A stretch of 56,043 nt of DNA from Chthonomonadales bacterium (lineage in GTDB: Bacteria; Armatimonadota; Chthonomonadetes; Chthonomonadales; CAJBBX01), in NCBI GenBank assembly GCA_013360745.1, contig JABWBA010000013.1, positions 1 through 56,043 on the forward strand, read 5' to 3'. The notes beneath the pieces were generated by a model. The model had not been told where the DNA came from. It ran no database searches and saw nothing but the letters and a program-made list of their open reading frames with translations. Below, piece by piece: positions 1 to 56,043 of the stretch (position 1 is its first letter; the number at the start of each line of letters is the position of its first letter). The position numbers and the translations under genes were made by a program.

Positions 1-627
1 CGGGGTGGGCGCCAGATACGGGGCGTCCGTCTCAAGGACAATCCGATCCAACCCGGCTATTCGCACGGAGTCCGGCAGCGACCCGGGGTTGACGAACGTA
101 AGCACACCGCCAATGCCGAGCATCAGGCCGAGATCCAGCGCCCGCTCGGCGTCTTCGACCGTTCCCGACCAGCAGTGCATGACACCGCGCACGGCCCCTC
201 GATAGGCAGCAAGCGTGTCCAGAACGTCATCATAGGCATTCCTGCAGTGGATAACGACAGGCAGTCCGAGGTCCACCGCAAAAGCCAGTTGGGCTGCGAA
301 TGCATCGCGCTGTGCCACACGGGGCGAGTAGTCCCTATGGTAGTCCAGGCCGATCTCACCGATGGCCACGACCCGCGCCGCTTGGGCCAGATCGCGAAGC
401 CATCCGGTATCCGCTGCACTGTAGCCAGTCGCATCATGCGGGTGGATACCGACCGCAGCCCATAGATTCGAATACTGGACAGCCAACCGGACTGCATCCG
501 CCGAACTCGGCCTATCGAACCCAACCACGATATGCCCGACGACTCCGGAGCGGTGGCTCCGCTCGAGGGTCGCCTCCAGATCCGCTTCAAAGCGATCGTG
601 GTTCAAATGGCAATGGGTGTCAATCAT
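1..627 (-). CDS. tatD: TatD family metal-dependent deoxyribonuclease, 3' end cut by window edge
   Basis: The frame opens with ATG at 627 (MIDTHCHLN) and stays open to base 1, giving 209 residues. The end of the protein lies outside the window. It shows the family's metal-binding HxH near the N-terminus, EIGLDYH in the middle, an HCRNA/HCWSG pair and finally ETDAPYLAPTP, so only roughly the last 50 residues are missing. TatD proteins are TIM-barrel hydrolases with 3'-5' exonuclease activity on DNA and RNA, used in repair and RNA quality control. The start lies six bases after the cdaR stop, so it probably shares that transcript. No strong Shine-Dalgarno sequence is visible, which suggests translational coupling. 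Confidence 0.93.
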   Translation of the reverse strand, partial: MIDTHCHLNHDRFEADLEATLERSHRSGVVGHIVVGFDRPSSADAVRLAVQYSNLWAAVGIHPHDATGYSAADTGWLRDLAQAARVVAIGEIGLDYHRDYSPRVAQRDAFAAQLAFAVDLGLPVVIHCRNAYDDVLDTLAAYRGAVRGVMHCWSGTVEDAERALDLGLMLGIGGVLTFVNPGSLPDSVRIAGLDRIVLETDAPYLAPTP

Positions 628-633
628 CGCAGA

Positions 634-1578
634 CTACGGCTCGGGACGAGAGGCATCTCGCAGTCGGACGGTCACATTGACGAGGACGGCGCCCCGAACG
701 GGCTGAACCGAACCGGGGAGATCGAGGGCGACCTGGCGGGTCGTATCGGCTGCGATCCCGTCCACATTGATCGGGTGGGTACGCAGCGCCCGAAGGGCGA
801 TTAGTTCGGCGACGGGACCGGTGACCTCAACCTGCACGGGATCGCAGGACACAGCAGAGACGACAAAGGGAGGAGCCGGTCTTCCGACCAGCGTGGGGCT
901 CACGATCAGGGTTCTGACCTCGGCGAGGTTTCGCGCCTGGATCTCCACATAGGCGGTGGGCGGATCGATCCTGACGGCATCAACGGCGAGGCCGTTGCGG
1001 TCTACGGCGTCGATCGGGACTTGTCCACCGAAACCCTGCGGTTCCACATCGGGTCGGACGACTATGGACGCGATGGATTCGACGGAATCTCTCGCGCCTT
1101 CGACATCCGCCCAGCCCGGCTCGATTCGCGGTGTGGTGAATCGCTTGCCCAGCGGCGGCTCCGTACGATACTGGACGGTAATCTGCATCCGCTTCCTTGC
1201 CGTGGTCTCGATGCGAGCCGGAACGGTTCGCACTTGCCCGGGGAACGTGATCCCCGCAGCTTCGGGCGGAGATACGAAGCGGGTAACCCGGAGCGTGCGA
1301 GCGCCCGGCCGAGCAGCAGATAGATCGACGATGGCTTTGATCGCGCCCCGTACGACAGCGTCCAGCTGGGCTCTGGGTCCGGCGATCTCCACCGTCACCG
1401 TTTCCGCTCCAAGATCGACAGTCAACCCATCCGGAGGCTGACCCGTCGGTACCACCTCGGCGATCACCTGTCTCGTAGGAGCGCCCGCTCGTTCTGTGGC
1501 CGCGTACGACCAGATCATGATCGCGGTGGCCAGAGCGATTAACTTCAGGGCCAGGTTCTCTCGAAGCCCGCGGATCAT
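634..1578 (-). CDS. cdaR: YbbR-domain regulator of diadenylate cyclase (CdaR)
   Basis: This 314-residue protein has one N-terminal membrane segment (residues about 8-27) followed by extracytoplasmic beta-rich repeats of the YbbR type, in which short segments such as TVTVEIAGPRAQLD and VQVEVTGPVAELI recur about every 80 residues. In Firmicutes, CdaR binds CdaA and tunes c-di-AMP production. Its ATG overlaps the cdaA stop by four bases (ATGA), the usual arrangement for this pair. The YbbR assignment is secure. The regulatory role is carried over from the family and the adjacency. No glmM gene, the usual third partner, lies within the window. Confidence 0.9.
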   Translation of the reverse strand: MIRGLRENLALKLIALATAIMIWSYAATERAGAPTRQVIAEVVPTGQPPDGLTVDLGAETVTVEIAGPRAQLDAVVRGAIKAIVDLSAARPGARTLRVTRFVSPPEAAGITFPGQVRTVPARIETTARKRMQITVQYRTEPPLGKRFTTPRIEPGWADVEGARDSVESIASIVVRPDVEPQGFGGQVPIDAVDRNGLAVDAVRIDPPTAYVEIQARNLAEVRTLIVSPTLVGRPAPPFVVSAVSCDPVQVEVTGPVAELIALRALRTHPINVDGIAADTTRQVALDLPGSVQPVRGAVLVNVTVRLRDASRPEP

Positions 1579-2543
1579 CGCGCGGCTCCATCATGCGAAC
1601 GCCTCCGGCTCTTTCTGCGCGCTCTGGACTTCTGGATGATCGCACCGCTCACCCGCACGGCAGCCTGCCCGATGGCCGTGCCGGCAAGCCCGGGCGTCGC
1701 TCCGTAGTCGAGGGTCTGCTGCAGACGATCGCGAAGGCTCTCCTCGGTAAAGCCGCGGACGAGTCGGCCTTCAACAGCGATCGATATCGTTCCTGTCTCC
1801 TCAGACACCACAACGACCACCGCATCGCTCTCTTCCGACATGCCCAGGGCAGCCTTATGACGGGTGTGCACAGCGGCCTCAATGCGAGGGGCGTCGGTCA
1901 ACGGCAGCGTGCAAGCGGCAGCAACAAGCTGATTACTGCGGAGCACCACAGCTCCGTCGTGTAAGGGATTGCCTGGATAGAAAATGGCTTCGAGCAGGGT
2001 GCGTGAGACTCGGGCATCCATCGTCGTACCGGTGGCAACGACATCTTCGAGACGGGATTCCCTCTCGATGACCATGATCGCGCCGATTCGCTTCACAGAC
2101 ATCGAGGCAGCCGCAGGCACAACCGCGTCGATCATATCACCAACGGCTTCCTGGGGCACCAATCCGAAACTACGGCTCCAGAAACCAGGCCGCCCGAACT
2201 CCTCAAGAGCGTGGCGCAGTTCAGGGAGGAAGAGTATGACGAGGGCGACCGGCCCGAACGCGAACATGCTTCGAAGCAGCCAGTTCAGGGCAAAGAGGTT
2301 GAGCCAATCGGTAACGAAGACCGCTCCGAAGTAGATCAGCAGCCCGCAGATGATCTGCCACGCGCGAGTGCCCTGTGCCCAGAGCAGGAGGCGGTAGACG
2401 AGCCAGGCGATCGCCAGCACATCCACAACCACTAGGTAGTTGAAGTGGGAGAGACCGATGAAGAGGTCATTCCAGGACACGCCAGCGAAACTCCACAGCC
2501 CAATCGGCTCAGCCGATGGGTACCCGGAGGTAAAGTATAGCAT
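1575..2543 (-). CDS. cdaA: Diadenylate cyclase CdaA (DisA_N domain)
   Basis: This 322-residue protein makes c-di-AMP from two ATP at the membrane. Residues about 35-110 form three hydrophobic segments typical of CdaA, and the DisA_N cyclase domain fills about 125-280. The DGA motif is at residues 196-198 (LHDGAVV). The second motif reads TRHKAALG at 227-234, where most relatives have RHR, a conservative Arg-to-Lys change. The C-terminus is a basic tail rich in Arg, Lys and Ser. It is first in the cdaA-cdaR-tatD unit and divergent from the PqaA-like gene across a gap of under 40 bases. c-di-AMP usually controls potassium and osmolyte balance; no target is visible here. Confidence 0.93.
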   Translation of the reverse strand: MLYFTSGYPSAEPIGLWSFAGVSWNDLFIGLSHFNYLVVVDVLAIAWLVYRLLLWAQGTRAWQIICGLLIYFGAVFVTDWLNLFALNWLLRSMFAFGPVALVILFLPELRHALEEFGRPGFWSRSFGLVPQEAVGDMIDAVVPAAASMSVKRIGAIMVIERESRLEDVVATGTTMDARVSRTLLEAIFYPGNPLHDGAVVLRSNQLVAAACTLPLTDAPRIEAAVHTRHKAALGMSEESDAVVVVVSEETGTISIAVEGRLVRGFTEESLRDRLQQTLDYGATPGLAGTAIGQAAVRVSGAIIQKSRARRKSRRRSHDGAAR

Positions 2544-2581
2544 CCGTTCAGGACGTATTCAAGTCCCAGGAGGATTTGGAC

Positions 2582-3871
2582 GTGAGACAATATTCGTTGA
2601 TCATCGTGTGCTCGATGATGATGGCAGCTGGTTTGGGCCGCGATGCCGCCGCAGACCTCAAAGGTTATCTGGCGAAAGCCGAACCCGCGTATCACTGGGA
2701 ACTCAAGGCCGAGAAGACCCTCCCGGGCGGTAAGGCCTATGATCTCCGTATGGTGTCCCAGACCTGGCAGGGCCACAACTGGGAACACAGACTCCAGATA
2801 TTCATCCCTGATGCGATGGATGCCCCTGAGATGTGCACCCTGCTGAACACCGGCGGCAGCGGCGGCGCGGAGGAGGCGGTTCTCGGATTGATGGCGGCCA
2901 GGGCATCCGGCTCTCCGTTCGCCATCGTCTACAACAACCCGATGCAGCCGCTCTACGGCGGTAAGGTCGAGGATGAGCTGATCGTATACACATGGCTCAA
3001 GTTCATCGAGACGGGCGATGAGACCTGGCCGCTCCATTTCCCCATGGCGAAGACCGTGATCAAGGCCATGGACACGATCCAGGCATTTACGAAGACCCAT
3101 GCTAAGAAGCCGATCCGCGAGTTTATCATCACAGGCGCTTCAAAACGGGGCTGGACCACCTGGCTCGTCGGTGCGTCTGGCGATAAGCGCGTCAAAGCCA
3201 TCGCCCCCATGGTGATCGATATCCTCAACGTCAAGGCGCAGATCGCCCATATGATCAAGTCCTATGGGGAAGCCAGCGAGCAGATCGACGATTACACCTC
3301 TGCAGGGCTGATACCGATCCTGAACAGCAATAAGGCGGACCGGCTGATGGAGCTTGAGGATCCGTACAGCTACCGTAAGCAGATCACGATGCCCAAACTG
3401 ATCCTGCTCGGCACGAACGATCGCTACTGGACTCAGGATGCGCTGAACCTCTACTGGGACGGGCTGGTCGGGCCTAAGTGGGTAGCCTACATTCCCAACA
3501 GCGGTCACGGGCTCGAGGACCGCGGACGTCTCCTCAATACGCTCACCGCCTTCACGCGAACCATCGCCTCCGGACGACTGTTCCCAAAGATCCAGTGGAA
3601 CTACACAACGACCCCGAAGGGCGTCCGTCTCAACGTAACGACAGGCCAAACCCTGAAAGGCGCACGGCTCTTCCACGTCACGGCGCCAACGCTCGACTTC
3701 CGCGACCAGAAATGGACCTTCACGCCAATAAAGCTCAATGGGAAGTCGTTCACAGCGACCTATGACCGACCGGATTCGGGCTATGCCGCGATCTACGGTG
3801 AGCTCGTGTTCGAAACGAATGGCAAGCCCTATACCCTGACCACCCAGATCCATATCCTCGGAAAGGATTAA
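2582..3871 (+). CDS. Secreted PhoPQ-activated pathogenicity-related (PqaA-like) alpha/beta hydrolase
   Basis: The frame can open at TTG 2576, but AGGAGG at 2568-2573 sits eight bases before GTG 2582, so 2582 is preferred (429 residues). A signal peptide follows (RQYSLIIVCSMMMAAGLG). The body matches the PhoPQ-related/PqaA family of alpha/beta hydrolases: WQGHNWEH, the nucleophile elbow GASKRGW with Ser about 187, an Asp in GTNDRYW and the His in NSGHGLED form a likely triad. Members occur in enterobacteria, planctomycetes and other environmental bacteria; their substrate is not established. It stands alone between divergent cdaA and the Lrp-like gene. Confidence 0.88.
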   Translation: MRQYSLIIVCSMMMAAGLGRDAAADLKGYLAKAEPAYHWELKAEKTLPGGKAYDLRMVSQTWQGHNWEHRLQIFIPDAMDAPEMCTLLNTGGSGGAEEAVLGLMAARASGSPFAIVYNNPMQPLYGGKVEDELIVYTWLKFIETGDETWPLHFPMAKTVIKAMDTIQAFTKTHAKKPIREFIITGASKRGWTTWLVGASGDKRVKAIAPMVIDILNVKAQIAHMIKSYGEASEQIDDYTSAGLIPILNSNKADRLMELEDPYSYRKQITMPKLILLGTNDRYWTQDALNLYWDGLVGPKWVAYIPNSGHGLEDRGRLLNTLTAFTRTIASGRLFPKIQWNYTTTPKGVRLNVTTGQTLKGARLFHVTAPTLDFRDQKWTFTPIKLNGKSFTATYDRPDSGYAAIYGELVFETNGKPYTLTTQIHILGKD

Positions 3872-3895
3872 CGCCGGTCCATCCAGTCTCGGAGG

Positions 3896-3925
3896 TTGCA
3901 CCGACTGCTCCCTGTGGTCTATACT
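3896..3925 (+). promoter_or_regulatory. Sigma70-type promoter for the Lrp/aminotransferase pair
   Basis: TTGCAC at 3896-3901 and TATACT at 3920-3925 are separated by 18 bases, close to consensus. Transcription would start near 3932, just upstream of ATG 3956. This argues against translation from the upstream TTG at 3896, which would lie inside the -35 element. Confidence 0.6.
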
Positions 3926-3955
3926 GAAGTCGGCAATCTACGATCGGCCGCGACC

Positions 3956-4432
3956 ATGAACCACATCCTCGATATCCTGGAACAAGACGCTCACACGCCT
4001 CCCGAGCAGATCGCCGAACGGCTCAAGATGGACCCCGATACCGTTCGCAATCTCATTCGCGAGTGGGAACGCACCAAGGTGATCCGCCGCTATAAAGCCA
4101 TCGTCGACCGTAACGCGATCGGAGACAAGCGGGTGACCGCCTACATCGATGTTGAGATTGCCCCGGCGCGGGGGACCGGATTCGATGAGGTCGCCGGCAC
4201 GATTGCTCGCTTGCCGGAGGTGCTCTCGGTTGTTCTCGTCTCCGGTGAGTCCGATCTGCGCATTACGGTGGAATGCGCGGATATCGATGAGGTCGCGAAC
4301 TTTGTCTCGCGCAAGCTCGCGCCACTAAAGATGGTGACAAACACGAACACGCATTTCCTGCTGCGGCGTTATAAAGACGAAGGCGAGTTGTTTATCGATG
4401 ACGAGGACCACCGCCTGCCGGTTGCGCCGTGA
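3956..4432 (+). CDS. Lrp/AsnC family transcriptional regulator
   Basis: From ATG 3956 the protein is 158 residues, the usual Lrp size. An upstream extension to 3896 is rejected because it overlaps a good promoter. Residues 1-55 form the winged helix-turn-helix (PPEQIAERLKMDPDTVRNLI) and about 65-145 form the ligand-binding RAM domain (VTAYIDVEIA, LPEVLSVVLVSGESDLRI). The last residues are acidic. Its stop overlaps the GTG of the aminotransferase by four bases (GTGA), so the two are cotranslated, and the regulator probably senses an amino acid made or consumed by that enzyme. Which amino acid cannot be read from sequence. Confidence 0.9.
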   Translation: MNHILDILEQDAHTPPEQIAERLKMDPDTVRNLIREWERTKVIRRYKAIVDRNAIGDKRVTAYIDVEIAPARGTGFDEVAGTIARLPEVLSVVLVSGESDLRITVECADIDEVANFVSRKLAPLKMVTNTNTHFLLRRYKDEGELFIDDEDHRLPVAP

Positions 4433-5625
4433 GACCGCTTAATCGTACGGTCACCGCGATCCCGCCCTCGGGCATCCGGCGCTTTTTCGATCTGGCGGCA
4501 AGCCTCCCGGATGTCATCTCGCTCGGCGTGGGCGAGCCCGATTTCGTAACGCCCTGGCCCATCCGTAAAGCCGCGCTCCAATCGATCGAGAAAGGCCATA
4601 CGACCTATACCGCCAACTCCGGACTTCGTCAACTCCGCGAACTGATCGCCAGGGATGTCGAAAAACGCACCGGAGCCGTCTACGATCCTGACACGGAGAT
4701 CATAATCACGGTCGGGGTTTCGGAGGCTCTTGACCTGGCGCTCCGGACGATCCTTGATCCGGGTGACGAGACCATCTTGTTCGAGCCCTGTTACGTCTCT
4801 TATAGTCCCTGCACCGCTCTTGCCGGTGGAGTTCCGGTCTTCGTCTCGACCTCCGCCGACGACGGCTTCGCCATCGATCTCGACAGTGTCGAACGAGCCG
4901 TCACATCCCGCACCAAGGCGATGCTCATCTGTTCGCCGGGCAACCCGACGGGGGCCGTTCAGAGCGCTGCGACGCTCGAGGGCCTCGCCGACCTGGCGGA
5001 GCGGCACGACCTCTATGTTCTCTCGGACGAGATCTACTCCGAACTCGTGTATGGTCAGGACCACGCCTCCCTCGCGGAGATTCCCGGAGTGTTGGACCGA
5101 TTGGTCCTTCTGGGCGGCTTCTCGAAATCGCACGCGATGACCGGCTGGAGGGTCGGCTATGCATGCGCTCGTGCGCCGATCGCGAACGGCATGCTCAAGA
5201 TCCATCAGTACACCGCGCTCTGTGCGCCGCATGTCTCGCAGGATGCGGCCATTGCGGCTCTTCTGACCGGGTCGGCCGCTACGGAAAAGATGCGCCGCGA
5301 GTACTGGCGTCGTCGGGACTTTATGGTCGGGGCGCTGAACGACATGGGCTTGACCTGCCCGACGCCTGCAGGCGCCTTTTACGTATTCCCCAGCGTTACG
5401 GCAACAGGGCTCACCTCCACTGAGTTCGCGGAGCGTTTGTTGCGCGAAGAAGGGGTCGCAGTAGTGCCCGGCGGCGTCTTCGGTGATTCAGGCGAAGGTC
5501 ATGTCCGGTGCTCCTATGCCGCAAGTCTGGACACGCTGAAGCGAGCGATCGAACGCATCCGCCGGTTTACGGAGCGATGCACCGCGAACCTCTCCTGCCC
5601 GACTCCCACGGCTAAGGTATCCTAG
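4429..5625 (+). CDS. PLP-dependent class I/II aminotransferase (PatA/AspC-like)
   Basis: This 398-residue fold-type I aminotransferase starts at GTG 4429. PLP contacts are visible: SPGNPTGA with Asn about 172, LSDEIYSE with Asp 200 and Tyr 203, and the Schiff-base lysine at about 233 in GGFSKSHAMTGWR, with an Arg near the end in GHVRCSY as candidate carboxylate binder. The best family match is the aspartate/aromatic aminotransferase branch that includes PatA. Substrate specificity cannot be fixed by eye. Overlap with the Lrp-like gene indicates a two-gene operon driven by the promoter at 3896-3925. Confidence 0.92.
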   Translation: MRPLNRTVTAIPPSGIRRFFDLAASLPDVISLGVGEPDFVTPWPIRKAALQSIEKGHTTYTANSGLRQLRELIARDVEKRTGAVYDPDTEIIITVGVSEALDLALRTILDPGDETILFEPCYVSYSPCTALAGGVPVFVSTSADDGFAIDLDSVERAVTSRTKAMLICSPGNPTGAVQSAATLEGLADLAERHDLYVLSDEIYSELVYGQDHASLAEIPGVLDRLVLLGGFSKSHAMTGWRVGYACARAPIANGMLKIHQYTALCAPHVSQDAAIAALLTGSAATEKMRREYWRRRDFMVGALNDMGLTCPTPAGAFYVFPSVTATGLTSTEFAERLLREEGVAVVPGGVFGDSGEGHVRCSYAASLDTLKRAIERIRRFTERCTANLSCPTPTAKVS

Positions 5626-5630
5626 GACCT

Positions 5631-6263
5631 GTGTCTCGCCGTATCTGCTTGATCGTCGCCGTGGGCATCGCCCTTTCGATACGCGCCAACGCTGATCGGA
5701 TTGTACGCGCCCCATCCGGTAGAATAACCCTGCCCGGGCATCTCACGGCTCGTTACCTCATGCCGACGATCGGATCCAGGACCTCGGCACGGCTGAATAT
5801 CGGCGTACCTAAGGACGATCTTGGCCTTGAGATGGAGGTCGAAGCGCTGCGACCGCAGAGGGTGACCCGTACCGCCCTGAATCTGCACTATTCTGTAATC
5901 AGCGAAGCGTTCACAAATAACCTTGCTCCCTCCGTCGCGGTAGGCATCCAGGACGTCCTGAACACGGGTGCGTCCGGGCGTGCGGCTTATCTGGCGCTGT
6001 CCAAGACCATCCCGCTGAGCGAGGCTATGGAGACCCACCTCGGAACGCTGCGACTGCACGCGGGCTACGGTTCCCGGTCCATGGACGGCGGTTGGATTGG
6101 AGCCACAGTGGTAACCCGGTACCGGATCGCCGTATCTGCAGAGTACTATCGCCGGCGGCCAGCATATTCCGCCCAGATCGATCTCGTCGGCCCGCTCCAG
6201 GCGTACGCCTATCGATACGATGACACGACCTATCTTGGCCTCGGAATCACGTTAGGTCGCTAG
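5631..6263 (+). CDS. Secreted protein of unknown function, probable YjbH-like outer-membrane beta-barrel
   Basis: This 210-residue protein starts at GTG 5631, five bases after the aminotransferase stop. An N-terminal signal peptide (RRICLIVAVGIALSIRANA) is followed by alternating beta-strand-like segments: ARLNIGVPKDDLGLEMEVEA, LNLHYSVISEAF, LRLHAGYGSRS, RIAVSAEYYRR, TYLGLGITLGR. Short amphipathic strands separated by turns, ending in an aromatic- and glycine-rich strand, resemble an outer-membrane barrel of about ten strands. The layout recalls YjbH-type proteins, but I cannot confirm homology. It probably shares transcription with the preceding gene. Confidence 0.7.
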   Translation: MSRRICLIVAVGIALSIRANADRIVRAPSGRITLPGHLTARYLMPTIGSRTSARLNIGVPKDDLGLEMEVEALRPQRVTRTALNLHYSVISEAFTNNLAPSVAVGIQDVLNTGASGRAAYLALSKTIPLSEAMETHLGTLRLHAGYGSRSMDGGWIGATVVTRYRIAVSAEYYRRRPAYSAQIDLVGPLQAYAYRYDDTTYLGLGITLGR

Positions 6264-6269
6264 TACGAG

Positions 6270-7388
6270 ATGGCGGTAACTACACACCCGTCCCCGGGGC
6301 CGGCGTCCGACGGCCGCCACGTAGTGCTCCTCAAAAGTCTCAGTACCAATAACCGCTTCTATGCGCTAGTAGCCACCGACAGCGGCCTCAATAACGCCGA
6401 CACGATCGATGAGTTTCCGCCCGGCCTCTTGCTTGGAGTCGCCTATCCGTGTCTTGAGGACGGATTGAACGACTTCGCCGTCATCCGAACGACGTTTGAG
6501 ACAATCGACTACTTCCCAGATGACGAAAGTATGCGCGATGAGCTGATGTCCATCATCGATGAGGCGCGCGATAAACTGATCCGCAGGTTGACCGAGCTTC
6601 GCGACCGCATCGCAGACAGCACCGCACATTTCCTTGGCACCGATCTCGCAGAGTATCGGGGTTACGCCATGAACATGGTCCATCGTGGATATCCGAGGCG
6701 GAATCTGGACAGCATGATGAAGCTGAACGTCTTCATGACCGTCGCGGCGCAGGAAGAGGCCTCGAACGGTCCGGAGCCGTTGTTCTATTACGCTTTCCGC
6801 GACAAAACCCTCACCGGAACGTCATCGGACCTTACAGCGCGCCAGTTTGTCGCAGCGATGTTCTCCGATGTACTCGATGCCGTCCAGGATCCAGCATCGT
6901 ACGGTTCACGTCATATATTCGACCGCGATGTTTTCCAGAAGTTCATTGCCATGATGTTCATCAACTACGCCACAACCGATCCGATCTTCTATGGCACCCA
7001 TAAAGCCGATTACGGGGTATCTGCCGATCGCGATATGGACAATACTCCTCTGCATCGCGCGATCGATGCCCAACTGCGGGAGATCGAAGCCCGGATGCTG
7101 GCGGATGTTCCCACTGTGGTTGCCCCGGAAATCGATACAGCGTGGGCCGAACCCGATATCAACCTGCCGCAGGAATGGGCCAACGAGGAAGTCGTCGTCG
7201 GACCGCTCGCCTCTATATGCGCTGCGGCGAGGCGGTTGGTTCGTCTCGACACTCCTGACGCCGTCGAGCTCGGACGGGTGGTCTTAGCCAATGTTGCCAT
7301 CCTAATCGATCAGCTTAAGGAGCACGGCATCATCGGCGAATCCGCGTATGATCCGACATCGAACAATAACGGACCAGCCCGCCCCTGA
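6270..7388 (+). CDS. Conserved-looking protein of unknown function (372 aa)
   Basis: I do not recognise this protein. It has 372 residues, no signal peptide and no convincing membrane segment. A helical, charged stretch at about 90-125 (RDELMSIIDEARDKLIRRLTELRDRI) might form a short coiled coil. Tyr, Phe and Met are abundant in about 130-260 (YRGYAMNMVHRGYPRR, FYYAFRDKTLTG, FIAMMFINYATTDPIFYG). A final helix (AAARRLVRLDTPDAVELGRVVLANVAIL) precedes an Asn-rich tail. It begins six bases after the barrel-like gene and reads in the same direction, so it may belong to the same transcript. Codon usage matches its neighbours, so it is very likely real. Confidence 0.75.
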   Translation: MAVTTHPSPGPASDGRHVVLLKSLSTNNRFYALVATDSGLNNADTIDEFPPGLLLGVAYPCLEDGLNDFAVIRTTFETIDYFPDDESMRDELMSIIDEARDKLIRRLTELRDRIADSTAHFLGTDLAEYRGYAMNMVHRGYPRRNLDSMMKLNVFMTVAAQEEASNGPEPLFYYAFRDKTLTGTSSDLTARQFVAAMFSDVLDAVQDPASYGSRHIFDRDVFQKFIAMMFINYATTDPIFYGTHKADYGVSADRDMDNTPLHRAIDAQLREIEARMLADVPTVVAPEIDTAWAEPDINLPQEWANEEVVVGPLASICAAARRLVRLDTPDAVELGRVVLANVAILIDQLKEHGIIGESAYDPTSNNNGPARP

Positions 7389-7560
7389 GCGGTCTATCGT
7401 AATCATCCGGGTAGTTGTCTGCGTGATCTGTTCCTCGTTCTCACCCCTCATACCCCGACGACCCGCTAACCGCAGCGCCTCCTGCCTCGTATAGATACTC
7501 GATGGCACCACGGGTTTCCCTGGATACTCCAGAACATCGACATCCACGATCGGAAGGCCG

Positions 7561-8511
7561 TTGAGGGCCAGGCATCCCGTCTCGCGGGCCGAAACACCCC
7601 TGCGCGTCGTCATTCTTGCTGGCGAGGTCGGGTTTTGCTTCGGCGTCAAGCGGGCGATCACCATGGCGGAGGATGCGCTGGTTCAGGATGAGCCCGTGTA
7701 TATTCACGGCGACCTGGTCCACAATCGGAATGTCACCGACGATCTCGAATCACGCGGCCTTCAGAAGGTGCGCTCGCTCGAGGGCCGCCCCCGAGGCTCG
7801 GTAGTGGTCCGTGCGCACGGACTGCCACGAACTGAGGTTGAGGAGGCGAAGGAGGCCGGTTACCGCATCATCGACGCTACCTGCCCGATCGTGCTCCGTG
7901 CGCAGGAAGCGGCCCAGATGATGGAGGCCCGCGGATGTCAGGTTGTCATCATCGGAGACGCTCATCACGCCGAGATTAAAGGGATCATCGGCGCCCTGCA
8001 CCATCCCGCCCTTGTCATCGATACGGTGGAACAGCTACGAAACGCGAAGGCCACTCGAGCCTTACGGAGGAAAGTCGGTGTGATCTTCCAGACCACACAC
8101 GCGCTCGAGCTATGCAAGGATATCGTCGGCGAGCTGGTCTTTATGTGCAAGGAAGTTCAGATCGTCAATACGATCTGTCGACCGGTCCAGAACCGACAGG
8201 ACGCTGCGCTCTCCGTTGCCGAGGATGTCGACATGATGCTGGTCGTCGGAAGCCCGACGAGCGCCAACACCATGGAGTTGACGGCGCTCTGTCATGCGCA
8301 TAATCCGTGGACCCGGCACATCGAAGGGGCTGAGGGGCTGCGCGACGAAGATCTGTGCTGGGCCCATACCATCGGAATCGCGTCCGGTCTATCAACGCCG
8401 GTCCATCTGATCGATGAGGTCCGCTCCGCGATTCTCGCTCGTACCGACGAACCCGACTTCAGCCGCAGACCGCCTCGTGAGTTCTACGAGCTCCGCCGCC
8501 ACGGCGGCTGA
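7561..8511 (+). CDS. ispH: 4-hydroxy-3-methylbut-2-enyl diphosphate reductase (IspH/LytB)
   Basis: IspH performs the last step of the MEP isoprenoid pathway, reducing HMBPP to IPP and DMAPP with a [4Fe-4S] cluster. The three cluster cysteines are at residues 26 (GFCFGVKRAI), 108 (DATCPIV) and 206 (NTICRPVQNRQ). The substrate histidines are in IHGDLVHN and DAHHAEIKG; the latter has Ala where most homologues have Pro. The QTT motif is present. No ATG is available; TTG 7561, preceded by GGAAGG, is the first usable start in an open frame from 7495, giving 316 residues. It is a single gene between the unknown 372-residue protein and convergent glnB. Confidence 0.93.
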   Translation: MRARHPVSRAETPLRVVILAGEVGFCFGVKRAITMAEDALVQDEPVYIHGDLVHNRNVTDDLESRGLQKVRSLEGRPRGSVVVRAHGLPRTEVEEAKEAGYRIIDATCPIVLRAQEAAQMMEARGCQVVIIGDAHHAEIKGIIGALHHPALVIDTVEQLRNAKATRALRRKVGVIFQTTHALELCKDIVGELVFMCKEVQIVNTICRPVQNRQDAALSVAEDVDMMLVVGSPTSANTMELTALCHAHNPWTRHIEGAEGLRDEDLCWAHTIGIASGLSTPVHLIDEVRSAILARTDEPDFSRRPPREFYELRRHGG

Positions 8512-8568
8512 CCGTACGGCGCGCGTGGCCGTCGGTGATCCCAACGGCCACGCTTGACCTCACGGGGG

Positions 8569-8919
<351 letters not shown>

Positions 8920-8925
8920 TCACTT

Positions 8926-10326
8926 CTAGAGAATAGTCGGCCCGGTATGGACCGCCCCGACGGGACTACCTGCCTCCGACCCCATCGCCATACCACCGTA
9001 CGCGGCTTCGCCATGGAGCGCCAGGTCGAGTCCGGTGTCCTCTTCGTCCGTTGACACTCGCAGGCCGATCGTCCCTCTCAGGAATAGACCCAATAGATAT
9101 GTCACGCTGCCTGCGAGCGCCACGGTCACCATGATCCCGACCAACTGCTTGACAAGGAGACTGGCGCCAGCGCCATAAAAAAGACCGTTGGCGCCAGCGG
9201 GATTGGTAGCTGTCGATGCGAAAAGACCCGTCGCAAGAGCGCCAAAGATCCCGCCGACACCGTGGACTCCGAATACATCAAGGGCATCATCGTACCCGAA
9301 GCGCGCCTTGGCGCGGATGGCCCCGAACGAGATCGGTGCGACGAGCGCTCCGATGGCGATGGCCGAGATTGGATGAACGAACCCGGACGCGGGCGTAATG
9401 GCGACGAGGCCGGCAACAGCGCCGGTCATGAAGCCCAGAGCTGTCGGCTGACGGTAGGCAATCCATTCGATAAACACCCACACCAGCGCCGCAGACGCGG
9501 CGGCGAAATGGGTCGCGACCATGGCCGAGACGGCGACGGCGTTGGCAGCCAGAGCGGAGCCGGCGTTGAAACCGAACCAGCCGAACCAGAGCACACCGGT
9601 TCCGATCACGGTAATGGGCAGATTATGCGGGCGCATATCATCGGCCGACACCTTCCGTCGTACTCCGAGGAGCATAGCCAGGATTAGCGCAGAGACACCT
9701 GAACTGATGTGCACCACCGAGCCGCCAGCGAAGTCCAGCACACCCAGATTGCGTAGAAATCCTCCGACACCCCATACCATGTGGGCCAGAGGAACATATA
9801 CCAGCAGGCTCCACAGACCGATGAAGAGCGTATAAGAGGAGAACCGCATCCGATCGGCGATGGCGCCGCTGATCAACGCTGGTGTGATGATCGCGAACAT
9901 CAGCTGATACACCATGAAGGCCTGGTGCGGGATCGTTGCTGCATAGGCTTCGTTCGGCGCAAGACCGACGCCGCGTAAGCCCAACCAGCCAAAGCCGCCG
10001 ATGAGCGGGATTCCCGGGCTGAAGGCCAGGGAATAGCCGCACAGAGCCCAGATCATCGTAATCAGCGCGATCGCGATGTACGACTGCATCAGCATGTTGA
10101 GAACGTTGCGGGCGCGAACCATGCCGCCGTAGAACAGGGCCAGTCCTGGCGTCATGAGCATAACGAGAGCCGCCGAGACCAGGATCCACGCAGTGTCACC
10201 GGTATTGATGCTGCCATCGCTCTGCGCCAGTGCGAGCCGAGGCAGGCCGCAAAGAACACCGCACAGAGCCGTTGTTCTCGTTATCCGTACTGCGCCGACG
10301 GTGATGTACGTCCTTCGGTTTGGCAT
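8926..10326 (-). CDS. amtB: Ammonium transporter AmtB
   Basis: This Amt/Rh-family channel has about eleven membrane helices preceded by a probable signal peptide ending near LALAQ. Conserved features are GAIADRM with its structural Asp, and the twin histidines in GGSVVHISSG and FGVHGVGG. Two ATGs compete. AGGAGA lies one base from ATG 10332 but seven bases from ATG 10326, so 10326 is chosen (466 residues). The cytoplasmic C-terminus, which contacts GlnK in homologues, is about 45 residues long. The gene follows an ANTAR regulator after a 179-base leader and precedes glnB. Confidence 0.95.
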   Translation of the reverse strand: MPNRRTYITVGAVRITRTTALCGVLCGLPRLALAQSDGSINTGDTAWILVSAALVMLMTPGLALFYGGMVRARNVLNMLMQSYIAIALITMIWALCGYSLAFSPGIPLIGGFGWLGLRGVGLAPNEAYAATIPHQAFMVYQLMFAIITPALISGAIADRMRFSSYTLFIGLWSLLVYVPLAHMVWGVGGFLRNLGVLDFAGGSVVHISSGVSALILAMLLGVRRKVSADDMRPHNLPITVIGTGVLWFGWFGFNAGSALAANAVAVSAMVATHFAAASAALVWVFIEWIAYRQPTALGFMTGAVAGLVAITPASGFVHPISAIAIGALVAPISFGAIRAKARFGYDDALDVFGVHGVGGIFGALATGLFASTATNPAGANGLFYGAGASLLVKQLVGIMVTVALAGSVTYLLGLFLRGTIGLRVSTDEEDTGLDLALHGEAAYGGMAMGSEAGSPVGAVHTGPTIL

Positions 10327-10342
10327 ACACATCTCTCCTGAG

Positions 10343-10359
10343 GCTGCCGTGAAGGCAGC
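10343..10359 (-). promoter_or_regulatory. Hairpin in amtB leader next to the ribosome binding site
   Basis: GCTGCC and GGCAGC form a perfect six-base-pair stem around a five-base loop, ending three bases before the AGGAGA of amtB. A stem this close to the Shine-Dalgarno sequence could influence ribosome access. A weaker GAGCTT/GAGCTC pairing lies upstream at about 10370-10396. Neither has the six-base loop expected of classic ANTAR target hairpins, so a role in antitermination is only a possibility. Confidence 0.3.
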
Positions 10360-10505
10360 GTAGTGGGAGAGCTCGGCATCGTCGCGCGAAAGCTCGGGGG
10401 GACGAACCGCCTGGATCGATACGGGGGTCCGACAACGGTGTGGGACCGACCGTAAGCGCTGGGCGTGGGATGGGCCTGGATGCGAGTCCGACGAACGACC
10501 GGGGA

Positions 10506-11096
10506 TCAGCGAACCGGCGACTCGATGTGCTCCGTCAGGAGGATCGCCTCTGCAATCTCACCAAGGGTGCGGCCTGTGGCAAGCGATTGCGATTGCATCC
10601 TTCTCTGCGCCTCCCGCTCATTGATCGCGCATCGGCGCATGAGGATTGCCGTGGCGTTACGGATCGCTTCGGCCGAGCGGAGTTCCTGGGCCAGAGAGTC
10701 GCGCTGATGCTCCACAACAAGCAGCTCGCGGTACCGAGCTGTCGCAATCTCCAGCGCGGGCTGCAACTCCGACCTTGCGAACGGCTTCACCAGGTAGGCA
10801 AGAACACCGGCACGAGTCGCTTCATCGATTAACGGAGCATCGCTGTAAGCGGTGAGCAACACGACCGGACAGATCCTCTCGCGGCTGAGTATGGCCGCCG
10901 CCTCCAGTCCGCTGCTGCCGGGCATCATTACGTCAAGGATTGCTACCGACGGCCTCAACGATCGTGCCAGACGGCACGCGTCGCGACCATTGGCCGCTTC
11001 ACCTACAACCCTGTGTCCCAGGTCCTCGAGGAGAGCCCTCAGGTCCATCCGTATCACAGCGTCATCGTCGGCGATGAGGACGCTGAGTTTGTCCAT
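10506..11096 (-). CDS. ANTAR-domain response regulator
   Basis: This 196-residue protein has an N-terminal receiver domain (residues 5-118; acidic pocket Asp10-12, phosphoacceptor Asp55 in ILDVMMPG, Lys in YLVKPF). A helical linker leads to an ANTAR domain (about 128-188; EAIRNATAILMRRCAINEREA, then LGEIAEAILL). ANTAR proteins bind paired RNA hairpins and prevent transcription termination, often of nitrogen genes, as with NasR, AmiR and NasT. Its position just upstream of amtB-glnB on the same strand makes ammonium uptake the obvious target. No cognate histidine kinase is in the window. Confidence 0.9.
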   Translation of the reverse strand: MDKLSVLIADDDAVIRMDLRALLEDLGHRVVGEAANGRDACRLARSLRPSVAILDVMMPGSSGLEAAAILSRERICPVVLLTAYSDAPLIDEATRAGVLAYLVKPFARSELQPALEIATARYRELLVVEHQRDSLAQELRSAEAIRNATAILMRRCAINEREAQRRMQSQSLATGRTLGEIAEAILLTEHIESPVR

Positions 11097-11116
11097 AGAG
11101 CATCAGTCTACCCGTC

Positions 11117-11145
11117 TTTGTATGGAATCGGTGATCTTGCGCCAA
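11117..11145 (-). promoter_or_regulatory. Possible promoter for the ANTAR-amtB-glnB unit
   Basis: On the minus strand TTGGCG (11140-11145) and TACAAA (11117-11122) are separated by 17 bases, and the ATG follows at 11096. It is back to back with the steA promoter, two bases away. Each hexamer matches consensus at four of six positions, so the call is moderate. Confidence 0.4.
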
Positions 11146-11146
11146 G

Positions 11147-11175
11147 TTGACAAGCCGGCGCGACAAAACCATAAT
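11147..11175 (+). promoter_or_regulatory. Sigma70-type promoter for the steA operon
   Basis: TTGACA (11147-11152) and CATAAT (11170-11175) are separated by exactly 17 bases. The transcript would start near 11182. That makes the steA mRNA nearly leaderless and favours ATG 11194 over ATG 11179, unless a further-upstream promoter also contributes. Confidence 0.6.
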
Positions 11176-11178
11176 GGA

Positions 11179-12339
11179 ATGAGTACGCTGGAGATGGGAC
11201 GACTGGTTGGCACCCTGCGCGTGGATAAGCGCACCAAGAGACTGGTTACTCGCCTCCGCACGGGCGATATTGCCTTGATACAGCATCCAGATCTCGACGC
11301 TATCGCCGCGCGGTCCCTCGCCGATCGGCGCCCCGGCGCGGTCATCAACGTGGCCCCGTTCATTACCGGCCGTTACCCGAATCAGGGTCCAACGGTTCTG
11401 ATGGAGGCCGGGATACCGATGATCGAAATCGACAGCGGTTCTTTCTTCGAGGAGGCATCCGGGTACGAGGGAAGCGCCGCAACCGTCGATGATGGCGTGA
11501 TCCGTATTCGTGAGGGACTCACAGCGAACGGTATGATCCTCGAGCGAAGCCAGATTGACAGCCGCTTGGAGGCGGCCCGGGGCAATCTCAGCGTCGAACT
11601 GGACGCGTTTGCGCGGAATACCCTTGCGTATCTGGAAGGCGAGAAGGCCCTGCTCCTCGATCCCGTCGAGATCCCGCGCGTATCGACAAAGCTGCGCCAG
11701 CGCCATGTCCTAATCGTCGTTCGCGGTGAGGGGTATCGCGAAGACCTCCGAACGATCGAGGAGTATCTCAGGGACGTCCGCCCCGCCACCATAGGCGTCG
11801 ATGGAGGCGCCGACGCCTTGCTCGAACTCGGTATACGCCCCGATATCATCCTTGGCGATATGGACAGCGTAAGCGATGCCGCCCTGCGATGCGGCGCTGA
11901 GCTTGTCGTTCACGGGTACGCGCGCGGGGAGCGCGAAGCTCCGGGCCTCAGGCGAATCGAGACACTCGGACTCACTGCGCAGGTCTTTCATGTGCCCGGA
12001 ACCAGCGAGGATGCCGCGCTGCTCCTTGCCGATGGCGCCGGGGCTTCCCTGATCGTCGCAGTCGGCACCCACTTTTCACTGGAGGACTTCCTGGACAAAG
12101 GCCGTGGCGGCATGGCCAGCACTTTCCTTGTCCGATTAAGGATCGGCGCCAAGCTCGTCGACGCCAAGGGTATCGGAAGGCTCTGGTCCAGCCGCCGGAA
12201 ACCGGCTACCATGGAGATCCTCGCCATCGTCGCGGCTGCGCTGTTCCCGATCATCGTCGTGGCGGCGGGATCCCCGTTTCTGCAAGCCCTCGCAGTTGCC
12301 ATACGGCTGTGGTTTCGATCGGTTACAGGCCTGCGTTAG
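11179..12339 (+). CDS. steA: SteA-like putative cytokinetic-ring/envelope protein
   Basis: The frame is open from 10852, but that extension runs antisense to the ANTAR gene. ATG 11179 (386 residues) or ATG 11194 are the credible starts. The protein matches the SteA family (COG4825): LRVDKRTKRLVTRL, GDIALIQHPDLD, APFITGRYPNQGP, then a thiamin-pyrophosphokinase-like nucleotide fold (TIGVDGGADALLELGIRPDIILGDMDSVS), and a C-terminal membrane helix (ILAIVAAALFPIIVVAA). In Corynebacterium, SteA and SteB are membrane partners at the division septum that affect cell-wall hydrolysis. Here SteB follows six bases later. The family call is strong; the role is inferred. Confidence 0.87.
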   Translation: MSTLEMGRLVGTLRVDKRTKRLVTRLRTGDIALIQHPDLDAIAARSLADRRPGAVINVAPFITGRYPNQGPTVLMEAGIPMIEIDSGSFFEEASGYEGSAATVDDGVIRIREGLTANGMILERSQIDSRLEAARGNLSVELDAFARNTLAYLEGEKALLLDPVEIPRVSTKLRQRHVLIVVRGEGYREDLRTIEEYLRDVRPATIGVDGGADALLELGIRPDIILGDMDSVSDAALRCGAELVVHGYARGEREAPGLRRIETLGLTAQVFHVPGTSEDAALLLADGAGASLIVAVGTHFSLEDFLDKGRGGMASTFLVRLRIGAKLVDAKGIGRLWSSRRKPATMEILAIVAAALFPIIVVAAGSPFLQALAVAIRLWFRSVTGLR

Positions 12340-12345
12340 GATCCC

Positions 12346-13203
12346 ATGGCGCCCGGTTTCCGATATCACGTCATCACGATCGTCGCTATTTTCATGGCGC
12401 TCGGCGTCGGTATGGTTGTCGGGAGCTCTCACCTACAAGAGGCGCTCGTGGAACGTTTGCAGGTACAGCTGGCCGCACTCGGCCGGCGATTCACCGACGA
12501 GATCGAACCGCTTCGCCAACGCACAGAGGAACAGAAGCGGCTGCTCAATCTGTTAGCTACGAGATTGACCCACAACAGGCTAACGGATCGGCGCGTCGCC
12601 GTCGTCGTGACAGGAGACTACGGTGATGCGGCCCATCGCGCCACGGATGAACTGCGGAGCGCTGGCGCTGAGATCGTATCGCTGACCACGATCCCGTCGA
12701 CGTTCCCTGACCGCCTCGACGCAGTCCGCGCCAGACTGACCCAGGTTCTTCCGGAGATCGCTGCCAGCGCCGATGATCCCCGATCTGGTGTGCTGAGACT
12801 GCTGAGCCGTCGCATCGTCTATGGTGGATCCCGCAGCGACCTGACCGAACTCGTCGACGCGAACTTGATCGAAACCGATGGCAACTACAATCGCCCCGTC
12901 CATCTTGTCATCCTTTTCGGCGGAGCGAACGCTGCGATGGGCAAGCGATGGTCCTCAGTCGATCTGCCGCTGATCGACGGTCTTCTTGAGACCGGCGCAC
13001 GGGTGATCGGCGCGGAGGCGGAAGCTGCTGACGTCTCCTACATCACTGCCTATCAGAGCAAAGGCATCAGCACGGTCGACAATGTGGATACTGAGATCGG
13101 TCAGACGACCCTCGTCCTCCTCGCCAGTGGCGATCGCGGGTCGTACGGTATCAAAGATACGGCGCGCGACGGCCGATTACCCTCGGGTGAGCGGCAGGAA
13201 TGA
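12346..13203 (+). CDS. steB: SteB/MctB-like membrane protein (copper transporter family name)
   Basis: This 285-residue protein has one N-terminal membrane helix (ITIVAIFMALGVGMVVG), then a coiled coil (residues about 30-70; ERLQVQLAALGRRFTDEIEPLRQRTEEQ) and a soluble alpha/beta domain with a GG-rich segment (VHLVILFGGANAAMGKRW). This is the MctB/DUF3186 architecture. Databases often name it copper transporter from one mycobacterial study, but beside steA it is better described as SteB, the coiled-coil partner of SteA. It overlaps the next gene by four bases (ATGA). Confidence 0.85.
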   Translation: MAPGFRYHVITIVAIFMALGVGMVVGSSHLQEALVERLQVQLAALGRRFTDEIEPLRQRTEEQKRLLNLLATRLTHNRLTDRRVAVVVTGDYGDAAHRATDELRSAGAEIVSLTTIPSTFPDRLDAVRARLTQVLPEIAASADDPRSGVLRLLSRRIVYGGSRSDLTELVDANLIETDGNYNRPVHLVILFGGANAAMGKRWSSVDLPLIDGLLETGARVIGAEAEAADVSYITAYQSKGISTVDNVDTEIGQTTLVLLASGDRGSYGIKDTARDGRLPSGERQE

Positions 13204-13883
13204 TCTCGGCGATCATCCCTGCCTATAATGAAGCCGCTCGAATCGGCCAGACGATCCAGGCGCTATCTACGGCAGCGCTGGTCGACGAGATAATCGTCAT
13301 CGACGACGCTTCCTCAGATGAGACCTCTCATCTCGCGGCTGAGGCCGGCGCCAGCGTCCTGCGTCTCCCTGGTCGCGGAGGGAAACGCGCAGCACAGGCG
13401 ATCGGTGTCGCGAGATCCCGCGGCGAGGTTCTCCTACTCCTCGATGCGGACCTGGGCGCGACAGCGGCCAACAGCGGCCCGCTGCTCGCTCCGGTGCTAA
13501 CGGACGATTGCGACATGTCGGTCGGTGTCTTTCCGTCCTATCCGGGGCGCGGAGGAGGCATGGGCCTCGTCGTCCGGCTGGCCCGGTGGGGCATCCACCG
13601 GTGTTGCGGCGTCCGAATGGCGGCTCCGTTGTCGGGGCAGAGGGCGCTCCGACGGACGGTATGGGACGCGGTTGCCGGAAATGCTCACGGCTTTGGCAGC
13701 GAAGTGGGCATGACGATCGACGCGCTATGCGCCGGATTTCGGGTGCTCGAGGTTCCGGTTATGATGGACCATCGGGTAACGCAAAACGATCTGCGAGGGC
13801 GATGCCATCGTGCGCGTCAGTTCCGGGATGTCGCGCGAACGCTGTGGGCACGACGAGCGATGAGATGCCCGCCAGCGGACTGA
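13200..13883 (+). CDS. Family 2 glycosyltransferase
   Basis: This 227-residue GT-A fold enzyme begins ISAIIPAYNEAARIGQTI, with the nucleotide-binding DDAS (VIDDASSDET) and the metal-binding DAD (LLLLDADLGA). It lacks C-terminal membrane helices, so it is probably a soluble or peripheral transferase that uses a nucleotide sugar and perhaps a lipid-phosphate acceptor. It lies between steB and a MraY-like membrane transferase with overlaps at both ends. That points to a shared envelope-glycan step, with the neighbour supplying a lipid-linked sugar. The acceptor is unknown. Confidence 0.85.
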   Translation: MISAIIPAYNEAARIGQTIQALSTAALVDEIIVIDDASSDETSHLAAEAGASVLRLPGRGGKRAAQAIGVARSRGEVLLLLDADLGATAANSGPLLAPVLTDDCDMSVGVFPSYPGRGGGMGLVVRLARWGIHRCCGVRMAAPLSGQRALRRTVWDAVAGNAHGFGSEVGMTIDALCAGFRVLEVPVMMDHRVTQNDLRGRCHRARQFRDVARTLWARRAMRCPPAD

Positions 13884-14728
13884 CGCTCGTCGCTCTGATC
13901 GGGGTGGCCGTATGGGCGCGGACCTTAGTGAGCGTGATACCTCCCCTGCTGCGCCGCTGGGGCGCCCTTCGGTCCAACTTCCGCGGCGACCAAATCGTGA
14001 CCTGCGGAGGATCCATCGTCGTGCTCGGGGCTCTGCCCGGCCTCCTCGCTCTCCAGGCGATCCACAACGACAACCCAGACCTCCGACAGGCCCTCGGCTA
14101 CGCACTCGTGGCGTTTGGCGCCCTTGGCCTCGTTGACGATATCTGGGGCAGCCCCGCCTCGCGCGGGTTGCGCGGACATGTCCGAGCGCTCTTGAGGGAG
14201 GGACGGATCACTTCGGGGCTCATCAAAGCGGTTGGTGGGCTGCTTGCCGCCGGACTTATCGCCTCGTTCGCCTTGAGCTATAAGGGTCTAGCGGCGTTCG
14301 GCGCGACTCTTGCGATCGCCCTTGGCGCCAATACCGGCAATCTGCTGGATCTTCGACCCGGACGTGCGGGCGGTGTGCTGCTGGTTCTGCTGACCTTCGC
14401 GATCGGGACTCTAGCATGGTTTGGTGACCGCGTCTCGGCTGCAGCGGTGGCCACCGTGGCCATCGCTGCAGGGTTCACTCAATGGGAGGATAGCGCGAGC
14501 CGGCTGATGCTCGGAGATACCGGCAGTAATGCGCTCGGCGCGGCTACGGCGATCGCGATCCTTGCGAGCTTGCCTCCGGATCGGCTCTGGATCCTTGTCG
14601 CCTTGCTGATAGCGCTGCACCTGGCGGCCGAACGCTGGTCCTTAACAAAGATCATCGCTCGATACCGCCTATTGCGATACCTGGACGGCCTTACAGGAGT
14701 CCGGGATGATTCTCGCGATGGAACATAG
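13865..14728 (+). CDS. MraY/WecA-like polyprenyl-phosphate glycosyl-1-phosphate transferase (GT4 family)
   Basis: A longer frame exists from 13508, but it overlaps GT2 coding sequence. ATG 13865, inside the end of GT2 by 19 bases, gives 287 residues and starts at the first membrane helix. Eight or more hydrophobic segments alternate with conserved loops: LRSNFRG, the Mg-binding LVDDIWG, NTGNLLDLRPG and LGDTGSNALG. These fit the MraY/WecA/TagO superfamily, which attaches sugar-1-phosphate to undecaprenyl phosphate. It is shorter than true MraY and lacks its C-terminal HHH signature, so a paralogue serving a secondary envelope polymer is more likely. Confidence 0.83.
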   Translation: MPASGLTLVALIGVAVWARTLVSVIPPLLRRWGALRSNFRGDQIVTCGGSIVVLGALPGLLALQAIHNDNPDLRQALGYALVAFGALGLVDDIWGSPASRGLRGHVRALLREGRITSGLIKAVGGLLAAGLIASFALSYKGLAAFGATLAIALGANTGNLLDLRPGRAGGVLLVLLTFAIGTLAWFGDRVSAAAVATVAIAAGFTQWEDSASRLMLGDTGSNALGAATAIAILASLPPDRLWILVALLIALHLAAERWSLTKIIARYRLLRYLDGLTGVRDDSRDGT

Positions 14729-14755
14729 GGGATCGGGTACAATCGGTTCGGATTG

Positions 14756-14828
14756 GGGCCCGTAGCCTAGCGGTTAAGGCAGTCGGCTCATAACTGATTG
14801 ATCGTAGGTTCGAATCCTACCGGGCCCA
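14756..14828 (+). tRNA. tRNA-Ile2 (CAU anticodon, lysidine type)
   Basis: The 73-base cloverleaf has acceptor GGGCCCG pairing with CGGGCCC, a D arm GCCT/AGGC, an anticodon loop CTCATAA with CAT at 34-36, and a T arm GTAGG/CCTAC around TTCGAAT. A CTCATAA loop and a G1-C72 acceptor pair point to isoleucine tRNA read as AUA after lysidine modification by TilS, rather than elongator or initiator methionine tRNA. The 3' CCA is not encoded. A TACAAT-like -10 lies at 14738-14743. Confidence 0.88.
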
Positions 14829-14864
14829 CTGTTCCGAACGCGTTCCGGGTCTCTATACCTCGCG

Positions 14865-15299
14865 TTACAGCTTGAAGTCGACGATAGCGCTCACGCCGAC
14901 TCCTTCGACTCGCTTGATTCCCTTTTGCGGAGACTTGGTCTCCACCGGCACAAGGGCCTTGAGGCGAACGCCGCCGATGGCCTTGAAGTCCCCTTCGATC
15001 TGCGCAACCGCGCGCACCCGATCGAGACGGGACTGAGGCCCGGCCACCTGGGCTGCTCCCAGGTAGCCCCCGTCGCCGATAGAGAGGATCGGGACCACCT
15101 TGGTAGCATCCCTCCCACCGGCGTTCTTACGCATCGTAACCGTATTGATCGCCTTGTCGATGTCCTTGCCAAAGCGATCGACAGCCACCGCGATCGCGCC
15201 GCCCTTGAGGATGCTCCCGAGCTGCGCAGAGGCCAGGCCGCCGCCGAACAAGGCGATGCTAACAACCGCAGCGCCGTATGCCATACGTCTTCGTGTCAT
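14865..15299 (-). CDS. Small secreted protein of unknown function
   Basis: The start is ATG 15299, set by AGGAGG at 15306-15311 with six bases of spacing; the longer frame from 15329 is rejected. The 144-residue product has an Arg-rich N-terminus and a signal peptide ending near LASAQ. The mature part has a glycine-rich helix (LKGGAIAVAVDRFGKDIDKAI), then beta-like segments (TKVVPILSIGDGGYLGAAQVAGP) and ends VSAIVDFKL. I do not recognise the family; it may be a periplasmic or surface protein. A strong terminator separates it from the upstream porin gene, so it is transcribed on its own. Confidence 0.72.
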   Translation of the reverse strand: MTRRRMAYGAAVVSIALFGGGLASAQLGSILKGGAIAVAVDRFGKDIDKAINTVTMRKNAGGRDATKVVPILSIGDGGYLGAAQVAGPQSRLDRVRAVAQIEGDFKAIGGVRLKALVPVETKSPQKGIKRVEGVGVSAIVDFKL

Positions 15300-15335
15300 C
15301 GTATACCTCCTATACACTACTAGACGCATTTTACA

Positions 15336-15378
15336 TAGAAAAAGCTCCCGCCGCGGCGTATGCTGCGGCGGGAGCTTT
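15336..15378 (-). terminator. Rho-independent terminator of the SLH porin gene
   Basis: A perfect 14-base-pair stem (15341-15354 with 15365-15378, core GCTCCCGCCGC) encloses a ten-base loop and on the minus strand is followed by a short T run (TTTTTC). It lies 24 bases after the porin stop codon. It is the clearest intrinsic terminator in the window. Confidence 0.9.
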
Positions 15379-15401
15379 GTAGTCGTCTACGAAAGGTGTC
15401 G

Positions 15402-17300
15402 TTAGAAGCGGACCGATACCTGTGTCGTAAAGACGTTGTAGTTGAAGTTGCCACCCGAACCGGCGCCGCCGGTCAGGAAGCCATGACCGTCGAAGGAACC
15501 AATCTGGTAGCCCAGCTTGATCTTCGTCGTGTCGTTAAGGGCGTAACCGGTGCCGATGGTGAAGTAGTGCTCCTGGGGATGCACTCGTCCGGTGGAACCA
15601 GAGAGGAGTCTCCAGTAGACGCCTTCCCAATCGACGGTCGTCTCGAACGAGTCGGACAGAGCCCAGCGGAGTCCAACGAGAACACGATGGATCTCATCGT
15701 CCTTGCCGAGACTGCCTGCAGCCGCCCGATTGCGAGCTTCCGTGTAGAAGTCATAGCCGGCGTTCATGGCGAATGCAGGCGAGAAGTCGTAGTTGAGGGC
15801 AAGGGTTGGACCCTGGATATTCGTCGGGTTCAGCCAGTTGCCGATACGTCCCCAGAAACCAGGGGCGTAGAACATCGGGTCGATGTACTTATAGCCAGCT
15901 GTGACGCCGAGACTGCCGGACCGAAGTCCGAGGTTACCCACATACGCGTCGTTCTGGCCAGCATTGACAGATCCGACGTTGCGGACAATGCCGGTAAGGC
16001 TCTTGGACCAGGATGCGTCGAACGTCACGTTGTCGCTCAGGTTCAGCTTCGCATCGGCGCCAAGAACGGCGACGTTGGTGAACGGCGTCATCGCCGGATA
16101 GGCTACGGTACCGGTGCCGAGCATCGCTGTCGCGCGGATCTGACTGCCTTCCTGTCCGACACGAAGCGGCAGCGTGGCCGACAGTCCGCCGATCTGCTCC
16201 AGAAAGAGAGGATCGTCGCCTGCAACGCCGACCGGCTTTACGCCCATACCCGCATAGATCATCGGGCTGCTAACACCCGCGACCGGCCCCATCCAGGTTC
16301 CCATATTACCGTTGACGGTCTTGAACGATCCGGCGAACACCGTCAATCCAAGGCTGCCAACGCCGGAGTCCAGCGTCAGGCCGTCCATGCGATAGGCGCC
16401 ATCATCGAAGATGGGGTTATTGAAGTATCGATCGGTATCAGGCCTCCAGAGCGTCAGGGGGCTGAGTTTGAAGGGAACGCGACCGATGGTCAGCGCGCCG
16501 TTCTGGCCGAAGCCGCTGAACGGAGCCTTGACGGTGAGTTTGTTGAGGTAGACATCCGTGACCGGGGCATCCATCAGCGGGAAGTTGCCGATGTAGCTGC
16601 CACCCAGGTAGTTCTTGTAGTTGTCGACTACGATCGAGCCATTGATGTCGGTCGAGCCAGACTTCGCCGCAACGCCAAGCTCAAGAGCGTGGGTCATGAC
16701 GGCTGTATCGGAAAGGATCGGATTCGAAGGACGTCCGTCCATATCGACGAACGCGCCAGTCGATCGATCGACACGGATACCCGCAAAGACGGTACCCGAG
16801 ATCTTGGGCATGCCTTCGACGGTGGCGCGCAGATCAGCCACGTCTTTTGCGACCTTGTCCAGCTTCGCATTCAACGCGTTGATATTCACGCCTTGATTGG
16901 CCAGTTCGGCTTTGAACTCGTCAGCCAGCTTCTTTAGGGTTGCCAGTTCCTCGGGTCCCACACCCGCGGGCCCTTGCGGGCCAGGCGCTCCTGCCTCGCC
17001 GGGATCGCCCTTGGGACCCTGTGGACCAGAATCTCCCTTGGCGCCCTGAACGAGCTGGATGCTTTCCAATGCTCTCTTGAGAGCGACTGCGAATTCGTAC
17101 CGGCTGAGCGTGCGCTTCCCGCGGAAGTATCCGTCCGGATAGCCGACGAGGATGTTCTTTGCCCGCAGAGACTCGACCGCCTCATACGCCCAGTGGTCCG
17201 TTGGGACATCACTGAACTCCGGCGGCGCGACCTGGGCCATGACCGGCAACACCCACGCCAGACATACGGAAGCGCCTAGAAAGGTGAGAACCTTTCTCAT
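15402..17300 (-). CDS. SLH-domain outer-membrane porin with collagen-like and coiled-coil segments (OmpM/Slp-like)
   Basis: ATG 17300, preceded by AGGAGG (17308-17313, seven bases away), gives 632 residues; the longer frame from 17438 is rejected. In order: signal peptide ending at VMAQ (1-23), one SLH domain (27-80; FSDVPTDHWAYEAVESL, YPDGYFRGKRTLSRYEF), ten Gly-X-Y triplets (86-115), a predicted coiled coil (117-163) and a beta-barrel (about 168-632) ending VSVRF, a BAM-type C-terminal signal. This order is that of OmpM/Slp tethers, whose SLH domain binds peptidoglycan-linked polymer while the barrel sits in the outer membrane. The collagen-like stretch is unusual. Probably a major envelope protein, given its strong ribosome binding site and terminator. 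Confidence 0.9.
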   Translation of the reverse strand: MRKVLTFLGASVCLAWVLPVMAQVAPPEFSDVPTDHWAYEAVESLRAKNILVGYPDGYFRGKRTLSRYEFAVALKRALESIQLVQGAKGDSGPQGPKGDPGEAGAPGPQGPAGVGPEELATLKKLADEFKAELANQGVNINALNAKLDKVAKDVADLRATVEGMPKISGTVFAGIRVDRSTGAFVDMDGRPSNPILSDTAVMTHALELGVAAKSGSTDINGSIVVDNYKNYLGGSYIGNFPLMDAPVTDVYLNKLTVKAPFSGFGQNGALTIGRVPFKLSPLTLWRPDTDRYFNNPIFDDGAYRMDGLTLDSGVGSLGLTVFAGSFKTVNGNMGTWMGPVAGVSSPMIYAGMGVKPVGVAGDDPLFLEQIGGLSATLPLRVGQEGSQIRATAMLGTGTVAYPAMTPFTNVAVLGADAKLNLSDNVTFDASWSKSLTGIVRNVGSVNAGQNDAYVGNLGLRSGSLGVTAGYKYIDPMFYAPGFWGRIGNWLNPTNIQGPTLALNYDFSPAFAMNAGYDFYTEARNRAAAGSLGKDDEIHRVLVGLRWALSDSFETTVDWEGVYWRLLSGSTGRVHPQEHYFTIGTGYALNDTTKIKLGYQIGSFDGHGFLTGGAGSGGNFNYNVFTTQVSVRF

Positions 17301-17612
17301 TCTGCCTCCTCCTTGTACGTGGTGGCAGATCGTCTCTAGGGCGTTACCGCAACGCTCGAACATCCCGCTATTCTTGTCACGTACGACCTGAGCAGAGCGC
17401 TCGGGTTTGGAAGTTGTCCCTGTTTCCTTCTTCGTCACCCGGATCGTCGTTTCAGTCCGTTCATGAACGCAGATCGCGCTTGTTCTTACGCTTGCAGAGC
17501 CGCCTTGAGCCGCCTGCCGTTGGCGCTCCGCATCGACCTCACCTTACACAAGATAAGGCCTACATGCATCGCACCGAACTAGACCTACGTTACCATAAGA
17601 AGATGCGTTCTG
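17301..17612 (-). other. 312-base gap upstream of the SLH porin; possible promoter
   Basis: No gene is visible between the porin start and the RNase H-like gene. On the minus strand TTGACA (17611-17616) and TAACGT (17587-17592) are 18 bases apart. The -35 is perfect but the -10 matches only three of six bases. The resulting leader would be about 280 bases long, so a second promoter nearer the porin is possible. Confidence 0.35.
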
Positions 17613-18014
17613 TCAATCGCGACGGCCGGAAATATGCCGTTCGGCCAGGATCACCGCAACATAGTCATCGTACGGTTGATCCGGCGTACGAAGACCCAGC
17701 GGTATGAGCCTCCGCCAGCCGCGTGCTGGATGCTCCGTCAGATATCGGCGTCGCGCCATTTCGGAGGTCCGGCGCTCTGGAACCGTGCCAGCCGGAATAC
17801 CGAACTCGGTAAGAAATTGCAGTACGCTGCGGCTGCCGGTGCCATCGCCAACGATCACCGGCACATCGGTGTCACCGCGAACCTCGAGAACCACCGCCGC
17901 GATGTCGGGTGTATCGACGATCCGGCGCACCGATATGACGCCATCCTTCGTCATCGCAGCGAGGCCGCACTTCTTACTACCCGGGTCGATGGCTATGACG
18001 CACGGTAGGGGCAT
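17613..18014 (-). CDS. RNase H-fold protein of the RuvC/RuvX (YqgF) group
   Basis: ATG 18014 (133 residues) is preferred over TTG 18020. The sequence opens with a beta strand and acidic loop, VIAIDPGSKKCGLAAMT, like the LDPGxxRxG of RuvX. It continues with VPVIVGDGTGS, an RRTSEMARRRY helix and PYDDYVAVILAE, whose aspartates fit the third acidic position of the RNase H fold. It is likely a nuclease or Holliday-junction-resolvase-like protein, not a bona fide RuvX or RuvC. It starts ten bases after the DUF3084 gene and appears to end the long gap-lpt run. Confidence 0.7.
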   Translation of the reverse strand: MPLPCVIAIDPGSKKCGLAAMTKDGVISVRRIVDTPDIAAVVLEVRGDTDVPVIVGDGTGSRSVLQFLTEFGIPAGTVPERRTSEMARRRYLTEHPARGWRRLIPLGLRTPDQPYDDYVAVILAERHISGRRD

Positions 18015-18023
18015 GATCAACCA

Positions 18024-19577
18024 TCATATGGCAGGGCGCAACCGAAATGTCAGATCGAGGCGATCGGAAGCCGTTGTGTCGTTGGCCGCGTACGCAGTGA
18101 TCTCCACCAATCGACGCATCGCGCGAACCTTGGTCGACAGGTTAACGAGGTCGGCAGCGCTGTAGGATCCGACCTGGGGCTCGCCGGTCGCCGGGTCCAT
18201 TCGGGGGATTATCCCTCGGCTCAGGGCGGTTTGACCGAGACCTTTGAGCATCAGGACGAGCTCATCGAATACTTCATTGGGGCTATTGGACCCGTCGATT
18301 TTGCGCACCGCCACCTCCTGCCCCTTGCGATAGACCAGAGGATTTGACAGCGGCTGCAAGTCAATCGCAGCGGGCTCACCCTGAGCGCTGTTTGCGACTG
18401 CAACGGCCAGAAGGCAGATCGGTTCATCCGATCTGGAGACTCGGTTGACGATCGCATCGATTCGATCGTCTTCTGTAACGCGAAGAACGGTGGAACCAGA
18501 CGCCGTCGGTGTTGTAAACCGTTTATCGACTATTTCCACAGCGCGCGCACGCTCACCGGGTGCGGCGCCCCGCGCAAGGGCGGCAATGTGGGCAGCGCTC
18601 AAGAGGCTGTCAATAGCCTTGCGAACGCCCTCGGGCGGTGTACCGCTCGGTATCACGGTTCGAGCGAGATCCTCTCCGCCATGCACCGCGATTCGCCGGG
18701 TACGAAGGGCTTCGAACATTGCCCAGAGCGATCGATGTGCCCCGTACGCAGTAGTATAACTATCCTGCATCTCCTTATACTTCGCCTGCAGCGACTCCGT
18801 TTCATTCGCCAGTTGCACCTGTTGGGCCCGCAGACGTTCCAGCAAGGAGGTCAGCTGATCACGGTCCCGAACGAGCTTCTCGTTTTGTTGCGAGATGGCG
18901 TCATTCTCCTGCGAATAGGCCGCGTTTGTGGCGCCCAGTGCGGTATTCGCCTGGCGAAGCTGTTCGTTCCGTTGCTGGAGTTCAGAGGAGCGATCGGTCA
19001 GTTCACTGGTCACCGACCGGAGCCGCTCGTTCCTTCGCGCGAGATCTTGCGCTGCGCTCCGTTCCGAATCCGCCTCTGCCCTTGCGCGCTTTGCGCCCGC
19101 CTCGGCCAGACGCCGAGCCATCTCCGTCGACCGGGCCTGTGCCAGAGCGACCCTCAGGGATACCTGTACAACCTTGAGTCGTTTGTCGGCTGTGACACGA
19201 GCGGCGACAGCGCGAAGTCGCTGCGTCTCAGCGGATGCGCGCTCCTGCCGAGCTCTCCGGAGCGCATGGCGCTCCCGCGTCCTTGCGGAGATAAGGCGAT
19301 CGTTCTCTTTACGAAGCCCGGCATTCGCTCGGATCGCGGACTCTCCCTGCAGGATCACCCTTCGCACGGGCTCGACCGCAACGTAGATCGCCAAAGTTGT
19401 CAACAGGGAGATCAATGTTCCGGTTGCGGCGGTAATGATCGCGGCTGTGTGCCGTGGGCGGAGCCCAAAAAGCGATGCTCGCCGTTTGCCCATCCGCCGG
19501 CCAATAAGGTCGCCAGCATACGCGATCAAGCCGCCTGTAAGCACGGTCGTCGCGAGCGCCGTCACGGTCCACCACAC
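18024..19577 (-). CDS. DUF3084 family membrane-anchored coiled-coil protein
   Basis: GTG 19577, with GGGGAGG eight bases upstream, gives 517 residues; the frame extends to 19619 without support. Two N-terminal membrane helices flank GRRMGKRRASLFGLRPRHTA, a signature of DUF3084 proteins first noted in cyanobacteria. A long coiled coil follows (residues about 85-300, dense in Gln, Arg, Glu and Ala), then a soluble alpha/beta domain (about 310-517). The arrangement suggests a membrane-anchored scaffold reaching into the cytoplasm or periplasm. Its function is unknown. Its position right after lptFG hints at a role in envelope assembly. Confidence 0.83.
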   Translation of the reverse strand: MWWTVTALATTVLTGGLIAYAGDLIGRRMGKRRASLFGLRPRHTAAIITAATGTLISLLTTLAIYVAVEPVRRVILQGESAIRANAGLRKENDRLISARTRERHALRRARQERASAETQRLRAVAARVTADKRLKVVQVSLRVALAQARSTEMARRLAEAGAKRARAEADSERSAAQDLARRNERLRSVTSELTDRSSELQQRNEQLRQANTALGATNAAYSQENDAISQQNEKLVRDRDQLTSLLERLRAQQVQLANETESLQAKYKEMQDSYTTAYGAHRSLWAMFEALRTRRIAVHGGEDLARTVIPSGTPPEGVRKAIDSLLSAAHIAALARGAAPGERARAVEIVDKRFTTPTASGSTVLRVTEDDRIDAIVNRVSRSDEPICLLAVAVANSAQGEPAAIDLQPLSNPLVYRKGQEVAVRKIDGSNSPNEVFDELVLMLKGLGQTALSRGIIPRMDPATGEPQVGSYSAADLVNLSTKVRAMRRLVEITAYAANDTTASDRLDLTFRLRPAI

Positions 19578-19660
19578 GTGCCTCACCTCCCCTTGTACCG
19601 GACAGTCGCGCGCCGTCAACCGGCGGCGCCCGATGATCCGTCACTATAGATCGAATGGGC

Positions 19661-20812
19661 TTACTGCCGCGTACGAGCTACCAGTGTCACTGCAGCGATC
19701 AGACCCAGGATGTTGGCAGCGAACGCGGCAATCAAAGGCGGAAGCGTTCCGCCTTTGCCCATCTGAAACATGCCGTTATGCACCAGCCAGTACGCGAAGA
19801 TGATACCGATCGCCAGGCCGAATCCGACAGCGCGGGAGCCTCGCTGAGGGCGAACGCCAAGCGGCGCTCCCACCAGTCCGAATATCACCGCGGCGACAGG
19901 CAACGCAGCCTTCTCCCAGAGGTTGAACTCGTCAGCGCCGAGATCGGTCTTGCCCATCCGGCGCTTTTCCTCAATCGCAGCCCTGAGCGACGCGAAGGAT
20001 CGGATGCGGTTGTCGGTAATCTGCGGTTCGGGCACGCCTCGGAAGTCGCGATCGAAGCGAACTCCTTCGCCCAGATCCCGAGAACGCGCCTCGGCATACC
20101 AGGCGTCGGTCTGCCTTCGCCCGGTGCGATCCGGATCGAAATAGCGGATGTAGACATCGTAGAAATCGGCGTTCATACCCTTCTCATCGTGGGCCACGAC
20201 TCGGTCAGCGTAGATCAGGGCGGCTGGCTGTCCGGACCGTTTTGGATCGGTGCTCATGAGCAGAATCGACACCTCGCGGAGCTGCCTTGCCCTGGGGTCG
20301 TATCCTCCCATGATCGTGATGACTTCTTCGATTTCGTCACTGTCGGGCTTCTTGACGGCGTAGTGGATCGGCTGCCGCTTGGTGGGCAGCATCGTCGCTT
20401 CTGCGGCCGCATAGGATGCCTTGTAGAACTCCCGCATGGACGCCGGTACTACGACCTCGTTCCAGGCGAACGCGAGCACACTGATGAGCAGCCCGACAAC
20501 GACTACAGGACGACAGGCGCGATAGAAGCTGACCCCGCTGGCATACATTGCGATGTTCTCGCTGTCGCCTGAAAGCCGACCGAAGGCCAGCAGGCATCCC
20601 AGCAGCATCGCCATCGGCAGGCACTGGGTGACCAGCACCGGCACACCGAACATCGATATCCTGGCTACGAGCCCGAAGCCAGCGCCCTTGACCATCAGAT
20701 CGGTCATCTTCGGAAGGTAGACCGAGTTAAAGAGCAGAGCAAGAAACAGCAGGAAGCTATTGAGGATAGGCCCCGCCAGCTCGCGGAGGATCAGGCGGTC
20801 GATCGTGCGCAT
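19661..20812 (-). CDS. LptF/LptG family permease (YjgP/YjgQ)
   Basis: This 383-residue permease has three N-terminal membrane helices (starting MRTIDRLILRELAGPILNSFLLF), a large extracytoplasmic beta-jellyroll region (about 130-290) and three C-terminal helices. It matches LptF/LptG, the transmembrane half of the LPS exporter that works with LptB. Only one gene is present, although proteobacteria use an F/G heterodimer, so the pump may be a homodimer or the partner lies elsewhere. It starts three bases after lptB. The C-terminal DEFNLWEKAALPVAAVIFGLVGAPLGV segment holds the coupling helix that contacts the ATPase. Confidence 0.9.
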   Translation of the reverse strand: MRTIDRLILRELAGPILNSFLLFLALLFNSVYLPKMTDLMVKGAGFGLVARISMFGVPVLVTQCLPMAMLLGCLLAFGRLSGDSENIAMYASGVSFYRACRPVVVVGLLISVLAFAWNEVVVPASMREFYKASYAAAEATMLPTKRQPIHYAVKKPDSDEIEEVITIMGGYDPRARQLREVSILLMSTDPKRSGQPAALIYADRVVAHDEKGMNADFYDVYIRYFDPDRTGRRQTDAWYAEARSRDLGEGVRFDRDFRGVPEPQITDNRIRSFASLRAAIEEKRRMGKTDLGADEFNLWEKAALPVAAVIFGLVGAPLGVRPQRGSRAVGFGLAIGIIFAYWLVHNGMFQMGKGGTLPPLIAAFAANILGLIAAVTLVARTRQ

Positions 20813-20815
20813 CGC

Positions 20816-21535
20816 TCAGGCGCCGTACCCTTCGCCGAAATAAAAACGTCGAGCGACCGGATCCTGTGGCAGTGTATCCGAGGCGCCGGCGGCCTTGATA
20901 TGGCCATCCGCCATGATATAAGCCCGCTGGGTGATCTTCAACGTGGCCTCAACGTTATGATCGGTAATCAGGATCCCGATGTTTCGCTCGCGAAGGCGAC
21001 CGATGATGTGTTGGATGTCCTGAATCGCAATCGGATCTACTCCGGTGAAGGGCTCATCCAGAAGGATAAATGCAGGAGCGGTCGCCAGGGCGCGAGCGAT
21101 CTCGACCCGACGTCGTTCGCCTCCCGATAGCGTCTTACCTCGGCTATCCCGGATTCGTCCGATATTCATGTCCTCGAGCAGCTCATCGGCGCGCTTGCGC
21201 TGTTCGGCGCGACTCAGGCCCGTGTGCTCCAGCACCAGACGGAGGTTATCGATGACCGTAAGTTCGCGAAAGACAGATGGTTCCTGCGCGAGGTACCCAA
21301 CCCCCGCTCGAGCGCGCCGGTACATGGGCATGTTCGTGATGTCCTTACCATCCAGCAGCACCCTGCCGGAGTTTGGACGCACCAGGCCCACCAGAATATA
21401 GAAGGTCGTGGTCTTCCCCGCACCGTTAGGCCCTAGCAACCCCACTACCTCGCCCTGATGCATTTCGAGACGGACACCGTCGACCACTCGACGACCCCGA
21501 TAGGTCTTGACGAGCTCCTCGGCTGCGATCTCCAC
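20816..21535 (-). CDS. lptB: LPS export ABC transporter ATP-binding protein LptB
   Basis: This 239-residue ABC ATPase starts at GTG 21535. It has Walker A GPNGAGKTTTFY, Q-loop LAQEPSVF, signature LSGGERRRVEIARALA, Walker B FILLDEPFTGVDP and the H-loop ITDHNVEATL. The ERRRVEIARAL pattern and the Phe-rich Q-loop are typical of LptB and not of branched-chain amino-acid ATPases. It lies between the LptA-like gene and the lptFG permease. It powers LPS extraction from the inner membrane, so together these genes imply an LPS-bearing outer membrane. Confidence 0.95.
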   Translation of the reverse strand: MEIAAEELVKTYRGRRVVDGVRLEMHQGEVVGLLGPNGAGKTTTFYILVGLVRPNSGRVLLDGKDITNMPMYRRARAGVGYLAQEPSVFRELTVIDNLRLVLEHTGLSRAEQRKRADELLEDMNIGRIRDSRGKTLSGGERRRVEIARALATAPAFILLDEPFTGVDPIAIQDIQHIIGRLRERNIGILITDHNVEATLKITQRAYIMADGHIKAAGASDTLPQDPVARRFYFGEGYGA

Positions 21536-21553
21536 GGCGCTTCGCTGCCTTCG

Positions 21554-22279
21554 TTACTTGCCGCGTCCCGGCTTCGGCGCGGGATCGGCGGTCTCTTTGA
21601 TTCGGATGTTGATCACACCGGACAACGACGGGTTTGATATCGATATCTTATACGGTTGAACGCTCATGTCGATCTGGACTTCGTCGCCGGAGAAGGTAGA
21701 TCCCTCGGGAGGCGTATCGGGTGTAACAACGGTAGCTTCCACGCCGCCCGTCAGTTGTACAAGCCGCTTACCTTCATCGTAGACCGCGCGATCGGCCTTA
21801 CCCGTGACCCGATCCGTACCACCGCCGGAAGGATTCGGCTGGACGGCGCTGAAGGTCACCGGGCCGGTCAGGGTAAGGCGAGAGGCTGAGCGGTCGTATT
21901 CGGCCTTTCTGCCCGCTGCGGTTACGGTCACTGTAGTGTTCCCGGGTCCCTTTCGGACACCCGAGAACTGGACATTACCCGAGGCTTCGATACGCTCAAC
22001 CTCCCGAATACTCCGCCCGCCTTTTTTCATATATGCCGTGATCTCGGCGGCTTTCACCCGGGAGTTGGCGCTATTCGCGGCATCCGTAATGTCCACGACT
22101 GTGTTCGGGCCCTTGACGCGCGCAATGACCCCGAGTTCGAGTTCGGCCGTCGCGAAATCTCTCATGACGATATCGCCGAAACGGATCTGTTTCGCCGAGC
22201 CCGGCTTCTGCGCTCCGATGGCGACGGCAAGACACAGCATAACCGGGATACCGAGCAACCTCCCGTATATCGTTCCCAA
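21554..22279 (-). CDS. LptA/OstA-like periplasmic protein
   Basis: The start is TTG 22279 with GGAGG about five bases upstream; no ATG fits. The 241-residue protein has a signal peptide (LLGIPVMLCLAVAIGA) and repeated beta-strand pairs of the OstA/LptA fold: VVDITDAANSANSRVKAAEITAYM, VERIEASGNVQFSG, KAEYDRSASRLTLTGPVTFS, DRAVYDEGKRLVQLTGG. LptA forms the periplasmic bridge that carries LPS. Its place between lptC and lptB supports this. It is longer than E. coli LptA and ends in a basic tail. Confidence 0.85.
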   Translation of the reverse strand: MGTIYGRLLGIPVMLCLAVAIGAQKPGSAKQIRFGDIVMRDFATAELELGVIARVKGPNTVVDITDAANSANSRVKAAEITAYMKKGGRSIREVERIEASGNVQFSGVRKGPGNTTVTVTAAGRKAEYDRSASRLTLTGPVTFSAVQPNPSGGGTDRVTGKADRAVYDEGKRLVQLTGGVEATVVTPDTPPEGSTFSGDEVQIDMSVQPYKISISNPSLSGVINIRIKETADPAPKPGRGK

Positions 22280-22337
22280 GTCGGCCTCCTTGATCAGCGC
22301 CTCCGCGCCGCCTTGATCTCTATGGATGATCGGTCCA

Positions 22338-22889
22338 TCACGGTATGGTGATTCGCTGCCTTTGTGTGTACATGGTTATACGGTCGAACAGCCCACCCTC
22401 GGCGATCAGGGTACCCCGCTCGCGATCCCGTTGTACGAACCGAACTCGCCCCAGAGCGATGATCCGGTCTTCGTTAAGCAGCCATTCCAGCCGGTCGGCG
22501 TCCATTTGGAGCCCGGATGGTTGATGACCGATGATGTGTACACCGCCCGAAGCGATGATTCTCCGTGCGCCCATCTCGGCGTCAATCGCAGGCGCTCGGA
22601 GCTCGGCGATAAGGACCCCTTTACGGTAGACCTTGCTGCGCGTACGCTGAAAAGATCCGGAACCCCGATCCTCCTGCAGCGTTCCACTCTCGGCCTCCAA
22701 CTCCAGGATTGGCCGAACCGTCCCATTGGGAGCCGGTTCTTGCCAGGCGACGAGCACCTTCTTGGCCGCCACCTGACGCCGGGACGCCGCTTCGTCTGGC
22801 TTCTTTGACGGTTCCGCTCCGCACCCTGAGAGGACCACGATCAGGCTGGACATCAGCCGAACCAGGGTCCGAGGTCGCCCAGAGTTCAT
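22338..22889 (-). CDS. LptC-like lipoprotein
   Basis: ATG 22889 overlaps the rlmN stop (ATGA). The 183-residue product begins with a lipoprotein signal: charged start, hydrophobic stretch LVRLMSSLIVVL and lipobox LSGC, with Cys about residue 23. The remainder has LptC-type repeats (LELEAESGTLQ, SKVYRKGVLIAELRAPAIDAEMGARRIIASGGVHI, LEWLLNEDRIIALGRVRF). Proteobacterial LptC is anchored by a transmembrane helix, so lipid anchoring is a variant. It hands LPS from LptBFG to LptA. Context with lptA, lptB and lptFG is the main support. Confidence 0.8.
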   Translation of the reverse strand: MNSGRPRTLVRLMSSLIVVLSGCGAEPSKKPDEAASRRQVAAKKVLVAWQEPAPNGTVRPILELEAESGTLQEDRGSGSFQRTRSKVYRKGVLIAELRAPAIDAEMGARRIIASGGVHIIGHQPSGLQMDADRLEWLLNEDRIIALGRVRFVQRDRERGTLIAEGGLFDRITMYTQRQRITIP

Positions 22890-24016
22890 CGGGAACGACG
22901 GATATGGCGCTGGCTGGTCTTCGCGCCACCAGCTCCGGCGAGTTGACCGCAAGCAGCCGATACGGCCAGACCGCGGCGCATCCTCTGGGTGACCGTTCGT
23001 CCCGCAGCGACCAGGATGCGGCGGAACCGGCCTATCCGATCGCTCGTGGACGGCTCGTAGACCTCGATTCCCTGGACCGGATTGTACGGAATCAAGTTCA
23101 CAGATCCCGAATGGCCGTCGAGAAGGTCTGTCAGGGCGCGGGCGTGCGCTTCGCTATCGTTCACGTTGTTGATCAACACATACTCATACGTCACATCTCG
23201 ACCCGTCTGAAGCCGATACTGGTCGGCTGCTGATAGTATCTGCAGGAGCGGCCATGCTCGAGCGGTCGGCACGAGCTGGGCTCGCAGGCCGTCATTTGGC
23301 GCATGAAGCGACAGCGCGAGGTTAACCGGCAAGCCGGACTCAGCCAGCCGGAGCATGCCAGGCACGGCGCCGACCGTAGAAACAGTCAGGTTTCGGGCGG
23401 ATACCTGTACTTCTACGATGAGTACTCGCAACGCCTGTATCACGGCTTCGACGTTCAGGAGTGGTTCTCCCATACCCATGAAGACCGCGTGGCTGATCCT
23501 TCGGTTCGGTTGAGCGTCCTGGAGCCAGAGATACTGTTCGACGATCTCACCTGCCGTCAGCTGCCGTTTCAAGCCCATACGAGCGGTAGCGCAGAAGGTG
23601 CAGCCTGCCGGACATCCAACCTGGGATGAGAGACATACCGACACACGGTCCTGATACGGCAGGTATACGGCTTCGATGGCCAGACCGTCTCTTAGCTGCA
23701 GCGCATACTTGATCGCTCCATCTGCAGCCGCATCCATCCGTATCGCAGAGAGCGTACGTGCCACGGCCCATGTATCGAGATCGGTCCTTAACGACGCCGG
23801 AAGATCGGTCATCATCGAGGGGCTTGCTGCCCGCTTGCTGTATAGCCAGCGCGCTATCTGCTTTCCCCGATAGGCTGGCTGACCGCGCTCGGTCATCAGA
23901 GTGGTGAGCTCAGACGATGTCAGGCCTATCAGGTGAACCAGCTCCGCGTCGGTCGGTTGGACTCGTTCGCTGGACCCTTCCGGATTCGCCGGAGCCTGTG
24001 ACTCCGTTAGCGACAC
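22886..24016 (-). CDS. rlmN: Dual-specificity 23S rRNA/tRNA adenine C2-methyltransferase RlmN
   Basis: GTG 24016, ten bases inside the end of tpiA, gives 376 residues; the 456-residue frame from 24256 runs back into tpiA. The radical-SAM cluster motif CxxxCxxC is at residues 135, 139 and 142 (GCPAGCTFCATARMG). The substrate-methylating cysteine is in SAACGQLAG near the C-terminus. GMGEPLLNVE and LIPYNPV are also family signatures. RlmN methylates A2503 of 23S rRNA and A37 of some tRNAs, improving translational accuracy. It links the glycolysis genes upstream with the lpt genes downstream in one overlapping run. Confidence 0.95.
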   Translation of the reverse strand: MSLTESQAPANPEGSSERVQPTDAELVHLIGLTSSELTTLMTERGQPAYRGKQIARWLYSKRAASPSMMTDLPASLRTDLDTWAVARTLSAIRMDAAADGAIKYALQLRDGLAIEAVYLPYQDRVSVCLSSQVGCPAGCTFCATARMGLKRQLTAGEIVEQYLWLQDAQPNRRISHAVFMGMGEPLLNVEAVIQALRVLIVEVQVSARNLTVSTVGAVPGMLRLAESGLPVNLALSLHAPNDGLRAQLVPTARAWPLLQILSAADQYRLQTGRDVTYEYVLINNVNDSEAHARALTDLLDGHSGSVNLIPYNPVQGIEVYEPSTSDRIGRFRRILVAAGRTVTQRMRRGLAVSAACGQLAGAGGAKTSQRHIRRSR

Positions 24017-24801
24017 GCCTCGATGATTCCCGCGAACTCCTGAGCGACCAGGCTTGCGCCTCCAACCAGAGCGCCATCGATGTTGGGCATGGAGAGCAAC
24101 TCGCGAGCATTGGAGCGTTTGACGCTGCCGCCGTATTGAATACGAAGGCGATCCGCAGCATCCGCCCCACGGAGGCGCCGTATATGGGAGCGAATGACAC
24201 CGCATACCCGATCGGCTTCCTGAGTATCGCAGGTTCGGCCCGTACCGATCGCCCAAACCGGCTCATAGGCGACTACGACCGCCGAGAGATCCTCTGCGCC
24301 GACGATGGCCGCCTCGATCTGCGCCTGAACGGTCGCATCCGTCTGGCCCGCTTCGCGCTCTCCAAGGGTCTCACCAACGCAGCAGATCACCCTGAGTCCG
24401 GCGCTGAGACACGCCAGAAGCTTCAGATTGACGGTACGGTCGGTATCGCCGAAGTGGCGCAGCACCGTCTCATCGAAGTCGGGTTCGGGTACGCCGAACC
24501 GACCTCGACATTCGGAATGACCGACGATGACATACGTGACGCCGGCATCGATGAGCATGACGGGAGACACTTGGCCGGTGTAGGCTCCTGCATCCCTCCA
24601 GAAGGCGTCCTGTGCTCCGAGCGAGGCGAGACTGTCGCCGATGGCGTCGCCGACGGCGCCAAGCAGCGTATAGGGAGGACACAACACCACGTCGACCTCG
24701 GGATTGGCGCTGGCGACGCGACTGATCTCGGACGCGAGCGCCGTACCGGGCTGCCGGAGCATGTGCATTTTCCAGTTGCCGGCGATGATCTTCCTGCGCA
24801 T
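24007..24801 (-). CDS. tpiA: Triosephosphate isomerase
   Basis: This 264-residue TIM-barrel enzyme interconverts dihydroxyacetone phosphate and glyceraldehyde-3-phosphate. Catalytic residues are present: Lys11 in GNWKMH, His95 in VGHSECRG and Glu180 in AYEPVWAIGTG. The phosphate-gripping loop 6 (WAIGTGRTCD) follows, with the IQYGGSV segment near the end. A Shine-Dalgarno-like GGAGTG is upstream. It belongs to the gap-pgk-tpiA glycolytic cluster, but an unrelated sugar-isomerase-like gene separates it from pgk. Confidence 0.96.
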   Translation of the reverse strand: MRRKIIAGNWKMHMLRQPGTALASEISRVASANPEVDVVLCPPYTLLGAVGDAIGDSLASLGAQDAFWRDAGAYTGQVSPVMLIDAGVTYVIVGHSECRGRFGVPEPDFDETVLRHFGDTDRTVNLKLLACLSAGLRVICCVGETLGEREAGQTDATVQAQIEAAIVGAEDLSAVVVAYEPVWAIGTGRTCDTQEADRVCGVIRSHIRRLRGADAADRLRIQYGGSVKRSNARELLSMPNIDGALVGGASLVAQEFAGIIEACR

Positions 24802-24900
24802 GATCTAAAACACTCCTGTTATTTCAACGGCCATACTGAGGCATGATGGCCCAGGCGGCGCGCGGTTTCGATCGGGCTTGGCAGGCTCAACCGCGTCGAA

Positions 24901-25740
24901 TCACGCCAGGGCCCATGGGATGGACAACGACTGCAAATAGTCGCGCACTTCGATGTACTCGTCTGGAGGGACATTCCGTACAATCGCTGGCGTGTCGGAC
25001 GGGACGTTCTTCCTCAGCTCGAGTACATAGGATCCATAGTCCAGAGCCCCCTGCCCGGGCCCGGGGAGTCCGGGTTCCCCATCCGGCGGCATTACGCAAT
25101 CTCGCAGATGGACCACGCCAGCCGCCTGTCCAATAGAGCGGCATATTCGGCTAACCATCGAGTCTCTATCGGGATAGCGCTCGGGCGTCAGCAACGCGGC
25201 GGCATCGAGAACATAGCGTACATGCTCGCGCATCGCCGGCTCCAACATGCTGTGGAACTCAATGATGCGATCCTCGCTAGAGAGAACGTGACCATACCAG
25301 GGTTCCAGGACAATCTGGTAGTTCCGTGCCCGGGTGTTTTCGACGATATCGCTGATAAAACCGCTGAGTCGCTCCAGGGCCAGCCTTGAACTATTATCGG
25401 GGTGCGGATCATACAGCGTATCAGCAAAGCTGCCGCTGAAGCAGACGACCTTGCGCGCTCCAAGCAGGTCGATGTGCTGCAGAAGCGCGGAGAGGTCGTC
25501 GCGGGTTGCACCCAGAGGCCCCGCCTCATCCGGGCGCATCGGGTTGACATAACACCCGATCGCCAGGGGGCGGATTTGCTTCTCCAGCATCTGCTCGGCA
25601 AGTCTGGCCAGATCCGCCCTACCAGCGCATGGACCATGAAGGTTCAACTGGCACAGGGTGAAGCCTGCGTTCTGAGCCTGCTCGAATCGGGCGTCGGCCT
25701 CGTCCATCGAACGGAGCGAAATCAGCAACCCGAGCTTCAT
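24901..25740 (-). CDS. TIM-barrel sugar phosphate isomerase/epimerase-like protein (AP endonuclease 2 superfamily)
   Basis: This 279-residue protein matches the xylose-isomerase-like TIM-barrel superfamily. Likely metal ligands are a Glu in IVLEPWYGH, an Asp in YVLDAAAL, a His in VVHLRDC and possibly other acidic residues near the C-terminus. The N-terminus (KLGLLISLRSMDEADARFEQAQNAGFTLCQLNL) is characteristic. The substrate cannot be deduced; family members act on inosose, hydroxypyruvate, tagatose and DNA abasic sites. GGGAG lies seven bases upstream of ATG 25740. It sits between pgk and tpiA in one operon, unusual company for this family. Confidence 0.82.
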   Translation of the reverse strand: MKLGLLISLRSMDEADARFEQAQNAGFTLCQLNLHGPCAGRADLARLAEQMLEKQIRPLAIGCYVNPMRPDEAGPLGATRDDLSALLQHIDLLGARKVVCFSGSFADTLYDPHPDNSSRLALERLSGFISDIVENTRARNYQIVLEPWYGHVLSSEDRIIEFHSMLEPAMREHVRYVLDAAALLTPERYPDRDSMVSRICRSIGQAAGVVHLRDCVMPPDGEPGLPGPGQGALDYGSYVLELRKNVPSDTPAIVRNVPPDEYIEVRDYLQSLSIPWALA

Positions 25741-25763
25741 CGCGGTTCTCCCAGATTCCGTTT

Positions 25764-26981
25764 CTAGGTTGCGGGCTTATCGGTTAGTGCAACAACACCG
25801 GGAAGCGGTCGACCTTCTAGAAACTCCAATGCCGCGCCACCTCCAGTCGATACATGGCTGATCTGGTCGGCGAAGCCAAGCTCCTCGACGGCGGCGGCGG
25901 ACTCGCCACCGCCGACCACGGTGAGCGCGCTCGAACGCGCCAGGGCCTCGGCCATGGCTCGCGTACCCTCCGCATAACGGCTGATCTCGAAGATGCCCAT
26001 CGGACCATTCCAAACGACTATCCGCGCATCCGCGATGACCGCGGCGAATCTGGCCCGGGTTTCCGGTCCGATGTCGACACCCTGCCAATCGTGAGGAATA
26101 GCGTCCACAGAAACGATGTGGCTCTGGACCTCATCGGTGTTATCGGAGAACGGATCACGGTCGGCGATCACTACATCCGACGGCAGCAGTATACGATCCC
26201 CCGCCACAGCGAGGACGTTTCGGCAGTACTCCAGCGCGCCTGGATCACAGAGAGACTGGCCTATCTCCTTACCCTGGGCTTGAAGGAAGGTATAGGCCAT
26301 GCCGCCCCCGATCAGCAGGCGGCTCACCTTCGTGAGGAGGTTGTCGACCACGCCGATCTTGCTCTTGATCTTTGCGCCGCCGAGCACCGCTACGAACCCG
26401 TCCGGAGGACTGTCGAGCGCCCGCCCGAGGAACTCAAGCTCCTTCTTCATCAGGAAGCCTGCGGCTGATGTAAGATGATGGGCAACGCCTTCAGTCGAAG
26501 CGTGCGCCCGGTGGGCGGTGCCGAACGCATCGTTGACATACAGCTCGGCGATCGCTGCGAGGCTCGATGCGAAGACAGGGTCATTCGCAGTCTCGCCGGG
26601 ATGGAAACGGACGTTTTCTAACAGCACCACATCACCCGGCTGCATTTGAGCGATGGCCGCGTCGGCCTGGGGACCGATGCAATCCGGTATCAACGGCACA
26701 TAGATCCCCAGGAGTTCGCTCAGGCGCTCGGCCACCGGCCTCAGCGTGTATCGGACACGATCGGCAGCATCTCCCTTCGGCTGTCCGAGGTGAGAGACGA
26801 GGATCGTCTTGGCCTTGTGCTCGATCAGGTAACGAATGGTCGGCAGCGCACCCCGGATTCGACGGTCATCCATCACCCGGCCATCCTCGTGCTGCGGCAC
26901 GTTGAAGTCGACACGCACGAGCGTCCGTCGGCCCTGTACCGAAAGATCCTCAATGGTTAGCTTATTCAGTCCAGCATTCAT
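25764..26981 (-). CDS. pgk: Phosphoglycerate kinase
   Basis: GGAGG lies one base from ATG 26987 but seven bases from ATG 26981, so 26981 is chosen, giving 405 residues, the normal size. Signatures include LVRVDFNVP at the N-terminus, SHLGQPKG, LENVRFHPGE, VNDAFGTAHRAHAS and VLGGAKIKSKI, with the nucleotide-binding WNGPMGIFE and GGGESAAA near the C-terminus. The enzyme transfers phosphate from 1,3-bisphosphoglycerate to ADP in the cytoplasm. It follows gap, forming the conserved gap-pgk pair. Confidence 0.97.
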   Translation of the reverse strand: MNAGLNKLTIEDLSVQGRRTLVRVDFNVPQHEDGRVMDDRRIRGALPTIRYLIEHKAKTILVSHLGQPKGDAADRVRYTLRPVAERLSELLGIYVPLIPDCIGPQADAAIAQMQPGDVVLLENVRFHPGETANDPVFASSLAAIAELYVNDAFGTAHRAHASTEGVAHHLTSAAGFLMKKELEFLGRALDSPPDGFVAVLGGAKIKSKIGVVDNLLTKVSRLLIGGGMAYTFLQAQGKEIGQSLCDPGALEYCRNVLAVAGDRILLPSDVVIADRDPFSDNTDEVQSHIVSVDAIPHDWQGVDIGPETRARFAAVIADARIVVWNGPMGIFEISRYAEGTRAMAEALARSSALTVVGGGESAAAVEELGFADQISHVSTGGGAALEFLEGRPLPGVVALTDKPAT

Positions 26982-27076
26982 GCTCATGCCTCCAGGGCCT
27001 CGACGGTGCGATCTCAGTGATCGCTCCGAACGGACGGATACGGCTACGGGCGCCGTCTCTTCAGCGCGGTACCGAC

Positions 27077-28090
27077 CTAGAGGCCGACCTTATTCATATA
27101 GACGATCAGGTCGCCGACACGGCATGAATAGGCCCACTCATTGTCATACCATGCGAGGACCTTGGCGGTTCTATCGCCGAGCACCATCGTTTCCCCGGCG
27201 TCAACGACCGAAGAAGCGTTCTCGCCCACAAAGTCGGATGACACCAACGGTGCGTCCTCGACACGAAGATAACCCTTCAACGGGCCCGCAGCCGCAGTAC
27301 GCAGCGCGTCGTTAATGGACTCGACGGTCACCGGCTTTTCGGTGGTAATAACCAGGTCGACCAGAGAGACGGTCGGCACGGGTACTCGCAGGGCGAGGCC
27401 ATGCATCTTACCGGCAAGCTCAGGCACCACGAGAGAGATCGCCTTGGCGGCGCCGGTCGAGGTCGGAATGATGCTCTCCGCTGCCGCACGGGCTCGCCTC
27501 AAGTCCTTGTGGAACTGGTCCGCCACCTTCTGGTCGTTCGTATATGCATGAACCGTGGTCATAAAGCCGGTGACGATGCCGAACGTATCGTTGAGAACTT
27601 TGGCTACCGGGGCGAGGCAGTTCGTGGTGCATGAGGCATTGGAGATGATCCGACATTCAGGGGTGTACTTGTCCTCGTTGCACCCCATAACGATGGTGAC
27701 GTCCTCACCCTTAGCGGGCGCTGAGATCAATACCTTCTTCACCGTCGTTGCGTTGAAATGGGCGCTAGCCTTCGATGCGTCGGTAAAAAAGCCAGTACTC
27801 TCAAGGACCACTTGGACGCCAAGATCCTGCCACGGGATCTGAGCGGGATCGCGCTCGGAGAAGACGGTGATCGTACGGCCATCGATGACAATATCCTTGC
27901 CGTCTACGCTCACCGATCCTGGGTAGGTCCCGTAGTTCGTGTCGTACTTGAACAGGTGGGCGTTTGTCTGGGCGTCCGTCAGATCGTTCAGTGCGACAAC
28001 TTCGAGCTCGTCAGGGTGATTCTTCAGGATCGCTCGCAGGCTTAGCCGGCCGATGCGGCCAAACCCGTTGATCCCGACCTTTACAGCCAT
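27077..28090 (-). CDS. gap: Glyceraldehyde-3-phosphate dehydrogenase
   Basis: ATG 28090 ([14 protein letters not shown]) follows GGAAGGAG by about nine bases and gives 337 residues; the frame from 28183 adds an N-terminus not seen in the family. Catalytic Cys154 is in [10 protein letters not shown]. The Rossmann motif GFGRIGR and the ALNDLTD segment favour NAD over NADP. The enzyme oxidises glyceraldehyde-3-phosphate to 1,3-bisphosphoglycerate. It heads the long operon, with a good promoter about 90 bases upstream. Confidence 0.97.
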
Positions 28091-28181
28091 TCTGGGTGGC
28101 TCCTTCCTGAACAGGTAGGGATCCGGCGCCGCACGAATAGCGGCTCCGACGGCGTCGGAAACACAACGCTGATTGTGTCGC

Positions 28182-28211
28182 ATTTTAGCATTCCGCCGAG
28201 GGCCGAGTCAA
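28182..28211 (-). promoter_or_regulatory. Sigma70-type promoter heading the gap-lpt run
   Basis: On the minus strand TTGACT (28206-28211) and TAAAAT (28182-28187) are 18 bases apart. The transcript would start near 28175, giving a leader of about 85 bases before gap. The two hexamers each match consensus at five of six positions. Confidence 0.65.
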
Positions 28212-28283
28212 CGGAAAGAAGCCCCGCGGGATAGGGTCGCCGACGCATCACCAGCCCGTTTCCGTTCATGCACCCGGATGCGA

Positions 28284-28556
28284 TTACCGAGCGGACATAC
28301 TGCTGGCAGATACAACGACACTCAGGGCTTGGCGATCGGGCAACGGCTGAATGCGCACGCCAGGCAGATCGTACGCCCATGACGCGTCGGCTGAGTCGAT
28401 GTCGACCGCCCTCCGATCGGTCCGGGCCGATTGATGTAGACAGATGTCGATATAGCGATGTTGGGGCAGTATGACCGTCTCGATAGGGCGAATGCCAGCC
28501 AGGGCCGGGCCGATCCCCGTCAATCCAGGGCTGACTGTGATGAACGTCCGATAGGT
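28284..28556 (-). other. Coding-like relict frame in the gap after the second URO-D gene
   Basis: Directly after the TAG stop of the URO-D gene at 28557, the same frame stays open for about 90 codons to 28284. Its codons have GC-rich third positions like neighbouring genes. The first start-like codon is TTG 28523. I recognise no family. It may be a short gene, a decayed gene fragment, or chance. No Shine-Dalgarno sequence is evident. The other part of this gap, 28091-28283, holds only the gap promoter and leader. Confidence 0.2.
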
Positions 28557-29618
28557 CTAGGCGTAACTGCCCAGTTCTCTGGCCAGCGCCACGATATGAC
28601 GAAAACCTTCGAGGCTCACCGTCGAGGGTATGGAGTGGTCGGAGGAGAAAACGTAGCCGCCGTTCTCCTTGACGATCGGTAGGACGCGCCTTATCTCGTC
28701 CTCGATCAACTCCAGGTCGTCCCAGAGCACGGCGTTGATGCCGCCGTGGAGAACGAGGCGGTCGCCGAACTTCGCCTTCAGTGCAACCGGATCCATGCCC
28801 GCCTTAACTTCGAGAGGATTCAACGAATCGAGGCCTAACTCAACCAGTTCGGGCACGAACGGATTGATATCACCGCAGGAATGCAGACACGCCTTGACGC
28901 CTCGGGAGTGCGCCCATTCGATCGCGCGCTGATGGACGGGCTTCAGGAGGCGACGGTAGGTGGCGCGCGAGAAGAACTGGTTATGCTTGAAACCCATGTC
29001 ATCCGGCCATGTCACGGCATCGAACGTATAGCCAGCATCCCAGACTTGATCCAGCAACGCGATATTAACCTCAAGGAAATGGCTGAAGATATCCTGCATC
29101 CACTCCGGCTGCTCAACCAGCGCAGTCAGGACTCGCTCCGTACCCACAGTCCACGAATGGGTGATATCGAAGCCAAACCAGAGATGTCCCTGGATCCAGG
29201 CGCCACGATCGCGCCAGCCCTTGTAGTTGCGTTGAAGATGCGCCCAGTCGATGCGATCGGAGGTCGGGGTCATTCGAGCCTTGGCCTCGGCCCAGCTTTC
29301 GGGATCCCGTATCGTAAAGTCGAGGAACTCCGGTACGCCGCCGGCATGCTTCCAGTCCCGCATCGTCACCCCATAGGAGGATGTGTGTACAACATATTCC
29401 TCGGTTTCCTCTAGGACCGCGACTGGATACCGGGGACTAATGTCCACTCCGATGCCGGCGACATGATCCAGATCGAAGTAATCCACGAAGCTGACATCGT
29501 CGGGCATCCCTTCCCGATGCCAGCGCTCGATCGTCGCCCCCCAGGGCGAGTCGATGATGGGCACTCGATCCGCTTCCCTGTGCTCGAACATCCTCTGGAA
29601 CCGTTCACGACTCGTCAT
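28557..29618 (-). CDS. URO-D/MtaA-superfamily methyltransferase-like protein (second copy)
   Basis: This 353-residue protein has the uroporphyrinogen decarboxylase fold shared with MtaA and CmuA methyltransferases. The zinc-type HxC is present as LHSCGDI (His246, Cys248). At the position of MtaA's third zinc cysteine near the C-terminus, YVFSSDHSIPS has no cysteine, so a different metal arrangement, or none, is likely. It lacks the arginines expected of true heme-pathway HemE, and the rest of the window has no heme genes. It overlaps the methyltransferase gene by four bases and is the last clear gene of the methyl-transfer cluster. Its substrate is unknown. Confidence 0.8.
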   Translation of the reverse strand: MTSRERFQRMFEHREADRVPIIDSPWGATIERWHREGMPDDVSFVDYFDLDHVAGIGVDISPRYPVAVLEETEEYVVHTSSYGVTMRDWKHAGGVPEFLDFTIRDPESWAEAKARMTPTSDRIDWAHLQRNYKGWRDRGAWIQGHLWFGFDITHSWTVGTERVLTALVEQPEWMQDIFSHFLEVNIALLDQVWDAGYTFDAVTWPDDMGFKHNQFFSRATYRRLLKPVHQRAIEWAHSRGVKACLHSCGDINPFVPELVELGLDSLNPLEVKAGMDPVALKAKFGDRLVLHGGINAVLWDDLELIEDEIRRVLPIVKENGGYVFSSDHSIPSTVSLEGFRHIVALARELGSYA

Positions 29619-30370
29619 CGTTGTGACACCTCCAGGCCCTGATCATCGATGATCACGTTGACGCTGGCGCGCATGTTCGCCGAATCGCGGACCCAGTCGA
29701 GATACGGCGCAAGCCGTTCAGCGCAGTTGACGCTGTTGTGGGCCAGCACGAGTCCGCCGGAGACCAGCGACCTTTCGCATGCGCGCAGAATATCGAGATA
29801 GATCGCCTTCCCTCGCGCTGCATCGCCGTCAGCATCCAGATACAACAGATCGAGATCGCCCGCCCATTCCGCGGCCACATCGACGGCATCCGCTGCAACG
29901 ATTCTAGCGACGCCCGTTGGATCGATGCGGCGCACGTTCCGTTCGGCCCGTTCCGCTTCCTCCGGTCGTATCTCCACGCCGACGAGCGCCTCCGCCTCAT
30001 AACAGCTTCCGGGCCCGACGCCGGCGCCCGCGTTGGAGATAAATGTGAAGCCGCAGAAGACGCCTGCGGCGAGCATCCGCCGTGGCCGAGCAATCGCATT
30101 GATGGCATACATGAGCCGCTGCTGACGCGGTGTGATCGCCGTCCAGGGTATCTCGAAATCCCGCGCGACCGCATCGCGATGGTGCAGAAAGCGGTCGTGA
30201 TCGTAGCGGGTGTGGGGCAGGATCCCACGGACTACCAGTTCGCGGAGAACGGCATCGACGATCGCCACCTCACGTTCCGGGGCCTCGAGCTGCACGTGGG
30301 GATGCTGAAAGTCCATCCGATAGGACTCCCAATCCGGTACGATGATCTCGTCAGGCATGGCAGCATCCAT
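29615..30370 (-). CDS. Class I SAM-dependent methyltransferase (O-methyltransferase-like)
   Basis: The fold is the class I SAM type. Motif I is degenerate but visible (RMLAAGVFCGFTFIS), acidic VGVEIRPEEAERAERN follows, then RIVAADAVDVA and DLLYLDADGDA, the acidic catalytic-loop position. The frame opens at 30427; ATG 30370 (MDAAMPDEII) is chosen as more family-like, 251 residues, but no Shine-Dalgarno evidence decides. Typical substrates are small hydroxylated molecules. In this cluster it might methylate or act on a cluster product, but nothing shows which. It overlaps the downstream URO-D gene. Confidence 0.72.
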   Translation of the reverse strand: MDAAMPDEIIVPDWESYRMDFQHPHVQLEAPEREVAIVDAVLRELVVRGILPHTRYDHDRFLHHRDAVARDFEIPWTAITPRQQRLMYAINAIARPRRMLAAGVFCGFTFISNAGAGVGPGSCYEAEALVGVEIRPEEAERAERNVRRIDPTGVARIVAADAVDVAAEWAGDLDLLYLDADGDAARGKAIYLDILRACERSLVSGGLVLAHNSVNCAERLAPYLDWVRDSANMRASVNVIIDDQGLEVSQR

Positions 30371-30510
30371 CCTCACGGCTCCGCGGCCCCGTTGCAGTAT
30401 GGAACCGGGAAAACCACGCTTCATCATGTTGTATAGGTTTGCGTACGATCAATGGACATAGGTGAGATCAGAAGCGCAATCCGCAAGCCGATCGTCGTAC
30501 CGATGTCCGC

Positions 30511-31392
30511 CTAGTGTTCGCCCTTGACGATTCGCTCGGCCAGTCGTTGGATGAACTCAGGCGCGGTACCGCAGCAACCCCCTAGAAAACCTGCGCCGAC
30601 CGCAGGGAGCTGCGCCATTGCGGCAGCGAACGTCTCCGGGGTTACATCATACACCGCGACGCCGTCGACGATCCTGGGCAAACCGGCGTTCGCCTTGGCC
30701 CAGACGGGTCGACCGCTGGCGGCGTGGAGTCGCTCAATCACCATCGCCATATCCGCCGGCCCCTGACCGCAGTTCGCTCCGACGATATCGGCGCCAGCCT
30801 CATGCAACGCCGTCGCTGCCTGCTCGGGAGTTGTCCCCATCACCGTTCTTGCGCCGGCCTGACCGGCGCCGTACGTAAGGCAGGCGACGATCGGCAAACC
30901 GATCCTATGCGCCGCGCGAACTGCAGCCACGGCCTCGGCGAGGTCGCACATGGTCTCGATCACGAAGCCGTCGACACCCCCCTCCGCCAGGGCCGCAGCC
31001 TGCTGAGAAAAGGCAGCGTACAATAGGTCCGCATCGATGTCGCCGACCGAGGGCAGCTTGCCGGTTGGGCCAATCGAGCCGAACACTTTCGCTCGATTGC
31101 CCGCGGCGGCCCGCGAGATTGCGGCTCCGGCCCGGTTGATCTCAACGGCGCGATCGGCCAGAGCGTGCCGATCGAGGAGCACGCTTGATGCTCCGAAGGT
31201 ATTCGTCAGGATGATCTGCGCCCCTGCGGCGACATACGCTGCGGCGACCTCCTGAACCCGATCCGGCCAGTCCAGATTCCAGGGATCCGGCGGTGCACCG
31301 ATCGGCAGCCCCCGCTGCTGCATCTGTGTCCCCCAGGCGCCGTCGGTAAGGACTGGCGCTGTATGGAGCAGCGCTTCGATTACTGGATGCAT
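30511..31392 (-). CDS. Stand-alone homocysteine S-methyltransferase (MetH N-terminal/BHMT type)
   Basis: This 293-residue TIM barrel matches the Pfam S-methyl_trans family, the homocysteine-binding module of MetH, BHMT and MmuM. Zinc cysteines are present at Cys208 (GANCGQGP) and Cys273-Cys274 (GGCCGTAP). The N-terminal LTDGAWGTQMQQRG is the family signature. GAGAGGT sits about five bases before ATG 31392. There is no folate or B12 domain, so the methyl donor must be another protein or molecule. The adjacent corrinoid protein is an obvious candidate. Its start lies inside the end of the URO-D gene by 13 bases, implying cotranslation. Confidence 0.88.
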   Translation of the reverse strand: MHPVIEALLHTAPVLTDGAWGTQMQQRGLPIGAPPDPWNLDWPDRVQEVAAAYVAAGAQIILTNTFGASSVLLDRHALADRAVEINRAGAAISRAAAGNRAKVFGSIGPTGKLPSVGDIDADLLYAAFSQQAAALAEGGVDGFVIETMCDLAEAVAAVRAAHRIGLPIVACLTYGAGQAGARTVMGTTPEQAATALHEAGADIVGANCGQGPADMAMVIERLHAASGRPVWAKANAGLPRIVDGVAVYDVTPETFAAAMAQLPAVGAGFLGGCCGTAPEFIQRLAERIVKGEH

Positions 31393-32585
31393 TGCGGACC
31401 TCTCGCGTCGTAATATCCGAACTCCCGGACGACTTCGTACATCGCGGCGATATTGACCGCGGGTGTGCCGGGCGCCAGATTGTTGCCTTCTCTCATTACA
31501 AACTTGCCCCCCTGCGTCACGCCAGAGCGGAGGATGTCCAGGGTAGCCGAACGAACTTCGTCGGAGCTCGCTTCGACAAGAAACGGGGCTGACGGACCTC
31601 CGTACAGCTGGACATCGGGACCCAGCTCCGCACGAAGCCGGCCAAAATCCACGGGAAAACCGGTGTCAAACGACATCACACCCAGCTCGTCGCGAATGGT
31701 GGGGAAGTGCCGTGCAGCATTGCCGCAGAGGTGGATCGATCGCCCCCGTTCCGTCGCGAATGCTTCGAACAGCCGGCGATGTCTCGGCAGGATATGCTCC
31801 CGGTATGCAGCGGTTGAGATCAGAGTGATGCTGTCGTCCGCGATCCCGTAGCCGTCGTGCGGATACGCAAGGCGGAATCGGTCCTTCCAGGCCGCCACCC
31901 GCTCGATGGTCGCATCGGTGATGAAATCCAGCAGCCGTCCCAGTCGCCTCGGTTCCGCCGCCATCATCTCGCACACGGTGTCGCACGAGAGCACGTTGCA
32001 TGCAATGGTGAACGGACCATCCGTCCCAAGACCGGTGCTCGGTGCGTTCGCGACAACGGGCTTGCCGTAGAACGTCCGTTCACTTGCGAGATCCGACATC
32101 CGGGCATGGAACTCGAGCGCCCGGCCCATTACACCGCCAAAGGGTCTGGGCGCCCCTTGACTCAGAAGCCGGTCGGGCTCGGCTGCGAAGACCGGTCGGA
32201 CATCCGGGACCTGACCGTCGCGATACTCTATCGGACAGCCGAACCAGGCCGATTCGTAGTAGTTTTGGAAGTCAACATAGACATGCCACTGTTCCGGGAT
32301 ACCCATATCGGCGTCCTGCATCAGGTGGTGGCGTATCCAGTATTGGAACCGCAGTTGGGCTTCGAACATGGTGTCGGGGTCTTCGGAGTACGTGCGAAAA
32401 TCCACATGGAGAGCGTTCGCCCCGGTCTCGCACAACAGGTAGCGTGGATTGATGCCGAGGATCATTGGCACTCGGATGGGCTTCCCCCGGTGATAGGCGT
32501 CCCATACCGCTCGGACCTCGGCGTTATGCGCGCTGAAATCCACGATTCGATGAGGCATCTCGGACACCTGCGCACTCATCCGCAC
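31380..32585 (-). CDS. URO-D/MtaA-superfamily methyltransferase-like protein (first copy)
   Basis: GTG 32585, with GGAGA five bases upstream, gives 401 residues. The fold is that of uroporphyrinogen decarboxylase, as in MtaA, which carries methyl groups from corrinoid proteins to thiols. HxC is present as IHLCGN (His285, Cys287). MtaA's third zinc ligand, a cysteine near the C-terminus in a GCG-type loop, is replaced by REGNNLAPG, an Asn at that spot. It may therefore move methyl groups with altered chemistry or play a structural role. It lies between mtaB and the homocysteine methyltransferase gene. Confidence 0.8.
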   Translation of the reverse strand: MRMSAQVSEMPHRIVDFSAHNAEVRAVWDAYHRGKPIRVPMILGINPRYLLCETGANALHVDFRTYSEDPDTMFEAQLRFQYWIRHHLMQDADMGIPEQWHVYVDFQNYYESAWFGCPIEYRDGQVPDVRPVFAAEPDRLLSQGAPRPFGGVMGRALEFHARMSDLASERTFYGKPVVANAPSTGLGTDGPFTIACNVLSCDTVCEMMAAEPRRLGRLLDFITDATIERVAAWKDRFRLAYPHDGYGIADDSITLISTAAYREHILPRHRRLFEAFATERGRSIHLCGNAARHFPTIRDELGVMSFDTGFPVDFGRLRAELGPDVQLYGGPSAPFLVEASSDEVRSATLDILRSGVTQGGKFVMREGNNLAPGTPAVNIAAMYEVVREFGYYDARGPQCIQ

Positions 32586-32750
32586 ACGGCTCTCCGTTCA
32601 CCAAGCATCAGGAAGCGCCGTATTCGTGGCGCGAGCGGTGTGGGGGGCGATATCACAGGCCTGGTTGATATCGGCCGGGTCATCATCGCGGCCAGTTCAC
32701 GGACACCTCGCCCTGCTCGGTCCAATCACCGACATCCGCTCAATGATCGG

Positions 32751-34160
32751 TCAGGCAGTAAGCCCGTATTCACCGGGGAGATAGGGTGCGTCGGCATACC
32801 GAACGAGCATCTCGGCGATAAACTCGTCTTCACACTCGGGCAAGCCATCAGCCGCCTTGCGGAATTGATCGAGCCAACGGAGCTCGTTCTCGGCGATCCG
32901 AACCTCGCCGGCCACTCGTGCCCGAGCCAGCTCGTCAAGCGTCGCGATCACCGCGATTCGGGTCCGCTGATACGCGCATGCGGTACCGGAGATCAGCGCT
33001 GATAGTTTGACCACGACCTCCGGCCGTAGAACATGCGCCTGCGGATCCAGGGCCGCATCTGAGGCCACAAGCCAATCGCGCATCTGCTCGGCTCCGGCCC
33101 GGGTCTTCGCGGCTGTATTCAGCAGTCGGCAATCATAGGCGAGCTGTTCAACGCTAACCGTAGGCGCATTCGTACTCAGGAGTCGAACGTTCTGAACCGA
33201 TTCGTTGGACCACAGATCACAAACGGCCTGAGCGATATTGCCGACCGTGCTCAGATGGGCGCAAGCCGCAGAACGCCCTTCCATGGAGATCGGGACGCCG
33301 GCAATCGCTTTCATATATGGGCCTTCGTAGGCGCAGTCCTTGCTCGGTCCGACGGCGCCGACCTCGTAGGCAACAAGGCCGCGCGGCACCGAGGCAACGC
33401 GGTCCACGGCGGCGAGCACACGAGGGATCATCCGCTGTTCGGCGAGCACCATGGCGGTATTGGCGAAGCCGCACGCGGTGTCGCCCGACGGCACGATCCC
33501 ATGGGTTCGGCAGGACTGGACGATCGCCGTCCAGAGGAACCTCATGTCGCGGGGAGCCAGAACGCCAAGGGCATAGACGATCCCCTCTAGGTCGGCGTCC
33601 ATGATGGCCTGATCATGGATCTCCTTGCCGCCTGTCGACTCGATACCGATCATGTCGGCGCCCGACGGCCCAGCCAGGTCGAACAGTCGGACCATGCCGT
33701 CCCAGTACGAGCCGCTTCGCATTACGGGCGGCCGGACGTGGTCCCGCGTGTCATTGGGGGTCAGACGTAGTGCGGACCGCAGCCCACGGGTCTCGCCGTA
33801 ACGGCGCATCGTTGCAGCGAGGAGCTCCGTGATCTCGGCGCCCCATTCAGGGAAGACGGTCATCGGAGGGAGCGTTTCGAACTCGACAACAAGGGCAGGA
33901 ACCTCGAGGTCGGCGGCGCGCTTACACACTCCGTCGATCATCTCGGTGTACTGGGCTCGGACCTCGGGCCAGGTCTCCTCCATAATATCGATCGGGGGGA
34001 GGGTGAAGTTGACCTCGGGAATGACCTCTCCAGCGCCGATCACCACGCCTCGCCCACAGCTGACCGGACGCGGCGCCTGGCCATACAAAAAGTCGTGAGC
34101 CGATGAGATCGCCGGCGTTGCAGCGGCAGAGGCAATATCCGACTGCGGATGTACGTTCAT
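32751..34160 (-). CDS. mtaB: MtaB-like methanol:corrinoid methyltransferase
   Basis: ATG 34160 (469 residues) is preferred; the frame from 34193 adds eleven residues without a ribosome binding site. M. barkeri MtaB is 461 residues. Zinc ligands align as Glu174 (GIESTGGKE), Cys230 (GDTACGFANT) and Cys276 (GPSKDCAYEG), corresponding to Glu164, Cys220 and Cys269, with the first spacing (56) identical. IPEVNFTLPPID, NDTRDHVRPP, LVAYEVGAVGP and AYDCRLLNTA are also shared. MtaB cleaves methanol and transfers the methyl group to the cobalt of MtaC. No in-frame amber codon is present. The partner corrinoid gene lies just upstream. Confidence 0.9.
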   Translation of the reverse strand: MNVHPQSDIASAAATPAISSAHDFLYGQAPRPVSCGRGVVIGAGEVIPEVNFTLPPIDIMEETWPEVRAQYTEMIDGVCKRAADLEVPALVVEFETLPPMTVFPEWGAEITELLAATMRRYGETRGLRSALRLTPNDTRDHVRPPVMRSGSYWDGMVRLFDLAGPSGADMIGIESTGGKEIHDQAIMDADLEGIVYALGVLAPRDMRFLWTAIVQSCRTHGIVPSGDTACGFANTAMVLAEQRMIPRVLAAVDRVASVPRGLVAYEVGAVGPSKDCAYEGPYMKAIAGVPISMEGRSAACAHLSTVGNIAQAVCDLWSNESVQNVRLLSTNAPTVSVEQLAYDCRLLNTAAKTRAGAEQMRDWLVASDAALDPQAHVLRPEVVVKLSALISGTACAYQRTRIAVIATLDELARARVAGEVRIAENELRWLDQFRKAADGLPECEDEFIAEMLVRYADAPYLPGEYGLTA

Positions 34161-34265
34161 GTACCTTTGTGACGCTCCTTCAATGAGACCCATGTGCCAA
34201 TGCGTCGCCAGCCAGGCGTGCGGATCACGCCTGGCGGCACACCAGCAGGATAGAGAAACGGCTGC

Positions 34266-34901
34266 TCAGGCCCCGACGAGCTGTCGCGCGATTCGAACCG
34301 CCCCGCTTGCGTTATCGCTGAACGCATCCGCGCCGATGTCATCCGCGTAGCGCTGGGTCACGGGAGCTCCGCCGATCATCGTCCGCACCGAGCCCTTAAG
34401 GCCGGCATTCGTCAACGCCTCCACGGTGCTCTTCATACCGGGCATTGTCGTGGTAAGGAGCGCCGACATCGCGATGACCTGAGCGCCCTGTTCACGGGCG
34501 GCATCGATGAACTTCTCGGGCGACACATCAACACCGAGATCGATCACCTCGAAGCCACCGCCCTCGAGCATCGCAGCGACGAGGTTCTTGCCAATATCGT
34601 GAAGATCGCCTCGCACCGTACCGATGACGACCTTACCTATGGGCTTGGCTCCGGTCTCAGCGAGCTTCGGGCGGATGTACTCCAGCGCCGCTTTCATGGC
34701 CCGGGCTGAGATGAGCAGTTCCGGCACGAAATATTCGTTCTCTTCGAAGAGTCGCCCCACCTCATCCATCGCGGGGATCATGTATTTCTGAAGGAGTTCC
34801 TCCGGATTGGCCCCCTCATCAAGCGCTTCCCTGGTCGTCTCGGCGGCAAGGTTCTTATTGCCTTCGAGTACTGCGGTGTAGAGGGCCTGTAAGTCAGCCA
34901 T
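34266..34901 (-). CDS. mtaC: MtaC-like methyl-corrinoid protein
   Basis: This 211-residue protein has the two-domain corrinoid carrier layout: an N-terminal helical cap (1-85; LLQKYMIPAMDEVGRLFEENEYFVPELLISARAM) and a Rossmann cobalamin domain (88-211). The base-off ligand motif DxHxxG is complete at Asp99, His101 and Gly104 (RGDLHDIGKN), followed by the SALLTTTMPGM and IGGAPVT motifs. It carries the methyl group as methyl-Co(III) between MtaB and a methyl acceptor. AAGAGGA precedes the ATG. It lies between the ferredoxin and mtaB genes. Confidence 0.93.
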   Translation of the reverse strand: MADLQALYTAVLEGNKNLAAETTREALDEGANPEELLQKYMIPAMDEVGRLFEENEYFVPELLISARAMKAALEYIRPKLAETGAKPIGKVVIGTVRGDLHDIGKNLVAAMLEGGGFEVIDLGVDVSPEKFIDAAREQGAQVIAMSALLTTTMPGMKSTVEALTNAGLKGSVRTMIGGAPVTQRYADDIGADAFSDNASGAVRIARQLVGA

Positions 34902-34944
34902 GTTTGTATCCTCTTATGGTTTGGTATAGAGTGTGATCGTCTGG

Positions 34945-35211
34945 TCAGCTTCGCGGAAAACGGTCCGGATGAATATCCGCGGATCTGCCAACGAGAAGCT
35001 CTTCGTCGGCATCTTGTTCGACATCCGTTTCGATCGCCTCGACCGGGCAGACTTCGCTGCATCGTGGTGTACTGTAGAAGCCAAAACATTCTGTGCAAAG
35101 GCCTGAGTCGATAATGTATACGCCATTCATCTCGGATATGCCCTGGTTCGGGCACTCGTCCAAGCATATACCACACTGGATGCACCGCTCCTGATCGATC
35201 CGTCGTGCCAT
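34945..35211 (-). CDS. Two-cluster ferredoxin (YfhL/Allochromatium type)
   Basis: ATG 35211 gives 88 residues, with AGGGAG three bases before it; ATG 35253 has AGGAGG only one base away and is rejected. Two 4Fe-4S motifs are present: CIQCGICLDECP and a second with an eight-residue insert between the second and third cysteines (CTECFGFYSTPRCSEVCP). That insert typifies low-potential YfhL-like ferredoxins. As first gene of the methyl-transfer cluster it could feed electrons to reactivate Co(II)-inactivated MtaC. No RamA-like or RACo-like activator is visible in this window. Confidence 0.88.
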   Translation of the reverse strand: MARRIDQERCIQCGICLDECPNQGISEMNGVYIIDSGLCTECFGFYSTPRCSEVCPVEAIETDVEQDADEELLVGRSADIHPDRFPRS

Positions 35212-35394
35212 GTTCTCCCTAGTCGCCTCGGGTCTTGCGATCCCGGACGACATGCCTCCTTGCTGTTATTCCTACCCTCCGCCGGGTCGTGCCCAGCATC
35301 ATCGGGATCAACGCAAACGGTTCCCTGTACTCAGACTCATATACGGTTGCTCCTGCATTCGATAGTCGTCCTGCTTCTCCTCCTGATGTGTTCT

Positions 35395-35408
35395 AAAATC
35401 GCGATTTT
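35395..35408. promoter_or_regulatory. 14-base perfect palindrome, possible operator
   Basis: AAAATCGCGATTTT is an uninterrupted palindrome in the 227-base gap between the ferredoxin operon and the GH42-like gene, about 185 bases before the ferredoxin start. Such sites often bind homodimeric regulators. It could equally act as a small transcription stop for the upstream GH42-like gene. No matching copy elsewhere was found by eye. Confidence 0.3.
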
Positions 35409-35480
35409 CCCTCCATGGACGAGACCGGCCTATCGCCTCGTTCCCTGCGTATGACCGAGATCCATAGGCTCTAGGTGATG

Positions 35481-38378
35481 TTACGGACGATCGGAGCGCA
35501 GAATCCGGACCTCACCACGACGCATCGGCACCGTGATCACCGGGCCCGCGCCGAGATCGGCCCCACTCACCAGATCCGTAATCCGTCCCCGGCGCGGCAT
35601 TCGAACTGCTACCGTACCGTCCTTGACGCTCTGGAACGCGACCACCGGGCCGTTAGCCCAGACACAGGTATCGTCCACGGCAAATAGGTGTACTCCGGCA
35701 GCCCGAGCCCCAATCCGCACAAGCTCAGAGGTCAGCGCCGGCGCTCCAACAAACAGGGAGATGCCTCCGCGCTGCTTTCGCATCGTTACGGCAGCGGTCC
35801 CATCCGCATAGACCGCCAGAGTCTCCTCTGGAGACGCATCGGTCACCGAATAGAGCGGTTGAACCGGGGCTTTGACGCCGAACCCACGTGTGAGGCCCAG
35901 CGCACGTCCGGCTGCCGTAGGCTCGACCCACGCATGGGTACCCTCCGGAGCAGGAGCCAGCCGAAATCCGGTCAGCTGGCGCATCGCGTCCAGGCTCCGT
36001 CCCTGATCGGTAGTCGATCCCGGCGCGTAGAGCCACAGTGAGGTCGCATGACGGGTCTTCTCCAGAAGACGTTTCCGCTGCGTCTCATCCAGCCACCACG
36101 CGTTGTGAAAGACGTACAGTCTGGCCCGGACCTTGCCGGTTGTGACATCATCGAGGAGATATTGCCCATAGGGCGCTCCCAGCCGGCCCAGAGCGTGACG
36201 CGCATGGTAGATCGCGGGACCCGTGACATGCTGGGCGTTCGGTCCGACGAGCAGCATCGACCGCTCGTCGATCACTGAGGCGACTTCAGGTCGGTACGGA
36301 TGTCTTCCGGCGGCAAACTCCGCATCCAACGGCCGGAGCTGGTCCATTACCTCCCAGATGCGCGGATCGTCGAACCATCCGGTCATCCCAAGGTCCATCC
36401 ACCAGGTCGCCATATTCCGCGTCGCCTCATTCGCGAGGTTCCGCGTAAGGACCGACGCTGTCTCCCAGGGCGTGGAAAGGCGCGCGATCGCATCCGTCAC
36501 GTTCGGGCTCTCATGCGTCCGTGTGTCGTCCTCCTGGAGCCAGAGCTTGGTTCCGGTCAATGCCACGCTCTCGGCAGCGGACATCACGGGCCCGGTCTCC
36601 GCCAGCCCGCGATCGCCGTAGGAGATCGGCGAACAGAGGATATCGATATCCGGGGATTGCAGCACTCGGCGCATCGCATAATGGCCGCTCGTCGCCGGTC
36701 CGAGCAACACCCCGCCGAACTCATAACCGTAGCCATAGAAGAACACAACCAGCTTACGTCCCGACGACGCCTTCCGTGTCGCCTTCGCCAGAGCGCAGAC
36801 AAGGTCGGCCATAGCCTCCTGCTGATAATCGGCAAAGTCGACTAGCGCCTGTTCCTGTGCGGGATTGCGAAGGACGCCGTTGGTTGAGGTGCGCCGTTCC
36901 GAAGGCGCTGGGACCTCGACGGCATCCAGGGATGCATCCGAACGTCTCCAGGCGCTCCGGAGTCGCGCGTCGGTTCCGTACTTTCGACGAACCCACGCCC
37001 TCCATGTATCGCGATCGGCTGGCGAATATCCGTTATATAGCCCGCCCCATGTTTCCTCATAGAACCACTCGCCCGTGTTCTGTCCGCATGGATGGTATCC
37101 GGCGACCTGGTCGCCGTACCGTTCTTCAAGGTGGCGTACAAGGGCTTCGAGGCGTTCCACGGCATGTTGACGGTATAGCGGCGACGCAGGCACTGCGGTC
37201 CGACTCCTGGTTCCGTTCTCCCACACCATCATATGGTCCGGATACCGTTGCTTCCACCACTCCGGCGGATCCAGCCCGATTCGGGGAATGAGCATGGCCC
37301 TGGGATTGTTCCTAAGAACACGGTCGCATTCGAGATCCACTCCCGTCCAGTCGGGGGCTTCGCCAGGTTGCGGCCAGGGCGTTGGGATAATGAAGGTAAC
37401 GAAGTCAACGCCAGATGCAGCAGCTAGTTTGATCTCGCTATCGAAACGCCCAGGAGGCCCTCCTAGATGAATATAGGTGTCGCCCGGACGATAGAGCGCC
37501 ACATAGACATCCCGCTCGGTGTCGGACCGACACCATAGCGTTACTCGATATCGATGCCCCTGGACCAGCGAGAGACCTGGCCTGGTATAGAGATGGAAAT
37601 CCGGCCATGAACCCGCGACGGGCTCACGTATATCGACTTCGAGCCCGACCGTGCCCGCTTCTCCGCCTCCTGGTGCGGTGCGAACAGTCCCTACCGTATT
37701 CCGATCCTCGGGCGGCCAGACATTCCAGAAATCGCTGAATGCGCGTTCTCCTGCCTCAAAGTCCATCCCCGGCATCAGCGGCTGGTTGGTTTCCGCATCC
37801 TCGATGACGATGGCATCGAGGTATACCTGGCCCGGCTGGTTTCCAAAGCGCAGGTGCAGCGTACCCTTTCCAGCGCTGTCCGCTTCCGCGGCGAACTCAA
37901 AGCTGTACCGCCGCCCCTCCGGCCCCACCTTCAATCCGCTGGTGCCCGGCCCACCAAAGAACATCCGGCCTCGAACAGGCTTTCCGTTGATCGTAAGGTA
38001 CGGAGCGCCATTCCTCACCGCTACCCTGGCGGTAAGCGGGCGCCCTGACTCTCGCTCCATCCCTTCACTCCGTTGATATGGCCCGGCGATCAGCGCGACA
38101 GCCATGATCACCATGAACAGATAGAATCGACGTCCAGGCCTAGCGATCGGCTGCGCCACGGCCTGCAATCGGCTGCCCAATCCCGTGGCCCCGGGCATTT
38201 CGGGACCGACCGGGCTCTGCCTCGTCCGAGTCCAGCTGCCCATCGGTACCCATCGGTTTCCGCTGCCGTCGGTCTGCAGGCCGCAGCCCGGCTGATCGCC
38301 ACCTCTCACCACAGGCTCATCAGGTGGACACGCAACGACCCGAGGGCGCGAGGACCTGTTCCTGCGTACCATCGTCAA
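35481..38378 (-). CDS. GH42-like beta-galactosidase-superfamily protein with N-terminal carbohydrate-binding region
   Basis: TTG 38378 has GGAGGT (38385-38390) six bases upstream, giving 965 residues. Before a hydrophobic segment (FYLFMVIMAVALIAG, about 86-100) lies an 85-residue arginine-rich leader, unusual for a signal peptide. Residues about 115-300 look like a beta-sandwich carbohydrate-binding domain. A TIM-barrel region follows (about 310-720) with QNTGEW (Glu437, candidate acid/base) and LWLQEDD (candidate nucleophile), as in GH42. The rest resembles the trimerisation-like domain of GH42 enzymes. Substrate unknown; galactosides are possible. It diverges from the GH172 gene. Confidence 0.7.
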   Translation of the reverse strand: MTMVRRNRSSRPRVVACPPDEPVVRGGDQPGCGLQTDGSGNRWVPMGSWTRTRQSPVGPEMPGATGLGSRLQAVAQPIARPGRRFYLFMVIMAVALIAGPYQRSEGMERESGRPLTARVAVRNGAPYLTINGKPVRGRMFFGGPGTSGLKVGPEGRRYSFEFAAEADSAGKGTLHLRFGNQPGQVYLDAIVIEDAETNQPLMPGMDFEAGERAFSDFWNVWPPEDRNTVGTVRTAPGGGEAGTVGLEVDIREPVAGSWPDFHLYTRPGLSLVQGHRYRVTLWCRSDTERDVYVALYRPGDTYIHLGGPPGRFDSEIKLAAASGVDFVTFIIPTPWPQPGEAPDWTGVDLECDRVLRNNPRAMLIPRIGLDPPEWWKQRYPDHMMVWENGTRSRTAVPASPLYRQHAVERLEALVRHLEERYGDQVAGYHPCGQNTGEWFYEETWGGLYNGYSPADRDTWRAWVRRKYGTDARLRSAWRRSDASLDAVEVPAPSERRTSTNGVLRNPAQEQALVDFADYQQEAMADLVCALAKATRKASSGRKLVVFFYGYGYEFGGVLLGPATSGHYAMRRVLQSPDIDILCSPISYGDRGLAETGPVMSAAESVALTGTKLWLQEDDTRTHESPNVTDAIARLSTPWETASVLTRNLANEATRNMATWWMDLGMTGWFDDPRIWEVMDQLRPLDAEFAAGRHPYRPEVASVIDERSMLLVGPNAQHVTGPAIYHARHALGRLGAPYGQYLLDDVTTGKVRARLYVFHNAWWLDETQRKRLLEKTRHATSLWLYAPGSTTDQGRSLDAMRQLTGFRLAPAPEGTHAWVEPTAAGRALGLTRGFGVKAPVQPLYSVTDASPEETLAVYADGTAAVTMRKQRGGISLFVGAPALTSELVRIGARAAGVHLFAVDDTCVWANGPVVAFQSVKDGTVAVRMPRRGRITDLVSGADLGAGPVITVPMRRGEVRILRSDRP

Positions 38379-38534
38379 TGGAGCACCTCCGACCCGTACC
38401 GTCAGGCGACACAGACGCTTGCCGCTATCCGGTATGCCGTTCTCTCAACACCAGGATTCCCCGTGCTTCGGCGAGTTACCTTCCCTCTTACCGGCGATGG
38501 CCTACCAGGGATCTCTTTGCAGCACGAATAACGG

Positions 38535-38563
38535 TTGACGCAACGACGGTCACGGTGTATCAT
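38535..38563 (+). promoter_or_regulatory. Sigma70-type promoter for the GH172 gene
   Basis: TTGACG (38535-38540) and TATCAT (38558-38563) are separated by 17 bases. Transcription would begin near 38570, about 44 bases before the ATG. The rest of the 235-base divergent gap, 38379-38534, shows nothing else recognisable. Confidence 0.6.
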
Positions 38564-38613
38564 GCGATCGTACAAACTGGTATTGTCCAGATTAGGCTAA
38601 GAGGAGGCCATAG

Positions 38614-40275
38614 ATGCCGTCGGATCAACACGTCCTGGATAATCTCTACAGGCCTAGCCCGGGCCGCAACCGTCGCGTCTCCAGCAACGAGCAGCCTAAC
38701 TGGAACGACGGCAATATGGATATGACCTGGCTTCAGCCCGGAGACGTCCTGGAAATGCCGTTGCTGCAGGGTCCCGGCATCATCCGACACATCTGGATGA
38801 CGAGTCACGCCGGCGGCGTTGGCGAACTCGATTCCCTCACATTTCGAGTTTACTGGGATGGCGCCGAGCGACCGGCCATTGAAGCGCCTCTCGGCATGTT
38901 CTTTGCTGTGGCGCCTGGGATGCCAGCTCCTGTCGAGAGTTATCCTGTCCAGGTAAGCCCGACTGGCAGCCTTACCTGTTATTGGCCGATGCCGTTTCGC
39001 CAGTCTGCACGTATCACGGTCACCAATGACAACCCGAATCGCGGCGCTGGTATCTACTGGCAGGTCGACTGGGAGGAGGCGCCGGATCTAGCCGAAGACG
39101 CTCTTTACTTCCACGTGGCGTATCGTCAGGAATATCCGGCAACCTCCGGTCGCGATTATCTCATCGCTGATCTCAAAGGCGCCGGACGGTACGTCGGCAC
39201 CGTGCTCGGCGTGACGAATGCCCAGGCAGGTTGGTTCGGCGAAGGCGATGATTTCTTCTATATCGACGGTGAAACCGTTCCCAGCCTGCAGGGTACAGGC
39301 AGCGAGGACTATTTCAACGATGCCTGGGGATTCCGAGCGCGATCCGGTCTCTGGTTTGGCCAGCCTCGTTGGGATGGCTACGAGGCCGGCGACACCGGCA
39401 TCTGCTACCGATGGCATCTTCTCGATCCCGTGAACTTCTCGACGTCCCTTCGGGTGGAGATCGAGCACAAAGGTAATCTCCCGTTTTCCGAGGATGGATT
39501 CTTCATCGAACGCCCGGACTACCTCAACAGCCTCGCCTACTGGTATCAAGATAGCCCAACATCCGCCTTCGGCTCCCTGCCTCCGTGGCCCGACCGTCTT
39601 CCTCCCTGGACGGTTCATCATCTTCTGCAATCATTCCAGGCTATACGAGTGATCGGTGATATCAGGCCGAAGATCACCTGTGAAGGCCTCTTTGGCGGCC
39701 GTCCGCTACTCGAGTGGCCGAACACCGTCGCCGGCTCTGCGCTGGCGATCCCGTTCGTCGTCTCTGAGACCGACCGTTACGCCCTTCAGCTGCACGGGTT
39801 TTCCGGCCCGGATCACGGCACGTTCGACATCGAGATCGATGGGACAGTGGTAGCGCAGCATCACGCCTTTGCGAGCTTGGCGCCATCACCCATCCAGATG
39901 TCTCTCGGCACCCATATCCTGGAGGGTGGCATGCATACACTCGCCTTCCGCGCGGTCGAGGAGGCTGTCGGACCGCTGCAGGTCGATACACTTCGGCTCC
40001 TTAAGCTCCCGGTTGAAGCGACTCGCCCGGTGAAAGGCGCCCATGAGGCGCACTTCATCCGGCTCGGTATCGGACGGGCCCTCTACGCGTATCGTTTGGC
40101 GTACGGCGAGCTTCCTGATAGTCTGGAACGACTGGTGGAAGCAGGAGTAATGGACTCGCGGTACCTTAGCGACGAGAACGGTAATCGTATGCAGTGTGCG
40201 GTGGAAGCAGATTGCATCATCGTAACAGCTCCCGAGTGGTCACACCGATGGACGGGGCTGGACCCACGCCGCTGA
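38614..40275 (+). CDS. GH172 (DUF2961) family protein with C-terminal pseudopilin-like segment
   Basis: ATG 38614 follows AGAGGAGG by six bases; the protein is 553 residues. DUF2961 is now glycoside hydrolase family GH172, which acts on fructo- and arabinofuranosides. Signatures are MTWLQPGDVLEMPLLQGPGIIRHIW, EGDDFFYIDGE and GTGSEDYFNDAWGF. Glu210 and Glu231 are 21 residues apart, the spacing I recall for the catalytic pair in a characterised GH172 enzyme. Residues about 480-553 (LYAYRLAYGELPDSLERLVEAG) resemble a GspG-type pseudopilin tail, an unusual fusion. No signal peptide is visible, so it is probably cytoplasmic. Confidence 0.85.
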   Translation: MPSDQHVLDNLYRPSPGRNRRVSSNEQPNWNDGNMDMTWLQPGDVLEMPLLQGPGIIRHIWMTSHAGGVGELDSLTFRVYWDGAERPAIEAPLGMFFAVAPGMPAPVESYPVQVSPTGSLTCYWPMPFRQSARITVTNDNPNRGAGIYWQVDWEEAPDLAEDALYFHVAYRQEYPATSGRDYLIADLKGAGRYVGTVLGVTNAQAGWFGEGDDFFYIDGETVPSLQGTGSEDYFNDAWGFRARSGLWFGQPRWDGYEAGDTGICYRWHLLDPVNFSTSLRVEIEHKGNLPFSEDGFFIERPDYLNSLAYWYQDSPTSAFGSLPPWPDRLPPWTVHHLLQSFQAIRVIGDIRPKITCEGLFGGRPLLEWPNTVAGSALAIPFVVSETDRYALQLHGFSGPDHGTFDIEIDGTVVAQHHAFASLAPSPIQMSLGTHILEGGMHTLAFRAVEEAVGPLQVDTLRLLKLPVEATRPVKGAHEAHFIRLGIGRALYAYRLAYGELPDSLERLVEAGVMDSRYLSDENGNRMQCAVEADCIIVTAPEWSHRWTGLDPRR

Positions 40276-40306
40276 CGTTCGCAGCAGTTCGACTCCGGTC
40301 CGCACG

Positions 40307-42307
40307 ATGAGCACAGAACCCACGAATCCGCTCGCGTCCGAAGCAGACCGTCTGTACGATGCAGAACGGCGTGCGATGCGGCGGGTTCTCACCGCGATCA
40401 CAGAAGGACAGCCCTCCAGCAGTATCTTTCAGATGATCGCCGAGGATCTGCACGGGATATTGCGAGCGCACTCGGTAGCCATCGGTCTGGCTCCGCCGGA
40501 AGGGGCGTCGATGGAGTTCGTCGCTGCGTCTGGCGGTAATCCCTCAGAGATACTGGGGCTACGGGTTGCGATCGCCGACACTCTGGCCGATCCAGCGCTT
40601 CGAGGAGGACAGCCAATGCTCCTCGATGCCCATCTTACCCCGGGCGCTCGTACCGGAGCGGTGGCGCCGATCATGGCCCATGACGAGGTAATTGGGGCGA
40701 TCTTCGCGGCAGACGAGAGTGACGCGGTCCCGCTTACGGAGTCGGGACTCGGCGCGCTCACTGTATTCGCCGGCATCGCGGCGCTCGCCGTTGCAACGGG
40801 CCGCAAGGCGCACTTGCTCAGGGAACAAGGACGTGAACTGGCGATTCTGTACCGTGCGTCTCAGACGATTACCGGCACGGTCAGCCTTCAGGCCGTGGCC
40901 GAGAGCGCCCTGGATGCGATCGCGCAGCACGTGCCGATGCAGACGGCTGTACTGTATCTCCTGAATGACGATCGAACTCACCTCTTCATTGCGGCCGATC
41001 GAGGGCTCGACGACGACGAGCGCGAGGTGCAGCTCTCCGCCGATAGCGGTCTTGCTGGCGAGATCGTATCGGGTGGCGAGGCCCGCAGGCTAGCCGATGG
41101 ATTGGACGGACCGGATGTCTCTACTGTATCACCTGCAGCGCATAGCAGATCGGCGATGATCGCACCACTTCGATCGGCAGGTGAAACGCTCGGGCTCTTC
41201 GTTGTAACGAGCACACAGTCAGACGCCTATACGGACGACGATCTACGTCTGTTGAACGCCGTATCGAGCCACGCTGGTATCGCCATCCATAACGCCACGC
41301 TCTTTGAGGACGCCACCCAGCGTGCAGAGGCGGCGAACGCTCTGTTCACATTCTCTCAGAGGGTTGGCGCCACGCTTGAAGTCCCGGAGATCCTCGCCTG
41401 CGCGTCTGAGACGGCCACGGCTCTTCTGGCGGTGGATGCGGTCCTGTGTATGCTGATGGATCACCGAGACGGCCGACTCCGACCAGCCTATCTTCGGGGT
41501 TTTGATGAGGGCGGATTAGGGCGGTACCGTCCCCGGCCAGGAGAGGGTATCGCAGGATGGGTATACGCCTGGAGTTGCCCCACCGCTGTCGCGGATGTCG
41601 CGGCTGACGCCCGAGATCGGAGTGCGCCCATCCATCCTGAGGGCGTCGCCTCGTGCCTCTGCGTGCCGTTGAGCGTAGGCGAGACGGTGCACGGCGTCGT
41701 ACTCGCCATGTCGTCTCGGCGACGTCTATTCACCGTCGCCGAGATGGAACTGCTCTATACCATCGCGAACCAGGCCGGGCTGGCCATCGTCAACGCCCAT
41801 GCCTATGCCCGTGCGCAGGAGCGCAGCCTCGCCATGCGGCGCTATTTCCGACGGTTTGCGGCTGCGATCGGATCGGTCACGGACGTGGCCCAGATGCTGC
41901 AGTTGATCTGTGATGTCACCCTGGCCTTAATGAAGGCCGATCGGTGCTCTGTCTATGCCGTAGCCAACGAGGAACTGAGACTCGTGGCGGATAGTCGCCT
42001 TCCGGGCAGACACGCTCCGGATGCGGCGGTGCCCCTCGGCGCTGGCTTGACCGGGAATGTTGCCTCATCGGGTCGGGTCCTATCGGTTCCGCTGGTTGGG
42101 GAGGATCTTCGCTCGGCCGTGCATGGATGGTTCGGTAGGGAGCAACATACTGCCTACCTCGGAGTGCCGCTCAAACATGGACGGCGCATCACCGGCGTGA
42201 TCGAGTTGACGATGAGCGAACCCCATTCCCTCTCCCCTGACGATATCCGTCTCATCACCCAGTTCATATTGAAGGCCCGCCTCGGCGAGCGCCTGATAGG
42301 AGAATAG
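40307..42307 (+). CDS. Protein with four tandem GAF domains and no visible output domain
   Basis: This 666-residue protein consists of four GAF-type sensor domains in series (about residues 37-165, 180-340, 350-500 and 510-660). They are recognisable by repeated strand-helix patterns and the recurring I/L-x-hydrophobic-hydrophobic-NA-x-L-F/Y motif (ITIHNATLF-like, AIVNAHAYARA). No kinase, cyclase, phosphodiesterase or DNA-binding segment is visible. GAFs bind cyclic nucleotides, heme, bilins or other small ligands; this protein would need a partner to signal. It starts 31 bases after the GH172 gene and precedes trxB by five bases, so a shared transcript is likely. Confidence 0.82.
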   Translation: MSTEPTNPLASEADRLYDAERRAMRRVLTAITEGQPSSSIFQMIAEDLHGILRAHSVAIGLAPPEGASMEFVAASGGNPSEILGLRVAIADTLADPALRGGQPMLLDAHLTPGARTGAVAPIMAHDEVIGAIFAADESDAVPLTESGLGALTVFAGIAALAVATGRKAHLLREQGRELAILYRASQTITGTVSLQAVAESALDAIAQHVPMQTAVLYLLNDDRTHLFIAADRGLDDDEREVQLSADSGLAGEIVSGGEARRLADGLDGPDVSTVSPAAHSRSAMIAPLRSAGETLGLFVVTSTQSDAYTDDDLRLLNAVSSHAGIAIHNATLFEDATQRAEAANALFTFSQRVGATLEVPEILACASETATALLAVDAVLCMLMDHRDGRLRPAYLRGFDEGGLGRYRPRPGEGIAGWVYAWSCPTAVADVAADARDRSAPIHPEGVASCLCVPLSVGETVHGVVLAMSSRRRLFTVAEMELLYTIANQAGLAIVNAHAYARAQERSLAMRRYFRRFAAAIGSVTDVAQMLQLICDVTLALMKADRCSVYAVANEELRLVADSRLPGRHAPDAAVPLGAGLTGNVASSGRVLSVPLVGEDLRSAVHGWFGREQHTAYLGVPLKHGRRITGVIELTMSEPHSLSPDDIRLITQFILKARLGERLIGE

Positions 42308-42312
42308 AGCCC

Positions 42313-43317
42313 ATGCCCATTGTCAAAGAACACCATCCGTTGATCATCCTTGGTAGCGGCCCGGCGGGCTACACCGCCGCCCTCTACGCCTCCAGAGCTT
42401 CGCTCAAGCCGCTTCTCATCGACGGCGGAGCAGGGCTTGGGCAGGCGATGCAGGGCCAGGGCGGCCAGCTGACCATCACATCGGAGGTAGAGAACTATCC
42501 GGGCTTTCCGGACGGCATTCTGGGACCGGAGCTTATGGTCCGCATGAGACAGCAAGTCGAACGGTTCGGCACGATCTTTGTCGAAGACCTTGCGACGCAC
42601 GTCGATCTTACGAAACGCCCCTTCTCCATCAGCGTACAGGACGACCAGTACACCTCGGACGTCCTGATCGTTGCTACTGGAGCGTCAGCGAAATGGCTCG
42701 GGCTCGAGGAGGAGAAACCATCGTGGGAAGGAGGTCTCGGAGGCGCCGGTGTCTCGGCATGCGCCACCTGTGACGGGCCGATGCCAGCCTATCGCAACCA
42801 GCCACTCGTCGTTGTCGGCGGCGGCGACACTGCGGCGGAGGAGGCCCTGTTCCTGACCCACTTCGCCTCGCACGTCTACCTCGTCCACCGACGTGATGAG
42901 CTGCGGGCGTCCCAGATCATGCGGGAACGGGTCTTGAAGGAGCCCAGGATCACCGTTCTATGGAACAAGACGGTCTCAGCAATCCACGACGTTAGCCAGG
43001 GCCGCGTTACCGGCGTCTCACTCCGCGACACTCAAACGGGAGAGAGCGAGTTCCATCCCTGCGCGGGGGTGTTCATCGCCATCGGACACAAGCCCAACAG
43101 CGAGCTGTTTGCTGGCGAGCTTGAACTGGACCCTAACGGCTACATCGTCACCCATCGCGATGTGCGCACCTCGGTGGCCGGCGTGTTTGCCTGCGGCGAC
43201 GTACAGGATCATGAGTATCGTCAGGCCATCTCAGCCGCCGGTTCGGGCTGTATGGCAGCCATCCAGGCCGAGCGGTATCTAGCCGGGATCCACGCCGGAG
43301 CGCCCATCGATTGGTAG
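42313..43317 (+). CDS. trxB: Thioredoxin reductase
   Basis: This 334-residue FAD/NAD(P) enzyme has N-terminal FAD motif ILGSGPAGYTAALYASRAS, the redox CxxC at Cys150 and Cys153 (CATCDG) and the NADPH-binding motif VVVGGGDTAAEEALFL. A second FAD motif, GVFACGDVQDHEYRQA, is near the end. Its length and motifs match bacterial low-molecular-weight TrxB. AGGAGA precedes the ATG by about ten bases, overlapping the end of the GAF gene. It supplies reduced thioredoxin in the cytoplasm. The window has no clear trxA. Confidence 0.95.
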   Translation: MPIVKEHHPLIILGSGPAGYTAALYASRASLKPLLIDGGAGLGQAMQGQGGQLTITSEVENYPGFPDGILGPELMVRMRQQVERFGTIFVEDLATHVDLTKRPFSISVQDDQYTSDVLIVATGASAKWLGLEEEKPSWEGGLGGAGVSACATCDGPMPAYRNQPLVVVGGGDTAAEEALFLTHFASHVYLVHRRDELRASQIMRERVLKEPRITVLWNKTVSAIHDVSQGRVTGVSLRDTQTGESEFHPCAGVFIAIGHKPNSELFAGELELDPNGYIVTHRDVRTSVAGVFACGDVQDHEYRQAISAAGSGCMAAIQAERYLAGIHAGAPIDW

Positions 43318-43321
43318 CAGG

Positions 43322-44467
43322 GTGACACCGTCCAATCCGATGCCGCCCAGCCTATCGCGCAAGGCCTTGTTCGGCCTCGAGGCTCCGATCCGTGTGCTCT
43401 GGAACGCTCTTGCGGAGGATCGCGCCTGCGGATCCTATATGCTAAAGGGACCGATGGGGGTGGGTAAAACGGCCCTTGCGCTGGCGTTCGGCAAGGCCGC
43501 GGCCTGCCTCGCGCCCAACACCCAACCATACGACGCCTGCGACGACTGTGCCAGCTGTCGCCGCGCGACAGCAGGCACACAACCGGAGATTGTTCTCGTA
43601 CGCCCGTCGGGCGCTCAGACCCAGATATGGCAGTTTTGGGACCGTGAAGGTAAGCCGCCCGGACTGCTGGAACGGACCCTCGCGTTCGCCCCAACAATCG
43701 GCGCTCGCAGGGTCTACATCATCGAACGCGCCGATACTCTCAATGAGGCTGCGGCCAACAGCCTGCTCAAAGTACTCGAGGAGCCCCCGCCGTATGCTGT
43801 CTTCCTACTCCTCACGCCCAACGTCGATCGAGTACTGCCGACGGTTCGGTCTCGATGCCAGACGATCACTCTCCGCCCGGCCGATCAGGACGCCCTGGCA
43901 GTCTGGATCGCCGAGCGATACGGACTACCCGACGGCCGGGCCATGCAGATCGCAGCCCTTGCCGAAGGCCGTACGGGCGCTGCAGTGGAACTAGCATCGG
44001 ACGAAAACGCCATCGGAGAGATCCGGCAATGCGCCGATGTCGCCATTCAGCTCGCTCGAAGCAGTCCGCTGGAAGCGCTCCGTGCCGCAGAAGCGATACG
44101 GAAGGTCGCCGCCGGTCTGGAGATCCTGGGGGTATCCGCTGCCGGCAATATGGAACAGGCGGATTCGGCCTCAGGCGCCGGCAAGCAGCGTATCGATCGG
44201 GGTCGCATCGGCGTCGTGCTCGACATCCTGGCATCGGCATTTCGCGATATACTGGTACTGAGCCTCGACGCCGGAGCACACCGGATCATACACGAGGATC
44301 ATCGGGCGGCCCTGGCGGATTGCGCTCATGGATCCTCGAGTCGTCGGTGGATCGCCGCCATTGATGCGATCGTGCGTGCGCGGCGACGATTGGAGCGAAA
44401 CGTCTCGCCGCAGTTGGTTACCGACTGGCTTGCCATGGCGACAGCCGATCAACGATCATCATCCTGA
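43322..44467 (+). CDS. holB: DNA polymerase III clamp-loader subunit delta' (HolB-like)
   Basis: GTG 43322, four bases after trxB, gives 381 residues; ATG 43340 is an alternative. The N-terminal AAA+ domain has an intact Walker A (GPMGVGKTA, residues 43-51), whereas many delta' proteins lack it. A zinc-binding cysteine set is present (Cys62, Cys73, Cys76, Cys79 in YDACDDCASCRR), then NEAAANSLLKVLEEPP and LPTVRSRCQ, the family signatures. The protein is one of the fixed subunits that open the sliding clamp. A DnaX-like protein is not excluded, but the length and start fit HolB. Confidence 0.9.
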   Translation: MTPSNPMPPSLSRKALFGLEAPIRVLWNALAEDRACGSYMLKGPMGVGKTALALAFGKAAACLAPNTQPYDACDDCASCRRATAGTQPEIVLVRPSGAQTQIWQFWDREGKPPGLLERTLAFAPTIGARRVYIIERADTLNEAAANSLLKVLEEPPPYAVFLLLTPNVDRVLPTVRSRCQTITLRPADQDALAVWIAERYGLPDGRAMQIAALAEGRTGAAVELASDENAIGEIRQCADVAIQLARSSPLEALRAAEAIRKVAAGLEILGVSAAGNMEQADSASGAGKQRIDRGRIGVVLDILASAFRDILVLSLDAGAHRIIHEDHRAALADCAHGSSSRRWIAAIDAIVRARRRLERNVSPQLVTDWLAMATADQRSSS

Positions 44468-44490
44468 GCCCAGTATGGAGTATAGAACGC

Positions 44491-44961
44491 ATGGAAAACC
44501 TGACCCAGGGCGCACGTGTTCGGATCAAGAACCGACCGGTCAAAGCGGAGGACTGGAAGCACGGCACCTATTACGCTCATTATGCCGGACTGCCGGGCTC
44601 GATAACCCACGTCTACGCAGACGATGAGGTTGCCGTCGAGATCGATCAAGAGGCCCTGCCCACCGAGATCCGGAAGCGCCTCAAAGCGGTTCGAGATCAG
44701 ATGAAGACAAAGTGGCTTGACGGGCTATCGGAGGAAGGGCGGAATCGTCTGACCGAGCGCGAGAAGGATTTTCGCCTCCGATACGTCATCCTCGTCTCCG
44801 CCAAGGACATCGAGGAGTACAAGGATCTCGAACCGGTATCGACGTTATTCGGCGAGATGGACGATGACGGGGATGCATATCCCCCGCGAGCTACGAGCGA
44901 CGACATCCAACGAGCGGAGGACGAAGAGTTGTCGCGCCGGTCCGAGCAGAGCCGCGGTTAG
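44491..44961 (+). CDS. Conserved-looking small protein of unknown function (SH3-like N-terminus)
   Basis: At 156 residues, acidic and with no signal peptide, this protein starts about 24 bases after holB. Its N-terminus (GARVRIKNRP, YYAHYAGLPGSITHVYADDEVAVEI) reads like a small SH3/KOW-type beta-barrel. A helical middle section (LPTEIRKRLKAVRDQMKTKWLDGLSEEGRNRL) and an acidic disordered tail follow. Such barrels often bind proteins or nucleic acid. I do not recognise a family name; the distinctive motif pattern makes it likely real. It is the last plus-strand gene before convergent tRNA-Lys. Confidence 0.7.
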   Translation: MENLTQGARVRIKNRPVKAEDWKHGTYYAHYAGLPGSITHVYADDEVAVEIDQEALPTEIRKRLKAVRDQMKTKWLDGLSEEGRNRLTEREKDFRLRYVILVSAKDIEEYKDLEPVSTLFGEMDDDGDAYPPRATSDDIQRAEDEELSRRSEQSRG

Positions 44962-44965
44962 AACC

Positions 44966-45006
44966 ATCCTACCGGCGAGCCGCGTCGTGCATCACGCCGG
45001 TAGGAT
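44966..45006. terminator. 12-bp inverted repeat between convergent transcripts
   Basis: ATCCTACCGGCG (44966-44977) and CGCCGGTAGGAT (44995-45006) can form a perfect stem around a 17-base loop. It lies between the small plus-strand gene and the 3' end of tRNA-Lys on the minus strand, a place where a bidirectional stop would be useful. Neither side has a proper T run, so an intrinsic terminator is not proven. Confidence 0.55.
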
Positions 45007-45011
45007 CATCA

Positions 45012-45084
45012 TGAGGGCACTGGGACTCGAACCCAGGACACCCGCCTTAAAAGGGCGGTGCTCTGCCGACTGAGCTATACCCTC
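45012..45084 (-). tRNA. tRNA-Lys (UUU anticodon)
   Basis: The 73-base cloverleaf on the minus strand has acceptor GAGGGTA paired with TGCCCTC, D arm GCTC/GAGC, anticodon stem CCGCC/GGCGG around CTTTTAA and T arm CTGGG/CCCAG. The anticodon is TTT. No CCA is encoded. A TACAAT -10-like hexamer lies six bases upstream (45091-45096), with no clear -35 element. It lies 127 bases after rpoC and could be cotranscribed with it. Confidence 0.92.
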
Positions 45085-45210
45085 GGCTGGATTGTACCTG
45101 CCGACCTCCTCGAGATTCTTATCCCGATCGATCAAAACCGTCTCATCCGCCGGTGTGCAGGGATCCACCACTCCGACACGCCGAACGGGTGAGCCACCCG
45201 CCCTCGCGCG

Positions 45211-48200
45211 CTACTCCGCCTCCAGTTCATCGATGGGACTATCTTGCGGAGCCGGGTCTCCATCCATATCCGGACCATCGCCCTCCATTGCACCGTCTCT
45301 GGAGCTGAAGTACATCATATCCTGGGCGAGGAGTCCGACATCCTCAGCATCGGGCAACGGTCCTTCGTCGACCGGCTGGACCTGCTCCCATGCGCGCCGC
45401 AGCTGGTCCGCGCTTGGGCTCAACGAAAGATCCGATGATCCGTCCACGGCGCTGCTATCCAGGAACGATCCGGACAACGCGGCCTCTGTATCGGTGTCCC
45501 TTTCGTCCAGGTGGAGTACAGCGCCGACATCACCGATGAGCTTACTCTCCACATCCTGACGGGTCCGACCCGCCGCCAGATCGTCGACACGAGGACGCAC
45601 ATGCGGATCGAACGGAATCACCTTTCCATCTGGCGTCCCCGGCTCGATGCTCCGGTACCGCGGTAAGCCCGTACCGGCCGGGATCAACCGCCCGATGATG
45701 ACATTCTCCTTCAGTCCGGTGAGCTCATCTTTCTTACCTCGAACGGCCGCCTCAGTCAGAACCCGCGTGGTCTTCTGGAAGGAAGCGGCTGAGAGAAAGC
45801 TATCGGTCGCCAGGGAGGCCTCGGTGATCCCGAGCAGCACCCAATCCGCCTTCGCCGGCAGATCACCAGCGTCCTCGACACGTCGATTCGTGTCCTCAAA
45901 GGCGAACTTGTCGACGATCTGACCGGGAAGGAACGGGCATCCGCCTGCATCGGTGATCTTGCGCTTGCGCAGCATCTGCCGAACGATCACTTCGATATGC
46001 TTGTCGTTGATGTCGACGCCCTGGGCTTTGTAGACCTGCTGGATCTCCTGAATGAGGTACTCCTGGACGCCGCGCGGCCCCTGAAGCTCCAGCACTTCGT
46101 GGGGATCGAGCGGCCCGTCGGTCAATCGGTCGCCCGGCTCTAGGGTATCGCCCACCTCAACCTCGAGATCGCCTCGGTGCGGTACCAGTACGGATCTCCG
46201 GATCGTGATCTCAGGCAGGTCATTGAGCGCCATGCGTCGAAGGACCTTGTCCGTAATCACTTCATTCGCGGCGACGATGAGATCGCTATCCCGGTCGAGG
46301 ACATCCTCTGCAGAGACCTCTCCCGTCAGCTTCAACGGCGAATCGGCAATGCTGAAGCGGGAGTCGATCACGACGTGGCGCAGCCCCTTCCGCTTGATAT
46401 CCTGAACGGTGCCGGCCAGCTTCGTGACGATCGCCTGCCCCTTGGGCTTTCGGGCTTCGAAGAGTTCGATCACCCGGAGCAGGCCGCCGACCTGCTCTTC
46501 GAGCACCTTGAGCAGCGCCTGCACCGATCGGGAACGTTCTCGATCGGTACCGCCTTCTTGCTCGAAGTTCACATGGCCGCTGCGGATATCCTCGTGGAGC
46601 TCGCGCAGAGCGTTTTGCCGCTTTTGCTTGACGTTGGCGACACCGACGAGTTCCTTGCTCGAAGCGACGCCGCCGGTGTGGAATGTACGCATCGTCAGCT
46701 GGGTGCCGGGCTCGCCGATCGACTCCGCTGCGATGATACCGACCGCGACGCCCACCTGAACATCATTATCGGTAGCGAGGTCCTTGCCATAGCACCGCGC
46801 ACACACGCCCATCCGGAGCTCGCACGTCAGCACGGACCGGATCAGAATCCGCATCGAATCGGTTATGTCCTGAACCGCTTCGGCGGCCAGCTGACGCTTC
46901 TCCGCACTTCTCCGTACCACAGACCGCTTCAGAAGCGCTTCCGCCTCGGCACTCGATAGCGCCTGCCCTGCTTCGGCCACCACTGCGCCGCTGCGTAGCT
47001 CGATAACATCTTCGCGGACAAGACGGATATCGTTGATCTGGCGGGCGGCGTCGCTGGTGATCGCCTGCTGCGCCTGAGCGAGGATCTCACCGGTCCGCGG
47101 ATCGACGACATCCTCTAGCGGGATCCGCCCGCTGATCCGGACGGCAAGCGTCTCAAGGAGGTTGCCATCGGTGAAGATCTCGGTCACATGGATGCCTTGC
47201 GTCGTACCGCAATCCTCGGCACGGACGATCACATCCTGCGCAACATCGACCAGACGGCGGGTTAGATATCCAGCGTCGGCGGTGCGCAGCGCGGTGTCCG
47301 CCAACCCCTTTCGCGCGCCGTGGGTCGACACGAAGTACTCAAGAACGCTCATTCCTTCGTGGAAGTTCGACTTGATCGGCAGGTCTTCGATCATGTTGCC
47401 GAATGGGTCTGCCATGACGCCGCGCATCCCCGACAGCTGCGTGATCTGCTTGGCGGATCCGCGAGCGCCGGAATCGGTGATGATCATGATCGGATTGAAC
47501 TGTTCGATCCCGGCCGTAATGGCCTTACCGACATTCTCCGAGGCCTTATTCCAGAGCGTCAACACCCGATCTTTGCGTTCTTGCAGGCTGATCAGCCCCC
47601 GATGGTAGGCCTGGTGCAGTCGGCCGACTGCGGCCTCGGTTTCATTGAGGATGGTCTCCCGGGCGGCTGGCACATCCATGTCCGTCATCGACATCGTGAT
47701 GCCGGATTGGGTCGCATAGCGGAAGCCGAGCTGTTTCAACTCATCGAGGAATCGAAGCACCATCTGAGTGCCATGGCAGCGGTGGACTTCGGAGACTACG
47801 TCGGCGACGTCCTTCTTCTTGATGGTCCTGTATAGATAGTAATCGGTGTACTTCAAACGTTCCGGCAGGATCTCGTTGAACAGCAAACGGCCGACGGTCG
47901 TCTGTCGTCCGGGTTCCTTCCCTGCATAGAAGATCGCACCGTCTCGCTCGAGGCGCACCTGGATCGGCTCATGGAGCCCGAGCATTCCGGCATCATAGGC
48001 GAGTAACGCCTCCTCGGCGCTCGCAAACGGGGTCTCGCGTGTCTCCGCACCCTCCGTGATCATCGTGAGATAGTAGGAGCCGAGGACGATGTCTTGAATC
48101 GGGGCGATGATCGGCAAGCCGTTGGCCGGCGAGAAGAGATTGTGGATCGACAGCATCAGGGTCCGCGCCTCGGCCTGAGCATACGCCGACAGGGGCACAT

Positions 48201-50037
48201 GGACGGCCATCTGATCGCCGTCGAAGTCCGCATTGTACGCGTGACAGACCAGCGGATGGATCTGGATCGCCTTACCATCAACCAGAACTGGCTCGAACGC
48301 CTGAATGCCGAGTCGGTGCAGTGTCGGCGCGCGGTTCAGCAGCACGGGATGCTCCCGGATCACCGCCTCCAGCGCATCCCATACCTCCGGTCGCATTTTA
48401 TCGATCATCCGCTTGGCCGTCTTGATATTTTGCGTATATCCACGGTCGACCAGGGTCTTCATAACAAACGGCTTGAAGAGCTCCAGCGCCATCTCTTTGG
48501 GCAGTCCGCACTGATGCAGCTTCAGGTGCGGCCCGACGACGATCACGGAACGTCCGGAGTAGTCCACCCGTTTGCCGAGCAGGTTCTTTCTGAAGCGGCC
48601 CTCTTTCCCTTTGAGCATGTCGGAGAGGGACTTCAGCGGTCGGTTGGTCGATCCGGTCACAGGTCGATTTCGGCGTCCGTTATCGATCAGCGCGTCCACA
48701 GCCTCCTGAAGAAGTCGCTTCTCGTGATTGACGATGCTCTCAGGTGCGCGAATCTCCTGGATCTTGCGCAGTCGGTTGTTCCGGTTGATGATGCGCCGAT
48801 ACAGGTCGTTGAGATCCGATGTTGCGAAACGGCCGCCGTCGAGCTGCACCATAGGGCGAAGCTCCGGCGATATCACCGGAACGCAATCCAGGATCATCCA
48901 TGACGGATGCGCTTTGCTCAGGAGGAACGCCTCGACGATCTCGAGCCGCTTGATCGCGCGCTGGCGTCGTGTGCCGGTCGTGTTATCGACTTCGTTCCGG
49001 AGGTCATGGAAGAGGGCGTCGAGATCGATCTCCAGCAGCAGTTGCTTGATCGCCGCGCCGCCCATACCCGCCTCGACGATCGAATCATAGCTCTCGCCAA
49101 TCTGATGGCGGAGCGCGATGCACAGGCGCTCAATGGCACGAAATTCGTCCTCGGTGATGAGCTGTCGCTTCTCGATGGCCTTGATCAGTTCGAGGGCTTG
49201 TCGAAGCTCCTCGGTCCGCTCTTCGGCATCCTTGCGCTCCTGCTCGCGGCGCTGATCGAGCTCTCGGGTCTTTCTCTTTATCGTATCGGCATCCCAGACT
49301 TCCAGCGGCTCAAGATCCTGATCGCGCAGCCCTTCTGGCTCATCGAACCGATCGCCCTCCGGGTCATCATCCAGATCGCCGACGATGGTGTTATCCTGCG
49401 CGATGGATGCGAACTCCTCTTCGAGATGGCCGGCGACGACGATGTCGGCCTCGGCCTCTGACCGCTCGGCAACCGCTTCCTTCGAATGCGCATGCAGCTG
49501 TGCCGCGAACTCCTGATCCAGTTCCGCGATATCAATCTGCAACCGCTGCTGGATACCGACAATCTCCCTTTCGACTGCCTCGTACATCGCATCGAGGTTC
49601 TCATCGATCCGAGTCCTGTCTACATTCGTCACGATGTGGCTGCTGAAGTAGAGAACCTTTTCGATGCTCCTGGGCGGCAGATCGAGGACGAGGGCGAGGG
49701 GACTCGGCTGGCCTTTGAGATACCAGATATGACAGACAGGCGATGCGAGATCGATATGGCCCATCCGCTCCCGCCGCACCTTGCTCTTCGTCACCTCAAC
49801 ACCACAGCGGTCGCACGTCACGCCGCGGAACTTGACCTTCTTATAGCGCCCGCAGTGGCACTCCCAGTCTTTCTGTGGGCCGAAGATGCGCTCGCAGAAG
49901 AGCCCATCGCGCTCCGGCTTGAATGTCCTGTAGTTGATCGTCTCAGGCTTTCGCACTTCACCGCGAGACCATTTGCGTATCTGTTCCGGTGACGATATCC
50001 CTATACGGATCTTTGCGAAGCTCCTTGAGTCGGTCAC
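45211..50037 (-). CDS. rpoC: RNA polymerase beta' subunit
   Basis: GTG 50037, with GGGAGG seven bases upstream, gives 1,608 residues; the frame from 50100 lacks support. Zinc site 1 is CHC...CDRC (Cys60, Cys62, Cys75, Cys78), the active-site loop is NADFDGDQ and zinc site 2 includes [13 protein letters not shown]. The [13 protein letters not shown] and TFHTGG motifs are intact. Residues about 141-287 form a charged, coiled-coil-like insertion not found in B. subtilis but similar to actinobacterial beta'. The C-terminus is a long acidic tail ([22 protein letters not shown]). It follows rpoB by 140 bases. Confidence 0.98.
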
Positions 50038-50177
50038 TCTGATACCTCCCGCCGCTCTAATCGCGGCAATATGCGGATGTGTGCGATTGGTGGCGCACAC
50101 ATCAATGGAGACGCGTCCGGATGCTGGCCCGCCGTCTCGATGCGGCGGACCGAACGGCGCGGGCCTGAACCAATCTA

Positions 50178-54560
<4,383 letters not shown>

Positions 54561-54595
54561 TATGGCGGACCTCCTGGACCAACGCACGAAAAGAT

Positions 54596-54625
54596 ATTGT
54601 AACACACGTTTGAGACAATCGTCAA
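54596..54625 (-). promoter_or_regulatory. Sigma70-type promoter for rpoBC
   Basis: On the minus strand TTGACG (54620-54625) and TACAAT (54596-54601) are separated by 18 bases. Transcription would start near 54588, leaving a 28-base leader that contains the rpoB ribosome binding site. It is a strong-looking promoter, and no upstream ribosomal genes are present in the window. Confidence 0.75.
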
Positions 54626-54730
54626 TATTTTGGCGAGGATATGCACGACAACATTACAACGCTCCAATCTCGCCGCTGTTCACGCGAGCGTTTTCCATAG
54701 CTACTCACTCGAGGAACGTCGTACAGTCCA

Positions 54731-55417
54731 GTGATTGATTGGGAATCGGCGCGTGCTCTCCTTCTTGCGGCTCTTTGCGGAGGAGCCATCGGTCTGGAGC
54801 GTGAGATCCACGGTCATCCGGCCGGACTCCGAACCCATATCCTCGTCGCGTTGGGCGCTGCGCTCGCGACGGTCGTCTCTCTGCACATGCACTCCATCTA
54901 CGGATCGTCAGCGGATCCCGGCCGCATCGCTGCGCAGGTGATCGCAGGCATCGGCTTTCTCGGCGCTGGTGCGATCATCCGCGAAGGAACGTCGATCAAA
55001 GGATTGACCACGGCGGCCGGTCTCTGGACTACGGCCGTCATCGGGCTCGCCGCAGCCGCAGCAAAGACACCGGGGATGCTCGGTGTGGTCGCACTGACGA
55101 CGGCAATCATGGTGTCGGTGCTCTGGGGCCTGCACATTATCGAATCCTGTGCGGATCGTAGACGGGTAACCGATTATCGTCTCATCGTCCATATCAAGAC
55201 CGCGAGCGGCGATCTGGAAGCAGTGGTCGATCGCATCACCACCAAAGGTTGGAACCTCGGCCAGATACGCGTCGAACAAATCGGTGATACTGATGAGGCG
55301 CGATTGATCTGTCGTATCGGATCGATCACCCAGAGTACTGCCACCCGACTCCCGGTCGAACTCGCTCGTCTCGACGGGGTAGCCTCGGCTTCGATCGATC
55401 CTGACAGGCGTCGATGA
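54731..55417 (+). CDS. MgtC/SapB family membrane protein with C-terminal ACT-like domain
   Basis: GTG 54731 gives 228 residues. Residues 1-140 hold about four membrane helices with MgtC signatures: ALCGGAIGLEREIHGHPAGLRTHILV, GIGFLGAGAIIREG and GLTTAAGLWTTAVIGLAAA. Residues about 145-225 form a soluble alpha/beta domain (YRLIVHIKTASGDLEAVVDRI) resembling ACT domains of MgtC/SapB proteins. The family is linked to magnesium limitation and membrane ATPase control in several pathogens; its role here is unproven. It diverges from rpoB across a 125-base intergenic region. Confidence 0.9.
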   Translation: MIDWESARALLLAALCGGAIGLEREIHGHPAGLRTHILVALGAALATVVSLHMHSIYGSSADPGRIAAQVIAGIGFLGAGAIIREGTSIKGLTTAAGLWTTAVIGLAAAAAKTPGMLGVVALTTAIMVSVLWGLHIIESCADRRRVTDYRLIVHIKTASGDLEAVVDRITTKGWNLGQIRVEQIGDTDEARLICRIGSITQSTATRLPVELARLDGVASASIDPDRRR

Positions 55418-55422
55418 TGATG

Positions 55423-56043
55423 TCAGTGAACCCCGATCTCACCTTCCATTTCCCCGATCCGAATATCGAGATCGGCTCGCTCCTCGATCTTGGCCACCTG
55501 GCCATCGCGGATCCACACGATCCGATCGGAAACATCGAGCATCTTGAGGTCATGGGTTGCGGAGATGATGGTTACTCCTTGATCCCGATTCAGTCGCTTT
55601 AGGAGCTCGATGATCTCGGTTCCCGTATTGAGGTCGAGGTTTCCCGTAGGCTCGTCGGCAAGTACGATGGAGGGATTGTTGGCCAGAGATCGGGCTATCG
55701 CGACGCGTTGCTGTTGACCGCCGGAGAGTTCCGACGGCTTATGGTGCAGTCGTTCTCCGAGACCCACGAGGTTCAGCAGCTCGATTCCCCTTTCGACTCC
55801 ATCATCCGTACTCATGCCCGCAAAGACCGTTGGCAGCGTGACATTCTCCAATGCAGTCATTACCGGGATAAGGTTGAAGGTTTGAAAGATGTATCCGATG
55901 GTATGACAGCGTAGATACGCCAGCTCCTGAGCATCCAGCTGCGCCATGTCCACATCGTTGATGAAGACGCTGCCTGAGCTTGGCTTATCGAGGCCGCCGA
56001 TGGCGTTGAAGAGCGTCGATTTGCCGGAGCCGGAAGGACCCAT
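55423..56043 (-). CDS. ABC transporter ATP-binding protein, LolD/MacB type, N-terminus cut by window edge
   Basis: The frame runs to the last base of the window, so the true start lies outside. The visible part has Walker A (GPSGSGKSTLFN), signature LSGGQQQRVAIARSLA, Walker B IVLADEPTGNLD and H-loop SATHDLKM, plus the FQTFNLIPVMTALENV Q-loop of LolD/MacB/FtsE-like ATPases. About 20-30 residues are missing at the N-terminus. It ends just after the mgtC-like gene on the opposite strand. Its permease would lie to the right. It could energise lipoprotein sorting or small-molecule export. Confidence 0.9.
   Translation of the reverse strand: MGPSGSGKSTLFNAIGGLDKPSSGSVFINDVDMAQLDAQELAYLRCHTIGYIFQTFNLIPVMTALENVTLPTVFAGMSTDDGVERGIELLNLVGLGERLHHKPSELSGGQQQRVAIARSLANNPSIVLADEPTGNLDLNTGTEIIELLKRLNRDQGVTIISATHDLKMLDVSDRIVWIRDGQVAKIEERADLDIRIGEMEGEIGVH

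Follow-up and report, generated by a model that had tools for sequence, protein, structure and literature searches.

How does a porin of the outer membrane come to carry a collagen-like segment between its cell-wall-binding motif and its beta-barrel, and what might such a segment do there? The question is raised by a gene at positions 15402-17300 (minus strand) of the window, i.e., the whole 56,043-nt stretch analysed here, which belongs to contig JABWBA010000013.1 of a Chthonomonadales bacterium. The ORF starts with an ATG at 17300, ends with its stop codon at 15402 and encodes 632 aa; an AGGAGG ribosome-binding site is located at 17305-17310, and a scan for promoters and terminators yielded nothing above chance. 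All parts of the protein are likewise encoded on the minus strand. A signal peptide (residues 1-22, 17235-17300) with cleavage near VMA/Q was read from the sequence, and the N-terminus is conserved in the alignment. It is followed by a single SLH motif (residues 29-71, 17088-17216; PF00395, 37.2 bits compared to a cut-off of 20.8), which matches the SLH motifs of OmpM1 (8bys) and SlpA (7zgx), and by ten Gly-X-Y triplets (residues 86-115, 16956-17045) whose position is conserved among homologues. The subsequent coiled coil (residues ~116-164, 16809-16955) is homologous to that of OmpM and shows a heptad pattern with a hydrophobic period of 3.5 residues, and 27 homologues display the clean 3-4 pattern downstream of their collagen runs; the coiled-coil start aligns to 8bys as a second matched stretch. 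Residues 165-632 (15405-16808) form a porin-like beta-barrel with a terminal Phe.

The AlphaFold monomer (mean pLDDT 74.6) contains the SLH helices, helices at residues 116-163 and a predicted barrel of approximately 20 long strands, for which Foldseek retrieved outer-membrane porins, including OmpM1 8bym at E 8.6e-10. Residues 83-112 are unstructured in this model and the Gly-X-Y stretch has a pLDDT below 50; a monomer is uninformative for a triple helix. The order of signal peptide, SLH motif, Gly-X-Y triplets, coiled coil and barrel given by the first-pass annotation was thus confirmed by the ORF, Pfam, the heptad pattern and AlphaFold/Foldseek. A frameshift or fusion artefact was ruled out by independent assemblies sharing the same order of parts, and a lipoprotein by the lack of a lipobox and by the Cys of the signal peptide not being conserved.

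The kinship to OmpM/Slp proteins, also proposed at first pass, is borne out by OmpM1 of Veillonella parvula (PDB 8bym, 8bys), which has the signal peptide, one SLH motif, the coiled-coil stalk and the porin barrel in common with the tether studied here and is matched over the SLH motif and the coiled-coil start in sequence (E 5.9e-13) and over the barrel in fold. OmpM1 differs in lacking Gly-X-Y triplets and in its 16-strand barrel, compared to the approximately 20 strands predicted here. SlpA of Deinococcus radiodurans (PDB 7zgx, 8ae1) connects outer membrane and cell wall by an SLH motif, a coiled coil and a barrel as well, the former two being trimeric, but its spacer consists of a coiled coil of ~28 nm plus a short disordered linker, its barrel has 30 strands and collagen is absent. 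In case of the cyanobacterial SOM porins (“iron uptake porin”, NF033921), SLH motif, coiled coil and barrel are shared and the tether gives a partial NCBIfam match of 62 bits, below the cut-off of 100, whereas all of the approximately 45-50 homologues fetched are devoid of Gly-X-Y. SlpA-like/OmpM proteins have already been listed for Armatimonadetes (PMC9388160). All testable features identify the protein as an OmpM/SlpA-type tether; by analogy to its relatives it would form a trimer and bind peptidoglycan. Bacterial and phage collagen-like stalks are usually extracellular (PMC8968730, PMC3368898), and the protein could accordingly be imagined as an S-layer component or surface adhesin outside the cell with collagen as its stalk, but this can hardly be entertained, given an N-terminal SLH motif and coiled coil, a C-terminal porin barrel matching that of OmpM1, and thereby the topology of OmpM1 and SlpA, in whose solved structures the N-terminal part is periplasmic and the coiled coil trimeric (PMC10628300, PMC9388160).

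The source genome encodes a single SLH protein, namely the tether. No OmpA domain (PF00691) was detected in this 97% complete genome by a search for this family with a positive E. coli control, and a CsaB pyruvyl transferase is present (265 bits compared to a curated cut-off of 213). CsaB makes the usual SLH ligand; it is present in Deinococcus/Thermus and not universal in OmpM hosts. Due to the single SLH protein, the presence of CsaB and the lack of an OmpA-domain protein, the tether is probably the main link between outer membrane and cell wall of this cell, and also a porin.

Upstream, the tether gene is directly preceded by a co-directional envelope gene block (17613-22279, minus strand), which comprises genes for a RuvX-like protein (17613-18020), a DUF3084 protein (18024-19619) and the LPS-export components LptF/LptG (19661-20812), LptB (20816-21535) and LptA/LptC-like (21554-22279). 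DUF3084 and RuvX-like genes adjoin the tether gene also at loci L007, L072, L073, and L092, LptB and DUF3084 adjoin the Atribacterota tether L093, and DUF3084 and/or LptB occur beside tethers of other classes; the association of LptB/DUF3084 with the tether suggests an old envelope gene neighbourhood. The gene directly downstream encodes a small exported protein without family match (14865-15329, minus strand), which recurs next to the tether in at least five relatives (L003, L008-L011; 51-64% identity) and is a possible partner of the tether. An MctB-family protein (12346-13203, plus strand; Pfam, 142.7 bits) is encoded nearby on the opposite strand.

The triplets of the tether (GAK GDS GPQ GPK GDP GEA GAP GPQ GPA GVG) are uninterrupted. 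Their score for Pfam Collagen (18.9 bits) stays below the cut-off of 27.2, as expected for such a short run; many longer homologues, e.g., G062, G064, G249, and G256, pass it, and in the source genome the tether is the only match to this family at E <= 0.001. None of 5000 shuffles of the protein gave ten triplets in a row, the largest number being seven. Due to the mixed codons of the segment, with four different codons for its ten Gly and varied codons for its six Pro residues, a DNA microsatellite or repeat artefact was ruled out. Collagen-type statistics were compiled from 89 distinct runs with 1095 triplets, in which the Gly codons are mixed as well. Pro occupies 54% of the X positions, the Y position is chiefly taken by Ala, Pro, Gln, and Lys, and Phe, Trp, and Tyr do not occur in any of these triplets. 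Among 97 Lys residues at Y, 85 directly precede Gly-Asp or Gly-Glu, compared to a mean of 26.8 and a maximum of 41 in within-run shuffles; this axial charge pair stabilises triple helices (PMC8890135). When 24 N-termini with a collagen segment were aligned, eight successive triplets had Gly in every sequence, and X and Y varied. Taken together, the runs bear strong signs of what would be a genuine triple helix.

These statistics also bear on a simpler interpretation, according to which the segment is a flexible, disordered Gly/Pro-rich linker and its three-residue period a by-product of repeat expansion. Sister families tolerate very different spacers, helical or Pro-rich ones (the latter in f19), SlpA possesses a short disordered linker at the corresponding position between SLH motif and coiled coil (PMC9388160), and GPA-rich runs could have arisen by repeat slippage. 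We regard this interpretation as unlikely, since a disordered linker requires neither mixed codons, nor the exclusion of aromatic residues, nor strong Lys-Gly-Asp/Glu pairing, and since the Gly period is strict, without slip in most runs, with invariant Gly columns across a deep divergence.

Outside the phylum, Gly-X-Y is absent from all homologues of Cyanobacteria, Atribacterota, Thermotogota, and UBP7 among the 80 best contig loci; Negativicutes and Deinococcota were sampled via solved structures and plasmid-borne homologues only. Locus L090, labelled Actinomycetota, carries the segment and is identical in the tree to a tether of the Armatimonadota family f28. Aligned with homologues from the Negativicute Sporomusa, from Thermus, from a cyanobacterium and from Atribacterota, the collagen run appears as an insertion precisely between the SLH motif and the coiled coil, whose start is conserved. 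The statement of the first-pass annotation that known OmpM/Slp proteins lack collagen holds for the solved OmpM1 and SlpA, for the papers on both, in which the word “collagen” does not occur, and for the homologues read from other phyla. A report uniting SLH motif, collagen-like segment and porin was not found in the literature consulted, with a mention of collagen being possible in Witwinowski et al. 2022, reportedly the principal phylogenomic study of these tethers; the collagen-spaced variant of the OmpM/SlpA tether is apparently unreported. Collagen-like regions as such have been described for Bucl8 of Burkholderia, an outer-membrane channel protein (PMC7682875, PMC8968730), which differs by efflux-type outer-membrane domains and the lack of an SLH tether.

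Within the phylum, homologues of the tether were obtained from 284 of 291 genomes searched. The closest records bearing a name are MAGs of Chthonomonas/Chthonomonadales, the best of which (DYKI01000005) shares 86% identity in the N-terminal region, in agreement with the initial placement in the Armatimonadota. In the order of the window (families f1-f3, more than 30 proteins), all tethers read possess 7-12 triplets at the corresponding junction, and orthologues lacking Gly-X-Y, named at first pass as evidence that would speak against the proposal, were thus not encountered there. In a family survey that excepted f5 and f24, homologues were read from 43 families, of which approximately 25 possess the segment and approximately 17 lack it. 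The trait is therefore far broader than the single protein first noticed, and a tether as such can do without it. In the collagen-free families the spacer is helical or, in case of f19, Pro-rich; the f19 tethers (L029-L031) represent another non-helical solution at the same junction. On an unrooted, quick-type tree of 146 tethers, calculated without the spacer, the trait requires seven changes, at least six of which are forced by well-supported branches, compared to 49 with shuffled labels. The trait accordingly tracks the clades and has undergone a few gains or losses, which a tree of this type leaves indistinguishable from each other.

Considering the architecture, the conservation, the collagen-type statistics, the distribution and the genome context described above, we deem it likely that the protein is a tether of the OmpM/SlpA type whose periplasmic stalk contains an inserted collagen triple helix. 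The assembly would comprise three chains, with three SLH motifs, one per chain, binding a pyruvylated polymer on the peptidoglycan and three barrels serving as porins in the outer membrane. Between them the stalk would consist of a triple helix of ~8.6 nm (30 residues at the collagen rise of 0.286 nm per residue), followed by a three-stranded coiled coil of ~7 nm, both estimated with textbook rises. Ten triplets without hydroxyproline are of marginal stability on their own, which counts against a triple helix. Collagen situated beside a trimeric coiled coil and stable without hydroxyproline is proven in E. coli prophage fibres (PMC3368898); the proteins concerned (EPclA) are of the phage-fibre type with unrelated domains and possess neither SLH motif nor barrel. 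In case of the tether, one SLH motif per chain and the trimeric coiled coil of the solved relatives would keep the three chains aligned at either end of the run, so that the flanking trimeric SLH and coiled-coil parts may clamp the short helix and permit its folding in the absence of hydroxyproline. From these features we infer trimer formation, wall binding, triple-helix folding, and a spacing function. As proposed at first pass, the segment would set the spacer length and could conceivably add rigidity.

As to spacer length, the coiled coil has a constant length of 48 residues (SD 1.7) in the order of the window and the collagen part varies between 21 and 36 residues in whole triplets, so that the latter is the length-variable element in this order and lends indirect support to length-setting. 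Triplets would be gained and lost as whole units, and stalk length would thereby evolve through the collagen part. Across the phylum the number of triplets ranges from 6 to more than 50; it is 6-20 outside f41, and in f41 runs of 44-54 triplets are interrupted once or twice. A search for a physical spacer length that stays constant between spacer types was negative. With slightly more doubt than confidence, we further consider that the triplet number, from 6 to more than 50, acts as a ruler which is tuned by selection and sets the distance between outer membrane and wall in much of the Armatimonadota, replacing or extending the coiled coil of other phyla. Scl, Lcl, and Bucl proteins are mostly described as binding proteins (PMC8968730), and the run length in the order of the window spans only 7-12 triplets; both would suit a segment that chiefly binds peptidoglycan, its secondary polymer or a partner protein instead of acting as a spacer. 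Poor conservation of X and Y even among close relatives and the wide range of triplet numbers across the phylum are unlike a conserved binding surface and render this very improbable. Returning to collagen as spacer, an identically placed insert is found in many families and is absent from the known tethers of other phyla, and thus collagen probably serves the Armatimonadota bearing the segment as a spacer within the envelope.

Bacterial collagen has been described for surface proteins, spores, phage fibres and a small number of outer-membrane proteins. The tethers apparently employ it inside the envelope, as a load-bearing part which a whole phylum has kept by vertical inheritance over deep time. 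The tethers form a natural series, in which one protein is combined with collagen spacers of differing length or, at the corresponding site, with spacers of another kind. Comparison or exchange of this single segment thus makes it possible to test what determines the distance between outer membrane and wall in a bacterium.

A few genomes deviate from the general pattern. Two or three tandem tether genes occur at L015, L025, L056, L066, and L219, compared to one in the source genome. In G031, a 94% complete genome of the window's family, a collagen-type tether was not found and the only SLH match is weak, which may reflect either a gap in the assembly or a genuine loss, and in G193 and G194 of f22, 25 and 38 SLH matches per genome were counted, unlike most of the phylum. 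The f41 tethers L226 and L228 (G255 and G253) contain 22+22 and 20+33 triplets, respectively, each interrupted once, and their stalks would reach a stretched length of ~40-46 nm, far over the usual periplasm.
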